Assembly (NCBI GenBank): GCA_000961575.1
Contig: LADP01000005.1
Location: 1 to 64,000, forward strand
Direction of reading: 5' to 3'
Origin: Peptococcaceae bacterium BRH_c8a
Lineage (GTDB): Bacteria > Bacillota > Desulfotomaculia > Desulfotomaculales > Desulfallaceae
DNA: 64,000 nt
Made by a program: the position numbers and the translations under genes. The notes beneath the pieces are model-generated. The model saw nothing but the letters and a program-made list of their open reading frames with translations. It was not told the origin of the DNA and did not search any database. Of the stretch, positions 1-64,000 are shown in pieces; position 1 is the stretch's first letter, and each line of letters opens with the position of its first letter.

Positions 1-429
1 TTGAGCGCAATCCTTGATTTGGCAGATAAAAGTATTGTTTCTTATGTCCTTGGACACTCCAACAACAATGAACTCGTTTTTAGAACCTTTGACCTGGCCC
101 ATCTAACTTATCCGGAAGCGAAACCCCTCTTTCATAGTGACCGTGGTTTCCAATATACAAGTAAGCTGTTTAAGAAGAAACTAGACGAGGCAGGTATGAC
201 CCAAAGCATGTCTAGGGTAGCCCGTTGCATTGATAATGGGCCGATGGAGTCATTCTGGGGAATGATAAAATCGGAAATGTATTATCTCCATAAATTCGCC
301 ACCTATGAAGAGCTGGAAGCAGCCGTCATAGAGTACATAAATTATTACAATTGTCATCGCTATCAGAAGAGATTAAATGGTATGACCCCATTGGAATACA
401 GACAATACCTTAACAGTTCAGCAGCATAA
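1..429 (+). CDS. IS3-family transposase (OrfB), C-terminal part
   Basis: This is the C-terminal part of the DDE integrase-core (rve) transposase that cuts and joins the ends of an IS3-type element. The visible 142 residues contain the second catalytic Asp in the HSDRGFQYTS motif, the catalytic Glu in the DNGPMESFWGMIKSE block, and the family-typical tail YYNCHRYQKRLNGMTPLEYR. The reading frame is open at base 1, so the first Asp and the N-terminal HTH region are missing only because the window begins here. The TTG at base 1 need not be the real start. In IS3 elements OrfB is normally made by frameshifting from an upstream OrfA, which is not visible. Confidence 0.9.
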   Translation: MSAILDLADKSIVSYVLGHSNNNELVFRTFDLAHLTYPEAKPLFHSDRGFQYTSKLFKKKLDEAGMTQSMSRVARCIDNGPMESFWGMIKSEMYYLHKFATYEELEAAVIEYINYYNCHRYQKRLNGMTPLEYRQYLNSSAA

Positions 430-509
430 AAAAGACACCAACCATACGAAAATGATTGATGTCTAGGATTTTTATTATTTCCACTGTCTACTTGACAGGG
501 GGCTGTTCA
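1..509 (+). mobile_element. IS3-family insertion sequence, right part
   Basis: The window opens inside an IS3-family element. The transposase reading frame ends at 429. About 80 bases later the sequence finishes with an outer end reading (minus strand) TGAACAGCCCCCTGTCAAG, which starts with TG as IS3 ends do, so the right boundary is placed at 509. The left end lies outside the window, so the matching inverted repeat and the target duplication cannot be checked. A weak stem around 434-464 (gacacca.../...tgatgtc) may terminate transcription inside the element. Confidence 0.7.
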
Positions 510-697
510 CTGTCAACGGGGTTGTACTGTTTGTTTTTATATTATAAACATTATTATAATAACCAAAACTTAGCTCTTATGTTTGTTTAATGGCATAAAT
601 CGCTACAAAATAATGACAAATGTGGATTCAGGTTGTCTGGTATGCGGCAGTGTGCGGCGCACCTCCACCAAACAACTGATAGGTAAATATCAAAAAC

Positions 698-730
698 AAA
701 ACGAACCTAGATATCTAGGCCCGTTTTATT
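698..730 (+). terminator. Hairpin, probable terminator
   Basis: AAACG..CCTAGATATCTAGG..CGTTTT forms a long stem with a self-complementary centre (CCTAGATATCTAGG) and is followed by ATTAAAA. It could close transcription leaving the insertion sequence. Confidence 0.45.
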
Positions 731-1021
731 AAAAGTTAAACTTTGTACGGATATCCTCGCAGTGTGTGGTATACGGTGCGGTGTGGAGGCAAGACTTGAG
801 CCATATGCCTCTCAAAAGCGAGTTTAGTTGTCAAACGTTGGAACCCGCGCCATTACTACTAAGCACACTTTTACTATTCGTAAATAACGACCGGATTTTT
901 TTGTGGTAATAACCCTAAATAACAAATATTAACTTTCTATGCGGGATGTTAACTTACAGTATTTCCGGGGGCTGAGTTCCACGGCTTTGTAACAAATCCG
1001 GGTGTCGCCTCCATAATTTTC

Positions 1022-1066
1022 CAGGAAAGCTGAGGAGCTAGTATCTTCGGCTTTCCTGTTTTTATT
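1022..1066 (+). terminator. Rho-independent terminator
   Basis: CAGGAAAGC pairs with GCTTTCCTG across a loop of about 19 bases that can extend the stem (GAGGA/TCTTC), and TTTTTATT follows. No gene ends just upstream, so this may close a regulatory leader or a lost gene. Confidence 0.6.
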
Positions 1067-1328
1067 GCTTCTATAATTACCGGGCTTGAATAGTCTACTG
1101 GCTACCGGAAAATCTCACCACTGTGGTGGGCAGTTTTTTTATTCCTGTCTTTGTTTCGAAGAAAACCATCATACGTAAGGGTTAGCTTATATATGCAGGA
1201 AATGTTTATAATTTTCGTAACATATATAACGTTTTTTGAACAGAACTCTAAAACGGTGAACAATTATGGTGATAGAATAAGAAATGGAAATAACCGGGGA
1301 TATCATATCTATAGGGAGGACTAACTTC

Positions 1329-2435
1329 ATGAATAACTTATTTGAGCCTTTTAGTATAAAAAACATAGAGATAAGAAATCGATTTATTAGGTCAGCTACT
1401 TATGACGGTTTTGCTGATAACAGTTATGTTTCTGATGGCCAAATCAAGCTTTTCTCAGATCTTGCTGAAGGTGGCGTAGGTCTAATAATTACGGGTATAG
1501 CGTATGTTCATCATACCGGTCAAGTATCACCGTTTCAGAACTCTATTGCGGGGGATGAATTCATTTCAGGCTTTAAAAAACTAATAAATATAGTTCACGA
1601 ACGTGGTGCCAAAATTGCTATTCAACTTTTTCATGGCGGGAGAGAAGCTAAATATGTAAAAACAAAAAATGCTCTTCCTCTAGCCCCATCATTTATTGAA
1701 AAAGACCCATATTATAAAGGTGCATATAGGGACATGACAGATGATGAAATTTGGGAGGTAATTCATGCCTTTGGAGATGGAGCAAAAAGAGCAAAAGAAG
1801 CCGGGTTTGATGCTATACAGGTTCATGGTGCCCATGCTTATCTTTTAAGTCAATTTCTTTCACCTTATACAAACCGCAGAAAGGATCAATGGGGCGGGAA
1901 TCTCCAAAACCGCCTTCGTTTACATTATGAGATATATAAAGACATTAGGAAAAAAGTCGGCGAGAACTATCCTGTATTCATTAAAATCGGAGTTGAAGAT
2001 GGCTTTCGGGGTGGTCTTGAATTTATCGAGGGAAAACAATCGGCAAAATTACTTGCAAATTTAGGATTTGACTGTTTGGAAATCAGCCAGGGTTTAAGAG
2101 GTGAACGATATAAAGGCACTGAATTCAGAGCCAATATCAATTGCCTTGACAAAGAGGCATATTATCTTAATTGGTGCCGGGAAATAAAAAGCCAAATAGA
2201 TATACCAATCATGATGGTTGGTGGTTTAAGAACTTTATCTCTTATGAAGGAGATTGTTCAAAATGGCGAGGCGGATTTGGTTTCATTATGCCGCCCTTTA
2301 ATATGTGAACCAGACCTTATTAATAATTGGAAAACTAATGAGCAAAAGAAAGCAAAATGTATCTCATGTAATAAATGTGTTGATTTAATATATAAGGGAA
2401 GGCCGATTAATTGTATTCAAACAACTAAAAAATGA
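1329..2435 (+). CDS. NADH:flavin oxidoreductase, Old Yellow Enzyme family
   Basis: This 368-residue protein belongs to the FMN-binding OYE TIM-barrel family, which reduces activated C=C bonds with NAD(P)H. Seen in the sequence are the N-terminal LFEPFSIKNIEIRNRF strand, the HGAHAYLLSQFLSPYTNRR substrate/FMN block, GGNLQNRLR, and the late phosphate-binding part (MMVGGLRT, DLVSLCRPLI). The C-terminus has CISCNKC, a trace of the cysteine cluster that holds an iron-sulfur centre in 2,4-dienoyl-CoA reductase-type enzymes. The second NAD-binding half of those enzymes is absent, so this is a single-domain form. The start was set at ATG 1329 because AGGGAGGA lies 8 bases before it; an upstream in-frame ATG at 1284 has no such site. 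The substrate is unknown. Confidence 0.88.
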   Translation: MNNLFEPFSIKNIEIRNRFIRSATYDGFADNSYVSDGQIKLFSDLAEGGVGLIITGIAYVHHTGQVSPFQNSIAGDEFISGFKKLINIVHERGAKIAIQLFHGGREAKYVKTKNALPLAPSFIEKDPYYKGAYRDMTDDEIWEVIHAFGDGAKRAKEAGFDAIQVHGAHAYLLSQFLSPYTNRRKDQWGGNLQNRLRLHYEIYKDIRKKVGENYPVFIKIGVEDGFRGGLEFIEGKQSAKLLANLGFDCLEISQGLRGERYKGTEFRANINCLDKEAYYLNWCREIKSQIDIPIMMVGGLRTLSLMKEIVQNGEADLVSLCRPLICEPDLINNWKTNEQKKAKCISCNKCVDLIYKGRPINCIQTTKK

Positions 2436-2565
2436 ATCTCGAAAGACAAATAATAGGTTGCCTTGTGTACCCTTGCACCAAAACAATATGGTAATCGAAA
2501 GAAACGGAATCGTTAAACGTTGACAATATGTAAGGGTTCAAAGGTGAACAAGTAGGAGGAACTTT

Positions 2566-3390
2566 ATGAGTGAAGCACAAGTTATAGAGAAAACGCCTAG
2601 GCTTAATACAAGAGAAAGCCTTGCAAGAGATTTTTCTATCATTGGAATGGACAAAGGGGTTACTGTTATTGTTCATTCATCTTTGAGTTCACTTGGATGG
2701 GTATGCGGTGGACCTGTTGCGGTAATTCAGGCATTAATGGATATAGTAACAAATGAAGGCACTATTGTGATGTCCACCCATTCAGGAGATTATTCTGACC
2801 CGAGCTATTGGGGTAATCCACCGATACCAAAGGAATGGTTGCCTATCATTAAAGAGACAATGCCTGCGTATGAGCCTGAGATCGCTCCGTCAAGGGGAAT
2901 GGGAAAAATTGTAGAAACTTTCCGTTGTTTTCCCGGGGTTATCCGTAGTTCCCATCCATCGTTGTCTTTTGCCGCCTGGGGGAAAAACGCAAAACTAATT
3001 GTATCCAACCATTCCCTGGAAAACGCTTTAGGAGAGGATTCGCCACTGGCAAGAATATATGATTTAGATGGCCAGGTTCTGTTATTAGGTGTTGGTTATA
3101 ATAGCAACACCTCATTTCATTTGGCCGAGTATCGGACACCGGGGACAAAACCTTGCCAAGCTGGGGCACCAATAGTAGAAAATGGACAAAGGACATGGAA
3201 AACGTATAATGATATAGAATTCGATGCAGACATCTTTCCACAAATAGGCACTGATTTCGAAGTGGAAAGGCCAGTTAAACAGGAAATAGTTGGTCTTGCC
3301 AAATCAAAGTATTTCAAGCAAAGAGAAGCAGTTGATTATGCAAAGAACTGGTTGACTAAGAAGAGGAAAGACTCTGACGAAATAACGTAA
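2566..3390 (+). CDS. AAC(3)-family N-acetyltransferase
   Basis: This 274-residue protein fits the Antibiotic_NAT family (aminoglycoside 3-N-acetyltransferase and the YokD type). Matching signatures are VIVHSSLSSLGWVCGG near the N-terminus, GTIVMSTHSGDYSDP, the RGMGKIVETFR helix, the RSSHPSLSFAAWG segment and VLLLGVGYNSNTSFHLAEYR. AAC(3) enzymes move acetyl from acetyl-CoA to the 3-amino group of deoxystreptamine antibiotics. Many chromosomal homologues have no proven resistance role, so the actual substrate is open. TAGGAGGA lies 7 bases before the ATG. The gene follows the oxidoreductase by 130 bases, where a TTGACA at 2520 could be part of its own promoter. Confidence 0.85.
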   Translation: MSEAQVIEKTPRLNTRESLARDFSIIGMDKGVTVIVHSSLSSLGWVCGGPVAVIQALMDIVTNEGTIVMSTHSGDYSDPSYWGNPPIPKEWLPIIKETMPAYEPEIAPSRGMGKIVETFRCFPGVIRSSHPSLSFAAWGKNAKLIVSNHSLENALGEDSPLARIYDLDGQVLLLGVGYNSNTSFHLAEYRTPGTKPCQAGAPIVENGQRTWKTYNDIEFDADIFPQIGTDFEVERPVKQEIVGLAKSKYFKQREAVDYAKNWLTKKRKDSDEIT

Positions 3391-3847
3391 GCGTCAAAAA
3401 GTCGGTTGCAGAAATCCAGCCCCTCTTTGGAGATCACTGCTGCACCGCGCTGTTCATCCGGCAAGGCTTTTAGCGCTTCATCAAATTTGCGCCGGGCAAA
3501 CCCCTCCTTATCGGCTCTACTATCGTAAAGAAACCGCCTCCAGGTGGCAATAAAACAGTAGCGGAAGAATCCACTAACCAAGAAGAGGCGCGCCTAAAAG
3601 AGACTGCCGAAAGCGTGATTTGTCTCCAGTTCCTGGTAATGAACTTGGAGCACAGTCTCCGCATTTTTTTGTTCTATTTTTGGGGAACGCCATTATGGTG
3701 TTTTAATTGAAATAAGGATTGGTTCAGCAAGCCCTACCTAGTTTCATTTGCAGATATTCACCCCCAATGGGTTGATTTATTATCTTACCGATTTTTGGTT
3801 TAGAAGAGTTCTTATTGATTGCTTTAAAGGAATGGAGCTGAAGAATA
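3391..3847. other. Gap with an unrecognised minus-strand coding remnant
   Basis: A minus-strand frame at 3336-3581 (81 codons) gives a charged, protein-like sequence containing EGFARRKFDEALKALPDEQR and ISKEGLDFCNRLFD. It has no ribosome site and runs into the 3' end of the acetyltransferase gene, so it looks like a gene fragment rather than a working gene. I do not recognise the family. The rest of the gap (3600-3847) shows repeated GGAGAC/GTCTCC-type short inverted motifs and no further gene. Confidence 0.3.
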
Positions 3848-4545
3848 ATGAAGAAAAGGGTTCAAACAACACTTTTTATGCTAATGTCAGTTGACGGCAA
3901 AATAAGTAGCGGGGCAACCGATGTACTGGATCCGGATAAAGATTGGAAACAAATAGCCGGAGTAAAAACGGTTTACATCAGTATTATGAAATAGAGCAGA
4001 CAACCGACCTGTTTTCATTAAACACTGGCAGGGTAATGGGTAAAATAGACATTAATAAAAGATTTGATACCCCCCAAAAGTCTCCGGTAAGCTTCATCAT
4101 TATTGATAACAAACCTCATTTGAACGAAAACGGTATTAAGTATTTATGCAACTGGCTTAAAGAGCTGATTATTGTAACGAGCAATAATCAGCATCCCGCG
4201 CATGAAATGCAAAGTAGTTTTAACAACTTGGGTATAATCTATTATGAAAATGAAATTAATTTTGCTGATTTGCTTATTAAATTAAAACAGAAGAATAATA
4301 TCCATAAAATTACAGTTCAGTCCGGGGGAACACTTAATTCCGCCTTAATTCGGCAGGGGTTAGTAGACTACATCAAAATCGTAATTGCGCCACTCATTGT
4401 TGGCGGAAAAGATACTCCTACTCTTGTTGATGGCTACTCAATAATTAATACATCAGAGCTGCACCTCTTAAAACCTCTTAAATTAATAGACTGCCAAATT
4501 TTAAATGACTCCTATGTTTTGTTGAAATACCAGGTTTTCCATTAA
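3848..4545 (+). pseudogene. RibD C-terminal-type reductase, frameshifted
   Basis: The two parts together give a RibD_C / dihydrofolate-reductase-like protein of about 232 residues, related to the diaminohydroxyphosphoribosyl-pyrimidine reductases of riboflavin synthesis. The first part (ATG 3848, frame stops at 3994) begins KKRVQTTLFMLMSVDGKIS, the usual NADPH-binding start of the family. The remainder is in the next frame and contains VQSGGTLNSALIRQGLVDY and IAPLIVGGKDTPTL, both typical. The frames join cleanly if the five-A run at 3964-3968 had six A's, giving VKNGLHQYYE. This is either a true one-base deletion, a sequencing error or transcript slippage. AAAGGA lies 17 bases before the ATG and GGAG 11 bases before it. 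Confidence 0.8.
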
Positions 4546-4576
4546 ACAATTGTTGATTAACATCCATAGTGAGGTA

Positions 4577-4648
4577 ATGAAGTTGTTAACACATATTGTC
4601 CTATTTAAGCTGGTTAATCGTACCGACGTAGCTAAAGTGAGTACCTAG
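4577..4648 (+). pseudogene. Dabb-domain protein remnant
   Basis: A short frame begins at ATG 4577 behind GTGAGG and reads MKLLTHIVLFKLVNRTDVAK before stopping after 23 codons. The THIVLFKL start is the hallmark first strand of stress-responsive A/B-barrel (Dabb) proteins, which are normally about 100 residues long. The downstream sequence does not continue the family in any frame I followed, so this is read as the truncated 5' end of a lost gene. Confidence 0.45.
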
Positions 4649-4924
4649 TGTAGGCGGTCTGGCAGGTTCCTGGATGAAGCATTGGCTTATCTTGCTTCTT
4701 ATCCTGTTCAAAGCATGACTTAACTCTATCTTTTAACCCGGTAAAATGACACGTAATACATGTTTTAGAAAATACGAAGAGGAAGTACCTGGACAATTTT
4801 AACGGGTTCACTTTTGAGGTGCAAAAAAAATCGCATGCAATCCACACTAATTTCCCACTAAGAAACGGGTTTAATTACACGGAATTCTCACCCGTTTAAT
4901 ATTATATTATCATAATTCATATTT
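4649..4924. other. Gap without recognised gene; convergent hairpin
   Basis: Nothing coding is supported here. An inverted repeat AAACGGGT / ACCCGTTT (4863-4870 and 4890-4897) sits between the plus-strand remnant and the 3' end of the minus-strand gene at 4925. It may act as a weak bidirectional terminator, but neither side has a clean T run. Confidence 0.4.
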
Positions 4925-5515
4925 TCAAACACTTGATTCTTGGTTCCTTCTGCGTATCATTAATCCTACACCAAGGGCAACAAAGAAACCGATGACAATA
5001 TCTATAACCATGTGAAAAAGAATCGTTACGCTCGACGGCCCCAAATGTTCAAGGAGCCAAACGGCTCCGGGTATGTCATTCTGAATGGTAGATACCATTA
5101 TATTACATATTAGAAACCCAAGCGTGATCATAAATAATAAACTCTCTCGTTTGGACTGCTCATTGAGAAGCATTCTAAAAAACATGCCGACCAGTAAACC
5201 AGGAAAGAACAATATCGCATAGATAAATTGTTTTAGCAGCAATGCCGGAAACAGGATGCCCAGTGCGAAAGCACTTGTACCTGCCAACCACAATTTGCGG
5301 AACGGATAGTGTCTGCGAAGTAAGAAAGCCAAGACAGCCATACCAATGGCAGACTGCACTAGAAAACCAAACCAGATGACTATAAATACGTTATTTTCTG
5401 TTCCCAAATACAAATACAATTCCAAAAAGGTTTTAAAAAGACCACCAATCATGAAAGCAAAACCGGTTAAAATCGCAACTACAGGAAGGTTAAATTTCCG
5501 TGTGTGCTTTTCCAT
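4925..5515 (-). CDS. Multi-pass membrane protein, unknown function
   Basis: This 196-residue protein has about five or six hydrophobic segments, for example around residues 11-33, 42-62, 75-108, 123-141 and 159-183. It ends with a positively charged tail (MIRRRNQESS). I recognise no family motif. AGAGGAG lies 8 bases before the ATG, so the start is well supported. The gene stands alone on the minus strand beside the AraC-type remnant at 5560-5715, which reads the other way. Confidence 0.7.
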   Translation of the reverse strand: MEKHTRKFNLPVVAILTGFAFMIGGLFKTFLELYLYLGTENNVFIVIWFGFLVQSAIGMAVLAFLLRRHYPFRKLWLAGTSAFALGILFPALLLKQFIYAILFFPGLLVGMFFRMLLNEQSKRESLLFMITLGFLICNIMVSTIQNDIPGAVWLLEHLGPSSVTILFHMVIDIVIGFFVALGVGLMIRRRNQESSV

Positions 5516-5559
5516 AAAATTAACTCCTCTTTCATGACCGAATTTGGCTGGTAAAATTA

Positions 5560-5715
5560 CCGGGAAATATTCGCAAACGGGAAGCCAAGCTTAAAGACGA
5601 TGGCAAGGTTATTGAATTGGCCCATGATCTTTCTTTCAACACCGGCTTTGCCAGGCGCAGCTTTAATTTAACGGTATTTCCCGTCCAGCCAAGGCAAAAC
5701 GCCATCTCACTGTAA
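5560..5715 (+). pseudogene. AraC-family regulator C-terminal remnant
   Basis: A frame without start codon reads REAKLKDDGKVIELAHDLSF followed by NTGFARRSFN and stops at 5713. The spacing of the KVIELAHDLSF helix and the FARRSFN recognition-like helix resembles the second helix-turn-helix of AraC-type regulators. There is no ribosome site and the N-terminal part is absent, so at best it is a fragment of a lost regulator. The similarity is judged by eye only. Confidence 0.35.
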
Positions 5716-5742
5716 GTTAATCCCTTTTATTCGTGTGCGTTA

Positions 5743-6219
5743 CTAGTTAGATTTATCAACATAAACTCTTAATGCTCCAGCCATTTTAAAAGGAATTTCC
5801 TTGTTTCCTTCTTTAACATAACCACTTAACTCAATAATTGGGTTATCAAAATCAAGTAAATCTGTATTGGCAAACACTTCATTAATGGGAGCGAAAATTG
5901 CAAATTGTGTAGATTCTCCTGTTTTAAGGTTTACTGGCTTTGCTAAATTATCCGCTCTCCCTTCAATTACAAAAGGATTACTTTTGGTCCCGTTTGCTGT
6001 TTTTATGGGATAGCTTAAATTGAATATAAGATGGGTTAACTCAAATCCAGTTTTATTTTCTACTTCTATAGAATAGGATTTATACCCATTTTCTGATTCT
6101 GAATTAATAATGCTAAACATAATATTTTTATCATCAAATTGTTCCACTATTGCTGAACATCCTACTGATAAAAAAATCAACAGGGTTAAACAAATTAAAA
6201 TTAAATATAGTTTTTTAAT
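5743..6219 (-). CDS. Putative lipoprotein, apparent ATT start
   Basis: This is a protein of about 158 residues with a C-terminal beta-rich region (VENKTGFELTHLIFNLSYPI and so on) and no recognised domain. The first standard in-frame start (TTG 6180) would cut through the hydrophobic signal. The frame stays open upstream for 13 codons and encodes KKLYLILICLTLLIFLSVGC, a textbook lipoprotein signal ending in a lipobox-like VGC. The only initiator-like codon at its head is ATT at 6219, with GGGAGG 8 bases before it. A rare ATT start, as known for infC, is therefore the simplest reading. The gene closes the minus-strand sigma/anti-sigma cluster, 52 bases after the preceding gene. Confidence 0.65.
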   Translation of the reverse strand: MKKLYLILICLTLLIFLSVGCSAIVEQFDDKNIMFSIINSESENGYKSYSIEVENKTGFELTHLIFNLSYPIKTANGTKSNPFVIEGRADNLAKPVNLKTGESTQFAIFAPINEVFANTDLLDFDNPIIELSGYVKEGNKEIPFKMAGALRVYVDKSN

Positions 6220-6271
6220 TTTTTATGCCTCCCGTTATAAATTTATACATATGCTTGTTTCTATGTATTGG

Positions 6272-6475
6272 TTATTTACAATTAGAAGCCTCTTTAATAT
6301 GCATTAAGATGTTTTCTATATTACGAACTCTATGTTTAATATCATTGATAGCAGAAAATAAGTATACTAATAATATTATTGGCAGGATTAAAAATACGGC
6401 CAGTATTATTAGATTTAATATCTGAGCAAAGAAAGTCATATTCAAGCCTAAAGAGCCTATTAGGTTACTACCCAT
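6272..6475 (-). CDS. Small single-pass membrane protein with coiled-coil tail
   Basis: This is a 67-residue protein with one long hydrophobic segment (about residues 13-41), followed by a short helical tail (INDIKHRVRNIENILMHIKE) with heptad-like spacing. A G-rich site (GGGGGGGG) lies 7 bases before the ATG. The family is not recognised. It sits between the sigma-like gene and the lipoprotein gene on the same strand and may belong to the same transcript. Confidence 0.6.
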   Translation of the reverse strand: MGSNLIGSLGLNMTFFAQILNLIILAVFLILPIILLVYLFSAINDIKHRVRNIENILMHIKEASNCK

Positions 6476-6545
6476 TGGTTTTCCCCCCCCATATTAGCTT
6501 TTTTGAATGAGATTATGTACTTGGCGTTTAACATTTTACCAAAGT

Positions 6546-7037
6546 TTACTTCGCAACAGTATACTTTTCAGGTAATCTTCTTTGACCCGGGGGCGGGGCC
6601 AGGTGTTTTCGTAAAAACCACCGTCCTGTATTCAACAGCCGGGTTACATCCGTTTTTTCCATGCCGGTAAACTCTACTATTTCGGCATAATTTAATCCTA
6701 ATATCTCTCTCAAAACCAGTATTAACCTTTCAGCAGGCGGTAGTGTTAAAAGGGCTGCTTGGATTTTGTCTGTACTCTTGACTTTTATTGACGAGCTGTT
6801 TTTATCTTGTGGTAAGTTTTTGCCCGGGCTGGATGTGGTTTTATTTCTATATATTAAACACAGGTTTTTCAGGGCTGTGTTAAAATTTAGATTACCGTTT
6901 AGGGCGTTAAAAACGCCCTTTAACAGTTCTTGGGTTTTCCTGTGACTGCCGGTTAATCTGTAACCGGTGTTGTAGAGTAAGTTTACTATTGGCTCGGAAG
7001 AATCACCCTGCTTAGATATTTCTTCCAGTTTGGGCAT
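6546..7037 (-). CDS. Sigma-70-like protein, short, with region 4
   Basis: This 163-residue protein has an ECF-type region 4 at its C-terminus: TLPPAERLILVLREILGLNY followed by AEIVEFTGMEKTDVTRLLNTGRWFLRKHL, the helix-turn-helix that reads the -35 element. The N-terminal half is only loosely like region 2 (NLLYNTGYRLTGSHRKTQELLKGVF), lacks the usual conserved promoter-melting residues, and is linked by a Lys/Ser-rich stretch. GAAGGGGAAGG precedes the ATG. The gene begins 30 bases after the anti-sigma gene, so it is probably cotranscribed. It may be a degenerate sigma factor, a cofactor of the sigma encoded upstream, or a DNA-binding regulator derived from one. Confidence 0.75.
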   Translation of the reverse strand: MPKLEEISKQGDSSEPIVNLLYNTGYRLTGSHRKTQELLKGVFNALNGNLNFNTALKNLCLIYRNKTTSSPGKNLPQDKNSSSIKVKSTDKIQAALLTLPPAERLILVLREILGLNYAEIVEFTGMEKTDVTRLLNTGRWFLRKHLAPPPGQRRLPEKYTVAK

Positions 7038-7067
7038 GGTCCCTTCCCCTTCCCGTTTAGAATGCGG

Positions 7068-8549
7068 TTAACGTGCAGTATCAAGTTCAAAATCAACTTT
7101 GGACAACCTCTCACCCATACTTCTCAATTGCAAAGTAACTCTGTCGTTCTCGGGCATGGGGAAGGAAACCTTGACCTGGTTATCATCAAGCCACTCCATC
7201 CGAATATGCTCCTGCCAGAATTCCTGATCTTTAATACGAAATTCAGGGCGGTAATAATGCGGTGCTTTATCCCCAGTCCCATTAAAACTGAAGTAACAGA
7301 TCAGCTGATTATTCTCTACAGCTGCCTTTTCCAAGATATAAGTAACCGCTTCATAACTAAAAACACCGTTTAATGCTTGTTCCCCCTGGCGGGGACAGTA
7401 CAACTCCATTATTTGTTCCTGTTCCGGGAAAAGGTATAGGTATAGCGGCGGCGAGGTCAGCTTTAATTCCCTGGCCGACGGGTCTACGGGTTCGAAGTGG
7501 AACGTACCTGTAATCCCACCCGTTACCGGGTCAGTTTGGGTGCGGGTTTCATTGAGCTTGATTCTTTTACCGTTGGTTTCGTCAATAAGGTCCGCCCAGT
7601 GACCGGGTAAGAAGGCACCATATTCTTTAATCATCGGTGCCGGCGGGGTGCTGCTACCCCGGCTTTCCGCGCTGGTAGGCCCATTGGGTCCCATAACGGT
7701 ATACATGGGAGGATCGAGCCCAATGCCCACACCGGCTATTGACGGATCCTGCGGCCAGCGCACCCGGAAAAAAACAATGCTTTCGGAAAGGCCCAGCACC
7801 GCCCGATCTAGGGCCACTTCTACCGGTGCTATGGTTTTTTTCAGGTTGGGGTAAAACTCCCTGGTATTTTGAGCCACTATAGTAGGGTCAACCGGTATTT
7901 CAAACAACGTTTCCCCCGGCATTTGGCCGGTGTTAAAGGAAAGGGTTAATTGCTGTGCATCCAGATTAATCGGTTCCAAGTCATACATAAAATATTTGCC
8001 CTGTATACCCCTGCCGCCGCGTGGATCATAATGCACACCTTTATCGTCGACCATGTTGATAAGGATATTGCTATCTCCCTCCAGACGCGGTTCGACATTG
8101 TAAAAAACGGTGGTCCGGGCTGAATCCAGCAAAATTTTATCCACTGCAACAGTATAGGGGCCTAATTTTTTGGATTGGTTTACCTCGGTGAAGAGATTCA
8201 TCTGCTTGGCCTGTTGGAATGACGGGTCTCGCAGAGCCATATTTCGCCCCGCCTGGTATGAGGCGTAGGCGATGGTAGACGCAGTAAAGACTATACAGGC
8301 CATAAAAACCGCTACCACCCGGCGCACTCGGCCCCAAGCTTTATCTATACCGGCTCCGGAAGAAGTTTTGCCTTCGTCCGGTATGACCAGAACAGGCTGC
8401 TGGCATTCATTGAGCAGGTTCCGGCAAGATGCGCATTCTGCAAGATGATGTTCAACCATCTCCAAAGAAGCATCACTGGCCACACCGTCTGCGTATAGTG
8501 GCAAAAGATCTTTAATTATTTCGCATTCATACTTAGTCATGGTCATCAC
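7068..8549 (-). CDS. Membrane-anchored zinc-finger anti-sigma factor
   Basis: This 493-residue protein should hold the ECF sigma factor encoded just upstream. The N-terminus carries the ZAS zinc-binding pattern H35-x3-C39-x2-C42 (HHLAECASC) with Cys9 as a further ligand. A membrane segment follows at about residues 75-95 (VVAVFMACIVFTASTIAYAS). The remaining 400 residues are predicted outside the cell and are beta-rich, resembling the DUF4179/DUF5643-type sensor regions of Bacillus anti-sigma proteins; that match is by eye. The start overlaps the sigma gene by 17 bases, with several ATGs available (MMTMT), which implies translational coupling. The external domain is presumably the signal input. 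Confidence 0.85.
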   Translation of the reverse strand: MMTMTKYECEIIKDLLPLYADGVASDASLEMVEHHLAECASCRNLLNECQQPVLVIPDEGKTSSGAGIDKAWGRVRRVVAVFMACIVFTASTIAYASYQAGRNMALRDPSFQQAKQMNLFTEVNQSKKLGPYTVAVDKILLDSARTTVFYNVEPRLEGDSNILINMVDDKGVHYDPRGGRGIQGKYFMYDLEPINLDAQQLTLSFNTGQMPGETLFEIPVDPTIVAQNTREFYPNLKKTIAPVEVALDRAVLGLSESIVFFRVRWPQDPSIAGVGIGLDPPMYTVMGPNGPTSAESRGSSTPPAPMIKEYGAFLPGHWADLIDETNGKRIKLNETRTQTDPVTGGITGTFHFEPVDPSARELKLTSPPLYLYLFPEQEQIMELYCPRQGEQALNGVFSYEAVTYILEKAAVENNQLICYFSFNGTGDKAPHYYRPEFRIKDQEFWQEHIRMEWLDDNQVKVSFPMPENDRVTLQLRSMGERLSKVDFELDTAR

Positions 8550-9048
8550 CTGCTAGTTGTTTATATAGTTGTAGAAATTTTTGCTTGGCCCGGAAAAGGG
8601 TTACCCGCGCTGTTGCCGGGGATTTATCCAGTATGGCCCCTATTTCATCAAAAGATAACCCTTCCAGTTCCCTTAGAATAATCACCGTCCGATAATCCAC
8701 AGGCAGCTTATCAAGGGTCAGCCGTACTAGTCGCCAGTTTTCCCTTACCTCCAGATGCCGGGCCGGATCGTTTGTATTGTTCGCGTCAGGAATATCATGT
8801 TTAAGCGGCAGATTGCGCTCTACCGGACGGCCCCGCAAGTGTCCGGTATAGACATAATAGGCTATGCCAAATAACCAGGTGGACAGGGTAGATTCACCTC
8901 GGAAACCTTTTAGGGATACAAATGCCCGGCAAAAGGTTTCCTGGGTTAACTCATCCGCCAGGTGATAGTCCCCGCCCATGCGGTATAAATATCGGAAAAT
9001 CGATACTCTATACCGCTGATAAAGTTTTTCTATAGTTGACATGGCCAT
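8533..9048 (-). CDS. ECF-type RNA polymerase sigma factor
   Basis: This 171-residue sigma factor has a clear region 2 (IFRYLYRMGGDYHLADELTQ, with ETFCRAFVSLKGFRGESTLSTWLFGIAYY) and a clear region 4 (LPVDYRTVIILRELEGLSFDEIGAILDKSPATARVTLFRAKQKF). It should direct RNA polymerase to stress or envelope promoters once released from the anti-sigma factor whose gene overlaps its 3' end. AGGAGCG lies about 10 bases before the ATG. Upstream (9139-9275) there is a terminator hairpin and a second structured stretch, and the promoter was not located with confidence. It heads a minus-strand cluster running down to 5743. Confidence 0.92.
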   Translation of the reverse strand: MAMSTIEKLYQRYRVSIFRYLYRMGGDYHLADELTQETFCRAFVSLKGFRGESTLSTWLFGIAYYVYTGHLRGRPVERNLPLKHDIPDANNTNDPARHLEVRENWRLVRLTLDKLPVDYRTVIILRELEGLSFDEIGAILDKSPATARVTLFRAKQKFLQLYKQLAGDDHD

Positions 9049-9138
9049 ATTCCAAGACGCTCCTGGTTATTGGTGTCTAATTACAGTAAATTGTTACAGT
9101 AGTTTGCATTAGTAATGATTTTTTTTGCACAAAAAAAC

Positions 9139-9171
9139 AGAGATACTTTCTACGTTAAATATCTCTTTTTT
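9139..9171. terminator. Terminator hairpin, T run on both strands
   Basis: AGAGATA / TATCTCT form a stem with a T run on each side: CTTTTTT on the plus strand and GTTTTTTTG on the minus strand. On the minus strand it would end transcription from the small gene at 9368-9601 before the sigma operon starts. Confidence 0.6.
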
Positions 9172-9230
9172 GCGTATAACCTATCTTTTGTTTTTGAGGA
9201 CCCCCAAGGAGTACATATAAAGGCCCCATG

Positions 9231-9275
9231 AGCTGGTCAGGGTGCCAGCAAAGCTGGACCAGTGAGCATCACCCT
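9231..9275. other. Overlapping alternative stem-loops
   Basis: CTGGTC (9233) can pair with GACCAG (9257), enclosing CCAGC-aaa-GCTGG. Alternatively AGGGTG (9239) can pair with CACCCT (9270). The pairings are partly exclusive, as expected for a regulatory RNA switch or an old terminator. No gene of known type is tied to it. Confidence 0.35.
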
Positions 9276-9367
9276 AAAACGGTTTTATCGGCATTTTGAT
9301 CGACTATAAATAGCCTGTTAATTTACTTAATACGCATTAAATTTATGATAGGGCCAGTTTTTGAAAA

Positions 9368-9601
9368 TTATTTAGTTGAATTAAGTATTTCACTGGCTTT
9401 ATGAACATCTTCTAACCGGACTAAAATGTGATATGTTGTAGCAAAACCATAGCCTCCACCGTGGCCTCCACCAGAGCTAAACATTTCTGTTTTCATCCTT
9501 AGGTTATTATTTAATAACCTTCCTTTTACTTTGGCATATTTTTCGATGTTTTGAGTGGAGTAGATAATTTCCCATTTTGTCTGTAATAAGTCTCTAATCA
9601 A
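9368..9601 (-). CDS. DUF2007-like small protein
   Basis: This is a 77-residue protein. The pattern WEIIYSTQNIEKYAKVKGRL, a Gly/His-rich loop (SSGGGHGGGYGF), then TYHILVRLEDVHKASEIL resembles the DUF2007 'signal transducing' family: a small alpha/beta fold in which a substrate-like loop joins two strand-helix units. The biological role of the family is not established. The only in-frame start upstream is TTG 9601, and it lacks a good ribosome site, so the true start is uncertain. Confidence 0.6.
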   Translation of the reverse strand: MIRDLLQTKWEIIYSTQNIEKYAKVKGRLLNNNLRMKTEMFSSGGGHGGGYGFATTYHILVRLEDVHKASEILNSTK

Positions 9602-9886
9602 TTTTTTTAAGGGGAAAATGATAACATACCCCCATTTCCCGAAGTTATGTTTTTAGAATTCACTCTCACCACGACATTCCTCACCGCACGCTAGCTGGCC
9701 GGCCACAAACAGTACCGGTATGACTATGGAAATAAACATAATAGTATAGTTATAAATCACAGAAAAAGTTGTTCCGAGCCAGGCATTTAATAGGAAAAAG
9801 GGGTAGGCCCAGGTTAGGGATAAAAAAATCTCAACCCCAACAGAATTACTATAGCGGTTTATTACCCATTTCGGCCTCCATACCTA
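9602..9886. other. Gap without recognised gene
   Basis: No supported gene. The only notable sequence is a GC-rich patch around 9675-9720 with no clear reading frame. From 9887 the duplicated LytTR-system promoter begins. Confidence 0.5.
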
Positions 9887-10205
9887 CCACTACCAAAAGC
9901 CATATCATTGGTTAATTTATCTATAGAATAAACCCCGGATAAGAATTTTTTAACCCCATTTCCCCCAAATGCCCTTTTTGCGCCCCAAAATGCATAAAAG
10001 AAGAAAGGTTATTTATGTCAAATATAGTACAATAAAGAGGAAGAGGTGTTTAAACTGGGCCTAGGATTGCAAGATGTTATGGCCCTGTCCCAGCGGCAGA
10101 AGTCGACCATTGGTTGGCCCCATTTGGCCGTTTGGACTGGTTTAACCATCTATCTCTAGCTCAAGCTTAAACCCAACCAGGTTGCTAACCAGTGAGGTGA
10201 ATGTT
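9887..10205 (+). pseudogene. Decayed, internally deleted copy of the 13764 promoter and gene
   Basis: Bases 9887-10050 repeat the promoter region 13597-13755 almost base for base, including CCCCCAAATGC, CGCCCCAAAATGC, the TATAGTACAAT stretch and GGAAGAGGTGT. The sequence then jumps to the 3' end of the membrane gene: 10055-10205 matches 14091-14242 (LGLGLQDVMALS, then GWPHLAVW). About 320 bases of the gene are missing, and a TAG at the YLYHK position breaks the frame. It is the remnant of a second copy of this signalling operon, lying directly before the peptidase gene. Confidence 0.85.
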
Positions 10206-10280
10206 GTTACCATAGAAGGGAACATTTATGTAGGTTGTTAGAAGGTATTTAAAAAAATCTTTAAAGAAGGTGACCTAGAT

Positions 10281-11459
10281 ATGATACTCGTGGATAAAAC
10301 TACAAGGTTAAAAAAATTTCAAATAAGACTACGCCAGTTGGGAATTGACTCGGCCATATTAATTCATTCAAGAGATGTGTTTTACTATTGTGGGACTGCT
10401 CAACCTAGTATTCTACTAGTTACACCTAATGATTATTATCTTATAGTCCGAAGGGCACTTGATTTTGTGTTAAATGAAATATGGATAGACCCACACAAAG
10501 TTATTGCGTCTGGTAGTTTTAAAGAAGCTTTATCTAAATTGAAAGAATTAGGAGTAGAAAATGGTAAACTGGGTTTAGAAACGGATATAATTCCAGCTGA
10601 ATTGTTTTTTAAAATCAGTCAAATATTCATTGATTATACACCTGTAAATGTTTCTGAAGAGATATTAATACAAAGGATGACCAAGGACGAAGAGGAAATT
10701 GAGTTAATTAAAACTGCCAGTAACATAATGAAAGCTGGTCACCAGAGAGCTCTTGATGTACTATCGGAAGGGATTACCGAATTAGAACTTGCAGCTGAAA
10801 TAGAATGTGCTCATAGAAAAGCCGGGCATGAGGGGGTCTTATCTATGAGAAATTTTGATTTTTATATTAGTCGTGGCCCACTTTCTTCCGGTGAAAACCT
10901 ATTTAAGGTTAGCGGGTTTGCCAATACCATTACCGGGATAGGCCTTAGCCCTGCTATACCTGCTGGGCCATCTTTAAGAAAAATTAGAAAAGGCGATACA
11001 GTAATAGTAGATATACCTACATGTTACCAGGGATACCATTGTGATGAGACACGTACATATGTTTTAGGGGAACCTGCCGCGGAAGTTAGGTCGTTATTTA
11101 AATCCCTTAAGGAAATATCAGATAACGTCCTTTATTCTCTAAAAGAAGGGGTCAAATGTAGTGATTTATTTAATACAGCCTATACCAGTGCTTGTCGCTT
11201 AGGGGTAAATGATTACTTTTTAGGGTTAAGCCCCAAAAAGGGCAATTTCATTGGTCACGGAATAGGACTGGATGCAAATGAACCTCCTGTACTATTCGCA
11301 AAATCAAACTTTGCATTAAGAAAAAATTTCGTAATTACTATAGAAATTCATTTGACACACCCTAAATACGGTGCGGTTAAATTAGAAGATATGGTTTTGA
11401 TTAAAGAAAACGGGCATGAGATTATATCAGTTACCGAGAGGGATTTGTTTGTAATTTGA
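10281..11459 (+). CDS. M24-family (Xaa-Pro type) metallopeptidase
   Basis: This 392-residue protein has the two-part layout of prolidase/aminopeptidase P: an N-terminal creatinase-like domain (about 1-130) and a C-terminal pita-bread metallopeptidase domain. All five metal ligands are visible: Asp in VIVDIPTCYQGYHCDETR (two of them), His in GHGIGLDANEPP, Glu in TIEIHL and Glu in KLEDMVLI. The enzyme should remove an N-terminal residue before proline using a dinuclear metal centre, acting in the cytoplasm on short peptides. GAAGGTGA lies 8 bases before the ATG. It stands alone and is followed by a terminator at 11626. The decayed signalling-gene copy upstream may have left its promoter to it. 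Confidence 0.9.
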   Translation: MILVDKTTRLKKFQIRLRQLGIDSAILIHSRDVFYYCGTAQPSILLVTPNDYYLIVRRALDFVLNEIWIDPHKVIASGSFKEALSKLKELGVENGKLGLETDIIPAELFFKISQIFIDYTPVNVSEEILIQRMTKDEEEIELIKTASNIMKAGHQRALDVLSEGITELELAAEIECAHRKAGHEGVLSMRNFDFYISRGPLSSGENLFKVSGFANTITGIGLSPAIPAGPSLRKIRKGDTVIVDIPTCYQGYHCDETRTYVLGEPAAEVRSLFKSLKEISDNVLYSLKEGVKCSDLFNTAYTSACRLGVNDYFLGLSPKKGNFIGHGIGLDANEPPVLFAKSNFALRKNFVITIEIHLTHPKYGAVKLEDMVLIKENGHEIISVTERDLFVI

Positions 11460-11625
11460 TTCTTAATAAGACGTCCAGCAATAGACTTATTAGATGTCCA
11501 CGAATTGATAGTGACTTAACTGGTTTGCCGGAACTGACATGGCCATATTTAAAAATATCAATCCTATGTAGCATGATGGTAGATAGCTCGTTAATTAAGA
11601 TATGTGTATTTTTTAGTATAAATCC

Positions 11626-11664
11626 CCCGTCCGGGAAGATTTCTCAGGCGGGCTCTTTTCTTTG
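11626..11664 (+). terminator. Rho-independent terminator
   Basis: CCCGTC pairs with GGCGGG (one G-T pair) and CTCTTTTCTTT follows. It lies 170 bases after the peptidase stop. Confidence 0.55.
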
Positions 11665-11856
11665 AAAACAAATTACTAATTTCAATCAAGCCCCTTAAGT
11701 TACAATGCTACTTGTATTTTATTCTTTGCAATACCCGATCTGTTCACCAATATAATTTGCTATGACCATAAAAAGCCTTGTGATAAAAATCATTATTAAG
11801 AAAACGTTTATAAATCTTAAAATATAATGTACTGTTTAGCCATGTATATGTCCTCC

Positions 11857-12375
11857 CTAACACCCTTTGTCTACCGCCCGATTGTTTCGCCAATAAGCTA
11901 GGAGCGCGACCAGGAGGATGGCGGGTATAATTAGGTTTGTGAGCTGTATGAAATAATAAAAATATGTAGGTGGTTGTAAAGCTATCTTTCCGACAAGGTA
12001 AAAAGTATAGGACAGAATATTGTTTATAATCATGATGATGTCAAGGGAAGCCTGCAGAACCGAAAAGGCCAAAAGGCTTTTCAGCAATAAATCATCGCCG
12101 GCTTTAAGCTCTGCTTCAGAATAACAACTGCGTATATAAAGAGACCGGCGCCAAAACCCAATAGAAGGGTGTGGGTGGAAGGGGGATTTAAGCTTTATGT
12201 ACCACCGCCAGGCCAAAAGAGCGGCGGCAACATAAAAAACGTCGGGTAATGGTCTTAGCATAAAGGATATATCCCTTATGTAGAATGAAACCCCCTTCAC
12301 CTGCAAAATTACCGAAATAGCCGCGCTAATTATTACGAAGGGTACAATGCCACTCCACTTTTTTAATCTGTTCAT
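11857..12375 (-). CDS. Multi-pass membrane protein, unknown function
   Basis: This 172-residue protein has four to five hydrophobic segments, among them PFVIISAAISVILQVKG near the start and LIIPAILLVALLAYW near the end. The central loop is charged (KLKSPFHPHPSIGFWRRSLY). I recognise no family. It is the last of three minus-strand membrane-protein genes (13478 down to 11857), only 22 bases after the previous one, so it is probably cotranscribed. Confidence 0.65.
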   Translation of the reverse strand: MNRLKKWSGIVPFVIISAAISVILQVKGVSFYIRDISFMLRPLPDVFYVAAALLAWRWYIKLKSPFHPHPSIGFWRRSLYIRSCYSEAELKAGDDLLLKSLLAFSVLQASLDIIMIINNILSYTFYLVGKIALQPPTYFYYFIQLTNLIIPAILLVALLAYWRNNRAVDKGC

Positions 12376-12397
12376 AGCTTTTGCCTACTATCTTGAT

Positions 12398-12850
12398 TTA
12401 TTTGGCGGTTTCCTGAAGTTCTTTGGTTATTGATTTTGTGATTAATACTCCAGACAAAATGCTTATTGCAATATGACAATCAGATGAAAGCATTATTTTT
12501 ATGAAGATACTAAAAGGTGTCTTAAACGAACCAAAACCATACCACGTTAACCATTGTATAGGGGGTATTAAACTGATAGCCAGAAGTGCGATGCTAAAAA
12601 TAAACAAGGGCTTGTTTAAATGAATTTTGCCTGATAAGGCTTTCAGCGCTTGTTTCAATTCTATCAGGATACCAAATAGGAAAAAAAGAATAAAATAAAT
12701 AATACTTTGGGTTAATAATTTCTCAACGTTTATCCTTTTAGCTGATATTTGTATTTGTTCATGCATCCATGTTGTAGATACGAGCAAGGCCAATCCCAAT
12801 ATTCCAAGAGTAATAATGAAAAATAACTGTTTTCTAATCACTATATTCAT
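12398..12850 (-). CDS. Multi-pass membrane protein, unknown function
   Basis: This 150-residue protein has about four hydrophobic segments: residues 8-26, 47-63, 83-99 and a weaker one near 122-140. It is basic and Ile/Leu-rich, with no recognised motif. A GAGGGG-type site lies 7 bases before the ATG. It is placed between two other small membrane-protein genes in the same direction. A transporter or sensor partner is possible, but nothing in the sequence fixes a role. Confidence 0.65.
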   Translation of the reverse strand: MNIVIRKQLFFIITLGILGLALLVSTTWMHEQIQISAKRINVEKLLTQSIIYFILFFLFGILIELKQALKALSGKIHLNKPLFIFSIALLAISLIPPIQWLTWYGFGSFKTPFSIFIKIMLSSDCHIAISILSGVLITKSITKELQETAK

Positions 12851-13001
12851 AAATTACCCCTCATTTACTTTTAAGTTGCCGGCTCTGCTGAGAGAGACAT
12901 CTTAAAGCCACTCCTTAACCGTCTCCGCTTGCCACTGGTTCAATCATATTTCACTAGGGCCTTCCTAATGTTTAAAACATAGGAGTTAATGATTATTAAG
13001 T

Positions 13002-13478
13002 TTAATGGTAAAATTCCTTGTCATTCGTTACTAAAAAGGTTGCTAATAGAACTTGAATAACAAGCGTGACAGGAATCCCAAACATTACGACAAGCCAATT
13101 ATATGGATCACCGCTTAATATTGTGAGTACAGAACTAACCAAAAAGAAAACGAATGACATGGATATTCCATAAATCCAGCTCAAGTATTTGGTACCCCTT
13201 TTACCAATTAATCTAAACGCAAAGAAACCAAAAACCAGGTTGAAAATAATAAATACTGCTATATTTACCGGGACTATTGAGTACGAATACCCACCAATTA
13301 GATTAGGTAAAATGTGTTCTGGTATAAGTCCCAGTTCTATGCGAATCCTGTCGGTTAACCTGGCTAACCGGTAAAGGACACCGGTTGATAAAGAAACCTC
13401 TAAAACAAATACCGTCAACAACATTGCGAACGAGGAAATTACGAAATTTTTTGTTTCGTGTTTAAAGTCAGTATTCAT
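13002..13478 (-). CDS. Four-segment membrane protein, unknown function
   Basis: This 158-residue protein has four clear hydrophobic segments, starting with FVISSFAMLLTVFVLEVSLS and ending with LVVMFGIPVTLVIQVLLATF. The start was set at ATG 13478 because GGAGG lies 6 bases before it. The frame is open further upstream (to 13532), but that stretch has no such site. The family was not recognised. It is the first of three minus-strand membrane-protein genes and is divergent from the LytTR operon; about 285 bases separate the two starts. Confidence 0.7.
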   Translation of the reverse strand: MNTDFKHETKNFVISSFAMLLTVFVLEVSLSTGVLYRLARLTDRIRIELGLIPEHILPNLIGGYSYSIVPVNIAVFIIFNLVFGFFAFRLIGKRGTKYLSWIYGISMSFVFFLVSSVLTILSGDPYNWLVVMFGIPVTLVIQVLLATFLVTNDKEFYH

Positions 13479-13596
13479 TTGAGCCTCCATTAAAGAAACC
13501 TGGGTAATGAATATTAAGTGATAACACCACAAGTCAAGAAATACCCACCCGGCTGCTTAAAAAGCCAAAGAAGATGCCTAAAATTCTATTCCATTA

Positions 13597-13763
13597 CCAA
13601 CTACCAAAAGCCATATGATTGGTTAATTTATATATATAATAAACCTCGGTAAGCATCTTTTAACCCTATTTCCCCCAAATGCCCTTTTCGCGCCCCAAAA
13701 TGCATAAAAGGGGAAAGGATATTTATGTCAAATATAGTACAATGAAAAGGAAGAGGTGTATAT
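13597..13763 (+). promoter_or_regulatory. LytTR-type promoter region with paired operator boxes
   Basis: Two like-sized boxes, CCCAAATGC (13674-13682) and CCCAAAATGC (13694-13703), are set 20-21 bp apart on the same face of the helix. This is the spacing used by LytTR-domain dimers. They lie upstream of a TATAGT/TACAAT -10 region (13733-13743). Further up, ACCAA (13603) and TTGGT (13619) form an inverted repeat. The whole arrangement is preserved in the copy at 9887-10050, which supports a real function. It should drive the sensor/regulator operon 13764-15870, perhaps autoregulated by its LytTR regulator. Confidence 0.55.
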
Positions 13764-14231
13764 ATGGATAAGGTTCCAATTGTTACACTTATTTTCTATT
13801 CCATACCAGAAAGTTTCCTAATTTTATCTTTTGGGCTAACCATTCAAAAGAAGAAACTAAGTTTTTCGCCCATTTTACTGGCCACCCTAATCTCGGTAGC
13901 AGCCTCTTATTGCGCAAGGTTACTGCCACTGCCCTACGGGATACATACATTTTTAGGCGTATTGACAGTATTCTTAATGTTTCTTTTTATACTGAGATTG
14001 GATCCTAAACAAAGCCTGGTTTCGTCCATTGTTAGCATTGGGGTCTTGGTAGCCCTGGAAAGCGTTATTCTTAGCTATATTCAATTTCAACTGGGCCTGG
14101 GACTGCAGGATGTTATGGCCCTGTCCCCGTGGCAAAAGACGATTATTGGCTGGCCCCATTTGGCCGTTTGGGCTGGTTTAACCACCTATCTCTATCACAA
14201 GCATAAATTCAACCAGGCTATAAGCCAGTGA
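13764..14231 (+). CDS. Membrane protein of LytTR two-component operon
   Basis: This 155-residue protein has about five hydrophobic segments, from IVTLIFYSIPESFLILSFGL through to WPHLAVWAGLTTYLY. It has no catalytic motif that I can see. It is encoded directly before a GHKL histidine kinase that itself has only two membrane segments, so it may supply the missing sensory membrane part. An AgrB-like peptide processor was considered, but no Cys/His pair typical of AgrB is evident. GAAGAGGTG lies 6 bases before the ATG. A decayed second copy of this gene is at 10055-10205. Confidence 0.7.
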   Translation: MDKVPIVTLIFYSIPESFLILSFGLTIQKKKLSFSPILLATLISVAASYCARLLPLPYGIHTFLGVLTVFLMFLFILRLDPKQSLVSSIVSIGVLVALESVILSYIQFQLGLGLQDVMALSPWQKTIIGWPHLAVWAGLTTYLYHKHKFNQAISQ

Positions 14232-14241
14232 GGTGAATGTT

Positions 14242-15096
14242 GTGTCCGGATCTGTGTTTGAAAGCGGACAGATGCACAGGCTTGCTGTAATTTTCCTGTC
14301 GGTAAACCTGCTCATGTTAATCGGAACGAGGGCTTTAAATTATTACAACAACCAGACCAACCTGATGGACCTGCTACTTTCCTCGGCCATAGGCATTAAT
14401 TTCTTTATGGCTCTGGTTTTTTATAGTTGGTTATTGCGTTTTCAGGGCTTTTACACCGAATCACAGACTCAAATAAACAGCCTCCGTTACATGGAAGAAG
14501 CTTTAGACACCATGCGTGGCGAGCGGCATGAATTTATTAATCATCTCCGGGCAATGCAAGGCCTAATAGCAGAAGGAAAGGGCCAAGAGGCCACCGGTTA
14601 CCTTAAAAACGTAGAATCCAGCACGCTTGCCAATGGTCAGCTTTTGAATGTCAATAATCCTTATCTGCGCTCGCTGTTAAAAAATAAAAAACAAGCCCTG
14701 CTGGGGCAGGGGATAGAGCTTACCATCAGCATTAAAAGTAATCTGGACTTTTTTGATCTCCAACCGGTAGCAATCACCACTATCTTTACCAACCTGCTGG
14801 ATAACGCGGCAGAAGCGGCAAAATTAGCGAATAATGAAGTTAATGAAGTTCGATTTGAGGTTCATGAGTTTGAAAACTACTACTGTTTCTTGGTTATCGA
14901 TTCAGGGCCACCCATTCCTCAAGAAACAGCCAGCCGAATATTCGAAAGCGGTTTTTCAACCAAGGGAGACGACAGGGGTTACGGGTTGCCCCTTGTCAGG
15001 CAAGCCCTGGCGGAGTGCCGGGGTAAAGTTGCCTATGACCCGGATACTAAAACCTTTAACGTAATTATTCCCAAGCAAATGCCAAGGATAGATTAA
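14242..15096 (+). CDS. GHKL sensor histidine kinase (AgrC/CitA-like)
   Basis: This kinase of about 284 residues has two N-terminal membrane segments (MHRLAVIFLSVNLLMLIG and GINFFMALVFYSWLL). It also has a Spo0B-type phosphorylation helix with the acceptor His in GERHEFINHLRAMQGL, and an ATPase domain with the N-box NLLDNAAEAA, VIDSGPPIP and GDDRGYGLPLV. It should phosphorylate the LytTR regulator encoded next. Two GTG starts are possible: GTG 14242 is preferred because AGGTGA lies 5 bases before it, while GTG 14233 is one base after the upstream stop. The tight spacing implies translational coupling to the membrane gene. Confidence 0.88.
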   Translation: MSGSVFESGQMHRLAVIFLSVNLLMLIGTRALNYYNNQTNLMDLLLSSAIGINFFMALVFYSWLLRFQGFYTESQTQINSLRYMEEALDTMRGERHEFINHLRAMQGLIAEGKGQEATGYLKNVESSTLANGQLLNVNNPYLRSLLKNKKQALLGQGIELTISIKSNLDFFDLQPVAITTIFTNLLDNAAEAAKLANNEVNEVRFEVHEFENYYCFLVIDSGPPIPQETASRIFESGFSTKGDDRGYGLPLVRQALAECRGKVAYDPDTKTFNVIIPKQMPRID

Positions 15097-15171
15097 TTAT
15101 CGCTGAAGTCGGTTGTTGCGATGCATATGACTTCGGCTTATTTATTTGTCTTATCAGGGGGGGCGGTCTAT

Positions 15172-15870
15172 GTGAGGGTGTTTGTAGCAGAGGATAATCT
15201 CTCGGAGATGAAACACTTACGGCAACTGCTAGCCGGGGAAGCAGACCTTGATATTGTTGGTGAGGCTTATGACGGGGATAAAGCCCTAAAACTAATTAAT
15301 GAACTTAAGCCCGAAGTGGCATTCCTGGATATAACAATGCCGGGGATATCCGGAATGGAGCTCGCCGGAATGATTGACCAGAGCGTACAGGTAGTTTTTA
15401 TTACGGCCCATCATGATTATGCCATCAATGCGTTTGAGTTAGGGTCCGTTGATTACATATTAAAACCTGTTGACCAAGAAAGGCTTAGTAATACCTTGCA
15501 CCGTATTAGAAGGTCAAAGGCCTGCGCGTTAAATGAAACGCTTACGGTCAGTGTAAAAAACGAAGCCATTATTTTAAATATTAGGGACATAATCTTTATC
15601 GAGAAACAGCAGGGCCATAAACAAATTATCATCTATACCTATGATAATCAATTGTTTGTCAACCTACCCTTAAACAACCTGGAAAGCAGGCTGGCCAGAT
15701 TTGGTTTTGTGCGTACGCACAAAAGTTTCCTGGTCAATATCAATAAGCTGGAAAGGTTACTGCCGTGGGGACACAAATCATACCTGGCTAAACTCAACGG
15801 TACACAAAAGGAAGTTATCATAAGTAGGAAATATGCCCCGGCAGTTAAGGCCTTTATCAATGGCATCTAA
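15172..15870 (+). CDS. LytTR-family response regulator
   Basis: This response regulator is about 232 residues long. The N-terminal receiver has the acidic pair in FVAEDN, the acceptor Asp in VAFLDITMPGISG, the Thr in FITAHHDYA and the Lys in YILKPVDQ. The C-terminal LytTR DNA-binding domain runs from LTVSVKNEAIILNIRDIIFI to the end (FVRTHKSFLVNINKLERL). It acts in the cytoplasm and binds paired direct repeats upstream of target promoters. GTG 15172 is taken as the start because a run of G's lies 8 bases before it and the protein then begins directly with the receiver strand. ATG 15121 in the same frame would add 17 unrelated residues. Confidence 0.9.
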   Translation: MRVFVAEDNLSEMKHLRQLLAGEADLDIVGEAYDGDKALKLINELKPEVAFLDITMPGISGMELAGMIDQSVQVVFITAHHDYAINAFELGSVDYILKPVDQERLSNTLHRIRRSKACALNETLTVSVKNEAIILNIRDIIFIEKQQGHKQIIIYTYDNQLFVNLPLNNLESRLARFGFVRTHKSFLVNINKLERLLPWGHKSYLAKLNGTQKEVIISRKYAPAVKAFINGI

Positions 15871-15992
15871 ATGTAATCCCAATTTTAATATTAATTATTG
15901 AATTAACTATTAGAATAACTAAAAACCACCATGAAACACTTAGTAGCTAGTGAATGAGGGGGCGTCGTAATTATTAATTAAAGGGGACTCAT

Positions 15993-16217
15993 ATGTTAAT
16001 TTTTTTAGTAGTTTTATTGGCTTCGCTAGCACTATCCTTTGCTATAATCACTTTTTCCTTAAATATATTGAAACAGACTCCTTTAAATTATGGAAATAAT
16101 AATGTACCAAATATACTTCAGAAGCCGCCATATATTTATCTTATTACCGGAATATTATTTCTCATTTTTTTCAAGTTAATGTTTCGTGTCTTAACGTTCA
16201 TATTGCTCGGAGGATGA
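15993..16217 (+). CDS. Small two-segment membrane protein
   Basis: This 74-residue protein has two hydrophobic segments (residues 2-25 and 47-71) joined by a short polar loop with LNYGNNNVPNILQKPP. AAAGGGGA lies 6 bases before the ATG. It was not recognised. It follows the LytTR operon by 120 bases, and its 3' end overlaps the remnant of a LytS-type kinase in another frame, so its C-terminus may have been formed by that rearrangement. Confidence 0.55.
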   Translation: MLIFLVVLLASLALSFAIITFSLNILKQTPLNYGNNNVPNILQKPPYIYLITGILFLIFFKLMFRVLTFILLGG

Positions 16218-16383
16218 TCCCAAACTAGCCCACGAAATTTTGCCTTTTACTCTGCAACCGTTAGTGGGAAATGCCGTAAGACATGGTCGAAAAAACAGGC
16301 AAGAGAAGAACAAAATTATTATTTTAGCCCAGTGCGCTCAGGATTCCCTAGCAATTTCTGCGCCCTGCCCCAAAATTGCATAA
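16201..16383 (+). pseudogene. LytS-type histidine kinase remnant (N-box)
   Basis: One frame reads EILPFTLQPLVGNAVRHGRK, which is the N-box start of the ATPase domain in LytS/YpdA-type kinases (normally PP.LLQPLVENAIRHG). A further strand IIILAQCAQDSLAIS follows and the frame ends at 16381. No start or kinase core is left. It points to a former second LytS/LytTR pair at this place. Confidence 0.6.
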
Positions 16384-16446
16384 CAAACGAGAACAATTTT
16401 GAAGCAATGGGCAATTGCGGTAGGATAATAAGCTTTTGGCCGGGAG

Positions 16447-18495
16447 TTAGTTGTGATAACACCTAAAACGTACCAGAAAGGTGGTATTGTGGGAACCGGT
16501 CTCCACTTCAATACGTGCTTTATGCCTGGCTGCTATGCTGTAACATACCGCAAGACCCAAACCGGTGCCGTTATCCTTGGTGGTGAAAAAGGGGGTTCCT
16601 AGCTTCTCCAGCACATCCGGTTCAATCCCTCCACCCTGATCCTGAACGGCCAGAACCACTTCGTCATCTTCAATATAAGTTTTTATTGTAAGCATACCGC
16701 CAGCTGACATCGCTTCCAGGCCATTATGAGTAAGGTTAAATATAAGCTGGCGAACCTCTTTGTCATCCAAAAATAAATCCGGTATCTCGTTAAGTTTCAG
16801 TATCAAGTTTGTATTTAACTTAAAAGCATCGGCCTGAATTAGAGGCGAAATGGTGTTAATTATAGTATTAAGGTTGTGCATCATCTTCTCAACAGGTTTG
16901 TTTTTTGCCAAAGATAAAAACTGAGTAATTATGATGTTAGCCCTATCAAGCTCTTCAATCATTAATTTAAAAAAATTTTGGAAACTATAACACTCTTTTT
17001 TGTCTTTAAGTACCTGTAGAAAACCACGCACAGTGGTCATTGGATTCCTTATTTCGTGACCAATACCGGCTGCCATCTGCCCAATCAAGTTTAGTCGTTC
17101 ATACATCGCCATCTCCAGCTTGCGTTCGGTAATATCGTGGGCGACCTCGACCACGCCCAAAATACTGCCTTCATCTCCCTTGACAGGATAAAACCTTTGC
17201 GACCAGGTAGCGCCATGAGGGGTGTTAACTTCAAACTGTTGAAACCTGCCTGTTTCCACTGTTTTTTTAAACGTACACCTTGGACAAGGGCTTTTTCTCT
17301 TATGAAAAATATTATAACAATAAGTTCCTACTAATTGCTCCGGTTCGAGTCCGATAAAACTTCCCGCAGCTTTATTAGCCCATTTAATCTGCATATTGAT
17401 ATCAAGATAGATTACAAGTTCGTTTATTGATTCCAAAATAACTTTTTTTTCTCGTTCAGCTCTTTTCAGGGCCTCTTCTATCTGTTTACGCTCACTAATA
17501 TCACTAAATAAACTAAGTAAACACCTTTCACCCCCAATGTAAATCAGCTCCATAGAGATGAGCCCTGATCTCTTTTCACCTGATTTTTTGCAGAATTTAA
17601 AATCTTCATTATGGATAGCCCCCTCTTTAAGAACCTTTTCCAAAAGTCTGGAACGTTCCTCAAAGTCGGCCCAGGCATTTAACTCTATAGCTGTCCTACC
17701 GATAAGTTCATCTCGGTTAAAGCCTGTTACAGAAAGTAAGCTTTTGTTGACGTCAATAAATTTGCCTTCGAAAGTAGTTATGGCCATAGCAACGGGATTA
17801 CCATGAAAGGCTTTGGCAAACCGTTCTTCAGATAAACGTAATTCTTCCATTGCCTGTCTTCGCCGGGTGGTGTCCCGTATGGACTCAATTGCTCCAATTA
17901 AATTACCTTGTCTGTCATAAAGAGGTGAGGCCGATGCTCTAAGAAAGGCCCCTTTTCCATTATACGCATAAGGAGTGTATGCTTCGGCGAATAGCCTGTT
18001 ACCTATCCTTTCCACCTTTTGATACTGATGTTCAATTTTATCATTACTTAAAAAGATTAAATCAATCAAAATAGGCATTGGTTGCCCGTAAAATGGGACG
18101 GCATAAGCATAATCACCTCTGCCGATGATTTTTTCCTTGGGTATACCGGTCATTTCCTCTATAGCCTGATTCCAGGCTATAACTCGCCGCTTGCGATCAA
18201 CCACAAAAGTGGCATCGGGAAGAAACTCGATTATGTCCAGCAGTTGTTGGTGAGTGTTACGCAACTTCTCCTCGGCCCTTTGCTCGTTAGCCTTTTGTAA
18301 TTCATTGTTATTATTTGCTAAAAATGTGGCGTCAGTTTGTGATTCATTAATATCCTGGAGTTGCCGATTAATTAATTGAAGTTTACCTTTATCTTTTTTG
18401 AGATTTATTATGGTTTTTTCCAATTGAGAAATTCGGCGACGCAATTTAGACACTTCACTTAACAGTTGTCCTCTTGTTTTTTCTCCAACTTTCAT
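16447..18495 (-). CDS. Cytoplasmic three-PAS sensor histidine kinase
   Basis: This kinase is about 682 residues long with no membrane segment. It opens with a coiled coil (about 10-70) and continues with three PAS domains: the first from LLDIIEFLPDATFVVDR, the second from FAKAFHGNPVAMAITTFEG, the third from ILESINELVIYLDINMQIKW with a CPRC pair. Then come HisKA (MAAGIGHEIRNPMTTVRGFL, acceptor His) and HATPase (NLTHNGLEAM, DQGGGIEPDV, FFTTKDNGTGLGLAV). The layout matches Spo0-phosphorelay kinases of spore formers, a role inferred rather than shown. GAGG lies 11 bases before ATG 18495. A TTG two codons earlier (18501) or TTG 18525 could also be used. No regulator gene is adjacent. Confidence 0.88.
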   Translation of the reverse strand: MKVGEKTRGQLLSEVSKLRRRISQLEKTIINLKKDKGKLQLINRQLQDINESQTDATFLANNNNELQKANEQRAEEKLRNTHQQLLDIIEFLPDATFVVDRKRRVIAWNQAIEEMTGIPKEKIIGRGDYAYAVPFYGQPMPILIDLIFLSNDKIEHQYQKVERIGNRLFAEAYTPYAYNGKGAFLRASASPLYDRQGNLIGAIESIRDTTRRRQAMEELRLSEERFAKAFHGNPVAMAITTFEGKFIDVNKSLLSVTGFNRDELIGRTAIELNAWADFEERSRLLEKVLKEGAIHNEDFKFCKKSGEKRSGLISMELIYIGGERCLLSLFSDISERKQIEEALKRAEREKKVILESINELVIYLDINMQIKWANKAAGSFIGLEPEQLVGTYCYNIFHKRKSPCPRCTFKKTVETGRFQQFEVNTPHGATWSQRFYPVKGDEGSILGVVEVAHDITERKLEMAMYERLNLIGQMAAGIGHEIRNPMTTVRGFLQVLKDKKECYSFQNFFKLMIEELDRANIIITQFLSLAKNKPVEKMMHNLNTIINTISPLIQADAFKLNTNLILKLNEIPDLFLDDKEVRQLIFNLTHNGLEAMSAGGMLTIKTYIEDDEVVLAVQDQGGGIEPDVLEKLGTPFFTTKDNGTGLGLAVCYSIAARHKARIEVETGSHNTTFLVRFRCYHN

Positions 18496-18593
18496 GACCA
18501 AAAAAACCTCATTTCTTTCCTGCAAGTGGTAATTACATATTTATTGTCTAAAAATAACAGATTTCCTGCGAGGAATATGTTAAAATTATCATT

Positions 18594-18632
18594 AGAAAAG
18601 ACTTTCCCAGTAAAGGAAAAGTCTTTTTTGTT
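18594..18632. terminator. Bidirectional terminator hairpin
   Basis: AAAAGACTTT and AAAGTCTTTT arms enclose a short loop, with TTTTTTG following on the plus strand and CTTTTCT on the minus strand. It lies just after the stop of the minus-strand lipoprotein gene (18665) and before the kinase gene. Confidence 0.65.
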
Positions 18633-18664
18633 TAAATATAACTTAACTTGAATCAACTTAATAT

Positions 18665-19381
18665 TTAATAACCCGAGGCTTCTTCGTTCAGGTAATAACC
18701 GGCGGGAAAACTCTGATCCTGAAGAATCAGTAATTTTTCAAATGAAACTAATCCCACACCTTCTTTAATCTCGCGCCTCTCGTAATAGTCTGAGTTTTTA
18801 TCTTTATAAACCACGGTATAAACAGCAACCCCGTCAAGGTTTTTAACATCCTCGATGGTACATTCCAGGTCTGTTTCTATGTTATCCTGGTCAATTACCT
18901 TTTGCGTCCACCGAATGCCTTTTCCCAGTGGTGTTTTAATCAGATCCAGGCGATCATAATTCGAATCCAGCATAGCATCTTCCTGTTTCGTTTGGGTTAG
19001 CACTCCGTTAGCGATGGTGTACACGATTTGAAGGTTGAAGTCCCTGTCCTTGGCCTCGCCGCCAGACGGGTCGTCAACTTCGCCTTCAATACTATATACT
19101 AAATCGGAATTTTGTTTGTCAATGGTCTTTAACGTCATCCGGTGACCATATTCGGCAAATCCATTGTAATACCATCTGTAACCTTCCCTGGAAGGTAGCA
19201 GGGCGGCTAGCTGGCTGTTTTGTTCAATGGTTGGATCCTCTGCTGGCGCTGGTTCATCTGGTTGTTGGTTTTGGCCGTCTTGAGCAGGGGGGCGCTGGAA
19301 ATTGCATCCCGCCAGCGGGGTTCCCAGCGCTAGAAACAGAAGAAGGGTTACAATAATCATTCTACGTGTAGTGTAAAGCAT
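18665..19381 (-). CDS. Putative lipoprotein
   Basis: This 238-residue protein has a clear lipoprotein signal: MIIVTLLLFLALGTPLAGC, with the lipobox LAGC putting the lipidated Cys at about residue 26. A Pro/Gln/Glu-rich linker follows, then a beta-rich domain (EGYRWYYNGFAEYGHRMTLK and so on) that I cannot assign. It should sit on the outer face of the membrane. GGAGGTGAG lies just before the ATG. It stands 30 bases after the tautomerase gene on the same strand and could share its transcript. Confidence 0.75.
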   Translation of the reverse strand: MLYTTRRMIIVTLLLFLALGTPLAGCNFQRPPAQDGQNQQPDEPAPAEDPTIEQNSQLAALLPSREGYRWYYNGFAEYGHRMTLKTIDKQNSDLVYSIEGEVDDPSGGEAKDRDFNLQIVYTIANGVLTQTKQEDAMLDSNYDRLDLIKTPLGKGIRWTQKVIDQDNIETDLECTIEDVKNLDGVAVYTVVYKDKNSDYYERREIKEGVGLVSFEKLLILQDQSFPAGYYLNEEASGY

Positions 19382-19410
19382 GGCTCACCTCCAGCGTTTA
19401 TTTACACGGT

Positions 19411-19614
19411 TTACTGCCCGCGCTGGCGCCGTACGGTTACACTTTCCCCGCCAATGCCCCAGTTGTCGGTGTCTACTTCTTCAATAACCACCACCGTAGT
19501 TTGCGGGTTTTTTCCCATTATATTCACCAATAGATTGGTAACCCCGGCTATAAGTTGTTGCTTTTGCTCAACTGTTGCGCCATCCTTTGTAATCTTGATA
19601 TTTACGAAAGGCAT
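19411..19614 (-). CDS. 4-oxalocrotonate tautomerase family enzyme
   Basis: This 67-residue protein begins MPFVNIKITKDGATVEQKQQ. After removal of Met, the N-terminal Pro1 is the catalytic base of this family, which moves protons in enol/keto tautomerisations of small acids. A second conserved segment, TTVVVIEEVDTDNWGIGGES, holds the usual active-site loop. The start at ATG 19614 is fixed both by GAGGTGA 6 bases before it and by the need for Pro at position 2; an upstream in-frame start would bury it. The physiological substrate is unknown. Confidence 0.88.
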   Translation of the reverse strand: MPFVNIKITKDGATVEQKQQLIAGVTNLLVNIMGKNPQTTVVVIEEVDTDNWGIGGESVTVRRQRGQ

Positions 19615-19961
19615 TAATATCACCTCAGATATTGTTTTATTGGGAGAATTTTACCCATTAATCTAAGATTATATCATAACTAATACAAAGTATTTGGTAT
19701 GATTTTCAACAGAATAGCAAGTTATTAGCTACTAATTATTTTTCTGTATTTGCTGGCGGTTTTGTCACACTTTGGACGTTGTATCTGTTATATAAATGGT
19801 GGGAAAAAATAAATTTGGGTTCTGAAAATGCTTTTAAGCAGTCATAACAGCTTATATATTATAAATTGAACTATCAGTCTTAAATATTTTTGCGAGAGTG
19901 GGTGATAAATCAAAATACTAACTGGTTAGTAGCTTATTTAATAAAATTGGAGGTATGCAAG

Positions 19962-21245
19962 TTGAGTAGAAAGGTGTTTATAACTATTGTTTTGGGGTTA
20001 ATGCTGTCACTGGTGGCTGTTATGCCGGTCATGGCGTCTGAAAAACTTAATCTTAACGTTAACGGTGAAGAGGCCGGCATGTTTGATATTTACGGGGAAA
20101 ACGGTGTCACCATGATCCCTGTGGATGCTTTTGTGCGCCTGGCCGGGGCAGATTTAGGCTGGGATTCTGAAACCAATTTTAATATCAACGAAAATGGGGA
20201 ATCCCTGGCACTGGTTGTGGATCAAAAGGAAGCCACACTAAATGGTGACGCAGTAACTATGCCTACCGGGCCGGTTAGTGTATCCGACCAGGTGTATGTA
20301 CCGCTTCGTTTTGTGGCCGGCACTTTCGGTTTCGATGTAACGTGGGATGAAGTACAGCGACTGATTATAATGGAACGTGAGGAAACCAGAGATGGTTTAA
20401 CCCCGTTGGAAGTAGTGGTCAAGTCTGGTGCCGCCACTCAGGAAATTAATACCTATAGTATGGATGGAAATATGAACGTAGCAATAAATATCGAAGCAGA
20501 CGGGGTAAAAGTTACCCCTGAGCCAATGAAAATGGATATGCAGTTAAAGGGACAAATTCAAAGCGACCCCATGCAGGTTTATATGCAGCAAGTAATTACA
20601 TCTGCTGCCGAAACCGGAATGCCGGAAACGGTAGTTGAAACCTACATGACTGCAGATAAAATGTATATCAAGATGCCGGAACAGGGTTGGGTAGCCCAGG
20701 ATATGCCCTTTAGCCCTGAGTTTTGGCAACAGCAACAAGACATTCAATCAAACCCAATTCAAGCCGCCGAGCAAATGAAGGAAATGGGCATGTTCATGAA
20801 CTTTGGCAATGATGTAACTGTAGGGGAACAAGATTATTATGTGGTCAATGCAACATTGGATATGGAAAAATTCCGTGAAGGGATGCCCCAGATGATGCAG
20901 CAGGTTGTGCAGGGTATATCTGGGCCGGGTGGTACTCAAAATCCGGAGCAGATGCAAGCAATGCAGCAAATGCTTGAGAGCATGGAGATTGAATATTACT
21001 ACGCAGTGTTGATCAACAAGGACACCTTGATTACTGATGTTATTAATCTTGATGCCCGAATTAAAATGGATGTAGAAGCCCCCCCGATTGGGGAAACCGG
21101 TGAGGTTGGCGACGGCGAACAGCAGGGGCCCAAGGTATTAAAAATGGACATGGACATGAGCGGTGAGATTAAAATCACTGACCCGGGCATGCCTTTTAAC
21201 GCCCCCGATGTCAGCGATGCCAAAGCTATGACCGATCTTAAATAA
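19962..21245 (+). CDS. Secreted protein with copper-amine-oxidase-type stalk domain
   Basis: This protein is about 427 residues long, exported by a signal peptide (SRKVFITIVLGLMLSLVAVM, cleavage near VMA-SE). Residues about 25-125 are a stalk domain of the copper amine oxidase N-terminal type (MIPVDAFVRLAGADLGWD, VYVPLRFVAGTFGFDVTWDE). The rest is a beta-rich domain with Met-rich stretches (MKMDMQLKGQIQ, MQAMQQMLESMEIEYYY), resembling the lipid-carrier-like DUF6612 family. It probably works at the cell wall. TTG 19962 is the start because GGAGGT lies 7 bases before it; the longer frame from 19890 would put 24 residues in front of the signal. A strong terminator follows. Confidence 0.8.
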   Translation: MSRKVFITIVLGLMLSLVAVMPVMASEKLNLNVNGEEAGMFDIYGENGVTMIPVDAFVRLAGADLGWDSETNFNINENGESLALVVDQKEATLNGDAVTMPTGPVSVSDQVYVPLRFVAGTFGFDVTWDEVQRLIIMEREETRDGLTPLEVVVKSGAATQEINTYSMDGNMNVAINIEADGVKVTPEPMKMDMQLKGQIQSDPMQVYMQQVITSAAETGMPETVVETYMTADKMYIKMPEQGWVAQDMPFSPEFWQQQQDIQSNPIQAAEQMKEMGMFMNFGNDVTVGEQDYYVVNATLDMEKFREGMPQMMQQVVQGISGPGGTQNPEQMQAMQQMLESMEIEYYYAVLINKDTLITDVINLDARIKMDVEAPPIGETGEVGDGEQQGPKVLKMDMDMSGEIKITDPGMPFNAPDVSDAKAMTDLK

Positions 21246-21283
21246 TTGTTAGTGAGTAATAAAGCAAAGTGCAGTTAATTAAA

Positions 21284-21322
21284 AATAATCAGGGGCGCCG
21301 CTTAGCGGTGCCCCTGATTATT
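21284..21322. terminator. Strong bidirectional terminator
   Basis: AATAATCAGGGGCGCCGC and the matching arm GGTGCCCCTGATTATT form a very stable hairpin between convergent genes (plus stop at 21245, minus stop at 21338). T-rich flanks on both strands fit a shared terminator. Confidence 0.75.
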
Positions 21323-21337
21323 ACTTAGAAATACTTG

Positions 21338-21448
21338 CTAGGCTTCGAGTTTTCCGAAGAACGGGGTCATGCCGAACACGAGTAGAATTAGGATCAGGAA
21401 CAGAATGAAGCTCCCATCAAAGCCGGTTCCACCAGCGCCGTAAGCCAT
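21338..21448 (-). CDS. YjcZ-like small hydrophobic protein
   Basis: This 36-residue protein reads MAYGAGGTGFDGSFILFLIL, then ILLVFGMTPFFGKLEA. A Gly-rich head followed by a single Ile/Leu/Val membrane segment is the pattern of YjcZ-type small sporulation proteins of Firmicutes. AAAGGAGGT lies 7 bases before the ATG. The family name is a judgement from this pattern only. Confidence 0.65.
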   Translation of the reverse strand: MAYGAGGTGFDGSFILFLILILLVFGMTPFFGKLEA

Positions 21449-21667
21449 CAATATACCTCCTTTGGCAAAGTTTACTTTTTAAGTTAAGCTTTAATTCAAT
21501 CCATAGTATTCATTTGCTATTAAAACGTGACATTATAACGGAGTACCTTTTCATAATCAGTAAGGAAATTATTGAAGGGGCTTTTATTATGTGGTATGCT
21601 TGTCCTGATTTGGAAACCGGCTTAGAAGTCAGGCCTTATATAAATTTGCAAGTGTTGGCCCCATGTT

Positions 21668-21955
21668 TTAAACCAGCTTTACAACAACGGCAAGTATCAA
21701 ACCGCAAACGGCCAGGATGGTACCCACAGTAAATTTTACAGTCCATTGAAGACTCCGGTCTACTTTCCCGCTCAAACTATCGAGACGCTGGTTTAATGTC
21801 ATGTATTCATCAAGCCGTTCCTTATTGGCAATGACAAGTCTGGTCATTGAACGATCCAGACTGTCCGTTATTTTGTGCTCAACGCCGTCAATATGGCGGC
21901 GTATATCACTGAGGTCCTTTTCCAATTTATCCAGATACTTGTCTTCCCAGTCCAT
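21668..21955 (-). CDS. Hemolysin XhlA-like small membrane protein
   Basis: This 95-residue protein is a long helical/coiled-coil stretch (YLDKLEKDLSDIRRHIDGVE and onward) followed by one C-terminal membrane segment (FTVGTILAVCGLILAVVVKL). That layout matches the XhlA family of phage and phage-like lysis accessory proteins, which also occur as stand-alone chromosomal genes. No phage genes are nearby, so a lysis function is not implied. AAAGGTGAT lies 5 bases before the ATG. Confidence 0.65.
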   Translation of the reverse strand: MDWEDKYLDKLEKDLSDIRRHIDGVEHKITDSLDRSMTRLVIANKERLDEYMTLNQRLDSLSGKVDRSLQWTVKFTVGTILAVCGLILAVVVKLV

Positions 21956-22032
21956 TAGATCACCTTTTAATTGTTTTTTATATAAATATGTTTGAATAAA
22001 AGCAAAAGAAACCGGAAGGGTTTGTTAATAAA

Positions 22033-22656
22033 TTGCAAAAAGTGCTATTCTATGGGTTGCTGATTGGACTACTGCTAAACGCAACTGGTTGTTCGCTGCC
22101 CCAGTTACAGGGCCGTGACGGACAGGCAGAAATTCAACAGGATCAAACTAACAAAATGGAGACCGAAAAAGAAAGACCCGTACCGGAAAATGTGCAGGTG
22201 GCCCAGGCGGTTGCAGGACAAATGGGCAACCCGGTATTGACTCCTGACGAACAGGGCAGGATAACCGCCGGTATCCAGGAAACACTAACTACATTGATTG
22301 AGGCTATGCGTGTTAAGGATTTATCCAAGGGCAATACCGTTTTTTACGGGCTTGATGAAGCCGGAAGCGTGATAACTATGGAAGAGCTGCAGCTTGAAGT
22401 GGAAACCCTGCATCCGGTGGAATGGCGGGTGGAAAGCAGTCGCTTGGCCGGAAAAGACAGCCGGTTGGTAGAAGTATCTTTTACCATGCCGGACGGTTCC
22501 TTACACCAAGGTAAACCGTTTAACATGGTTAATATAGGTGAAGCTTGGATGATTCATTATAATTCTTTTGCCGCATCATTTCACGCGATGGCCGAACATC
22601 TGTTGGGAAGGGATAGCGAGGTAAATGGGGATGACCCGGTTGAAATAATATTTTAA
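22033..22656 (+). CDS. Putative lipoprotein
   Basis: This 207-residue protein has a lipoprotein signal (QKVLFYGLLIGLLLNATGCS, lipobox ATGC), a Gln/Glu-rich linker and a C-terminal globular domain of about 120 residues (ITAGIQETLTTLIEAMRVKD and onward). That domain looks NTF2/SnoaL-like in its helix-strand order, though I cannot confirm it. The start is TTG 22033, with GGAAGGG 12 bases before it, somewhat far. A terminator follows at 22740. Confidence 0.7.
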   Translation: MQKVLFYGLLIGLLLNATGCSLPQLQGRDGQAEIQQDQTNKMETEKERPVPENVQVAQAVAGQMGNPVLTPDEQGRITAGIQETLTTLIEAMRVKDLSKGNTVFYGLDEAGSVITMEELQLEVETLHPVEWRVESSRLAGKDSRLVEVSFTMPDGSLHQGKPFNMVNIGEAWMIHYNSFAASFHAMAEHLLGRDSEVNGDDPVEIIF

Positions 22657-22739
22657 TCAGGGGATATTATGCGGATCGCCGGGCATAATACTAACACTGC
22701 TATTAGCAGTAACCAGCCTCCTAATTCTCTCTCAGCAAG

Positions 22740-22764
22740 CCCGCCTGTGAAGGCGGGTTTTTTT
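22740..22764 (+). terminator. Rho-independent terminator
   Basis: CCCGCCT-gtga-AGGCGGG followed by seven T's, about 84 bases after the lipoprotein stop. Confidence 0.85.
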
Positions 22765-22853
22765 CGCCTAATTCAAACCCCGCAGTTTATATTTTGCATG
22801 CAGGATTTTTTCCTGGCGGGGTAAAAGTAATCAGGTGGGAGGGAGATATAATA

Positions 22854-23117
22854 ATGACCGAAAAAAAAAGTGGCTTGTCTCAACCTGTTCGCATTGGCAT
22901 GGCTACCGCTATGTGGGCGGTGTTACTATGGTTTCTGTCTTTTGGACACCCCGTATTGGTACCGATAACAAAAGCTATATTTATTGTTTTTGTAATTCCA
23001 ACCGGGCTGGTGGAGTGGTATAAATACAGAGGCTTGATTAGCGAGAAGAGGGCCCCGGCGATAAAGGTGGCTGGGATGGCCGTTTTTGGGGCGTTGTGGT
23101 ACTTCTTTATTCAATAA
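22854..23117 (+). CDS. Small membrane protein
   Basis: This 87-residue protein has a polar start (TEKKSGLSQPVRIGMATAMW) and three hydrophobic stretches: WAVLLWFLSFG, VPITKAIFIVFVIPTGLVEW and AGMAVFGALWYFF. GGGAGGGAG lies 8 bases before ATG 22854; an upstream in-frame start has no such site. The family was not recognised. It has its own terminator at 23161. Confidence 0.65.
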   Translation: MTEKKSGLSQPVRIGMATAMWAVLLWFLSFGHPVLVPITKAIFIVFVIPTGLVEWYKYRGLISEKRAPAIKVAGMAVFGALWYFFIQ

Positions 23118-23160
23118 AAAAGTACTGAAATCATTTAAACATTCTATGGGTAAATAAAAA

Positions 23161-23188
23161 ACCGCTCTTTTGGATCAGCGGTTTTTTT
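23161..23188 (+). terminator. Rho-independent terminator
   Basis: ACCGCT / AGCGGT stem with a ten-base loop and a run of seven T's, 43 bases after the stop at 23117. Confidence 0.85.
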
Positions 23189-23235
23189 GCTTTTATTCTT
23201 TTTTCATCTTATTGTTTCTGTTTAAACCGGTGTTT

Positions 23236-23385
23236 CTATTTGGGGAGCAACGTGTAGGTTGCGGCCGCTGCGGCTAAGGCTGCGGCCAGACCAAAAAGTA
23301 TCCATGTTAGGTCTCTTTTAACCCGAACGACTAATTTTTCCGGGCTTCTATTTTCGGTTGGAAAGCTTACTCCAGTTTTAGCCAC
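23236..23385 (-). CDS. Small Ala-rich single-pass membrane protein
   Basis: This is a 49-residue protein with a GTG start. A charged head (SPEKLVVRVKRDL) is followed by one Ala-rich membrane segment (WILFGLAAALAAAAATYTLL). GGAGGTGA lies 8 bases before the GTG, which is strong support for translation. It is encoded just after the GerM lipoprotein gene's 3' end but begins 28 bases beyond that stop, on the same strand. The family was not recognised. Confidence 0.6.
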   Translation of the reverse strand: MAKTGVSFPTENRSPEKLVVRVKRDLTWILFGLAAALAAAAATYTLLPK

Positions 23386-23413
23386 TGTTTATTCACCTCC
23401 GTTGTTTCCGCTG

Positions 23414-24286
23414 TTACGGCCACTGTACAGGCACAGTAACTTTATCTTGTTCACTGCCGTCCTTGGGACTTTCCCAATAAACTTCAAGTGTACCTTTCCC
23501 TTCAGAGGGTAAGTTAAATTTTAAGCTGGTTTCAAAATCTCCTCTTCCCGGTGCACCTTCCGATGCTGTAGCGAAACTTTCGGCCAGTACCGTACCGGAA
23601 TTGTCCGAAAGGCGAATCTGTACTGTTCCTTCATACACCCGGGCGCTACCCTTAATTAACAGCGGTATCCCCACTACTTGGCTTTCGGATGGGTGGGTTA
23701 CCCAAATGGCAGGTTCGTATACCTTGTAAAGATCCCTGGTGAAAGGCTGGTCGTAAAGCCCAATATGACCCCACCAATCCTTGGCGGGACCTTCTGCACT
23801 GCCTTCAACAAGGAAAGCCACTTTTTCAATGTTTGGAAACTCGGTGAGCGTGTTGACCACGCTTTGAATACCCAGAGCTTCACCAGTGGAACCGACGTTT
23901 GAGTTATATAATACTTCCTTGCTAAAGTTTATAGTAGCCAAACCTTTTTCTATGCTTATATCGAGTACCTTGGTGTCCGATGGAAAGATGCTTTTTTCAT
24001 CGTTAATTAGTGTTTCAACTGCGGCCTGGGCCACTTGGTCGGTATGGGGAACCACCCGTTCTTCCCGCACCAGGTATGCGTCATCGGCGGTGAATTTTAC
24101 GAAATACACGTTCAAGCTAATGTCTGTCTGTTCTTGCACACCGTTATTCTTATTCTCAGAGTCCTTGTTGGAGTCATTGTTATTATCCCGACTTAACGAG
24201 CAACCGGCAACAATTACCGCTACTACTAAGACTAACATTAGAAACAAGCACCTGCGCAGCGCTGTTCCAGCACTTAATATGTACAA
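23414..24286 (-). CDS. GerM-domain lipoprotein (spore/germination type)
   Basis: This lipoprotein is about 290 residues long. The signal (FLMLVLVVAVIVAGC, lipobox VAGC) is followed by an Asn/Asp-rich linker. A GerMN domain comes next (NVYFVKFTADDAYLVREERV ... VLDISIEKGLATINFSKE), then a C-terminal immunoglobulin-like Gmad2 domain (AIWVTHPSESQVVGIPLLIKGSARVYEG). In spore formers GerM-type proteins act at the forespore/mother-cell membranes and in germination; the paired GerMN-Gmad2 architecture is known in Clostridia. TTG 24286 is preferred, with AAAGGAAG 9 bases before it. ATG 24310 lacks a ribosome site. Confidence 0.85.
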   Translation of the reverse strand: MYILSAGTALRRCLFLMLVLVVAVIVAGCSLSRDNNNDSNKDSENKNNGVQEQTDISLNVYFVKFTADDAYLVREERVVPHTDQVAQAAVETLINDEKSIFPSDTKVLDISIEKGLATINFSKEVLYNSNVGSTGEALGIQSVVNTLTEFPNIEKVAFLVEGSAEGPAKDWWGHIGLYDQPFTRDLYKVYEPAIWVTHPSESQVVGIPLLIKGSARVYEGTVQIRLSDNSGTVLAESFATASEGAPGRGDFETSLKFNLPSEGKGTLEVYWESPKDGSEQDKVTVPVQWP

Positions 24287-24393
24287 TATGTCCACTTCCT
24301 TTGGCTGCATATATGTTAGTATAACATTTATACAGCGGCTTTTCCATAGTTATGGACATTCCCAGTTAGGACATCCCTGTATTCAAATTAACA

Positions 24394-24423
24394 AGAAAAC
24401 CCCGGGCATGACGCGACGGGGCT
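24394..24423 (-). terminator. Rho-independent terminator (minus strand)
   Basis: Read on the minus strand, AGCCCCG and CGGGG arms are followed by TTTTCTT. It lies 33 bases after the stop of the small gene at 24456-24620. Confidence 0.65.
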
Positions 24424-24455
24424 AAGTTTGATCCAATGACTAAATTTTTCTGGGA

Positions 24456-24620
24456 TTAATCAAAGGGGATGTAACTGTGATGAGCTGTTTCCTTGCCGTT
24501 AGCATAAAACTCCAGGCTTTTCATTGATTCCTTGATGCGGTTGGTGAAAATGCCGGATAAAATGCCCACTAAGGCCATAATGCCCATCATAATGTAAAAA
24601 ATGTTCCAGTATTGATCCAA
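24456..24620 (-). CDS. Small single-pass membrane protein
   Basis: This 54-residue protein has a TTG start, with AAGGAGG 7 bases before it. An N-terminal membrane segment (FYIMMGIMALVGILSGIF) is followed by a polar tail (TNRIKESMKSLEFYANGKET and a His pair). A minus-strand terminator follows. It was not recognised. Together with 21338, 22854 and 23236 it is one of four very small membrane proteins within about 3 kb. Confidence 0.6.
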   Translation of the reverse strand: MDQYWNIFYIMMGIMALVGILSGIFTNRIKESMKSLEFYANGKETAHHSYIPFD

Positions 24621-24842
24621 CGGTTTTCCTCCTTCCCCTAGCGGACGGGTTTTTATTCAATTTATCATTTGTTGAGCCAATAAGTCAACTTTTTATGTGC
24701 TAGAAAAGCATATCTTATCACTATTTGCTTCTAGTTATGGCCAACCACGGTGTTTCGGCTATGGTTGGCCATTTGTGTGGTATAGTTTGCATTTGCGCAA
24801 ACCCGGCAAATGATTTATAATTCATATTGTATCAATTGAATA

Positions 24843-25209
24843 GAGCCAGAGTACGGTGAGCAATCGCTGCCGAACGGTATATTGCCGTACGGTAGAGGAA
24901 AGTCGAGACACGCACACCGGATGCCTTTGGGCAAACGGTGTAGTACGGCGCCCGGTGTAAGCCGGGGCAGGGCGACCTGACGACGGTAAAATAAACCCAC
25001 TGGGTTTTAAGTAACCGTAAAGTGCCACAGAAACTAAGTCACCGGGCAATCGGTGAGTGCAAGGGTAAACTCCGCCAGCGTGCAACCCAAATAGGCGGTC
25101 TTTGAACCGCGGGTAGGGGCACCCCGTAAGGGGAGGCAGATCGGAAGGTTTGCCTAGATAGATGATTGCTAGACAGAATCTCGCTTATAGCCGTACTCTG
25201 GTTTTTTTT
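24843..25209 (+). ncRNA. rnpB: RNase P RNA
   Basis: This is the catalytic RNA of RNase P, which trims tRNA 5' ends. Universally conserved blocks are present in order: AGCAATCGCTGCC near the start, GGTAGAGGAAAGTC (P4/CR-I), ACAGAAACTAAG, a GGGGCACCCCGTAAGGGGAGG region, then TAGATAGATGATTGC and ACAGAATCTCGCTTATAG near the 3' end (CR-V/P4 partner). The outer stem pairs CCAGAGTACGG with CCGTACTCTGG, which sets the limits, and TTTTTTT follows as a terminator. Length is about 360 nt. Confidence 0.96.
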
Positions 25210-25260
25210 ATAAATTTATGATGTTTAGAACAATTCAATGGGAACATTAGATTACAAATT

Positions 25261-25291
25261 TTGTGACAATGCGCTAATTTTATGTTATAAT
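25261..25291 (+). promoter_or_regulatory. Sigma-A type promoter of 6S RNA
   Basis: A perfect TATAAT (25286-25291) lies 18 bases after TGTGAC (25262-25267), a weak TTGACA match. Transcription would start near 25298, just where the 6S RNA structure begins. Confidence 0.6.
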
Positions 25292-25297
25292 GCAGTT

Positions 25298-25492
25298 GAA
25301 AATATGGCAATTGACCTGCTTGGCCCGTTGCCCCTTTGTTTTTCTAACCTACACATGAGTTTCGGGAGCAATCGGTCCTGTAGTCTATGTCAGGCCGCAT
25401 CAGGCGGAAGGCAGAAGCCACAGGTCGGGCACCCACCTGGGAGAGGTGGGTTTTAGAAAAACAGTTGGTGACGACCCGGCGGGCATAACAGC
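25298..25492 (+). ncRNA. ssrS: 6S RNA
   Basis: This is a regulatory RNA that mimics an open promoter and holds the housekeeping RNA polymerase holoenzyme. The region between the TATAAT promoter and a strong terminator keeps the known order of 6S elements: GGGAGCAATCGGTCCTG and AGAAGCCA around the central bubble, a small hairpin CCCACCTggagAGGTGGG, then GTGACGACCCGGCGGGCAT closing back on the 5' GGCCCGTTGCCCC. The match with the E. coli and clostridial 6S pattern is by eye. It has no reading frame with a ribosome site. Exact ends are estimated. Confidence 0.75.
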
Positions 25493-25496
25493 AAAT

Positions 25497-25535
25497 AAAC
25501 CCTTCGCTTTAAATGGCGAAGGGTTTTATTTTTAG
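25497..25535 (+). terminator. Rho-independent terminator of 6S RNA
   Basis: AAACCCTTCGC / GCGAAGGGTTT stem with an eight-base loop followed by TTATTTTT. Confidence 0.88.
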
Positions 25536-25636
25536 CATTTTTTCAAGTAAATTTTTCTTTTGGGACAGGAATATGTCAGTGCGATCGGGTAAGATCATTT
25601 TAACGATACAGTAAATGGCCCGGGAGGGAAACGACC

Positions 25637-28600
25637 TTGCACTTAAATATTGTTACCGGAAGGGCGGGTGCCGGGAAAACAACCAGCTGTTTACGGCAAA
25701 TCTCCATGGAGATGGTCAAGCAGCCTCTGGGTTCTCCGTTGATTATGCTGGTGCCTGAGCAAGCCTCTTTTCAAACTGAAAAGCAATTAGCCCGAACCAC
25801 CGGTGTGGGCGGGTACATACGCGCCCAAGTGCTGGGTTTTCGTCGACTGGCTTACCGGGTGCTGCAGGAAACTGGTGGCGGCAGTCGGGTGCCCCTGGGG
25901 GAAACCGGCAAGCGAATGGTTTTACGCCGGATGCTGGAAAGCAGGCGGGAAGAGCTGCGCATTTTTCACCGGGCCGCTAATCTGCCGGGGTTTGTTGATC
26001 AGTTGGCCGGCGCACTGGGCGAAATGAAAATATATCGGGTTGGCCCGAATGATTTACAGCGGGCGCTGACCGGTTTGCCGGGGGCCGGAGAGGGTGCCAA
26101 TCTGGAAAAGAAATTACAAGATCTGCTGGTGATATTCAATGATTTTGAGGTATTTACCCGGGAGCGGTTTACCGACCCAGACGACTACCTCACCCTGGCG
26201 GCTGAGCAAATACGGTTATCCGGTTGGCTTAATGAAGTTAGGGTGTGGGTGGATGGCTTTACCGGTTTTACACCCCAGGAATATGACCTGCTGGCTGCCT
26301 TACTGCGGCGTTCGGCCGGGGTGACGGTGGCTCTGTGCCTGCCCCCGGAAGGGATTGAAGGGAAACTGGCGGAAACCGATCCCTTTTACCCGGTATGGGA
26401 AACATATAACACCCTTATTGACCTGGCGGCTCGGGAAAAGGTATCGGTAATGCACGTTCCGGTACCTGGCGGGCGGCAGAATCGTTTTGTATCTCCGGGC
26501 CTGGCTCACCTGGAACAATGCTATTTTCGCCAGCAGGTCATCACGGGAGCGGCTGAAGGCATTAAAATCGCGGCGGCGGCTGACCGGCGTGCCGAGGTGG
26601 AGGGAATGGCCCGGGAGATTACCCGGTTTTGTCGTGATCTGGGGTACCGCTGGCGGGACGTGGTGATATTACTGCGGGAAGTGGATTTATACGCGGGCCT
26701 AATTGAGTCGGTATTTAGTGATTATGGCATCCCCTTCTTTCTGGATCATAAACGCACGGTTTTGCACCACCCGCTGGTGGAACTAATCCGGGCTGCCCTG
26801 GAAACAGTGGCCGGTGACTGGCCATACGACCCGGTTTTCCGCTACCTGAAAACAGACCTGGTGCCGGTGTCGAGGGCAGAGGTGGACAAACTGGAAAACT
26901 ATGTTTTGGCTCACGGCATCCGGGGCACGCGCTGGACTGACGACCGGCCGTGGGACTACCGGCGCCGGCTTACCCTGGAAGAAGATACCGAAACGACAGA
27001 AGCAGAAAAAATGGTACTGGATGAAATTAACTCCATCCGGACGAGGGCGGCAACAGCCCTGTCCCGAATGCAGCAACGGCTGGCCGACGGTACAGGCGTG
27101 AAGGGATACGCCGGCGCGCTGTATGGTTTGCTTGAGGAACTGCATGTGCCCGCCCGGTTGGAACAATGGAGCCGCGCGGCGGCGGGCGAGGGCAGGTTGG
27201 AGGCGGCCGGGGAGCATGCCCAGGTTTGGGAGGACGTGGTGCTGCTCTTGGACGAATTAGTGGAAGCCCTCGGCGACGAGCAGATGAACCTACGGCAGTT
27301 TACCCGGGTATTGGAAGCAGGCTTTGCCTCCATTCGGCTGGGGTTAATCCCGCCGGGCCTGGATCAAGTGGTGGTGGGATCCCTGGAACGCTCCAGGAGT
27401 CCCGAGGTGAAGGCGGCCTTTGTACCTGGGGTCAATGAGGGGGTACTTCCCGCCCGGGTATTTGAACAGGGTATATTCTCTGAAGCCGAACGGGAGCGGC
27501 TGCAGGGGGCAGGCCTGCGTTTGGCACCCGGTGCCCGCCGTAGGGCGTTTGACGAACAGTACATAGTTTACCAGGCCCTGACTCGGTCCGGTGAACAATT
27601 GGTTATCTCCTATCCGCTTGCTGACGGCGAGGGCCGGTCGCTAAAACCGTCTCCCATTGTGCATCGGTTACGAGAATTGTTCCCCACATTGGGGGAAGGA
27701 ATGTGGACCCAGGAGCCAGGCGAACGAGACGCCGACGACATGGAATTTGTCAGCCGGTCCGGTCGTTGTCTAACCTATCTGGCAGGCAGGTTGCGTGACG
27801 CATTTGCCGGGCGTGAGATTGACCCCCTGTGGTGGGACGTATATAACTGGTTTGTCCGGGATAACAGCAATCAGTTGTTTAAACGAGTGGTGGAAAGCTT
27901 GTTTAACGACAATAGTGAAGGGCGCCTGTCAGGGGACTTAAGCGGGCGTTTGTATGGACGGCCTTTTAAAACCAGCGTTTCGGCCCTGGAGAAATATTAT
28001 TCCTGCGCCTATGCCCACTATTTGGCTTATGGTCTACGGTTGAAGGAAAGGAACGTTTTCCGGTTGGAAGCGCCGGACATGGGGCAATTTTTCCATGCCG
28101 CACTGAAAATGTTTGCCCAACGGCTGCTAGACCGGGGAATTGACTGGGGTGGGCTTAGCACCGAACAATGCCACAGCCTGGCCGGGGATGTGGTGGACGA
28201 ACTGACCCCCAGGCTGCAAAGCGAGATTTTACTTAGTTCCGCCCGGCACCGTTATTTAAGCGGCAAATTAAAGCGGGTGGTACAGCGTTCGGCAATGGTA
28301 CTGTCCGAACACGCCAGGCGTGGGGAGTTTCGCCCCGTAGGGCTGGAGCTGGCCTTTGGTATGCAGGGTGGACTGGGAGGGGTAACCTTTGCACTGCCGG
28401 ACGGAAGCGAAATGATTCTTCGGGGTTGTATAGACCGGGTGGATGCGGCGGACGCCGGCGAAGACGGGGTATATTTGCGGGTAATTGATTACAAGTCCGG
28501 CCTTGCCACCATTAAGCTTGACGACGTTTGGCAGGGACTGAAACTGCAGCTGTTGGCTTACCTGGATGTGGCTCTGCGCTATGCCCGGGAAATGACGGGA

Positions 28601-29107
28601 AAAGACGGTTTGCCCGGGGCAGTGCTGTATTTTAGGGTGGACGACCCGCTGGTCAAAACAGAAGGTGAGCCGGTTGAAGAAGGAGAAATCGGGCAGCGGC
28701 TGCTACGCAAACTTAAAATGAACGGGCTAGTGCTGGCAGACCGAACCCTGGTGGATAAACTGGATGCCGAGACAGGCCCGGCTTCCGACCTGGTGCCGGT
28801 GGGTATTAAGAAGGACGGCACTTTCACCGCTTACTCATCCGTGGTGGACAGTAGAGATTTTAAATTGCTTTTGGCACTGCTGCAAAACAGATTGGTGGGT
28901 GCCGGTGGTGAAATTCTAGCCGGTGTCAAAGATATCAATCCCTACCGTAAGGGCACTCATCGCGCCTGCCGATTCTGTTCTTTTAAGCCGGTTTGCAGGT
29001 TTGATCCTTTGCTGCCCGGGAACGCGTACCGGGTGCTGAAAACAGAAAAGAATGCAGACGTACTAGAAAAAACCAGGCGGGAATTGGGGGTGCGAACTGA
29101 TGGCTGA
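25637..29107 (+). CDS. addB: AddB, ATP-dependent nuclease subunit B
   Basis: This is the AddB subunit of the AddAB helicase-nuclease that resects double-strand breaks and loads RecA (Firmicutes counterpart of RecBCD). Its 1156 residues are the usual length. It begins with a helicase-like Walker A (GRAGAGKTTS, residues 8-17). The C-terminal nuclease has VIDYKSG and the four Cys of the iron-sulfur cluster: one in YYSCAYAHYL (about 789) and three in CRFCSFKPVC (about 1110-1119). The start is TTG 25637 with GGGAGGGA 7 bases before it. It overlaps addA by 8 bases, implying coupled translation. No Chi recognition can be inferred. Confidence 0.97.
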   Translation: MHLNIVTGRAGAGKTTSCLRQISMEMVKQPLGSPLIMLVPEQASFQTEKQLARTTGVGGYIRAQVLGFRRLAYRVLQETGGGSRVPLGETGKRMVLRRMLESRREELRIFHRAANLPGFVDQLAGALGEMKIYRVGPNDLQRALTGLPGAGEGANLEKKLQDLLVIFNDFEVFTRERFTDPDDYLTLAAEQIRLSGWLNEVRVWVDGFTGFTPQEYDLLAALLRRSAGVTVALCLPPEGIEGKLAETDPFYPVWETYNTLIDLAAREKVSVMHVPVPGGRQNRFVSPGLAHLEQCYFRQQVITGAAEGIKIAAAADRRAEVEGMAREITRFCRDLGYRWRDVVILLREVDLYAGLIESVFSDYGIPFFLDHKRTVLHHPLVELIRAALETVAGDWPYDPVFRYLKTDLVPVSRAEVDKLENYVLAHGIRGTRWTDDRPWDYRRRLTLEEDTETTEAEKMVLDEINSIRTRAATALSRMQQRLADGTGVKGYAGALYGLLEELHVPARLEQWSRAAAGEGRLEAAGEHAQVWEDVVLLLDELVEALGDEQMNLRQFTRVLEAGFASIRLGLIPPGLDQVVVGSLERSRSPEVKAAFVPGVNEGVLPARVFEQGIFSEAERERLQGAGLRLAPGARRRAFDEQYIVYQALTRSGEQLVISYPLADGEGRSLKPSPIVHRLRELFPTLGEGMWTQEPGERDADDMEFVSRSGRCLTYLAGRLRDAFAGREIDPLWWDVYNWFVRDNSNQLFKRVVESLFNDNSEGRLSGDLSGRLYGRPFKTSVSALEKYYSCAYAHYLAYGLRLKERNVFRLEAPDMGQFFHAALKMFAQRLLDRGIDWGGLSTEQCHSLAGDVVDELTPRLQSEILLSSARHRYLSGKLKRVVQRSAMVLSEHARRGEFRPVGLELAFGMQGGLGGVTFALPDGSEMILRGCIDRVDAADAGEDGVYLRVIDYKSGLATIKLDDVWQGLKLQLLAYLDVALRYAREMTGKDGLPGAVLYFRVDDPLVKTEGEPVEEGEIGQRLLRKLKMNGLVLADRTLVDKLDAETGPASDLVPVGIKKDGTFTAYSSVVDSRDFKLLLALLQNRLVGAGGEILAGVKDINPYRKGTHRACRFCSFKPVCRFDPLLPGNAYRVLKTEKNADVLEKTRRELGVRTDG

Positions 29108-32100
29108 ATGGACCCGGGAACAGCTGGATGCTATTGAAAAACGTGATCGGCAAATGCTGGTGTCGGCAGCGGCTGGTTCGGGCAAAACCAGTGTGCTGGT
29201 AGAGCGGATCATTAGGCGCATTACCGACTCTGCAGCCCCAGTAGACGTGGATCGGCTGCTGGTGGTTACCTTTACTAGTGGGGCGGCAGCGGAAATGCGG
29301 GAACGCATCGGCCGGGCTATCAACGCGGCCCTAGAGCATAATCCTGGTTCGGCGCACCTGCGCCGTCAGCTGGCGCTGCTGCAGCGATCCGCCATCAGTA
29401 CCATTCATTCATTTTGCCTGGACGTGATTCGTCAACACTTTTACCGTCTAGAATTGGATCCGCTGTTTAGGGTAATGGATGAAACCGAGGCGGCTTTGCT
29501 GCAGTTGGATGTGCTGGATGATGTGTTGGAACAACACTACGCCTCGGGGGATGCCAAATTTTTACGGTTGGCGGACTGTTACGGCGGCTCTAAGGACGAT
29601 GGTGGGGTGCAGGAACTGGTATTACAAGTATTTAAATTTTCCCGCAGCACTCCCCGGCCGGACGCATGGCTTAAGGATCTACCAGGTGCTTTCGCTATCC
29701 CGGAAGATGCGAAGGTGGATCAATTGCCCTGGTTTAACGTGCTCAGGACAAGTGTGCGTAACGAAATTGCCGCCGCCCGGGGCATGGTGGAATTAGCCGT
29801 GGGCATGGCCAGCAGACCTGGCGGCCCAGCTCCGTATTTGATTGCCCTGGAGAAAGATCTAGCGCTGTTGGATGAACTGGCCGAATCCTGTGCAGCCGGT
29901 TGGGAAACACTATACCGGCAGTTCAGCGGGCTGGCTTTTGCCGGTCTGGCACGCTGCCGCAAGGAGGAGGCCGACGGGGATCTGGTTCAGTCGGTAAAGA
30001 AAACACGTGATATGATGAAGAGAAAAATTCAGGGGTTACAAAGGCGATACTTCCACCGCCCACCGGTTGATTTACTGACTGACCTGCGTAGTCTGGCCGA
30101 GCCTGCTCAAACCCTGGCGGAACTGGTGCGGTATTTTGCATCCTGCTACCGCCAGGCCAAGTTGGAACGCGGGGTGGTGGACTTTAACGACCTGGAAAAC
30201 TACACCCTGGATGTGCTAGCGGAAAGGGGACACACCGGCAGCGGAAAGGGGACACACCTCCTGCGGAGGAATGTCCCCATCTTAAGAATGTCCCCAACGT
30301 ATGAAAGGGGACACACCTCTGTTGGAGCAATGTCCTCAACTGGTAATGACGAGGGAGCGGTGCGGCCGTCGCCGGTGGCATTGGAACTACGGCAGCGCTT
30401 TGTTGAGGTGCTGGTGGACGAATATCAGGACATTAACGCTGTACAGGAAATAATTCTAAACCTGCTGACTGGTGTTGGTGAGGACGGGCCGGGCTTGTTC
30501 ATGGTGGGTGATGTCAAACAAAGTATCTACCGCTTCCGATTGGCTGAGCCTGGCCTTTTTCTGGCCAAGTACAACCGGTTTTCAAACCAGCCTGATTCAG
30601 GGCTGCTGGTGAACCTGGCCCGGAATTTCCGCAGCCGGCGTTCGGTGGTCGAAGCCGTGAACCATGTTTTTCGCCAGATAATGACGCCGGCGGTGGGTGA
30701 GATGGAATACGACCAGCGGGCGGAACTGGCGTATGGCGCTGAGTATCCCCCATTACCCGAAGCAACCGGTGATGCAGTTGAGTTACTTCTAATTGACAAC
30801 ACGCCGGACGATACTACCGATGGGCAGGAAGCTTTTGCGGATGACGGGGATGAGCAGGGTGAAGAACCGGAACAAGAAGAGGAACTGGACAACTTGCAGG
30901 TGGAAGCACGTACCGTGGCCCGCCGGATCATTAAACTAGTGGAAAGCGGACATCCGGTATATGACCGCAGCGACGGTGGATATCGCCCGGTGACCTACCG
31001 GGATGTGGTGGTGTTGATGAGGGCAACCAGCGGTCGGGCCAATACTTTTGTGGAAGAGTTCCGCAAATTGGGAGTCCCGGCCTATGCCGAGCTGACCACC
31101 GGCTATTTTGAGGCCACCGAGGTGGAGACGATGCTTTCCCTGTTAAAAGTAATCGATAACCCGCGCCAGGATGTACCACTGGCAGCAGTGCTTCGTTCTT
31201 CAGCGGCAGGCTTTAATTCCGAAGATTTAGCCCGGATTAGGCTGGCCGGCGGGAGCGGAGAATTTTACGATGCCTTGGAGAAGACAGCCCGAGAAGGGGC
31301 CGATGAGTTGGCCCAACGCCTGAACGTATTTTTACGGCAATTGGACAAATGGCGCACCTTGGCCCGCCAAAGTGGTCTGCCGGTTCTAATCTGGGCTTTG
31401 TACCGGGAGACCGGTTATTACGATTACGTGGGCGGCTTACCCGGCGGCAGCCAGCGCCAGGCCAACCTGCGGGCACTATACCAACGTGCCGGACAGTTCG
31501 AATCCACCGCCTACAGGGGCTTGTTCCGCTTCCTGCGCTTTGTAGAGCGACTGCGCCAAAACGAGGGCGATATGGGTACAGCCCGGGCACTGGGTGAGAA
31601 TGAAAACGTGGTGCGTATTATGAGCATTCACAAGAGCAAAGGGCTGGAATTTCCGGTGGTTATAGTGTCAGGCCTGGGCAAGAAGTTTAACGTTACCAGT
31701 TTGAATAAAAGCGTACTGCTGCACCGTGACATGGGTTTGGGCCCTCAGCTGGTAGACCCGGAAAAACGCATCACTTATCCCACCGTGGCTAAACTGGCAG
31801 TACGGGAAAAAATACGTTCCGAAGAACTGGCTGAAGAGATGCGGCTTTTTTACGTAGCCTTGACCAGGGCCAAGGAGAAATTAATCCTGGTGGGCTCAGT
31901 CTCTAGATTAAAAGACGCCGCCACCCGGTGGTGTGGCGTAATTGGGACGGACGGAACACACCTGCCGGTTTGGATGACTGCCCAGGCGGTTACCTACTTG
32001 GACTGGCTTTGCCCCGCCCTGGCCGGACACCCCGATGGCGCACCGCTACGGAAACTGGCCGGCCTGGCAAAGACCACGTCTTTTTCCGCCGGGGAAAGCG

Positions 32101-32999
32101 CGTCCCATTGGCTGGTGCGGTTGACCGGTGGCAAGGGTCTGGATACCGAGGTCGCCGCCGGGGCAGCAGCAGAATATCGTAAGGCGGTGTTAAAAATGCA
32201 ACCGGTACCCCTGACTGGTCCACGAGCTGGGGCAGTTGAAACCAGTCTTAATTGGTTTTATCCCCAGCACCGTTCGCACAACCTGGCTGCCCGGGCAACG
32301 GTAACCGCATTAAAGCGGATAGAGGACGCACCATCAGTGGATATCTCCTGCGGAAGAATGTCCCCAACTTATGAAAGGGAACACACTGGTGTTGATGAAG
32401 AAATGGAAAACAGGCGGGATATCTTTCGGGCCGATGCTGCAGTAAGGCCGGCCTTCGTGCAGCGGCGAGAGGGGCTTACCGCAGCTGGCCGGGGTGTGGC
32501 GCTGCACCTGGTGATGCAACTGTTAAACCTGGATGGCGACTTGTCTGCAGACGGGGTGAGGAACCAAATAGCTCTCCTGGTGGACCAGGAGCAGGTACTG
32601 CCGGAACAGGCAGCAGTGGTGGATCCCGAAGCAGTGGCTGAATTTTTCTGCAGCCCGCTAGGCCGCCGGGTGCTGGCCGGATACCGGGTTTACCGGGAGC
32701 AGCCCTTCACCGTGGCATTGCCCCTGAAGATCATTTACCCGGACACCGAAGGCACCGATTCCGGTGAAGACACCGTACTGGTACAGGGGATTATCGATTG
32801 CCTGGTGGAGGAAGCAAGCGGGCTTTTGGTGGTGGATTACAAGACCGACTATTACACCCCGGAAACCTTGCCAAAATTAGTGGAAAGTTACCAATACCAA
32901 GTGGATTTGTACTCCCGGGCGGCGGCAACGCTCACCGGTTTGCCAGTGACAGCCCGGTATCTATACCTGTTTTATCGTGGCGAAGCAGCACAAGTTTAA
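29100..32999 (+). CDS. addA: AddA, ATP-dependent helicase/nuclease subunit A
   Basis: This is a UvrD/Rep-type helicase plus nuclease, partner of AddB. Visible are Walker A AAAGSGKT (23-30), Walker B VDEYQD (about 440), the helicase motifs GDVKQSIYRFR and IHKSKGLEFPVV, motif VI FYVALTRAKEKL, and the C-terminal nuclease VVDYKTDYY (about 1244). At 1299 residues it is longer than the common 1200-1250. Two stretches explain the excess. One lies at about 375-416, just before the Walker B motif (RGHTGSGKGTH, LRMSPTYERGHTS). The other lies at about 1081-1101 before the nuclease (GRMSPTYEREHTG). Both are encoded by REP-like palindromes inserted in frame. Confidence 0.97.
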   Translation: MAEWTREQLDAIEKRDRQMLVSAAAGSGKTSVLVERIIRRITDSAAPVDVDRLLVVTFTSGAAAEMRERIGRAINAALEHNPGSAHLRRQLALLQRSAISTIHSFCLDVIRQHFYRLELDPLFRVMDETEAALLQLDVLDDVLEQHYASGDAKFLRLADCYGGSKDDGGVQELVLQVFKFSRSTPRPDAWLKDLPGAFAIPEDAKVDQLPWFNVLRTSVRNEIAAARGMVELAVGMASRPGGPAPYLIALEKDLALLDELAESCAAGWETLYRQFSGLAFAGLARCRKEEADGDLVQSVKKTRDMMKRKIQGLQRRYFHRPPVDLLTDLRSLAEPAQTLAELVRYFASCYRQAKLERGVVDFNDLENYTLDVLAERGHTGSGKGTHLLRRNVPILRMSPTYERGHTSVGAMSSTGNDEGAVRPSPVALELRQRFVEVLVDEYQDINAVQEIILNLLTGVGEDGPGLFMVGDVKQSIYRFRLAEPGLFLAKYNRFSNQPDSGLLVNLARNFRSRRSVVEAVNHVFRQIMTPAVGEMEYDQRAELAYGAEYPPLPEATGDAVELLLIDNTPDDTTDGQEAFADDGDEQGEEPEQEEELDNLQVEARTVARRIIKLVESGHPVYDRSDGGYRPVTYRDVVVLMRATSGRANTFVEEFRKLGVPAYAELTTGYFEATEVETMLSLLKVIDNPRQDVPLAAVLRSSAAGFNSEDLARIRLAGGSGEFYDALEKTAREGADELAQRLNVFLRQLDKWRTLARQSGLPVLIWALYRETGYYDYVGGLPGGSQRQANLRALYQRAGQFESTAYRGLFRFLRFVERLRQNEGDMGTARALGENENVVRIMSIHKSKGLEFPVVIVSGLGKKFNVTSLNKSVLLHRDMGLGPQLVDPEKRITYPTVAKLAVREKIRSEELAEEMRLFYVALTRAKEKLILVGSVSRLKDAATRWCGVIGTDGTHLPVWMTAQAVTYLDWLCPALAGHPDGAPLRKLAGLAKTTSFSAGESASHWLVRLTGGKGLDTEVAAGAAAEYRKAVLKMQPVPLTGPRAGAVETSLNWFYPQHRSHNLAARATVTALKRIEDAPSVDISCGRMSPTYEREHTGVDEEMENRRDIFRADAAVRPAFVQRREGLTAAGRGVALHLVMQLLNLDGDLSADGVRNQIALLVDQEQVLPEQAAVVDPEAVAEFFCSPLGRRVLAGYRVYREQPFTVALPLKIIYPDTEGTDSGEDTVLVQGIIDCLVEEASGLLVVDYKTDYYTPETLPKLVESYQYQVDLYSRAAATLTGLPVTARYLYLFYRGEAAQV
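30224..30345 (+). repeat. REP-like palindromes inserted in frame within addA
   Basis: A cluster of GGGGACA and TGTCCCC units in alternating order. The cleanest unit is 30248-30278: GGGGACA-cac-CTCC-tgc-GGAG-gaa-TGTCCCC. A second, less perfect unit starts at 30307 and ends in TGTCCTC (30331). Half units are at 30227 and 30289. Such hairpins are typical of REP/RAYT-type dispersed elements. The reading frame of addA stays open across them. Confidence 0.75.
32341..32400 (+). repeat. Second REP-like insertion within addA
   Basis: The DNA for GRMSPTYEREHTG repeats the first element nearly base for base: TGCGGAAGAATGTCCCCAAC then TTATGAAAGGGAACACAC, against 30262-30316. It lies in the linker between helicase and nuclease domains and again keeps the frame. 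Confidence 0.7.
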
Positions 33000-33026
33000 G
33001 AATCAGGGGTCTGACCCCTGATTCTA
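32998..33026. terminator. Perfect palindrome after addA
   Basis: AGAATCAGGGGT-ctg-ACCCCTGATTCT begins at the addA stop codon. It is long and perfect enough to act as a terminator but lacks a T run. It lies between convergent genes (addA and the minus-strand zinc-ribbon gene), so it could stop both or be another dispersed repeat. Confidence 0.55.
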
Positions 33027-33043
33027 GTTCCCGCTGAAAAACC

Positions 33044-33235
33044 TTAAACACTAATTCTTACGGTATTACCACAATTATTGCACCTTAGTTCAAATTGACC
33101 TGCCGCCTCACCATCTTCCACGTCTACCCCAAGATCAAAATTTATTAACGAATCGTTTTGATTTCCGGGTTTGATTTGCCCTTCGACAATGCAATTTTCC
33201 CCGCAAATGTTGCATATAATTTTAAAACCGCTCAT
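33044..33235 (-). CDS. Small zinc-ribbon protein
   Basis: This 63-residue protein has two CxxC pairs, CNICGENC near the start and CNNCGN near the end, separated by about 40 residues, which form a likely zinc ribbon. The middle is acidic (NFDLGVDVEDGEAAGQFE). ATG 33235 is chosen because GAGGAG lies 5 bases before it; the frame extends upstream without a site. The function is unknown. Confidence 0.65.
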   Translation of the reverse strand: MSGFKIICNICGENCIVEGQIKPGNQNDSLINFDLGVDVEDGEAAGQFELRCNNCGNTVRISV

Positions 33236-33441
33236 AATTTCTCCTCTCATAGTTTTTAGGAATGTTTTCGGTAACAATAACCAAAACCCCTTCTATGTCC
33301 TTTCCTCTTATATTGACAACAATTTTGTCAGTGAATTAAACTCAAAGTAACCAAACGTTTACTTTGCAAAATATCTAGTCGGGGGACATATGATAGTAGG
33401 AGTAAAAAACTCCTGATAAAATTCAAAGGGGGATGTTTTAG

Positions 33442-33762
33442 ATGAGTTTAAAAGAGTTGTTTGCAGGGTTGCAGGAAAAAATCAATAGTGACCCGTCCAA
33501 GATTGCTGGTATTGCAGCTACTTACCAGTTTTGCCTGTCCGGTGAGGGCGGCGGTGATTATAACGTCGTCTTCGCAGACGGCACCGGTCAGGTTAACGAA
33601 GGTTTGGCTGACAACGCCAACATTACTATTAGAATGGAAGCAGTAGATTTTCTTGATCTGACAACTGGTAAGCTGGACGCTATGGGTGCATTTATGACTG
33701 GTAAACTAAAAGTTGAAGGCGATATGTCGCTGGCTATGCGTTTGCAGGGGTTGCTGGGTTAA
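33442..33762 (+). CDS. SCP2 sterol-binding domain protein
   Basis: This 106-residue protein is a single SCP2 domain: a helix (LKELFAGLQEKINSDPSKIA), strands YQFCLSGEGGGDYNVVFADG and ITIRMEAVDFLDLTTGKLD, and the lipid-tunnel end AFMTGKLKVEGDMSLAMRLQ. SCP2 proteins bind lipids or acyl-CoA in a hydrophobic pocket. The next genes handle CoA thioesters, so it may carry an acyl-CoA, which is inference. AAAGGGGGA lies 8 bases before the ATG. A hairpin (33773-33797) follows. Confidence 0.88.
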   Translation: MSLKELFAGLQEKINSDPSKIAGIAATYQFCLSGEGGGDYNVVFADGTGQVNEGLADNANITIRMEAVDFLDLTTGKLDAMGAFMTGKLKVEGDMSLAMRLQGLLG

Positions 33763-33772
33763 TTAAACCGGG

Positions 33773-33804
33773 TGCCGGAGGGAAACCCCTTCCGGCATAT
33801 ATTC
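33773..33804 (+). terminator. Probable terminator after SCP2 gene
   Basis: TGCCGG and CCGGCA arms (with inner AGGG/CCCT pairing possible), followed by the T-rich TATATTCTTTTAT. Confidence 0.6.
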
Positions 33805-33885
33805 TTTTATCGGGCATACAAATGCCGGTATATTTTAGGAATAGGATACCATGCCTCATGTACAGTGCAGTGTTATGCCATTCTA

Positions 33886-33968
33886 TCGTAGGGGCACCCC
33901 TCGCGGGTGCCCGGTTCCACCCATACCCGCATCTTTAGCTCGGGCATCCGCAAGGGGTGCCCCTACGA
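33886..33968. repeat. 83-bp near-palindromic repeat element
   Basis: Arms TCGTAGGGGCACCCCT-c-GCG and CGC-a-AGGGGTGCCCCTACGA pair over 20 bases with one mismatch, extended by GGGTGCCCG/CGGGCATCC, around a central loop. It has no reading frame. It looks like a non-autonomous palindromic repeat inserted between the SCP2 gene and the thiolase gene. Confidence 0.65.
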
Positions 33969-34080
33969 CTCAGGATGCCAGCTTCCCTAGAACCTGTTTT
34001 CAGAATAGTTATCTAACAGGAAGGTAAAAGCGACTGCCGTTGTGAATAACTAATTTATAACTAGCAACGGAGGTTTAGCT

Positions 34081-35232
34081 ATGCGAGAAGCGGTTATTGT
34101 TGAAGCGGTGCGCACGCCCGTGGGCCGAAGAAAAGGCGGCTTGTCCGGCATCCGGGCCGACGACCTGGCGGCGCTGGCGCTTAGAGAAGTGTTAGACAGG
34201 GTTGATTTGAACCCTGCCCTGGTAGAAGACGTGATTATGGGATGTGTTACCCAAGCCGGTGAACAGGCGGCTTGCGTGGGCAGGCACGCTTCACTGATTG
34301 CCGGTTATCCCCCGGAAGTGCCGTCGGTGACCATCGACCGGCAGTGCGGCTCAAGCCAGCAGTCGGTTCATTTTGCTGCCCAAGCTATTTTGGCCGGGGA
34401 TATGGATATTGTAGTAGCGGCCGGAGTGGAACATATGACCCGGGTGCCCATGGGAACGGCCATGATGAATACACCATTTAGTCCTACTGAGATGTCGTTG
34501 TACAATATCGTACCCCAGGGATTGTCTGCGGAATATATCGCTGAGAAATGGCAAATACCACGAAATGAACTAGACGAGTTTTCTTTGGCCAGCCACGAGA
34601 AGGCTATTGCGGCACAGGATAAGGGCTGGTTCGATAATGAAATCATGCCTGTGGATGTGACCCTGGATGACGGTTCGACCGCCGTGTTAACCAGGGATGA
34701 GGGGCCTCGCCGGGGGTCATCACTGGAGAAACTGGCCTCATTGCGGACGGCGTTTAAAGAAAACGGTGTAATAACCGCCGGTAACGCCAGCCAACTTAGC
34801 GACGGAGCAGTGGCAGTGCTGGTGATGTCCGCTGAAAAAGCCCGGGAACTTGGTTTAAAGCCCCGGGCTAAGGTACTGGCCCGAGCAGTGGTGGGCAGCG
34901 ACCCGGTGCTGGCGTTAACCGGAACCATTCCGGCAACCTATGCAGTCTTAAAAAAGGCCGGGTTAAAAATGGAGGATATCGACATCTTCGAGGTCAACGA
35001 AGCATTTGCTCCGGTACCCATTGCCTGGCTGCGGGAAACCGGCGCCAACCCCGCCAAACTAAACCCGTGCGGTGGTGCTATTGCCTTGGGCCATCCACTT
35101 GGTGCCAGCGGGGGCCGGATTATTTGCACTCTGCTTAACCACATGGAACGTACCGGTGCCCGGTATGGGCTGCACACCATGTGCGAAGCTTTTGGCATGT
35201 CCAATGCCACCATATTTGAGAGATTGGATTAA
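34081..35232 (+). CDS. Acetyl-CoA acetyltransferase (thiolase)
   Basis: This 383-residue type II thiolase makes or cleaves 3-ketoacyl-CoA. The nucleophilic Cys is in DRQCGSSQQSVHFAAQ, followed by GVEHMTRVPMG. The C-terminal part has the conserved EVNEAFAPVPI, the catalytic His in CGGAIALGHPLGASGGR, and the second Cys in MCEAFGMSNATIF (often MCxGGGMG in other members, so a slightly divergent loop). GGAGGT lies 7 bases before the ATG. It is the first gene of a cluster with a CoA-transferase and, further on, a TRAP transporter. No dehydrogenase or hydratase is present, so it is not a complete beta-oxidation set. Confidence 0.93.
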   Translation: MREAVIVEAVRTPVGRRKGGLSGIRADDLAALALREVLDRVDLNPALVEDVIMGCVTQAGEQAACVGRHASLIAGYPPEVPSVTIDRQCGSSQQSVHFAAQAILAGDMDIVVAAGVEHMTRVPMGTAMMNTPFSPTEMSLYNIVPQGLSAEYIAEKWQIPRNELDEFSLASHEKAIAAQDKGWFDNEIMPVDVTLDDGSTAVLTRDEGPRRGSSLEKLASLRTAFKENGVITAGNASQLSDGAVAVLVMSAEKARELGLKPRAKVLARAVVGSDPVLALTGTIPATYAVLKKAGLKMEDIDIFEVNEAFAPVPIAWLRETGANPAKLNPCGGAIALGHPLGASGGRIICTLLNHMERTGARYGLHTMCEAFGMSNATIFERLD

Positions 35233-35292
35233 AGTAAATACTAAAAGCAATAGACAACTGCAGTTTCAATTTCATAAAGAGCAGGTGATGAT

Positions 35293-36462
35293 ATGCTGAC
35301 TGGGGTTCGAGTACTAGATCTATCCCGATTGCTGCCGGGTCCGTACGCCACGATGTTGTTGGGGGATATGGGGGCAGAGGTAATCAAGGTGGAAGAGCCC
35401 GGCCTAGGGGATTATATGCGACAATTTACCCCTCTGGTAGAGGGAACCGGAGTGTTTTTCTTGGCGGTAAACAGGAACAAAAAAAGTGTCACCTTGAATT
35501 TAAAAACAGAACGAGGCCGGGAAATCCTTCGTGCCATGATTAAAAAAGCTGACGTACTGCTGGAAAGCTTCCGTCCGGGGGTGATGGACAGGCTGGGTCT
35601 CGGCTATGACACTGTGCGGGAAATCAATCCCGGCCTGGTTTATTGTTCTCTTTCCGGTTACGGACAGGATGGCCCCGACCGCGACCGGGCGGGGCATGAC
35701 GTAAATTATTTGGCCGCCAGCGGGGTGCTGGGTATAACCGGAGTCAGGGACGGGCAACCGGTGATGCCCGGGGTACAGGTAGCCGACCTTACCGGCGGTA
35801 TGTTTGCAGTTATCGGCATCCTTTCCGCCCTGTGGCAGCGGCAAAGCAACGGACGAGGCACCTACCTGGACGTCGCTATGGCTGACGGATTATATTCAAT
35901 GATGTCTATGCACCTGGCTGCCCTGATGAATGCCGGCGTTCCTGCAGCACGGGGGAATATGATGCTTTCCGGCGCGCTGGCCTGTTACAGCATTTACCAA
36001 ACCAAGGATGGTGGATACGTGGCATTGGGAGCACTGGAGAACAAGTTCTGGAAAAATTTCTGCCAGACTCTTGACCGGTCCGATATGTTGCCCGGGCACC
36101 TGGCCATGGCAGTGGATGGAGACCAAGTGTATGAGGAGCTCAAAAACATTTTCCTATCCCGTACCACTGCCCAGTGGCGTGAATTTGCCGACCGGACGGA
36201 CTGCTGTTTGTCAGTGGTGAATGACGCAGCAGAGGTTGTTCAAAGCGCTTATGCCCGCGAGCGGGGCCTAATTACCGACGTTCCGTTAACAAGCGGTAAA
36301 ACCATGTCCCAGGTACGCAATCCCATTGTTTTTCCGGGAGCAGAGAGAAAAGCCCCACTCTCACCGCCGGAACTGGGCCAGCATAATAGTGAGATTTACG
36401 GCTCACTGGCGGGTTTAAGTGACGCTGAGCTGGACGAACTACGACGGGACGGTGTGATTTAA
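35293..36462 (+). CDS. CaiB/BaiF family (class III) CoA-transferase
   Basis: This 389-residue enzyme moves CoA between carboxylic acids, or racemises 2-methylacyl-CoA in one branch. Family marks are the N-terminal VRVLDLSRLLPGPYATMLLG, then DMGAEVIKVEEP, NRNKKSVTLNLK, and the catalytic Asp in GHDVNYLAASGVLG. C-terminal MSQVRNPIVFPG is also typical. It lies 60 bases after the thiolase with GAGCAGGTGA before the ATG, so the two are probably one transcript closed by the hairpin at 36489. The substrate is not evident. Confidence 0.9.
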   Translation: MLTGVRVLDLSRLLPGPYATMLLGDMGAEVIKVEEPGLGDYMRQFTPLVEGTGVFFLAVNRNKKSVTLNLKTERGREILRAMIKKADVLLESFRPGVMDRLGLGYDTVREINPGLVYCSLSGYGQDGPDRDRAGHDVNYLAASGVLGITGVRDGQPVMPGVQVADLTGGMFAVIGILSALWQRQSNGRGTYLDVAMADGLYSMMSMHLAALMNAGVPAARGNMMLSGALACYSIYQTKDGGYVALGALENKFWKNFCQTLDRSDMLPGHLAMAVDGDQVYEELKNIFLSRTTAQWREFADRTDCCLSVVNDAAEVVQSAYARERGLITDVPLTSGKTMSQVRNPIVFPGAERKAPLSPPELGQHNSEIYGSLAGLSDAELDELRRDGVI

Positions 36463-36488
36463 ATTTACCGGTTGGGAATAATTTTACC

Positions 36489-36517
36489 TGCCGATTCGCA
36501 GAATATGAATCGGCAGG
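36489..36517 (+). terminator. Terminator hairpin after CoA-transferase gene
   Basis: CCTGCCGATTC / GAATCGGCAGG is an 11-bp perfect stem with a seven-base loop. The following sequence is not T-rich, so it may also protect the 3' end. Confidence 0.6.
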
Positions 36518-36874
36518 TGTGACAAATGGGGTTAATTAAAAAAAATTGTGTGGTAGGCAGGAAATTCTTAATTTGTATCGAATAGACTCTAATTAAGTGT
36601 AGCATGGTGGTAAGGCGTTTAGAATTTTTAAGAATAAAGGTAGAACGGTAGTACGGTAGGTATAATGATGCGGTTATTCCGGTTGCCCGGAAACCTGTCC
36701 CACTAAGAACAATTCCGCTTACCTATTATTAATTGGTTAATACGCCAAGGTTAAGTGGTATTTGTATTTTATAGGGCATGGTTTATGATTCCCTATTTAA
36801 ATGGGAAAATCGCTATTTTAAACTCCTACGGGAGTTTTTATTTTTATATACACAATTTAAGAGGGGGAAACGAA
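36518..36874 (+). other. Leader region of the TRAP operon
   Basis: No gene is seen. A TATAAT (36661-36666) preceded by two copies of TACGGTAG-like sequence (about 36644-36659) may be the promoter. A compact hairpin AAACTCC-tac-GGAGTTT (36820-36836) followed by TTATTTTTATA lies 38 bases before the dctP start. It looks like a terminator placed inside the leader, which would allow attenuation. Confidence 0.45.
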
Positions 36875-37924
36875 ATGAAGAGATTATTAGTGTTTTTATT
36901 GCTCGTATTGGCACTGGGTATGACAATTACCGGCTGTTCATCTAATTCAACTGACGAGCAGGGTCAAAAGCAAACAGTGGAACTTAAACTGGCTCACTTT
37001 TTCCCAGCCACTCATCCGGCTGAAACGGACTTGGTACAGCCGTGGGCCAAGGCCATTGAGGAAGCTACCGATGGCCAGGTAATAATAACTAGTTACCCGG
37101 GCTCAACCCTGCTTAAACCTGAAGCCACATATGATGGTGTAGTAAACGGGATAGCTGATATCGGTCTCTCCTGTTATGCGTATACCCGGGGGCGCTTCCC
37201 GGTACTGGAGGTTTTTGAATTACCGGGCATTACTTACGAAAATTCCAAGGTGGCCAGTAAAGTAGCCTGGGAAGGAATTAAGCAGCTGAACCCTGAAGAA
37301 ATACAGGATACTAAACTAATGATGGTATTGACCACCGGCCCTGGGGATTTGTTTACCAAACAACCGGTAAAAAATCTGGCTGATTTAAAGGGTATGACCA
37401 TCAGGGCTACCGGTTTGAGTGCCCAAACTCTTGAAGTACTTGGGGCTACTCCGGTTGCTATGGCCCAGTCTGAAGCATATGAAGCCCTATCCAAAGGCGT
37501 TGTGCGTGGAAATCTGGGGCCCCAGGAAGTATTAAAAGGATGGAAAAATGCTGAAGTAACCGATTATATAACTATAACTCCTTTTTTATACAATACAGTT
37601 TTCTTTATTACTATGAATATGGATCAGTGGAACTCCCTGTCGCCTGAGGTACAGCAGGCTATTGAAGAGGTAAATGAGAAGTATTTTGCAGAAGTGGCCA
37701 TGGGTTTATGGGATATGCAAAATGAAGAGGCGCTGCAGTGGGCGGTGGATGAAACCGGCATTGAAGTGATTAACCTGCCGGAAGAGGAAGCAACACGCTG
37801 GATCGAACTTGTTCAGCCCATTCAGGACGAATTTGTAACCAAAATGAACGAGAAGGGGATTAACGGCCAGGAAACCTTAGATTTGGTCAAGACATTGGCA
37901 GACCAATATAACAGTCAGTTTTAA
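36875..37924 (+). CDS. dctP: TRAP transporter solute-binding lipoprotein (DctP type)
   Basis: This 349-residue extracytoplasmic receptor has a lipoprotein signal with lipobox ITGC (RLLVFLLLVLALGMTITGC). DctP-family features include LKLAHFFPATHPAETDLVQP, YPGSTLLKPEATYDGVVNGI, and the substrate-carboxylate region LKGMTIRATGLSAQTLEVLG with its conserved Arg. It should capture an organic acid outside the membrane and pass it to the DctQM permease encoded next. GAGGGGGAAA lies 4 bases before ATG 36875; the longer frame from 36755 is not needed. The nearby thiolase and CoA-transferase suggest the acid is then activated to a CoA ester. Confidence 0.93.
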   Translation: MKRLLVFLLLVLALGMTITGCSSNSTDEQGQKQTVELKLAHFFPATHPAETDLVQPWAKAIEEATDGQVIITSYPGSTLLKPEATYDGVVNGIADIGLSCYAYTRGRFPVLEVFELPGITYENSKVASKVAWEGIKQLNPEEIQDTKLMMVLTTGPGDLFTKQPVKNLADLKGMTIRATGLSAQTLEVLGATPVAMAQSEAYEALSKGVVRGNLGPQEVLKGWKNAEVTDYITITPFLYNTVFFITMNMDQWNSLSPEVQQAIEEVNEKYFAEVAMGLWDMQNEEALQWAVDETGIEVINLPEEEATRWIELVQPIQDEFVTKMNEKGINGQETLDLVKTLADQYNSQF

Positions 37925-37948
37925 CCAATTACTTGGAGGTTTATTGAC

Positions 37949-38509
37949 GTGAATGCAATTGCTGGGGAGAAGAAAACCACCGGAGAAACAACATTGATCG
38001 CGAGGGCAACAACCGCTGATCAATTGTTTGCCAGCGGCGTAAAATCAATTAGCCAGTGGCTGGATAGAATTGCAGGGTTCTGCCTGGCCGCGATTATGGT
38101 GCTGGTGGTAGCCAATATAATTTTGCGAGTGATATTTAACAGCCCGATATTGGGTACCATTGATTACGTAGGTTTTCTTGCTGCCCTGGCTATAGGCCTG
38201 GCCCTGGCTTACTGTGCCGTACAGAATGCCCATATTGCGGTTGATTTTGTAATCGAACGGTTTCCGCATAAACTGCAGGCGGTAGTTGATTCATTAATCA
38301 ACACTATTGCTCTTGGTTTCTGGGGCCTAGTTGCGTGGAAAATGGTGGAATATGCCCAGAGTTTGGCTGCCAGCGGGGTTGTTGCACCGACTACCCAAAC
38401 ACCGTTCCATCCTTTTGTGTACCTGGTTGCCCTGGGTCTGTTCGTACTTTGCCTAATATTGCTGGTTCGGTTAATCGACTCTATAAAAAGGATGACAGTT
38501 AATAAATGA
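37949..38509 (+). CDS. dctQ: TRAP transporter small permease (DctQ)
   Basis: This 186-residue protein has four membrane segments (for example FCLAAIMVLVVANIILRVIF and the C-terminal VYLVALGLFVLCLILLVRLI) and the DctQ pattern around IDYVGFLAALAIGLALAYCA. It pairs with DctM in the sodium-driven membrane complex. The start is GTG 37949, with TTGGAGGT 8 bases before it. Its 3' end overlaps dctM by four bases (ATGA), so the two are translationally coupled. The 35-residue N-terminal polar extension is longer than in many DctQ proteins. Confidence 0.92.
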   Translation: MNAIAGEKKTTGETTLIARATTADQLFASGVKSISQWLDRIAGFCLAAIMVLVVANIILRVIFNSPILGTIDYVGFLAALAIGLALAYCAVQNAHIAVDFVIERFPHKLQAVVDSLINTIALGFWGLVAWKMVEYAQSLAASGVVAPTTQTPFHPFVYLVALGLFVLCLILLVRLIDSIKRMTVNK

Positions 38510-39816
38510 GCGACAGTTTAATTGGCTTAATCGGTGTACTAGTTTTCTTTGTCCTATTGGTTTTACGCATGCCCATAGCTTTTGCCATGGCCCTGGTGGG
38601 TTTTGCCGGGTTTAGTTACCTGGTATCACCCACCGCGGCTTTTCGCATGGTGTCGGAAGAGATTTATTCAACTTTTACTTCCTATTCCCTAAGCGTTATC
38701 GCTATGTTTGTCTGGATGGGCTTTTTGGCCTTTTATTCGGGAATTGGCACCAGGCTGTACGTCTTTGCTTACAAATTAATCGGGCATTATCCCGGCGGGC
38801 TGGCCATTGCCACCCAGGCGGCCTGCGCGGTATTTGGAGCCATATGCGGTTCTAACACGGCAACAGCTGCCACCATGGGTGCCATTGCTCTGCCGGAAAT
38901 GAAAAAATACAATTATGATGCATCTTTGGCCACTGCCAGTATCGCCGCCGGTGGAGTGCTGGGAGTGATGATTCCGCCAAGTGTAATCCTGATTGTGTAT
39001 GGCATGTCCACTGAACAATCGGTAGGAAAACTGTTTATGGCCGGCATATTGCCGGGTATTATGCTGATGCTGCTTTACATGGTGGCCATCTATATACTGG
39101 CTGCCCGTAATCCCGCCTTAGCTCCTGCCGGACCCAAGTCCGAATGGCAGGAAAGGTTTGCTGCCCTGAAGGGGGGACTTGGTGAAGTACTAGTTGTATT
39201 TGCGCTGTCCATCGGTGGACTTTTTGCCGGTTGGTTTACTCCTACGGAAGCGGGCGCTGTCGGTGCTGCCGGTGTTTTGACAGTCGCCCTGCTGGGCAGA
39301 CGGATTAGCTGGGAGGGGTTAAAAAAATCTTTGCTGGATTCAACCCGCACCACGGCTATGATTATGCTCATGGTGGCCGGGGCTATCATTTTTGGCCGGT
39401 TTATGGCCGTAAGCAGGGTGCCCTTTGAGTTTGCCGATTGGGCCGGTGCCCTGGCTCTGCCGCCTTTTATGGTGATGGGTATTGTCTTGCTGATTTATCT
39501 GGTGCTGGGTTGTTTTATTGACGCCCTGGCTCTGGTGTTGCTTACCATACCTATTTTTTACCCGGTGGTTGTAACTACTCTCGGCTACGACCCCATATGG
39601 TTCGGCGTGATTATCGTCATGGTGGTAGCCATGGGTGTGATTACCCCGCCAGTGGGTATGAATGTGTATATCATCAAGGGGGTAGCGCCGGACATCCCCC
39701 TGGAGGTTATTTTCAAAGGGATCTGGCCTTTCCTGGCGGCTCTGTTTATAGGCCTGGTTTTACTAATTGCTTTCCCCCAAATAGCTACTTTTTTACCCAA
39801 TTTACTGGCCAAGTAG
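38506..39816 (+). CDS. dctM: TRAP transporter large permease (DctM)
   Basis: This 436-residue protein has about 12 hydrophobic segments and the DctM signatures FGAICGSNTATAATMGAIAL, PEMKKYNYDASLATASIAAG, GVLGVMIPPSVILIVYG and, in the second half, GWFTPTEAGAVGAAG and VVAMGVITPPVGMNVYI. The inverted-repeat elevator transporter moves the organic acid with sodium. It starts within the dctQ stop (ATGA overlap). A bidirectional terminator at 39834 ends the operon against the convergent symporter gene. Confidence 0.95.
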   Translation: MSDSLIGLIGVLVFFVLLVLRMPIAFAMALVGFAGFSYLVSPTAAFRMVSEEIYSTFTSYSLSVIAMFVWMGFLAFYSGIGTRLYVFAYKLIGHYPGGLAIATQAACAVFGAICGSNTATAATMGAIALPEMKKYNYDASLATASIAAGGVLGVMIPPSVILIVYGMSTEQSVGKLFMAGILPGIMLMLLYMVAIYILAARNPALAPAGPKSEWQERFAALKGGLGEVLVVFALSIGGLFAGWFTPTEAGAVGAAGVLTVALLGRRISWEGLKKSLLDSTRTTAMIMLMVAGAIIFGRFMAVSRVPFEFADWAGALALPPFMVMGIVLLIYLVLGCFIDALALVLLTIPIFYPVVVTTLGYDPIWFGVIIVMVVAMGVITPPVGMNVYIIKGVAPDIPLEVIFKGIWPFLAALFIGLVLLIAFPQIATFLPNLLAK

Positions 39817-39833
39817 CAAATGAAAGTATAGCT

Positions 39834-39870
39834 AAAACCCCCTTGCCTTTACAGGTTTGGGGGTTTTGTT
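39834..39870. terminator. Bidirectional terminator
   Basis: AAAACCCCC and GGGGGTTTT arms between the convergent dctM and symporter genes; GTTGTTT follows on the plus strand, and on the minus strand the trailing arm ends in TTTT. Confidence 0.8.
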
Positions 39871-39872
39871 GT

Positions 39873-41534
39873 TTAAGTTTCTAACTGTTGTTTGCCGGAC
39901 AGGCTGGCTTGGGGTTCCTTTTCCAGACTCTTAAAGCATTTGTTCAGGTGAGCACCGGAAAACCGTTTTGTGAAAAACGATACTACGACCAGTACCAAAG
40001 CTGAAACGGGCAGGCTGTAAAACAGGGGATCGATTGCTGTCCAGGGATAGGGTAATAAAGCGTCCACGCCGAACAGCGCCCTGCTGATGCCAAAGGGGGT
40101 CGACTCTGCTGAATGCAGGAAGACAAACCCGAAGATAGCCACTCCGTATCCCGCAGCTACGCTGGCTATGGCTGCTGTCCTAGTGGCCCGGCGCCAGAAT
40201 ATCGCTGCCAGCAGTATCGGCAGGATGCCGGCGGCACAAATTCCAAACCAAAAGGCGGTGGCCCGGGCAATAATGCCCATGGGTAAAACGTACGCCATGG
40301 CAGCCGCCCCAATCGCCCCCAGGGCCACGCCGATACGTGAATACTTAATTGAATCAGCATTTTTTACTCCCCAGGTGGCCAGCATGTCCCTGGAAAAGGC
40401 AATGCTTTGTACGTGGATTAACCCCAGCACGGTTGTTAAACAGGCCGAAATGAGGGTAATCATAAACAGGTAAACATACGAGGTAGGCATGATAGCGTTA
40501 ATGAAAGCCGGCATAATTAAATCCACATTGCCATTGGCCATGGCAACTGAGATTTTGCCGAAATTTTCGTAAAAATACACGTTGCTCAGGGGGCCCACCA
40601 TGAAAGCGGTGCCGGTGAACAGGAAAATACAGATACCGCCGGTGACTAGCGCCCGGTTAAGGGCCTGCTTGTTGGGTACGGTCATAAACCGTAAAACCAA
40701 TTGAGGCTGAGCTAAAACGCCGATGCCCACTCCCATCACGATGGTGCTGACCACCGACCACCAGACCGGTGAATTAAAAGCAGGCATTGATGTCCATCCC
40801 AGGTGTCCGCCTTGAGCCAGGTTTTCAGGTACCAGGTGGGACAGGTTGGATAGCGCCTGGTGTCCGCTTGCTACTCCGCCAACTACGGTATATGTTTTAA
40901 AGAGCAGCAAACCCATGCCTAGGATCATCATGATGGCCATGAATGCGTCGGCATACATTACCCCGCGCATACCCCCCCAACTGACATAAAATGCTACCAG
41001 TAAAACCAGGAATAATAAGGCCAGGTTATAATCTACCTGCAGCGCTTCCTGGATAAAGCGGGCGCCACCGATTAACACTGCGCCGGTGTAGGCGGGCATT
41101 AGCAAAAAGACCATTAATCCAATAAACCAGGTAATAAATTTGGACTGGAAACGATCGCCCAGGAAACTGGCAATGCTGTTGGAGCCTAGATTGAAGCTCA
41201 TTTGCCGAATGGGGCCGCCAAAGAAAACAAAGGCTATAAATATACCCATAAATATATTTAGGAATGAAAGCCAAAGCAGGTCAAAGCCAAACAGCCCGGC
41301 CGCACCACCAAAGCCAACGATGGCCGAGGTGCTAATAAAAGTGGCGGCGTAGGAGAGGGCCATAACCCAGCCTTTAATTTGCCGGCCGGCCACCATGTAA
41401 TCCATCTGGTTTTTAGTTTCTTTGGCGCCCAGGTAAGTAAGGTAAGTAATGATGAATATAAAGACCAGTAAACACCCGGTTAATAAGGGGATATTAATTT
41501 GTGATGCTACTTGTACTGTTTCTGCCTCGCCCAT
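39873..41534 (-). CDS. Sodium:solute symporter (SSS family)
   Basis: This 553-residue permease has about 13 membrane segments of the LeuT-fold SSS family. Recognised parts are the N-terminal DYMVAGRQIKGWVMALSYAA with TFISTSAIVGFGGAAG, the FVSWGGMRGVMYAD-type segment (here YVSWGGMRGVMYADAFMAI) and AQPQLVLRFMTV. It takes up a small organic solute with sodium. It begins immediately after the stop of the 37-residue accessory gene, and the pair lies behind a T-box leader, so the solute is probably an amino acid or derived from one. GTGAGG lies 6 bases before the ATG. Confidence 0.93.
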   Translation of the reverse strand: MGEAETVQVASQINIPLLTGCLLVFIFIITYLTYLGAKETKNQMDYMVAGRQIKGWVMALSYAATFISTSAIVGFGGAAGLFGFDLLWLSFLNIFMGIFIAFVFFGGPIRQMSFNLGSNSIASFLGDRFQSKFITWFIGLMVFLLMPAYTGAVLIGGARFIQEALQVDYNLALLFLVLLVAFYVSWGGMRGVMYADAFMAIMMILGMGLLLFKTYTVVGGVASGHQALSNLSHLVPENLAQGGHLGWTSMPAFNSPVWWSVVSTIVMGVGIGVLAQPQLVLRFMTVPNKQALNRALVTGGICIFLFTGTAFMVGPLSNVYFYENFGKISVAMANGNVDLIMPAFINAIMPTSYVYLFMITLISACLTTVLGLIHVQSIAFSRDMLATWGVKNADSIKYSRIGVALGAIGAAAMAYVLPMGIIARATAFWFGICAAGILPILLAAIFWRRATRTAAIASVAAGYGVAIFGFVFLHSAESTPFGISRALFGVDALLPYPWTAIDPLFYSLPVSALVLVVVSFFTKRFSGAHLNKCFKSLEKEPQASLSGKQQLET

Positions 41535-41648
41535 TTATTCCTCACCGCCTTTGTTCCAGTGCAGTACTCCGTACACTACACACAGTACCATAGCACTGAC
41601 ATTGAGCAACCAGGCTGCTGTAATCCAAGGGTCCGTCATACCAAGCAT
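41535..41648 (-). CDS. Symporter small accessory protein
   Basis: This 37-residue single-pass membrane protein reads MLGMTDPWITAAWLLNVSAM, then VLCVVYGVLHWNKGGEE. Such short proteins beginning MLG..DPW are known to be encoded directly before SSS symporters and are thought to assist them. AAGGAGGT lies 7 bases before the ATG. Its TAA stop is directly followed by the ATG of the symporter, so translation is coupled. It is too short for usual gene finders. Confidence 0.8.
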   Translation of the reverse strand: MLGMTDPWITAAWLLNVSAMVLCVVYGVLHWNKGGEE

Positions 41649-41749
41649 TTAAGATAACCTCCTTGTATTCATAAGTCAAATTGTTGGTTTCTCTTGCTGT
41701 TACTGGAGTCTAGCATGACATGCAGGATATGCTCACCTCCTCAGACAAA

Positions 41750-42150
41750 ATAAAAGAGTCCTCTCGTCCGGTAAGGGACGAGAGGACTCGCGGTACCACC
41801 CTAATTGGCATAATCAATATGCCCGCTCAGTAAGGGGTACGGGAACAATACCACTGTAAAAATAAAATAAACCTTTCGTCCAGGGACGAAAAGTTTTCGC
41901 GGTACCACCCTAATTGGCATGTAAACATGCCCACTTGGTTAAGTACGGGAATTCGTTCTCAGCAGAATTAACTCCGATACCCCCTTCCTTTTAACGGCGG
42001 AAGATCCCGTCACAGCCTACTCTATCAAACCCTTTCAGCCGTGCAACTCCGGAGAGAACTTCAACAGACCATACTTTAGGAGTGCTCTCAGTCTATGACA
42101 CTCCATCCCTGAAAAGCTGGAACCTACCTACTTTTCTCCATCACTGTTTT
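41750..42150 (-). promoter_or_regulatory. T-box riboswitch with duplicated antiterminator/terminator module
   Basis: Read on the minus strand, the leader has a full stem I (starting GTGATGGAGAAAAGTAGG near 42147, with AGAG and GAGTAGG elements) and a CCGCCGTTA linker. A T-box AATTAGGGTGGTACCGCG at 41915-41898 is followed by the terminator CTTTTCGTCC/GGACGAAAG and T's. A second complete module follows: TTCCCGTAC, GGGCAT/ATGCC stem, another AATTAGGGTGGTACCGCG (41806-41789) and the terminator GAGTCCTCTCGTCC/GGACGAGAGGACTC with TTTTATTTT. Only one stem I is present. T-boxes read uncharged tRNA; the specifier codon could not be assigned safely. It controls the small accessory and symporter genes. 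Confidence 0.9.
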
Positions 42151-42231
42151 TTATGTGTTTAATTAGTAAATACATATTTATATTACCATGGACATGTTAA
42201 ACAGTCAATTATAAATATTCAAACTTTTTTA

Positions 42232-43872
42232 CTATACTTTTGCTTTAGCTAGCAGCAGCTTTGCTCTGATTTGGTCAACCCTGTCCTGGAGTTTCTTTAT
42301 TACGGTACTCTTATTACGTCTGGATGCGGGAACATGCTCTACCAGGGTGTCGAAATACTCTTCAAAGGCATTGGCAATGTTATCTTGATTAGCAATAATG
42401 GCAATGGGTTTATGCCCAAGGTCGTCGCAGGTGGAAAGTACTACCGAAGAATCTTCTTTTACAGTCAGGTACATTCTTTGGGCATTGTCAATTTCATGTA
42501 GTTTAAAAAGAATAACTTCATAGTTTTCATACTTTCTCAGTAGGTCAATGATATGCGAAATATGTTCAATATAATCAGCTGCGCTGCATCTTACCGCCCG
42601 GTCGTTAAATAATTCAAGCCCGTTATATGTATGTTCGCTATCGGTAAGGTTGGTTTCGAAGGCCTCGATATTTATAAACTCCCTGTACCGGTGCGATAAA
42701 AGGTTACGGTTAAAGTTAGCGGTACGTTTTTGGTGCAATTCCAGCCTTTCTTTTTTTTCGCTAGCGGACAATCCCAAACCGTCAAGCAACTTTTTGTAAA
42801 GCCTCACCGGCATGGTTAACGAGGTTGGAGCGTTTTTCAGGACGTACAGGAAACCGGGTCTTTCTTCCAATGCACAAATTTCTCGGTAATAATCACCCAT
42901 GCTACCGCTTTTATATATATGCACCAACCGGCGGCAGGTTAATAAAAAGGCGAGATAGTTTTCTTCTGCCAGTCTAATTACTAGGGGGTCTCGGTGGAAG
43001 AACGTATAATTTGTATCATGTCCATTTTCCGGTGTCACAGCAATAATCGCTGCCGTACCCCGGGCGATGAACAGAGTGCACTTAATTACCTTCTCTGTGT
43101 ATTTGGGATAATAGTATGATTCCAGTCTTCCGGTGAGATGCAGGGGCACCCATTGGTCAATTACCGACATTATCCGGGCTGGATCCCTGTTTACATGATG
43201 GATGATTGTAACCTTATGTCCCGATAAAAGTACCTGCCGTAATACCCGGCCCCAGTTCATAAAGAACTCGGGATCGCCCACCAGCCATGCAAGGTCTTCT
43301 TCACTGAACAAAAGAAGTTCCAAGGGGCGGGGTGACGACATAACCAGGCTCAGAAAGTTCATCACAGCCTGGCGCTTGCCTTCAAGGCCCTTAAAAACCT
43401 CATAGCTGCCCTGCTCGCCAGGCTTGATTGTTATATCAGATTTAGCCTGAGGTGTCATAACGTCAACGGTATCTGAGATATTGCTCAGTATACTCATTTT
43501 GGCGAACATATTATTGATACTGATACTGTGTACCCCGACGGGCGGGGGTACATGACTACTACCGGCAGTGTCTTCCGTCATAAAGAGCCAATCGGCAACG
43601 GCTTTGTGTGCTTGAACAGAACCAAAATCTTTTATCGCTGGATAAGCTGACCGTAGAACGTCCATTAAGGCATCTTTTTGATGTTGGAGTGCATTTATAT
43701 TTAAAAAATAACTGATTATCAAAGGAACATGCGGGGAATCCGGGGCAGGAGTGCGGTTCCCCCTTCTCCATTTGCTGACCAGAGAAGGGTCTACCCTGAT
43801 GGCCCTGGCCAGTTTGCTATTACTGCTGTTAAATGTCTTAATCAAAAAATCCAGTTTTTGACCAAATACCAT
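42232..43872 (-). CDS. HTH-domain protein of unknown function
   Basis: This 546-residue protein starts with an XRE-like helix-turn-helix (FGQKLDFLIKTFNSSNSKLA then RAIRVDPSLVSKWRRGNRTP, residues 3-42). About 500 residues without a recognised domain follow, though they are plainly folded (for example LELLLFSEEDLAWLVGDPEF, CTLFIARGTAAIIAVTPENG). The C-terminus is a basic helix. ATG 43872 is used because AAGGGG lies 9 bases before it. It is divergent from the double-kinase gene, with three TGACAA boxes in between, so it may regulate itself and that operon. The large C-terminal part could be a ligand or protein sensor. Confidence 0.75.
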   Translation of the reverse strand: MVFGQKLDFLIKTFNSSNSKLARAIRVDPSLVSKWRRGNRTPAPDSPHVPLIISYFLNINALQHQKDALMDVLRSAYPAIKDFGSVQAHKAVADWLFMTEDTAGSSHVPPPVGVHSISINNMFAKMSILSNISDTVDVMTPQAKSDITIKPGEQGSYEVFKGLEGKRQAVMNFLSLVMSSPRPLELLLFSEEDLAWLVGDPEFFMNWGRVLRQVLLSGHKVTIIHHVNRDPARIMSVIDQWVPLHLTGRLESYYYPKYTEKVIKCTLFIARGTAAIIAVTPENGHDTNYTFFHRDPLVIRLAEENYLAFLLTCRRLVHIYKSGSMGDYYREICALEERPGFLYVLKNAPTSLTMPVRLYKKLLDGLGLSASEKKERLELHQKRTANFNRNLLSHRYREFINIEAFETNLTDSEHTYNGLELFNDRAVRCSAADYIEHISHIIDLLRKYENYEVILFKLHEIDNAQRMYLTVKEDSSVVLSTCDDLGHKPIAIIANQDNIANAFEEYFDTLVEHVPASRRNKSTVIKKLQDRVDQIRAKLLLAKAKV

Positions 43873-43928
43873 AAAAATTAGCCCCTTATCTCCATATAAC
43901 TCCATTATAGCATAAACCAAGACAAGCA

Positions 43929-43963
43929 TGACAAAATTGTGACAATTTATTTGTCCATGACAA
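43929..43963. promoter_or_regulatory. TGACAA repeats between divergent genes
   Basis: TGACAA occurs at 43929, 43940 and 43958, the first two 11 bp apart, in the spacer between the HTH gene and the sensor-kinase gene. An ATAAT-type -10 candidate (CTATAATAAAG, about 44000) follows towards the kinase. This could be an operator of the HTH protein. Confidence 0.35.
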
Positions 43964-44055
43964 AGGACGAAGGGTTATAGAAGTACAGGACTGGTCTATC
44001 TATAATAAAGTTGGGTGGTTTACGGGCATTTTGCGTGGATGGGGGCTAAGTAGCA

Positions 44056-47000
44056 ATGAATATCATCGCAAGCGCAAAAAAAGTCTTGTTTGCCATAACC
44101 TCTATTTTGTTGGTTTTTGCTATCTGCTTGGCAGTAATAGAATTTACCGATACAAACACCAAATTTTCATCCCTTTCGCCCCGGAATGGAACCTTGGATC
44201 TATCGGAGTGGAATTCTGAAAAGGATGGGCTTTTAAACCTAAGTGGGGAATGGGATTTTTATTGGCATATTTTTTTAAGTTACGATAATCTAAGGGATTT
44301 AGACCCGGGAGCAGATGTCAAGGCCAAGGTACCCTCAGTTTGGAATAAATACCAAATCGATGATCATAGTCTCCCTGGTTTTGGCTATGCCACCTATCGG
44401 CTAAAGATAACAAACGCCCAAACTGATACCCCTATAACCTTCCGTATCCCCACCATGTCCACCGCTTACAGCATGTATGTTAATGAAAAACTGGTCGCAT
44501 CCAATGGAGTGGCGGCAACAAATAAAGAGCATTTCCGACCGGAATACAAACCAAGGAACGTTTCGATATTACCACCCGCATCACAATTCGACATAATCGT
44601 TCAGGTATCCAATTTCATTTATGCCCGCGGGGGTATGTGGTACCCCATAAACATGGGTACCCCGGAGCAAATGCAAGAGTTTAATAAGCACATTGTTTAC
44701 AGGGATATATTTTTATTTAGCAGTTGTTTTATCCTGGGGCTGTATTATTTAAGTATTTTCATGTTACGGCGTGAAGACAAAAGCAGCCTGTATTTTGTCT
44801 TTATGTGCCTTATCGTTATGGGGAGGACTGTTATTCACGGGGATTACGCCGTTTACACGTTGATTCCTTTCGTAAGTTTTGGCGCTATTGTCTTGATCAA
44901 CTACATAACTTTAGCTTGGTTTCCCACAACCTTTGCACTGCTATTAAATGAATTGTTTCCAAAAGAGATGCCTAAAAAGATGGTTCGGGTCACAGTTATT
45001 TACTCATTGGCGATGACACTGATTACATTACTTGCACCTCTCCACTTCTACACAAATTATACATATATATTCCTGGCTTTGGCCATACTGATAGCTTTAT
45101 ATACATTGGTGGTTACCGGCATTGCTTTTATTAAAAGGAGGCAGAATTCGTCTATTGTATTGCTGGGCGCCCTAGCCATGATAGCGGGTGCTGTCTACGA
45201 TATATTGTGTTATTACCGGGTGATTGCCCACAACGTAGGGGAGTTATCCAGTTTCGGTTTCGTTGTATTTCTATTTTTACAATCCTTCGTACTGGCCAGG
45301 CGGTTTGCCCAGGCCTTTACAAGTATAAATGACTTGTCCCGGCGGTTACTGGAAATGGACAAGACTAAAGACGAGTTTTTGGCCAACACATCACATGAAC
45401 TGCGCACACCCCTAAACGGCATACTGGGCATAACCGAGGCGATGCTGCGTGGCAGTGAGGGTAACCTTAATGAAGGGCAGCGGCAGAGCCTTTCCATGAT
45501 TGCACTTAGCAGCAGGAGGTTGGCCAACCTGGTCAATGACATTCTTGATCATTCCAGACTAAAGCACAGTGACCTAAAGCTTAATCTTAAGCCTCTTAGT
45601 ATAAAGGGTATTGTTGAAACTACAAGCCATGTATTTCGCCAGCTGAATGACCCGACAAAGATAAAAATAAACTGTGTTATATCTAATGATCTCCCACCTG
45701 TCTTAGCTGATGAAAACCGGCTGGCTCAAATTATGTATAACCTAATCGGCAATGCGGTCAAATTTACAACTCAGGGAGATATTAAGGTTACAGCAAGGGA
45801 AGCCGGAGAAATGCTGGAGGTCTGTGTGGAGGATACGGGCCAGGGTATCCCCAAAGAAAAGCTTACGGACATATTCAAGTCCTTTGAACAGGTGGATGCC
45901 TCAATTACCCGCAAGCACGGCGGTACGGGGCTGGGGCTTTCCATAACCAAACAACTGGTGGAATCTCATGGAGGCAGGATTTGGGTCAAATCTACCCCGG
46001 GAAAAGGAGCAAAATTTTATTTTACCTTGCCTATCACCAGGTCGCAGTCTGATGAAAATGATACTAACCTGCCGGTGCTGTATGAGCTAGCCGCCGGCCT
46101 GGATAAAAGAACCGGAAGTTTCAGGTCAACTAGCACGGGTGCTCATATTTTAATTGTTGATGATGAGATTTTAAACATGCAATCTGCCGCTGCCATCCTT
46201 AAAACGGGTGGATACTCTACCACGGCGGTGGCCAGCGGACCGGCCGCCCTGGATGAAATACGCAACAATAAGGACATTTCCCTGGTCATATTGGATGTGA
46301 TGATGCCGGAAATGTCAGGTTATGAGGTATGCCGTCGCATAAGGCAAGACAAGACCCATTACGACTTACCAGTGCTGATGCTGACCGCTAAAACAAGAAC
46401 TGAGGATATTGTGATGGGCTTTGAAGCCGGGGCTAATGATTATCTGCCCAAACCGGTTGAGGTAGCAGAACTCCTGGCCCGGGTTAAGACCTTGGTAAAC
46501 CTGAAGACTGCGGTGGATAAGGCCAGGGCGGCGGAAGTGGCTTTTTTGCAGGCGCAGATTAAACCGCACTTCTTGTTCAATGTCTTAAACACAATATCCT
46601 ACTTCTGCGATACCGACCCTGAAAAGGCCGGAGCGCTTATTAACGAGCTGGCTAATTATCTGAGACAGAGCTTTGATTTCAAAAATTTGGATATGTTTGT
46701 CCCCCTTGATAAAGAGATCAATCTGGTTAAGTCGTATTTGGAGATAGAAAAGGCCCGGTTTGGCGAGGAAATGACGGTAGCATTTAATATTGCTCAGAAC
46801 ATACATACAGACATTCCGCCACTGTCCATTCAGCCTCTGGTGGAGAACGCCATTCGGCACGGTCTGAGAAAAAAAAGCGGCCGGGGCACCGTTAGCATAT
46901 CCGTCCAGCTGGCTCCGGAAGGAGCAACGGTAACTGTAAGCGACAACGGGCGGGGTATCCCCGCCGACCGCTTGGACAAGCTTTTGGGGCCGAATAACTC

Positions 47001-47151
47001 AAGCGGTGTGGGGCTGCGCAATATCCATGCCCGGCTAAACAGGTTATATGGGAAGGGCCTGTCCATAAGCAGCGAGGCAGAGAAAGGAACGGTTATTTCA
47101 TTTACCATACCCCTGGGAGGTGTTTTACTTGATCCGGGCCATAATAGTTGA
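44056..47151 (+). CDS. Hybrid sensor with two histidine kinase modules
   Basis: This is a 1031-residue protein. An N-terminal membrane anchor is followed by an external beta-sandwich (about 50-200, with LSGEWDFYW and GFGYATYRLKI as in 7TMR-DISM sensors) and a seven-helix membrane domain (about 210-405). Then come HisKA (TSHELRTPLNGILG, His about 447), HATPase (NLIGNAVKF, DTGQGIP, GGTGLGLSI) and a receiver (LIVDDE, acceptor in LVILDVMMPEMSG about 746, YLPKPVE). Last is a second, LytS-type kinase (QIKPHFLFNVLNTISYF about 835, LSIQPLVENAIRHGLRK, GVGLRNIHARLNRLYG). The second kinase probably phosphorylates the response regulator encoded next, which overlaps it by 23 bases. Signal unknown. Confidence 0.92.
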   Translation: MNIIASAKKVLFAITSILLVFAICLAVIEFTDTNTKFSSLSPRNGTLDLSEWNSEKDGLLNLSGEWDFYWHIFLSYDNLRDLDPGADVKAKVPSVWNKYQIDDHSLPGFGYATYRLKITNAQTDTPITFRIPTMSTAYSMYVNEKLVASNGVAATNKEHFRPEYKPRNVSILPPASQFDIIVQVSNFIYARGGMWYPINMGTPEQMQEFNKHIVYRDIFLFSSCFILGLYYLSIFMLRREDKSSLYFVFMCLIVMGRTVIHGDYAVYTLIPFVSFGAIVLINYITLAWFPTTFALLLNELFPKEMPKKMVRVTVIYSLAMTLITLLAPLHFYTNYTYIFLALAILIALYTLVVTGIAFIKRRQNSSIVLLGALAMIAGAVYDILCYYRVIAHNVGELSSFGFVVFLFLQSFVLARRFAQAFTSINDLSRRLLEMDKTKDEFLANTSHELRTPLNGILGITEAMLRGSEGNLNEGQRQSLSMIALSSRRLANLVNDILDHSRLKHSDLKLNLKPLSIKGIVETTSHVFRQLNDPTKIKINCVISNDLPPVLADENRLAQIMYNLIGNAVKFTTQGDIKVTAREAGEMLEVCVEDTGQGIPKEKLTDIFKSFEQVDASITRKHGGTGLGLSITKQLVESHGGRIWVKSTPGKGAKFYFTLPITRSQSDENDTNLPVLYELAAGLDKRTGSFRSTSTGAHILIVDDEILNMQSAAAILKTGGYSTTAVASGPAALDEIRNNKDISLVILDVMMPEMSGYEVCRRIRQDKTHYDLPVLMLTAKTRTEDIVMGFEAGANDYLPKPVEVAELLARVKTLVNLKTAVDKARAAEVAFLQAQIKPHFLFNVLNTISYFCDTDPEKAGALINELANYLRQSFDFKNLDMFVPLDKEINLVKSYLEIEKARFGEEMTVAFNIAQNIHTDIPPLSIQPLVENAIRHGLRKKSGRGTVSISVQLAPEGATVTVSDNGRGIPADRLDKLLGPNNSSGVGLRNIHARLNRLYGKGLSISSEAEKGTVISFTIPLGGVLLDPGHNS

Positions 47152-48217
47152 TGATGAGCGTCCTTCGGTGGATAAAATGGGTAAATTGCTCGGAGACAGC
47201 GGGGTAGTGGATATTAAGGGCAAGTTCTTAAATCCGTTGGATGCATTGGAATTTGTTAAAAAAGTGAAAATAGACACAGCTTTTATTGATATTGAAATGC
47301 CGGAGATGGATGGATTCCAGCTGGCAAACCGTGTTTTTGCTCTCCAGGAGTGGACGGCGGTTGTGTTTGTGACGGCTTATAATGAATATGCCGTCGAGGC
47401 ATTTCGGATTAATGCCCTGGACTATCTTTTAAAACCGGTGGATAAAAAACGTTTAAATGAGACCTTGGAGCGGATCAGACAGGAAAAAAATATTAACATT
47501 AACCAGTCCCGGATGCAGGTGCGCTGTTTTGGTAAATTCAAGGTCATTGCCGGATCCGGCGAAGTTAAATTCCGCACCAGCAAGGCCGAGGAACTGCTGG
47601 CCTATCTTATTGACGGCCGGGGTGCGGAGATCAGCCGCGACGAAATAATTGACCGCCTGTGGCCGGATTATGAAGGAGATAGGGCCGTGGCCCATTTTAA
47701 CACCACGCTGTACAATGTGCGGAAGGCGTTACAGCAAAACGGCATTCAGGCATCCATCAAACACTCCAGGGGTTGTTACTGTCTTGAAGCCGCCTCCATC
47801 GACTGTGACTACCACCGGTTTTTATCTTTAACGGCTGCGCCGACGGCGATCAATGTTCTAACTATTTCCGATTATGAAGCGCTAGCCGCTCTTTATACCG
47901 GTGATTATCTGGAAAGCAATCAATTCCAGTGGTCACAGAGGAGCAGGATGCAGCTCAAGGAAAAATATGTGCAGCTGGTTTTAGATATGGCGGAATACTA
48001 CAAAGCCGTCGGTGAACAAGACCGGGCAGCGGAGCTATTAAAAACCGGCCTGAAACATGAGCCGCTGCACACGGATTTAAACTACAGGTTGGTTGAAACA
48101 TTAATGGTAGCGAAAAAACGTATTGCCGCGGTAAAATACTATAATGCATACAGACGGGAATTAAAAAATGAACTTGGCCTTGAGCCTGATGTGAAATTAA
48201 GAAAACTGATGGCGTAA
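47129..48217 (+). CDS. Response regulator with SARP/BTAD-type output
   Basis: This regulator is about 362 residues long. The receiver has VDDERP, the acceptor Asp in TAFIDIEMPEMDG, Thr in VFVTAYNEYA and Lys in YLLKPVDKKRL. The output begins with an OmpR-like winged helix (VRCFGKFKVIAGSGEVKFRT ... EISRDEIIDRLWPDYEGD ... LYNVRKALQQNGI). It continues with a BTAD/tetratricopeptide-type helical domain (YTGDYLESNQFQWSQRSRMQ and so on), as in SARP activators and Bacillus/clostridial LytT-SARP fusions. The start is TTG 47129, with GGGAGG 8 bases before it. SARP proteins bind heptamer direct repeats 11 bp apart close to the -10 box, exactly the arrangement found at 48338 and 53319. Confidence 0.92.
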   Translation: MIRAIIVDDERPSVDKMGKLLGDSGVVDIKGKFLNPLDALEFVKKVKIDTAFIDIEMPEMDGFQLANRVFALQEWTAVVFVTAYNEYAVEAFRINALDYLLKPVDKKRLNETLERIRQEKNININQSRMQVRCFGKFKVIAGSGEVKFRTSKAEELLAYLIDGRGAEISRDEIIDRLWPDYEGDRAVAHFNTTLYNVRKALQQNGIQASIKHSRGCYCLEAASIDCDYHRFLSLTAAPTAINVLTISDYEALAALYTGDYLESNQFQWSQRSRMQLKEKYVQLVLDMAEYYKAVGEQDRAAELLKTGLKHEPLHTDLNYRLVETLMVAKKRIAAVKYYNAYRRELKNELGLEPDVKLRKLMA

Positions 48218-48247
48218 AATGAATACTATAAGGATTTTATAACAATG

Positions 48248-48277
48248 ACCGTTCGGGTAAACCGGGCGGTTTTTTTA
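48248..48277 (+). terminator. Rho-independent terminator
   Basis: ACCGttCGG and CCGggCGGT arms followed by a run of T's, 30 bases after the response-regulator stop. It separates the regulatory operon from the downstream target genes. Confidence 0.8.
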
Positions 48278-48337
48278 TATTTCTTATTCAAAGTCCCTTA
48301 TCCGGCCTCATCTTTAACCATCTTGAAATAACGAACC

Positions 48338-48370
48338 GTTTAGTCGTGGTTTAGTGAGCCGTTTTACAAT
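48338..48370 (+). promoter_or_regulatory. SARP-type promoter: tandem GTTTAGT heptamers and -10 box
   Basis: GTTTAGT occurs at 48338-48344 and 48349-48355, an 11-bp period, and TACAAT (48365-48370) lies 9 bases after the second copy. No normal -35 box is present, as expected for promoters activated by SARP proteins. The same arrangement is repeated at 53319-53351. Confidence 0.7.
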
Positions 48371-48400
48371 ACTGGCAAAAGAATGAAAAGGGATGACCTG

Positions 48401-48790
48401 ATGTACAATGTGGCGCTTATAGACAACGACATCAAGTGCCTTGAATATATGTCCCGCCTGCTGGAGGGAAACGAACATATAACTTCGTTGACGTGCTTCC
48501 AACAGAGGGATGGTTATTTGGAAGAGCTGCAAAAAGGAAACATCCACATTGCATTTATCCGGTTGGGCAGTCCGGGACTGCACGGTTTTTCCCTGGCTAA
48601 GGCAACCCGGAAGGTATCACCGGTCACCAGGATTGTTTTTTTAGCCAGTGCTGATAGCCACGCGGTTATTGCCTTTGAGGAACGGGCCAGCGGTTATTTG
48701 GTTCTACCTGTGAAACAAAAGAGACTGGATGAGGTGGTTGAGAACATTATGAAGCGTGATTTATGGAGGCGGGGTGGTTTACCGGAGTAA
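48401..48790 (+). CDS. Pseudo-receiver domain protein
   Basis: This stand-alone receiver-like protein of about 129 residues resembles the receiver of the response regulator encoded just upstream (AVIAFEERASGYLVLPVKQKRL against AVEAFRINALDYLLKPVDKKRL). Its phosphorylation chemistry is gone: the acceptor Asp is Arg54 (IAFIRLGSPGLHG), the Thr position is Ala82 (VFLASAD), and the Lys of KP is Leu102. It may bind the active regulator or kinase, or sense something other than phosphate. ATG 48401 has AAAAGGGA 7 bases before it; ATG 48383 in frame is less well placed. It is probably cotranscribed with the giant surface gene that begins 77 bases later. Confidence 0.82.
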   Translation: MYNVALIDNDIKCLEYMSRLLEGNEHITSLTCFQQRDGYLEELQKGNIHIAFIRLGSPGLHGFSLAKATRKVSPVTRIVFLASADSHAVIAFEERASGYLVLPVKQKRLDEVVENIMKRDLWRRGGLPE

Positions 48791-48867
48791 TACCCGAGTC
48801 GGAAGTTCGAAACCATGACTTAAGGAACTAAGATATTAATGAAAATTAATTTATAAGGAGCGGAAAA

Positions 48868-51800
48868 ATGCGTAAAATATTGGTTTTGCTATTGACAATT
48901 GGGCTCATATTTACCTTTACAACAATTCCTGTACTTGCAAGTGATGATGAACTTATCGAAATTGATCTTACAAGCGTTATTGAAGACGCTTATGGAGATG
49001 GGTACAGTTATGTAGATGGATTACTGACGATTACGGGCGAAGGGCCTTTCCTCATCACAACTTCCGCCAGCGTCAGCGGGAGGGGCGTTGTGGTGGATAA
49101 TACGGCGGGTACAACGGTCGCGATCACCCTTGAAAATGTCAGTATCAGCAACACAAGCAACAATGCTTGCGCCTTTGCACTGGCAGTCGGTGCTCAGGCA
49201 GTAATTACCCTCAATGGCTCCAACGCGCTGGCCAGCGGTCAGTCTCGGGCGGGGCTTGAAGTCCCCGACGGTGCGGAAGTTTTAATCACAGGGACAGCTG
49301 CCGGTGAACTAACGGCAATTGGCGGACAATATGCAGCGGGCATAGGTGGCGGCAATGGGCAAAACGGTGGTGTGATCAATATTTCCAACGTAGAAATAAT
49401 TGCGCGCGGCGGGTCAAGGGGCGCCGGTATCGGCAGCGGATACAAAACCGGCACCAGCGGCAGCAGCGGGGGTACTATAACGATCACGGATTGCGTAGTT
49501 GACGCCAGTTCGGTCGAATATGGCGCGGGTATCGGCGGCGGCTATATGTCTTCGGGTGGCGTAATCACGATTACCGACAGTACCATCTCAGCAGCCGCGG
49601 GCAATTACGGCGCGGGGATCGGCGGTGGATCATCCGGTGCCAGCGGAGCAATTAGTATAACTGACTCCCGGGTGGATGCCACAGGTGGCGCAGGTGGCGG
49701 AGCGGGCATCGGCGGCGGTGACGAAGGCCTTGGGTACAGCATAAGTATCTCCGGCGCAAATTCGGTTATTAATGCGCAGGGCGGCAGCTACGCTGCGGGG
49801 ATTGGCGGCGGTGACGGCGGCAACGGGTCCAGCATTGACGGCAGGATTACCTTAGCAGGCGGCATAGTTACAGCAACGGGCGGCACAAGTGGTGCAGGCA
49901 TCGGTGGCGGTCAAGCCGGTAACGGCGGCATCATTCACGTTACGGGCGGTAGGGTTTTTGCCACAGGTACAAATGGGGGCGCAGGTATTGGCGGGGGCCG
50001 TTATAACGGCACGGGCGGCGTGGGCGGTAGCGTACTGATTACTGAAGCTTCCGTTACAGCCACCGGTACGGCCGGTGCCATGGATATTGGCGCAGGTTTG
50101 AACGGTTCCGGCAACGGCACGCTACGGGTAGGTCTAGATAGCGGGTACGTTTACGATTCCTTTAAAACACGCGGATTATTGACCCTTAATGAAGGGGGCG
50201 CCGACCAGGCAAGTACCACCATTGGCACATGCACAATTTCCGGTGCCGGAGCGGGCGATATGGCAGGCACTTATATAGAAGGAGTCAAGACAGCGTTAAC
50301 CTTTATAGACTTGACTACCGTCGGCATGGGCGGTGACGGGTACTCCTTTTCAGGAGGTGTACTGACCATAACCGGCGAGGGCCCCTTTATCATTAATAGC
50401 TCTGAATCAACAAACAATCGAGTTCTCGTTGACACGCCGGGGGACATGGTAGCCCAAATCACGATTGAGGATCTTGACATTTCCAACACCGCAACCAGCG
50501 CCTGCGCTTTTGCCCTTGCCGGTTCATCCAGGGTTGAGCTGACACTTTCCGGCACCAACACTCTTGTAAGCGGGCAGAATCGCGCGGGTTTAGAGGTGCC
50601 TGCCGGTACGGAAATCACCATCATTGGTTCATCTGTTGACGAACTGACTGCCACAGGCGGCAAGTATGCTGCCGGCATCGGCGGCGGATATAGCGTCACG
50701 TCGGCCGTTGCCGGCACGATAACAATAAAAGGCGGCACAATTGTTGCCCAAGGCGACGGCACGGTGGACGGCACAGGTGCCGGTGCCGGTATCGGCGGTG
50801 GCCGTGGCGGCTCCGGCGGCACAATTAACATAGAAGGCGGCGACATCACGGCAACCGGCGGTTACCGGGCTGCGGGCATCGGCGGCGGTCAGGGCGGCAC
50901 AAGTGGTATTATTCTGATCAAAGGCGGCGTAATAACCGCATTGGGCACTAACTATAGTGCCGGTATTGGTGGCGGCACCGGCCGGCCTGCGGACAGCATT
51001 ACCATTGAAGGGGGCACAATCCATGCAACGGGTGTCGGCGGAGGCGCGGGCATCGGCGGTGGACGTGTTGATCAAGATCTTGCTTCCACTCATACAGGGG
51101 GCACGATCCATATCTCCGGAGGCAACATAACAGCCGTATCTCAAGGACAGGGTTCAGGTATCGGCAGCGGTTTGGTCATAAACATTAATTGGGAGCTTCC
51201 GGCAACAATAACCATTACAGGAGGTTATATTGACGCACAAAGCTACAGCGGTCCGGGCATCGGCAGCCACGAGGGCACTATCAATATTTCAGGGGGAACG
51301 GTCAATGCCGAAAGCGATAACTATTCAGCTGGTATTGGCGGGGGGTACAGAAAAGGCGGCGGTACCATCAACATCTCAGGTGGAACTATCACAGCAACGG
51401 GCGCAGCCAGTTACGGTGGTGCAGGTATCGGCGGCGGTCATCCCCATGACAATGACGCCCTAAACGGCGGAACAATCAGTATCTCGGGCGGCGAGATTAC
51501 TGCCATGGGCGGGGAATACAGCGCGGGCATCGGTGGCGGGTATGCGGGCGATGCCGGTACAATCACCATTACGGGCGGCGACATCACGGCTTCCGGCACC
51601 AACGGTGGCGCAGGTGTCGGCGGCGGCCTAATGGGCAGTGCCGGTTCGATTACCATTACCGGCGGCAGGATTACGGCTGCCGGCACTGAAACCGGTGCGG
51701 GGATCGGTAAAGGTCATGGCGGCGGCGATGGTGCCATCGTTATCTCCCAGTCCCGGGTAATCGCTTCAGCCCAAAATGGGAATGACGTCATCAGCGCGGG

Positions 51801-53115
51801 CAGCGGCGGAACGATTTACATCGGCTTCACGGGCGGTTCCGTTTCTCCCTCTTATGACCCTGTCGACACGCGTGCGGAGGTCACCCTTGCCAATGGCGGT
51901 ATTAATGAAGCCAACACAACCTTCGGTACCTGTTTGATCGACGGAGCGGGAGCTGGCGATTTGGCGGGGGAATACATCGAAGGGATTAAGCAAGTTGCTA
52001 CTTACACCATAGCCGCCGTTGGCGATCGGGTACTTACAGAGTTGAATGAGGGCTACGGAGCAGACGATAGACAGGTACTTTCCATTACCATTGAGAATAC
52101 CGGTACCGGCGCCCTTACTAATCTGTTTGTGGCCCTTGGCGGAGACGGCGCAGACAGTTTCACCGTCAGCCAGCCCGAATCGGCGGCACTGAACCAAATC
52201 GGGGATACGACCACCTTTGCGTTAAGACCGCAAACAGGGCGCACCGCAGGCACTTATACGGCGACGGTGACTATTTCAGCTGATAATATGACTGATGTGA
52301 GCTTTACGGTAACCCAAAAAATTAATGTGCCATTGTCCGATGTTTGTACTCTGTCCCAATTGACGGCAACCAATCTCACTTTTACGCCAACCTTTGATAG
52401 TGATACAAACAACTATAATGCCAATGTCGCAAACAGCATCAGCAGCACAATAATAACTGCAGTTCCTTCCGCTAATAATGCTGTTGTCACTATTAACGAC
52501 AGCGAAACCACGAACAAAGAAATAGCACTGCAGACCGGCAGCAATACTATTACCATTGTAGTAACAGCTGAAGACGGGATAAAAAATAAAATTTACACCA
52601 TGATAATCAATAGGGTCGGCAGCAGTTCGTCGGGTGGAACAGGCGGAGGCGGATCACCGGCTCCTGCACCCAAACCGGAGCCCGAGCTGGAACCGGAGGT
52701 CGAAGAGGACGTTAACGTGCCGGCGCTGGAGATCAAGATGAGCATTGGCGAACTGCAGGCCAGCGTGGGCGACACGCCTTACACACTTGATGCACCGGCT
52801 TTCATCAAGTCCGATTCGAACCGGACGCTGGTGCCGATCCGCTTCGTCGCCGAGGCCCTGGGTGCCGAGGTGGAGTGGCTGGCGCCAGCCCGGCAGGTCA
52901 TCATCCGACAAACTATTGACAGCCACCAGATGGAAATCGTGCTGACACTCGGTTCAGACATCGCCCTTATAAACGGCGAGCCGGTTACCCTGGACTGCCC
53001 GGCGGAAACACGGCCGCCCGGCCGTACCTTCGTACCGCTGCGGTTCGTGAGCGAAACACTGGGGGCACAGGTGGATTGGGATCCGGACAACCAAGAAATT
53101 ACCATCACCAGGTAG
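48868..53115 (+). CDS. Giant secreted Gly-rich repeat protein with stalk domain
   Basis: This is a 1415-residue exported protein (signal RKILVLLLTIGLIFTFTTIP, cleavage near VLA-SDD). Two homologous halves of about 475-575 residues each open with DGYSYVDGLLTITGEGPF or DGYSFSGGVLTITGEGPF. Each then gives a series of 20-30-residue units with ITITGGxITATG and AGIGGG turns, about 20 in all, consistent with a right-handed beta-helix. Each ends in GAGAGDxAGxYIEGxK. Then follow an Ig/CARDB-like segment (about 1050-1150), a cadherin-like domain (LTFTPTFDSDTNNYNANVAN), a Pro/Glu linker, and a copper-amine-oxidase-type stalk domain (LVPIRFVAEALGAEVEWL, FVPLRFVSETLGAQVDWD). AAGGAGCGG precedes the ATG. 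The role is probably cell-surface binding or structure. Confidence 0.88.
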   Translation: MRKILVLLLTIGLIFTFTTIPVLASDDELIEIDLTSVIEDAYGDGYSYVDGLLTITGEGPFLITTSASVSGRGVVVDNTAGTTVAITLENVSISNTSNNACAFALAVGAQAVITLNGSNALASGQSRAGLEVPDGAEVLITGTAAGELTAIGGQYAAGIGGGNGQNGGVINISNVEIIARGGSRGAGIGSGYKTGTSGSSGGTITITDCVVDASSVEYGAGIGGGYMSSGGVITITDSTISAAAGNYGAGIGGGSSGASGAISITDSRVDATGGAGGGAGIGGGDEGLGYSISISGANSVINAQGGSYAAGIGGGDGGNGSSIDGRITLAGGIVTATGGTSGAGIGGGQAGNGGIIHVTGGRVFATGTNGGAGIGGGRYNGTGGVGGSVLITEASVTATGTAGAMDIGAGLNGSGNGTLRVGLDSGYVYDSFKTRGLLTLNEGGADQASTTIGTCTISGAGAGDMAGTYIEGVKTALTFIDLTTVGMGGDGYSFSGGVLTITGEGPFIINSSESTNNRVLVDTPGDMVAQITIEDLDISNTATSACAFALAGSSRVELTLSGTNTLVSGQNRAGLEVPAGTEITIIGSSVDELTATGGKYAAGIGGGYSVTSAVAGTITIKGGTIVAQGDGTVDGTGAGAGIGGGRGGSGGTINIEGGDITATGGYRAAGIGGGQGGTSGIILIKGGVITALGTNYSAGIGGGTGRPADSITIEGGTIHATGVGGGAGIGGGRVDQDLASTHTGGTIHISGGNITAVSQGQGSGIGSGLVININWELPATITITGGYIDAQSYSGPGIGSHEGTINISGGTVNAESDNYSAGIGGGYRKGGGTINISGGTITATGAASYGGAGIGGGHPHDNDALNGGTISISGGEITAMGGEYSAGIGGGYAGDAGTITITGGDITASGTNGGAGVGGGLMGSAGSITITGGRITAAGTETGAGIGKGHGGGDGAIVISQSRVIASAQNGNDVISAGSGGTIYIGFTGGSVSPSYDPVDTRAEVTLANGGINEANTTFGTCLIDGAGAGDLAGEYIEGIKQVATYTIAAVGDRVLTELNEGYGADDRQVLSITIENTGTGALTNLFVALGGDGADSFTVSQPESAALNQIGDTTTFALRPQTGRTAGTYTATVTISADNMTDVSFTVTQKINVPLSDVCTLSQLTATNLTFTPTFDSDTNNYNANVANSISSTIITAVPSANNAVVTINDSETTNKEIALQTGSNTITIVVTAEDGIKNKIYTMIINRVGSSSSGGTGGGGSPAPAPKPEPELEPEVEEDVNVPALEIKMSIGELQASVGDTPYTLDAPAFIKSDSNRTLVPIRFVAEALGAEVEWLAPARQVIIRQTIDSHQMEIVLTLGSDIALINGEPVTLDCPAETRPPGRTFVPLRFVSETLGAQVDWDPDNQEITITR

Positions 53116-53156
53116 ATGTCACGCGGCTCATCGAACATTTAATCACTGAAAGCATT

Positions 53157-53187
53157 GCCGCCCGGTTAAAACCGGGCGGTTTATTTG
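53157..53187 (+). terminator. Rho-independent terminator
   Basis: CCGCCCGGTT / AACCGGGCGG stem with a very short loop followed by TTTATTTG, 42 bases after the stop at 53115. Confidence 0.85.
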
Positions 53188-53318
53188 TTGTTAGGTATAC
53201 TTGGCTTTTCATTTTTGAGAATAAATACCGTGCAAAAAGATTGGTGTTTCAACCTAAAAATCGTTGTTACTTATAAGAGCTTTATCAGGCCGGTTCACAA
53301 GTATCTACGGCAACACTT

Positions 53319-53351
53319 GTTTAGTCGTGGTTTAGTGAGCTGCTATACAAT
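53319..53351 (+). promoter_or_regulatory. Second SARP-type promoter, upstream of the SLH gene
   Basis: GTTTAGT at 53319-53325 and 53330-53336 (11-bp period) with TACAAT at 53346-53351, again 9 bases after the second heptamer. The 22 bases covering both heptamers are identical to 48338-48359. It should drive the SLH/GLUG protein gene starting at 53542. Confidence 0.7.
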
Positions 53352-53541
53352 ACAAGCAAAAGGATGAAAGGAATGGCCTGAAGTGTTAAGCGTCGCTCAA
53401 AGACAATGACAACGAGTAATTTGCTGTCGAAAGCGAGGTGATTTGTCAAAATATCATCTAAAATTTTTGGATTTTATCATCAAAGCAATGAATTTATTGG
53501 GACAGCAAATTGAACAAACATAAATGGGAGGGTGATTCATC
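53352..53541 (+). pseudogene. Leader with decayed 5' end of a pseudo-receiver gene copy
   Basis: Bases 53352-53440 still align with 48371-48455. The matching parts are AAGCAAAAGGATGAAAGGAATGGCCTGAAG against GCAAAAGAATGAAAAGGGATGACCTGATG, then AAAGACAATGACAACGAG against ATAGACAACGACATCAAG, the DND codons of the pseudo-receiver. The start codon is lost and the frame is broken. It indicates that the promoter plus gene 5' end was duplicated together, leaving this long untranslated leader. The last 20 bases hold GGGAGGGTGA, the ribosome site of the next gene. Confidence 0.65.
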
Positions 53542-56500
53542 TTGAAGTTTGGCTTGAGAAATAAAAATTTATCACTGGCTTTAACAATTATTTTTCTTTG
53601 CTCCATAGTATTGGGCACACTACCCATCCAACCGGCCTGGGCCCAGTTTGCGGACATCAAGGGCAGCTGGGCGGAAAAGCAGATTAACGACTGGGCGGAC
53701 AGGGGCCTGGCCGGCGGCTACTCCGACGGCACCTTCCAGCCGGATAACCAAATCACCCGGGCCGAATTTGTGGCTTTAACCAACCGGGCCTTCGGCAAGC
53801 AGGACGAAACGGCCCGGGCGGACTTCAAGGATGTCAGGGAGTCCGACTGGTTTTACGCCGAAGCTGCGGTGGCCAAAGCCGAAGGCTACTGCACGGGCTA
53901 CACCGACGGCACTTTCCGGCCATTGAACCCCGTCACCAGACAGGAAGTGGCCTCTATAGTATCCAGGCTGCTTGACCTTGACGCCGGCACGGCGGTTAAA
54001 GCCTTCGCCGACGCCGGGGCCATTGCCCCCTGGGCCCGGGATGCGGTGAACGCGGTGGCCGCCGCCGGCATCATGAGCGGTTATACCGATGGTAATTTTA
54101 AGGGTACTAACCACATCACCCGGGCCGAGGCCGTGGTTACCCTGGACCGGTCTATGGGGCACACGGCCCCTGCTCCGGCCCCTTCTCCCGCGTCCGGAAT
54201 TACGGGCAGCGTTATACTGAACGGTAAGGCGGCTGCGGGCGCCGTTGTGCTGCTCTTTGCTGAAAACGGCACCGAACCCATCGGGGAGACTACCTCGGAC
54301 AAAGAAGGTAAATACACGTTCCGGGTGGACGCCGGAAACTACGACATCACCGCTGCCAAGGACAAATACGTGGCTTACGTCGCCGGAGTGTCTTTTGCCG
54401 GCGATGGTACGATTCAGGATCTGGCCCTGGCCGAAGGTACGCTGATCAATGGGCGGCTGGTGGACGAAAACGGCAGTGCCGTAAAAAACGCCAAACTGTT
54501 CTTTACCACCAACCCCACCTTCTTAACCACCACGGGCAGTGCCGGGGATTTCTCGGTTTACGTGCCGGGCGGCAAGAAGTATACGCTGCGCGGTTACAAG
54601 AACAACAAGCCGGCCTCCGGACTGGAAATTTTGGCGGACGATATTGAAGCCGGGAATAGGGGCACCCAATCCATCGGCCGAATCAGCACATCTTACGCCC
54701 TGAGAACGTCATCCGGAGGTGGCGGTGGTGGTTCCAGTGCCCCCGGGGCTTATACCCTGACACTGTCTGCAAATCCCCCGGCGGGCGGAACTGTAACAGA
54801 CAATACCAACGCCGGCCCATACACTGCCGGCTCGGTGATCAGCTTAACGGCGGCGGCCAGCGTTGGTTATCAATTTGTGAACTGGACCGCGGGCGACATC
54901 AAAGTCAGCTCTGATGCCACCTTTGACTACATCATGCCGGCGGCCGATACGAGCCTGGTGGGCAATTTTGCCCCGGAAACACCAACTGATTTTGCCGGCG
55001 GTTCGGGTACGGAAAGTGACCCCTACCAAGTGGCCACTGCCGGCCAGCTGAATAAGGTGCGCAATTATCTTGATCGAAATTTTGTTCAGACAGCCGATAT
55101 TGAACTGGGTGCGGCACCCTGGCACGAGGGGCAGGGCTGGTTGCCCATCGGGGACAGCGACAATCCCTTCACCGGCGGCTATAATGGCGACGGTTACTCA
55201 ATAACCGAACTTTTTATCGACCGTAATACGGAACACACCGGTCTTTTCGGATATCTTGAGGAAGGCGCACAAATAGCGGGCGTCAATGTAGAAAACGCGC
55301 AGGTTAATGGCGGGGATTACACCGGTATATTGTTTGGCTACGCGGAAAAAGCCGTCATCATAGCATGTAATGTGCAGGGTTCGGTTGCAGGCGGGTATTG
55401 GGTGGCCGGCGTACTGGCGGGGGGAATTGAAAACTGCGAGATTAGAGGCTGCGGTTCCCAGGGTGACGTTTCCGCCTACTACTATGCCGGCGGTCTTGTG
55501 GGAACCGCTGAAGAGTCTTCAATTATTAAAATGAGTTACTCAACCGCCGACGTCACCGATGGTAGAAGAATCGGCGGCCTGGTAGGTAACTTATCTTATT
55601 CGCATGTGGAAGGTTGCCTGGCTTCAGGCAACGTGGCGGGTGTTGAAAGCGGCGGTGGACTGGTGCACTGCCTGGGCGGCAGTAGTTCTGTCAAATCCAG
55701 TTATGCATTGGGTAATGTTACGGTTGCCGGAAATCAGGCAGGTGGTCTGGCGGCGGAAATGTGGGGCGACTCCTATGTTACCACGAGTTACGCCATGGGA
55801 GACGTTTCCGGACAATCAGGTATCGGTGGTATTGTGGGTAATCCGTCATCTGGAGACATAAGCCACTCCATCGGGCATAACTTTCGAATTGATACCACCA
55901 ACGGTTCCATGTCCATTAGCAGGGTCGCGGGCAATAAAAGTGATGCCTACAACCTGTTCCAAAACAACCATGGTTATGAAAATATGAAAGTATCCGGCAT
56001 TCCAGTTAGTAGTAATGATTCAACCTCACGAAACGGTTGTGATTTTTTAGGATTCCATGAAATACAGGCAGCCGAAATTAGAGACCCCGCACCTTTCGAG
56101 GCCTGGGATTTTGATGCCCTGGATGCGGATAACAACGGTATTTACTGGCACTGGGATGATGAAATCAGCAGACCTGTTCTCTACGTTGATTCCGAAGGAA
56201 ACGACAGCTATATCAGACTGGGTAACGATACCAAGTTAATCGAACCTGTAGATGATGATATTCCATCGGATTTTGCTGGTGGTGACGGTTCCGTAGACAA
56301 CCCCTATCAAATAGCTACTGCGCAGCAGTTGGAGAAGGTAAGAGATTATCTTGACAAGCATTTTATCCAGGTGGCGGATATTGACCTGGGTGTAGCACCC
56401 TGGAATGAGGGAGAAGGTTGGGAACCCATTGGGACTTCTGATAACAAATTTAGTGGGTCGTTCGATGGTGACGGTTACAAGATTACGAATTTAACTATGA

Positions 56501-59457
56501 ATTACTTTTCCGGTGAAGGATATGGATTGTTTGGAGCAGCTGGTTCTGGTGCATCATTTGAGAATTGTGCCGTATTCAAGAATATAGCCCTGGAAGACGT
56601 TAATATTACAGCTAATTTGCGGGTGGGCAGTTTGCTCGGGATGAGTAGGGCTCCCGCCGTAGTTATCGACAACTGTTATGCCACCGGTAGTATTACTGCC
56701 AACATAGCTGATGCCGGTGGCTTGGTGGGTTCCAGTCAGGGCGTTATAAGCAATAGTTACGCCGATGTAACAATCAATGGCAGTGCCATAACATCAGGGG
56801 GGCTGGTCGGTCAAAACAGTGGAAATGTTACCAACTGTTATGCCTTGGGAAATGTAACCGGCACAGAGGATCTTGGCGGTTTAATCGGGTTCAATGGCGG
56901 AAACATTGCCAACAGCTATAGTACCGGTAATGTAACAGGTACTATTTTTGTTGGGGGAGTGGCCGGTATCGGCCATGGTATTATTAATCAGTGTTTCAGC
57001 AGCGGAAGCGTTAATGGTGCCCAGTATATAGGTGGCTTAGTTGGAGGAGGCAGTGCCAACGTCAATGATAGCTATGCAACCGGAAGTGTGACCGGTTCCA
57101 GTAATGTGGGTGGTTTGTTCGGCTTACTTGAAAATGGTAGTGTAAACAATAGTTTTGCCACGGGGGAAGTTACCGGCAGTGGTGGTGGTTTAATCGGAAG
57201 CGTATCCAGTGCTACGTGCAGCAACAGCTATTACGATACCGAGACCACCGGTAAATGGGATAACTTCGGCAAAGGAATACCGAAAACAACCGCGGAGATG
57301 GTGGACCAAAATACTTTTACTGATTGGGACTTCAACACCATCTGGGCCATTGATAACGACCCGGCATCTTACCCGTACCTGAAGTGGCAAAATGAAGAGC
57401 ATATCACCTACCCGCCTTCTGTTTTCGCCGGCGGGTTTGGCACGGTGGACGACCCCTATGAAGTGGCGACAGCCGAACAGCTGAACAAAGTGAGAGATTA
57501 TCCCGGCAAACATTTTATTCAAACTGCAAACATCGACTTGACTGGTTATCTCGGGGTGGATGGACCCGAGTACAATGACGGGGCGGGCTGGAGGCAGATT
57601 GGGAATAGATATACATCGTTCAATGGGACTTTCAACGGTAATGATTATGTAATTTCAAACCTGTTTATCAATCGTCCCGACGATGATTACCAGGGATTAT
57701 TCGGCTGTACGGGAAATGATGCTGAATTGACCGGTATGGCCCTGGATAGTTTAGACGTCACGGGTTACAGTTATGTTGGGGGCCTTGTGGGTCAGAACAA
57801 CGGCCACATTGAAGACTGCTACACAACCGGTACAGTGACAGGGACGTATACACAAATAGGCGGCCTCGTGGGCTACAATTATGCTTATAGTGGTGCTGTG
57901 GGAAGCATCATCAACAGTCATAGTTCAGCGGATGTAACCGGTCATGAGGAAGCCGGAGGCCTGGTGGGGTACAACAGCGGAGGACTAATTTCGGGATGTC
58001 ACGCTTCGGGCGATGTGATGGGTGTTAAATATGACGATGATGAATCCGAACAGGTTGGTGGTCTGGTAGGTGATTCAGGGGGACGGATAGAAGACAGCTA
58101 CGCATCGGGTAAAGTTTCAGGATATGAAGACGTAGGCGGGCTTGCCGGTTCAAGCGGCAGTGAAATTGATGACTGTTATGCCACCGGAATTGTATCAGGA
58201 ACTAATGAAGTAGGTGGGTTGGTTGGATATAACAGCAGCGCAATCGACGACTGCCATGCATCGGGAAATGTTTCAGGTGTATATCAAGTAGGTGGTCTGG
58301 TTGGTAATAGCTACGGAAATATAACAAATTCTTACGCCATTGGCCACGTTGAAGGCTACGAATACCTGGGTGGACTGATTGGTTATTCAGCCGGTGGAAA
58401 AATACAAGCTTCTTTTGCCGCGGGTAATGTAACCATGAAAAGTGGTGTGGAAGATGCTGTTGGTGGACTGGCTGGCTCAATTCAAAACACCTTGGTTGAT
58501 GACTGTTATGCCACAGGAAATGTTACCGGCCATGCAGAGGTTGGAGGTCTTGTCGGTTATGTTAGTGTAGAAGCTGAAGTTAACAACTGTTATGCAGTAG
58601 GAAGCGTTACTAAACTTAACACCACAAGTTATAGTTTGGGAGGATTGATTGGAGCAACAACATCACCCACTCAAATAACAATAACAGACAGTTACTATGA
58701 TCAGGAAACAACCGGACAAACGGACAATGGTTTGGGATTACCTAAAACCACGGAGGAAATGAAGCAGCTGTCAACTTATACCGGTTGGGATTTTGCCGGC
58801 ATCTGGGGCATTAACCCCGATGAAAATGACGGTTATCCTTTCCTGCGTTGGCAGGGGTATGAGCACGTTTCTATACCCGTTTTGGATGAAAACTTTGATA
58901 GCTATGCCGTCGGGGGATTCCCATCTATTGACGGATGGGTTTTAATGTACAGCGGCGCGGGTGTCGGCGAGCAGTCTGTAACCGATTATGTATATGTAAG
59001 CGGGGAACAGTCACTTCACCTGAAGGGGGTCTGGAACGAGATTGCCACTGCGTATAAGACCGTTGATATACCGGCCAAAGGTGTTCTGGAAGGTTGGGTG
59101 CGAACCGACGCTGCGGCTGGTTTGCCTGGCGGTGTGGCCCATATCGGACTGGTCAATCCCGACGTTGGAACCGGGGGGACGCGTATAGCTTCGGTTATTT
59201 TCGCTGACGGCAAAATATATGCTAATGATTCCTCCTATGAACTTCAAGTTTTCGAGACTGATACTTGGTACCACGTTGGTATTATTTACGACCTGGACGA
59301 GCGAACAGTCGATTTTTACGTAGACGGAGACAGGCTGGCAGGTAACGTGCCAATTGGTTTAGTAACACCAACTGCGGTTTTCTTATCTGCCGGTAATGGA
59401 GGTACGGCTAACGGCTGGTATGACGACATTATATTGCGTCCAGGAACAGACACGTAG
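53542..59457 (+). CDS. Giant S-layer-type surface protein (SLH, GLUG repeats)
   Basis: This is a 1971-residue exported protein (signal about 1-33, ending QPAWA-QF). Three SLH domains (about 34-205: FADIKGSWAEKQINDWADRG, GYSDGTFQPDNQITRAEF and two more) anchor it to cell-wall polymer. Two carboxypeptidase-regulatory-like beta-sandwiches (about 220-390), a Gly linker and a Listeria/Bacteroides-type repeat (YTLTLSANPPAGGTV) follow. Three blocks begin FAGGxGxxxxPYxxATxxQL (about 480, 910 and 1293) and contain many GLUG motifs (GGLVGxNxGxIxxCYATGxV). A concanavalin-like domain (about 1770-1965) ends it. The start is TTG with GGGAGGGTGA 6 bases before it. It is probably an adhesin or S-layer component controlled by the SARP-type regulator. 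Confidence 0.93.
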   Translation: MKFGLRNKNLSLALTIIFLCSIVLGTLPIQPAWAQFADIKGSWAEKQINDWADRGLAGGYSDGTFQPDNQITRAEFVALTNRAFGKQDETARADFKDVRESDWFYAEAAVAKAEGYCTGYTDGTFRPLNPVTRQEVASIVSRLLDLDAGTAVKAFADAGAIAPWARDAVNAVAAAGIMSGYTDGNFKGTNHITRAEAVVTLDRSMGHTAPAPAPSPASGITGSVILNGKAAAGAVVLLFAENGTEPIGETTSDKEGKYTFRVDAGNYDITAAKDKYVAYVAGVSFAGDGTIQDLALAEGTLINGRLVDENGSAVKNAKLFFTTNPTFLTTTGSAGDFSVYVPGGKKYTLRGYKNNKPASGLEILADDIEAGNRGTQSIGRISTSYALRTSSGGGGGGSSAPGAYTLTLSANPPAGGTVTDNTNAGPYTAGSVISLTAAASVGYQFVNWTAGDIKVSSDATFDYIMPAADTSLVGNFAPETPTDFAGGSGTESDPYQVATAGQLNKVRNYLDRNFVQTADIELGAAPWHEGQGWLPIGDSDNPFTGGYNGDGYSITELFIDRNTEHTGLFGYLEEGAQIAGVNVENAQVNGGDYTGILFGYAEKAVIIACNVQGSVAGGYWVAGVLAGGIENCEIRGCGSQGDVSAYYYAGGLVGTAEESSIIKMSYSTADVTDGRRIGGLVGNLSYSHVEGCLASGNVAGVESGGGLVHCLGGSSSVKSSYALGNVTVAGNQAGGLAAEMWGDSYVTTSYAMGDVSGQSGIGGIVGNPSSGDISHSIGHNFRIDTTNGSMSISRVAGNKSDAYNLFQNNHGYENMKVSGIPVSSNDSTSRNGCDFLGFHEIQAAEIRDPAPFEAWDFDALDADNNGIYWHWDDEISRPVLYVDSEGNDSYIRLGNDTKLIEPVDDDIPSDFAGGDGSVDNPYQIATAQQLEKVRDYLDKHFIQVADIDLGVAPWNEGEGWEPIGTSDNKFSGSFDGDGYKITNLTMNYFSGEGYGLFGAAGSGASFENCAVFKNIALEDVNITANLRVGSLLGMSRAPAVVIDNCYATGSITANIADAGGLVGSSQGVISNSYADVTINGSAITSGGLVGQNSGNVTNCYALGNVTGTEDLGGLIGFNGGNIANSYSTGNVTGTIFVGGVAGIGHGIINQCFSSGSVNGAQYIGGLVGGGSANVNDSYATGSVTGSSNVGGLFGLLENGSVNNSFATGEVTGSGGGLIGSVSSATCSNSYYDTETTGKWDNFGKGIPKTTAEMVDQNTFTDWDFNTIWAIDNDPASYPYLKWQNEEHITYPPSVFAGGFGTVDDPYEVATAEQLNKVRDYPGKHFIQTANIDLTGYLGVDGPEYNDGAGWRQIGNRYTSFNGTFNGNDYVISNLFINRPDDDYQGLFGCTGNDAELTGMALDSLDVTGYSYVGGLVGQNNGHIEDCYTTGTVTGTYTQIGGLVGYNYAYSGAVGSIINSHSSADVTGHEEAGGLVGYNSGGLISGCHASGDVMGVKYDDDESEQVGGLVGDSGGRIEDSYASGKVSGYEDVGGLAGSSGSEIDDCYATGIVSGTNEVGGLVGYNSSAIDDCHASGNVSGVYQVGGLVGNSYGNITNSYAIGHVEGYEYLGGLIGYSAGGKIQASFAAGNVTMKSGVEDAVGGLAGSIQNTLVDDCYATGNVTGHAEVGGLVGYVSVEAEVNNCYAVGSVTKLNTTSYSLGGLIGATTSPTQITITDSYYDQETTGQTDNGLGLPKTTEEMKQLSTYTGWDFAGIWGINPDENDGYPFLRWQGYEHVSIPVLDENFDSYAVGGFPSIDGWVLMYSGAGVGEQSVTDYVYVSGEQSLHLKGVWNEIATAYKTVDIPAKGVLEGWVRTDAAAGLPGGVAHIGLVNPDVGTGGTRIASVIFADGKIYANDSSYELQVFETDTWYHVGIIYDLDERTVDFYVDGDRLAGNVPIGLVTPTAVFLSAGNGGTANGWYDDIILRPGTDT

Positions 59458-59471
59458 AACAGGTGAATGAC

Positions 59472-59512
59472 TAATGAGCGGGTTAAACACGTGTTTTAGC
59501 CCGCTCATTAAT
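59472..59512. terminator. Bidirectional terminator
   Basis: TAATGAGCGGG and CCCGCTCATTA arms, with AAACACGTGTTT inside the loop forming a further small palindrome. It lies between the convergent SLH gene and the Cys-cluster gene. Confidence 0.75.
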
Positions 59513-59527
59513 ACATTTTCATCTCCA

Positions 59528-60079
59528 TCAATAAAACACCGGCACCACCGGCAGCTCATCTTCTTCCCGTTGGCGGGAATCCTCTTCCACCAAATCCCGG
59601 ATGCGCTGGTCCACCAGCATAATTTGCCAGGCTTGCTGTACAGCGTTGATAAATCCGGGATCCAGCGAATTGTCCGCTGTAATCAGAGGGCACCGGTAAG
59701 GCAGTTCCAGTGTCTCATAGATTAACTGCAGCCTGCCGTCCCGGTGCAGGTGGGGTGCCAGGGGGAAGAAGCGGCAGGCCAGGGGACGCATTTCCCGGGG
59801 GCAGGCACCGTTGCAGCGCACGAAATAGACCGGCCCTTGCCAGGAGGCCGGAAAATCATAATCACCGGGGTCGTGTTCCTCCCAGACAAGCCATTCTTCC
59901 CGGCGGGTAAACATAATTTCCTCACCGGGGAAAAGGTACATGCCCAGGTCACCGTGTTGGCCCGGTCGGCAGCAGGCACTCCCGCACAATTCTCCGCAAT
60001 TGCTCTTGAGCGGGGTGGGTTCGGCCGTAATGCGATATAAGTATTTATAGTCTTGCGGTTCCAAGTGTTTAAATGTCAT
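59528..60079 (-). CDS. YkgJ-like Cys-cluster protein
   Basis: This 183-residue protein has cysteine groups CGELCGSACC (28-37), CNGAC (89-93), CR in RPLACRFFP (102) and YRC (about 129). The pattern of a CxxxCC-type cluster followed by C..xRP..CRxFP fits the YkgJ/UPF0153 family of putative zinc- or iron-chelating proteins. The role of these is unknown. GGAG lies 7 bases before the ATG. It stands downstream of ftsK on the same strand, with a hairpin (60114-60140) between them. Confidence 0.7.
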   Translation of the reverse strand: MTFKHLEPQDYKYLYRITAEPTPLKSNCGELCGSACCRPGQHGDLGMYLFPGEEIMFTRREEWLVWEEHDPGDYDFPASWQGPVYFVRCNGACPREMRPLACRFFPLAPHLHRDGRLQLIYETLELPYRCPLITADNSLDPGFINAVQQAWQIMLVDQRIRDLVEEDSRQREEDELPVVPVFY

Positions 60080-60113
60080 GTTACTGCTCCATCCCTAAAC
60101 AAACAACATAACA

Positions 60114-60150
60114 ATGCCGCTGCAGATTCTCCAGCGGCATGTAAGTTTTT
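60114..60150. terminator. Terminator hairpin after ftsK
   Basis: ATGCCGCTG and CAGCGGCAT arms; the plus strand shows a T run after a short spacer, and the minus strand is only moderately T-rich. It lies 30 bases after the ftsK stop. Confidence 0.6.
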
Positions 60151-60169
60151 TTCCCAAAACCGGCTTCGG

Positions 60170-62452
60170 TTATGATGCAGTCCTATTTTCGGCGGCTTCG
60201 TCGGGCTTACTTTCAAAAACATGGCGGTATTGCTCCAGGGTCATTAATACCGCTCGGGGCTTGCTGCCCTCGAACCCGCCCACAATACCCCGTCTTTCCA
60301 TTATGTCCACCAGCCTGGCAGCCCTGGAGTAGCCCACGTGCAGGCGACGCTGCAGCATGGATATGGAAGCTGTACCGCTTTCAATGAATATCCTGGCCGC
60401 CTGGGGCAGAAGTTCGTCACTGTCCTCGGTTTCCACTGTTTCATTACCCGGGTGTTCTTGCAGCACCTCATCGTTATAATCTGGCCGGGCTTGGTCTTTC
60501 AAAAAGTCTACCAGGTTTTCTACTTCCTTGTCCGAAAGGAAAGCGCCCTGCACCCGGACCGGCTTGGCGGCGCCTACGGGAAAGAACAGCATGTCCCCCT
60601 TACCCAGCAGTTTTTCGGCTCCGCCCATATCCAGGATGGTGCGGGAGTCTATCTGGCTGGACACGGCAAAAGATACCCGGGAAGGGATGTTGGCTTTAAT
60701 CAAGCCCGTAATTACGTCGACCGAGGGCCTTTGAGTGGCCACTACCAAATGAATGCCCGCGGCCCGGGCCATTTGGGCCAGACGGCAGATGGAGTCTTCT
60801 ACGTCGGCCGGAGCCACCATCATCAGGTCGGCCAACTCATCAATAATTAACACAATATAAGGCATCGGTGTCTGCCCCGGTTCCAGTTCAAATTCCCCGA
60901 ACAGGGCGTTATACCTGGTAATATCTCGTACCCCGGCAGCGGCAAACCGGTCGTACCGGGATTCCATCTCCCGCACCGCCCAGCGCAGCGCCCCCGCCGC
61001 TTTTTTGGCGTCGGTAACCACCGGGCTCACCAGGTGGGGAATGTCGTTGTAGTTGGCCAGTTCCACCATCTTGGGGTCTACCATCAGGAATTTAACTTCG
61101 TCCGGGGCCGCTTTGAACAGAATGCTACAAATGAGGGTATTGACGCACACGCTTTTGCCCGAGCCGGTGGCGCCCGCTATGAGCAGGTGCGGCATTTTGG
61201 CCAGGTCGGCCAAAATGGGCGTACCGGCAATGTCCTTGCCAAACGCCACCGTAAGACGGGATGCCGATCCGGTGAACTCTCTGGTTTCCAGTAATTCGCG
61301 CAGGGTTACCATGTCCACTTCGATATTGGGCACCTCGATGCCTACCGCCGCTTTGCCCGGTATAGGTGCTTCTATGCGCACCCCGGTGGTAGCCATGCCC
61401 AGGGCAATATCATCGGAAAGACTTACGATTTTGCTTACCTTGATGCCCGGCGGGGGCTGCAGTTCGTATCTGGTGATGGCGGGGCCCACCGATACGTTGA
61501 CTACTTTGGCCTTGATGTTAAAACTTTCTAGAATTTGTTCTAGCTTATTGATGCGTCCTGTAATGTCCCGCCCAGCGGTATTTTCACCGCTGCTTTGAGG
61601 CAGGTTTAAAAGAGCCAACGGCGGCATGTGGTATTCCTTACCGTTAGGCAGGTTTTCCTTGTGCGTATCGGCAGATTTAATAGCATCCCCTGCCATATCA
61701 CCTTCCAGTGATGATTCAACACTGCTCTCTGCGGGTTGTACCGCGGTTACAGCGGCGGTTCGCGCTACCTCAATAATTGGCAGCACCGGTTCTTCTGCAG
61801 GAAGCAGAGCGGTGCCTGTTAGTCCGGTTTTAGCCTGGCTACCTAACTTGTTTTTTTTGCGGTTCGCTTGATCGTCATCATCTTCTTCCACGAACAAAAA
61901 GTTAAAGGTCAGGTTCCACACCCGCAGTGCTGCTGCTTTAATTTTTAACCAACTTTTTACCAGCAAATCTTTCAGGGTGCCGCCGCTGCAAAGGGCTGCG
62001 CCTGCCATCACCAGGATGCCCAGTATTATATAGGTGCCCACGGTACCAAAACTGTACATGAATACGTAGCCCAGGGCGGCGCCTGATAATCCTCCGCCGC
62101 CACCCTGCAGACCGGTGCTAAAGGATTCGGCCAGGGGAACATTCCGATGCAAAAAAATCTGTAGGCTGCCGAAAAATATCACCAGCCCCCAAAGACGTGA
62201 ATTGATCTGCCATTTCTCACGGCGCATAAGCTTAATTCCGGCCAGGGCCAGGATTAATAAAAACGCTATGTAACCCTTGCCGGCCAGAATTTGCATGCCC
62301 TGCTTAATCAGCATGCCGACAGTACCGACGGAACTGGTAAAAATACCGGCCAGCCCGATAAGTGACAGCGCTATCAGGGCCAGGCCGGCGAGATCCTTTT
62401 TATAGTCGTTCTCCGGAGGTTGCGTTGTTTTTCTTTTATAGTGTTTAGCCAA
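60170..62452 (-). CDS. ftsK: DNA translocase FtsK/SpoIIIE
   Basis: This is a protein of about 760 residues that pumps chromosomal DNA through the division or sporulation septum. Four N-terminal membrane segments (about 25-165) are followed by a Ser/Glu-rich linker, the alpha/beta motor with Walker A GATGSGKS (about 426-433) and Walker [33 protein letters not shown], and the C-terminal gamma winged helix ([20 protein letters not shown] ... [15 protein letters not shown]) that reads KOPS/SRS sites. The start is TTG 62452, with GGGAGGG 7 bases before it. The longer frame from 62527 would add an unrelated hydrophilic head. FtsK and SpoIIIE are not separable from sequence alone here. Confidence 0.95.
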
Positions 62453-62655
62453 TGTGAGCCCTCCCGAAAATTGGGGAAAATAAGCTGTGTGTAACCATTT
62501 AAATGGGGTAAAAGATCGAAAAAACACTCAAGGGAAGCTTACCATAAAATGGGCGTAAGGGCAAGCCAATGCCCGCCTGGAGCATGAGACGAAAGTCCAA
62601 AGTCGTGATCACCTTCGACCTTTGAATTTAGACCTTAGACAGAATAGCGCATTGT

Positions 62656-64000
62656 TTAATTTTCTTCCCAATACAAATCTATACGGTCACCTGCACTTAT
62701 CTTTTGGGTATACCGGGCCGGGGCTCCGTTTAATTTCATTACTAGAGTACCCCTGGGCTGAGTGGTATCGATTTGCATGTAATTGAACACATCCACAAAA
62801 ATAGTCTCTTGTTTCTGTGGCAGTAATAGTTCTTCTCCGTTCAGTGTAATTTTCATTTCGTCCGGCATCTGATTGGATGTGGCAATCTCAATTACAGCAC
62901 CGTCCGAAACCACGGCTGATGCTAATGCTCCCCGGCCGTTAACGCGTATTTCCTTTTCGGAACAGTTCATCCCCTGTTTAGCAGCAACCGCCTCCACGGT
63001 GGGTATCAACACATCCAGTTTGTCACCAGGCTTTAGCAAGGCGTCTGGTTCTGCCTGCCCCCCGTTTAGTGTAGCCCGTGGCGACCAAGTGGTTTGCTTG
63101 CCGTTAAACCGGATAGCGATGGTATCGCTTACGGGCAAAAAATCTGCCACTCTAGCCGAGGCATCACGGCCCTGGGTAGCTTTTATAACGATAATTTCAT
63201 CGCCGTCCCGGACGGGTGATTGCAGATTAGCGTCCTGGTCATTGACCAGAATCCGGGCGTGCTCGGCCAGGTCACCAAAGACGATGTGTTGCCGGCCGTT
63301 TAATATAAACTTTAAATCCCGTCCGTTTTTGCCAATCAGGTTTCGGGGGTCAAAACGGATTAACCCTAAGGCCTGCGACACATTAATGTTTTTAGTGTTA
63401 AACAGTTTATATGCGCTGCCGTTTATTTTCACAGTCATAAACTCATAACCCATTCTAGCCAAGGCCACTGTGGCAATACCCACCACTGTAACTCCTTCCG
63501 GCCCTGCAAGGGGATCATTTTCAAGGCCGGTCACATGGCGCAAAAAACTTCTGTCCCGTACCACAACCCGGTGGTGATCAATCTGCAGGCGACGCGCCAG
63601 CCTTTCCGTCAGGGTGGGGATCCTTGAGCCGCCGCCGACACAGAATACCGATTTGGGCGGCGTCCCGCCGTTGAGTTCCAGTATTTCGGCACTAACGGTG
63701 TCGATTAACTTGTCCAGAACATAATCAATGGCTGACAGCACTTCTTCCGGGGCAACGGTGTTGGTCATACCCAGGATGTCGGTATAGGTTATTTCACCCT
63801 CTTGCGCCAGCGCTCGCTTGATTTTCTCTGCTTCACTGAATTCTACCAGCAGTTTCTCCATGATGGGCTCGGTTATTTCGTCACCGGCAATGGGCACCAT
63901 GCCGTATGCCACTATACTTCCGTCCCTGGTGATAGCAATGTCTGAGGTGCCGGCGCCGATGTCCACCATAGCCAGGTTTAGTAGGCGGAAACTGGGCGGG
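62656..64000 (-). CDS. FtsA-like ATPase, N-terminus beyond window
   Basis: At least 448 residues are visible and the frame stays open through base 64000, so the N-terminal part is cut by the window. The actin-fold ATPase is recognised by LLNLAMVDIGAGTSDIAI (phosphate-2 region) and VFCVGGGSRIPTLTERLARR (adenosine region), as in FtsA/PilM/MreB-type proteins. After the ATPase the protein continues for about 250 residues with repeated beta-grasp-like units (ITLNGEELLLPQKQETIFVD, DTIAIRFNGKQTTWSPRATL, VKINGSAYKLFNTKNINVSQ). This tail is not found in classical FtsA. It is encoded upstream of ftsK on the same strand. A cell-division or septum role is plausible. Confidence 0.82.
   Translation of the reverse strand, partial: PPSFRLLNLAMVDIGAGTSDIAITRDGSIVAYGMVPIAGDEITEPIMEKLLVEFSEAEKIKRALAQEGEITYTDILGMTNTVAPEEVLSAIDYVLDKLIDTVSAEILELNGGTPPKSVFCVGGGSRIPTLTERLARRLQIDHHRVVVRDRSFLRHVTGLENDPLAGPEGVTVVGIATVALARMGYEFMTVKINGSAYKLFNTKNINVSQALGLIRFDPRNLIGKNGRDLKFILNGRQHIVFGDLAEHARILVNDQDANLQSPVRDGDEIIVIKATQGRDASARVADFLPVSDTIAIRFNGKQTTWSPRATLNGGQAEPDALLKPGDKLDVLIPTVEAVAAKQGMNCSEKEIRVNGRGALASAVVSDGAVIEIATSNQMPDEMKITLNGEELLLPQKQETIFVDVFNYMQIDTTQPRGTLVMKLNGAPARYTQKISAGDRIDLYWEEN

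Follow-up and report, generated by a model that had tools for sequence, protein, structure and literature searches.

The 64,000-nucleotide stretch analysed here (the window), from contig LADP01000005.1 of Peptococcaceae bacterium BRH_c8a, carries a sensor kinase gene, a regulator gene and two giant surface-protein genes, all on the forward strand. The sensor is a 1031-aa double histidine kinase (44056-47151), in which Pfam recognizes 7TMR-DISM, HisKA, HATPase, a receiver, a LytS-type His_kinase and another HATPase. The regulator (47129-48217), a 362-aa protein starting at a TTG codon behind GGAGGTG, consists by Pfam of a receiver, an OmpR-like winged helix and a BTAD domain. Further downstream lie the first promoter box, a small pseudo-receiver gene (48401-48790) and a 1415-aa exported protein with beta-helix, cadherin-like and Cu-amine-oxidase-N domains (48868-53115), followed by the second box, the remnant of a pseudo-receiver start (53360-53417) and a 1971-aa surface protein with SLH, GLUG and InlB-B-repeat domains (53542-59457).

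The regulator combines the features of a two-component response regulator with those of a SARP activator. Its receiver possesses the phospho-aspartate Asp54, the switch threonine Thr82 and the catalytic lysine Lys102, all invariant among 26 homologues, and a kinase gene lies next to it; in loci L060-L065, the kinase orthologue likewise adjoins the regulator on the upstream side. The BTAD domain scores 52.9 bits, above the Pfam cut-off, while Trans_reg_C scores 24.9 bits, slightly below it, and this order of an OmpR-like winged helix followed by BTAD, together with target promoters carrying direct heptamers at 11 bp, is that of SARP activators. In sequence, the winged helix-BTAD part matches EmbR (3e-5) and AfsR (6e-5). 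The AlphaFold model of the regulator (pLDDT 89.6) matches in fold both EmbR and AfsR in its transcription complex, with TM values by target of up to 0.74, the value reached by AfsR, and of the solved structures EmbR fits the DNA-binding/BTAD part best. EmbR of Mycobacterium tuberculosis, which is alike in this part, has a C-terminal FHA domain and receives Ser/Thr-kinase input, whereas the protein described here has an N-terminal receiver. The classical small SARPs differ from it as well, since it bears a receiver with Asp54 and its targets are surface proteins instead of an antibiotic cluster.

Two copies of a 22-base block, GTTTAGTCGTGGTTTAGTGAGC, are present in the window, identical down to the CGTG spacer. 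Box 1 (48338-48359) contains GTTTAGT at 48338-48344 and 48349-48355, and Box 2 (53319-53340) contains it at 53319-53325 and 53330-53336, both with an 11-bp period on the forward strand; GTTTAGT-N4-GTTTAGT has no other exact match in the window. Five bases separate each block from a TACAAT element on the same strand (48365-48370 and 53346-53351), placing nine bases between the second heptamer and the -10 box, as the original prediction had described. Its reading that both promoters lack a -35 box also holds: a search for a TTGACA-like hexamer 16-19 bp before each -10 element yielded at best 3/6 matches, and a consensus promoter scan called no promoter at either box. A terminator-like hairpin on the forward strand (48247-48271 and 53157-53180) precedes each box, one with 10 pairs and a T-run between the regulator and Box 1 (whole element 48247-48278; -16.2 kcal/mol, z -3.8) and one before Box 2 (whole element 53157-53188; -18.8 kcal/mol, z -4.2), so that each box opens a new transcription unit. 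A poor or missing -35 and a distance of about 8 bp to the -10 box are typical of SARP promoters, the distance here being one base longer than canonical at all four sites of the genome described below. The AfsR box consists of two 11-bp repeats centred at -29.5 and overlapping the -35 region, leaving 8 bp between the 3' repeat and the -10 box (PMC10936776), and PimR requires two heptamers with four-base spacers, which it binds cooperatively (PMC5930380). If transcription starts 7-8 bases after TACAAT, as predicted near 48377 and 53358, the centre of the present box falls at about -28.5 to -29.5.

The genome (4,174,027 bases in 48 contigs) was scanned by patterns with reversed controls. Exact GTTTAGT-N4-GTTTAGT occurs in four copies, all with the spacer CGTG and N9-TACAAT, whereas an estimate from base composition gives about 0.04 copies of the heptamer pair by chance even without the -10 box. 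The two copies outside the window lie at C3:5369 (reverse strand) and C23:1843 (forward strand). Allowing one or two mismatches in the pattern including the -10 box added no further copies, and the reversed control gave 0; the bare heptamer pair at one or two mismatches gave 35 matches against 43 in the reversed control, which is background, and was dropped. The genome-wide motif search envisaged in the original prediction thus returns four sites alone, each heading a cassette of the same type, in which a giant exported protein follows a pseudo-receiver gene or what remains of one. Outside the window, the giants are a 1310-aa SLH/GLUG protein, paralogous to the 1971-aa one, and a 1678-aa protein with beta-helix, S-layer SbsC-like, Ig and carbohydrate-binding domains. 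The closed circuit that had been predicted, leading from the sensor through the regulator to giant surface proteins, remains the likely arrangement on sequence grounds, with two amendments: it would comprise four targets instead of two, and an arginine pseudo-receiver or its remnant, not a giant, comes directly behind each box. No box was found upstream of the kinase, leaving self-activation of the regulator operon unsupported.

The distribution of the box across genomes follows that of the regulator. Within the order, an alignment of seven regulator orthologues was searched over 113 genomes, seven of which carry a close orthologue (over 540 bits); strict box patterns were found in 6/7 of these and in 0/106 of the others. 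In a phylum sample of 398 genomes, the box at up to one mismatch was present in 5/5 genomes with a close orthologue and in 1/393 others (Fisher 7e-11), the lone match among the latter being T-rich and holding one mismatch. When both searches are combined, the box is present in 11/11 genomes that carry a close orthologue (with two mismatches in G012), and in most of them it is situated between regulator and target cassette. G012 has another order: its cassette is found upstream of the kinase, and there too the box immediately precedes the pseudo-receiver, so it stays with the target where gene order differs. Additional boxes precede other giant surface proteins in G044, G207 and G042. Two one-mismatch matches, in G132 and G142, have no SARP nearby and were taken as chance, and Formimonas (L097), which has a related regulator, shows no visible box of this type within its 19-kb locus.

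These distributions bear on whether the boxes might be bound by another regulator, of the OmpR type or BTAD-containing, with the neighbouring SARP there by coincidence. OmpR-family regulators also use tandem direct repeats, and the genome does encode one other BTAD protein, a 793-aa protein of winged helix-BTAD-TPR-like architecture (G000:C36:101240-103618). None of the other 10 box-bearing genomes encodes an orthologue of that protein, and the box is confined to genomes with the neighbouring regulator, apart from the one-mismatch match in 1/393. A second alternative holds that the boxes are alike merely through recent duplication of a promoter and pseudo-receiver cassette, the repeat being under no functional constraint. 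The two window copies are indeed paralogous, their likeness continuing for about 60 bp beyond the -10 box into the pseudo-receiver start, and their near-identity is partly due to recent duplication. At 14 sites drawn from eight genomes, conservation averages 94% over the first 20 positions of the box and is 94% for the -10 box, compared with 41-45% in the 100 bp of upstream flank, which argues for constraint on the repeat itself.

The geometry of the box extends well beyond the GTTTAGT family. Receiver-SARP loci were gathered in two sets, 51 from named genomes and order-level searches and a separate 51 from the phylum sample, excluding proteins more than 90% identical to the first set, and the 400 nt downstream of each regulator were searched, at periods 7 to 24, for directly repeated heptamers, identical in both copies but free in sequence, with a -10 box behind them. 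Exact repeats with a period of 11 were found at 11 and 9 loci in the two sets (20/102), against 0 and 1 for all other periods together; with one mismatch allowed, period 11 rose to 20 and 18 loci, every other period reaching at most 3. These loci are kin to varying degrees, so that the counts are not fully independent, although at least eight different heptamers are involved, falling into groups such as GTTTAGT, GTTAAGT, TGGGAGA, GGTGAAA, TGTAAGA, GTTCAGA, ATTTAGG and GGTAAGA. Behind 479 other ORFs of the same loci, five exact period-11 matches occurred, of which at least two are second boxes of the same regulon. Approximately 60% of the receiver-SARP genes have no 11-bp repeat, up to one mismatch, within 400 nt downstream.

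Across these boxes the distance to the -10 box is mostly 9 or 10, and the geometry is constant, the heptamer changing from one regulator subfamily to the next. G044 alone possesses three receiver-SARPs, whose boxes are of the GTTTAGT, GTTAAGT and TGGGAGA types. The fact that different receiver-SARP subfamilies bring different heptamers in one geometry speaks against another regulator acting at the boxes, which we consider highly unlikely. Unrelated heptamers that retain the 11-bp and 9-10-bp layout are hard to reconcile with duplication alone, an explanation to which we give almost no credence. Closely related regulators resemble one another in their heptamers (Mantel r 0.36-0.44), a covariation that could be explained by descent alone. 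The overall correlation between heptamer and recognition helix is r = 0.38, and after controlling for receiver divergence the Mantel analysis detected no helix-specific signal; a recognition code is accordingly not claimed.

Taken with the homology to AfsR and EmbR, these observations make it very probable that the two-component regulator activates four transcription units of this genome through paired boxes in the SARP/AfsR mode. The kinase would sense an external cue and phosphorylate the receiver of the 362-aa regulator, two molecules of which would dock next to each other on the same DNA face at GTTTAGT-N4-GTTTAGT, in the place normally occupied by the -35 box. There, the bound regulator would hold RNA polymerase on TACAAT, replacing the -35 contact as AfsR does at afsS. 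The four units would thereby be switched on, each beginning with the pseudo-receiver gene, intact in two and decayed in two, and continuing with a giant exported surface protein. We infer the direction of regulation, activation, by analogy and from the missing -35. The regulator might instead be a repressor or a dual regulator that blocks the promoter until the kinase signals, as a site overlapping the -35 region would allow. Such a role is improbable, since there is no -35 box to block and both position and spacing agree with SARP activation as seen in the AfsR structure (PMC10936776).

The reading frame of the pseudo-receiver is open from 48383, and translation probably starts at 48401: it is with this MYN/MFN methionine, preceded by a ribosome site of the AAGGG type, that every orthologue starts. 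In the window copy, arginine replaces the phospho-aspartate and the catalytic lysine is lost, and the AlphaFold model (pLDDT 90.6) displays a complete (beta-alpha)5 receiver fold. Among the receivers of the genome, that of the regulator is its closest relative (30% identity), ranking directly after its own paralogue. Copies are intact at two of the four sites (64% identical to each other) and truncated at C23, and the remnant before the 1971-aa protein, which aligns to 48379-48437, has no open frame. Among 20 receiver-like first genes behind SARP boxes, the phospho-aspartate position is occupied by arginine in 16, by lysine in one and by glutamate in one, the catalytic lysine being replaced in every arginine and lysine case. 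WhiI, CmrT and FrzS likewise have a receiver fold without the phospho-aspartate; the proteins described here differ in being free-standing, in this preference for arginine and in always being the first gene behind the box. Free-standing arginine pseudo-receivers in this position were seen in several Bacillota lineages (the window, L111, L232, L085, L089, L086, L203 and L167).

The pseudo-receiver may plausibly exert feedback by forming heterodimers or by competing for the kinase, as has been proposed for other pseudo-receivers (PMC12632262). Just one or two copies stay intact while the cassettes multiply, which suggests that the pseudo-receiver acts in trans. A bolder proposal, which we offer tentatively and rate as somewhat short of probable, is that receiver-SARPs are phylum-wide surface-coat switches of Bacillota, in which the induced arginine pseudo-receiver is a dedicated feedback partner of the regulator receiver or the kinase and sets gain or memory, one copy serving all cassettes so that the others decay. 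The arginine pseudo-receiver is a conserved and obligate-looking partner.

The mechanism itself is the known SARP one; what is new is the fusion to a receiver, the range of taxa, the regulons of surface proteins and the arginine pseudo-receiver. The Streptomyces SARPs ActII-ORF4, AfsR and PimR share the winged helix and BTAD, direct heptamers at 11 bp in the -35 position and a local regulon. They differ from the present regulators, which are fused to a receiver, paired with a kinase and found in non-actinobacterial hosts, target surface proteins in place of antibiotic genes, have a spacing of 9-10 instead of 8, and use their own heptamers (GTTTAGT, GTTAAGT, TGGGAGA, TGTAAGA, GTTCAGA and others). 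Response regulators of the PhoP/OmpR type in Streptomyces also join a receiver to an OmpR-like winged helix that acts on tandem direct repeats; these lack BTAD, whereas the sites described here lie at the -35 position with a fixed spacing to the -10 box. No description of receiver-SARP regulators in Firmicutes, or of their targets, was found in the open PubMed Central papers searched.

Receiver-SARP regulators are common in Bacillota genomes. The rule derived here (a heptamer repeated after 4 bp, then 9-10 bp to a -10 box, in most cases directly behind the regulator gene) permits a predicted binding site and regulon to be read from sequence alone. It links the activation mechanism of antibiotic producers with the way in which S-layer-type proteins, adhesins and matrix genes are controlled. 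The gene directly behind a receiver-SARP box usually encodes either a receiver-like protein or an exported giant, and the giants across loci carry SLH, GLUG, beta-helix, fn3, Big and cadherin-like domains.

Several individual loci add to the range of neighbouring genes. In the non-pathogen Bacillus mojavensis, a receiver-SARP gene and an 11-bp repeat with one mismatch are followed by the gene of a 2000-aa SpaA/collagen-binding LPXTG adhesin (L104:10395-16397). In G191 (L264:15113-15628), a 171-aa DUF6166 protein takes the place of a surface protein behind the box. Small toxin-antitoxin-like gene pairs of the Phd/RelE type lie between the regulator or the cassettes and the boxes in genus g66 (L064:9153-9470; L262:1358-1931 and 15060-15642; L263:6885-7488). 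In G097 (L166:5450-6890), the genes behind a TGGGAGA-type box encode a signal peptidase S26 and small exported proteins, TasA-like by eye, which suggests matrix control in this genome.
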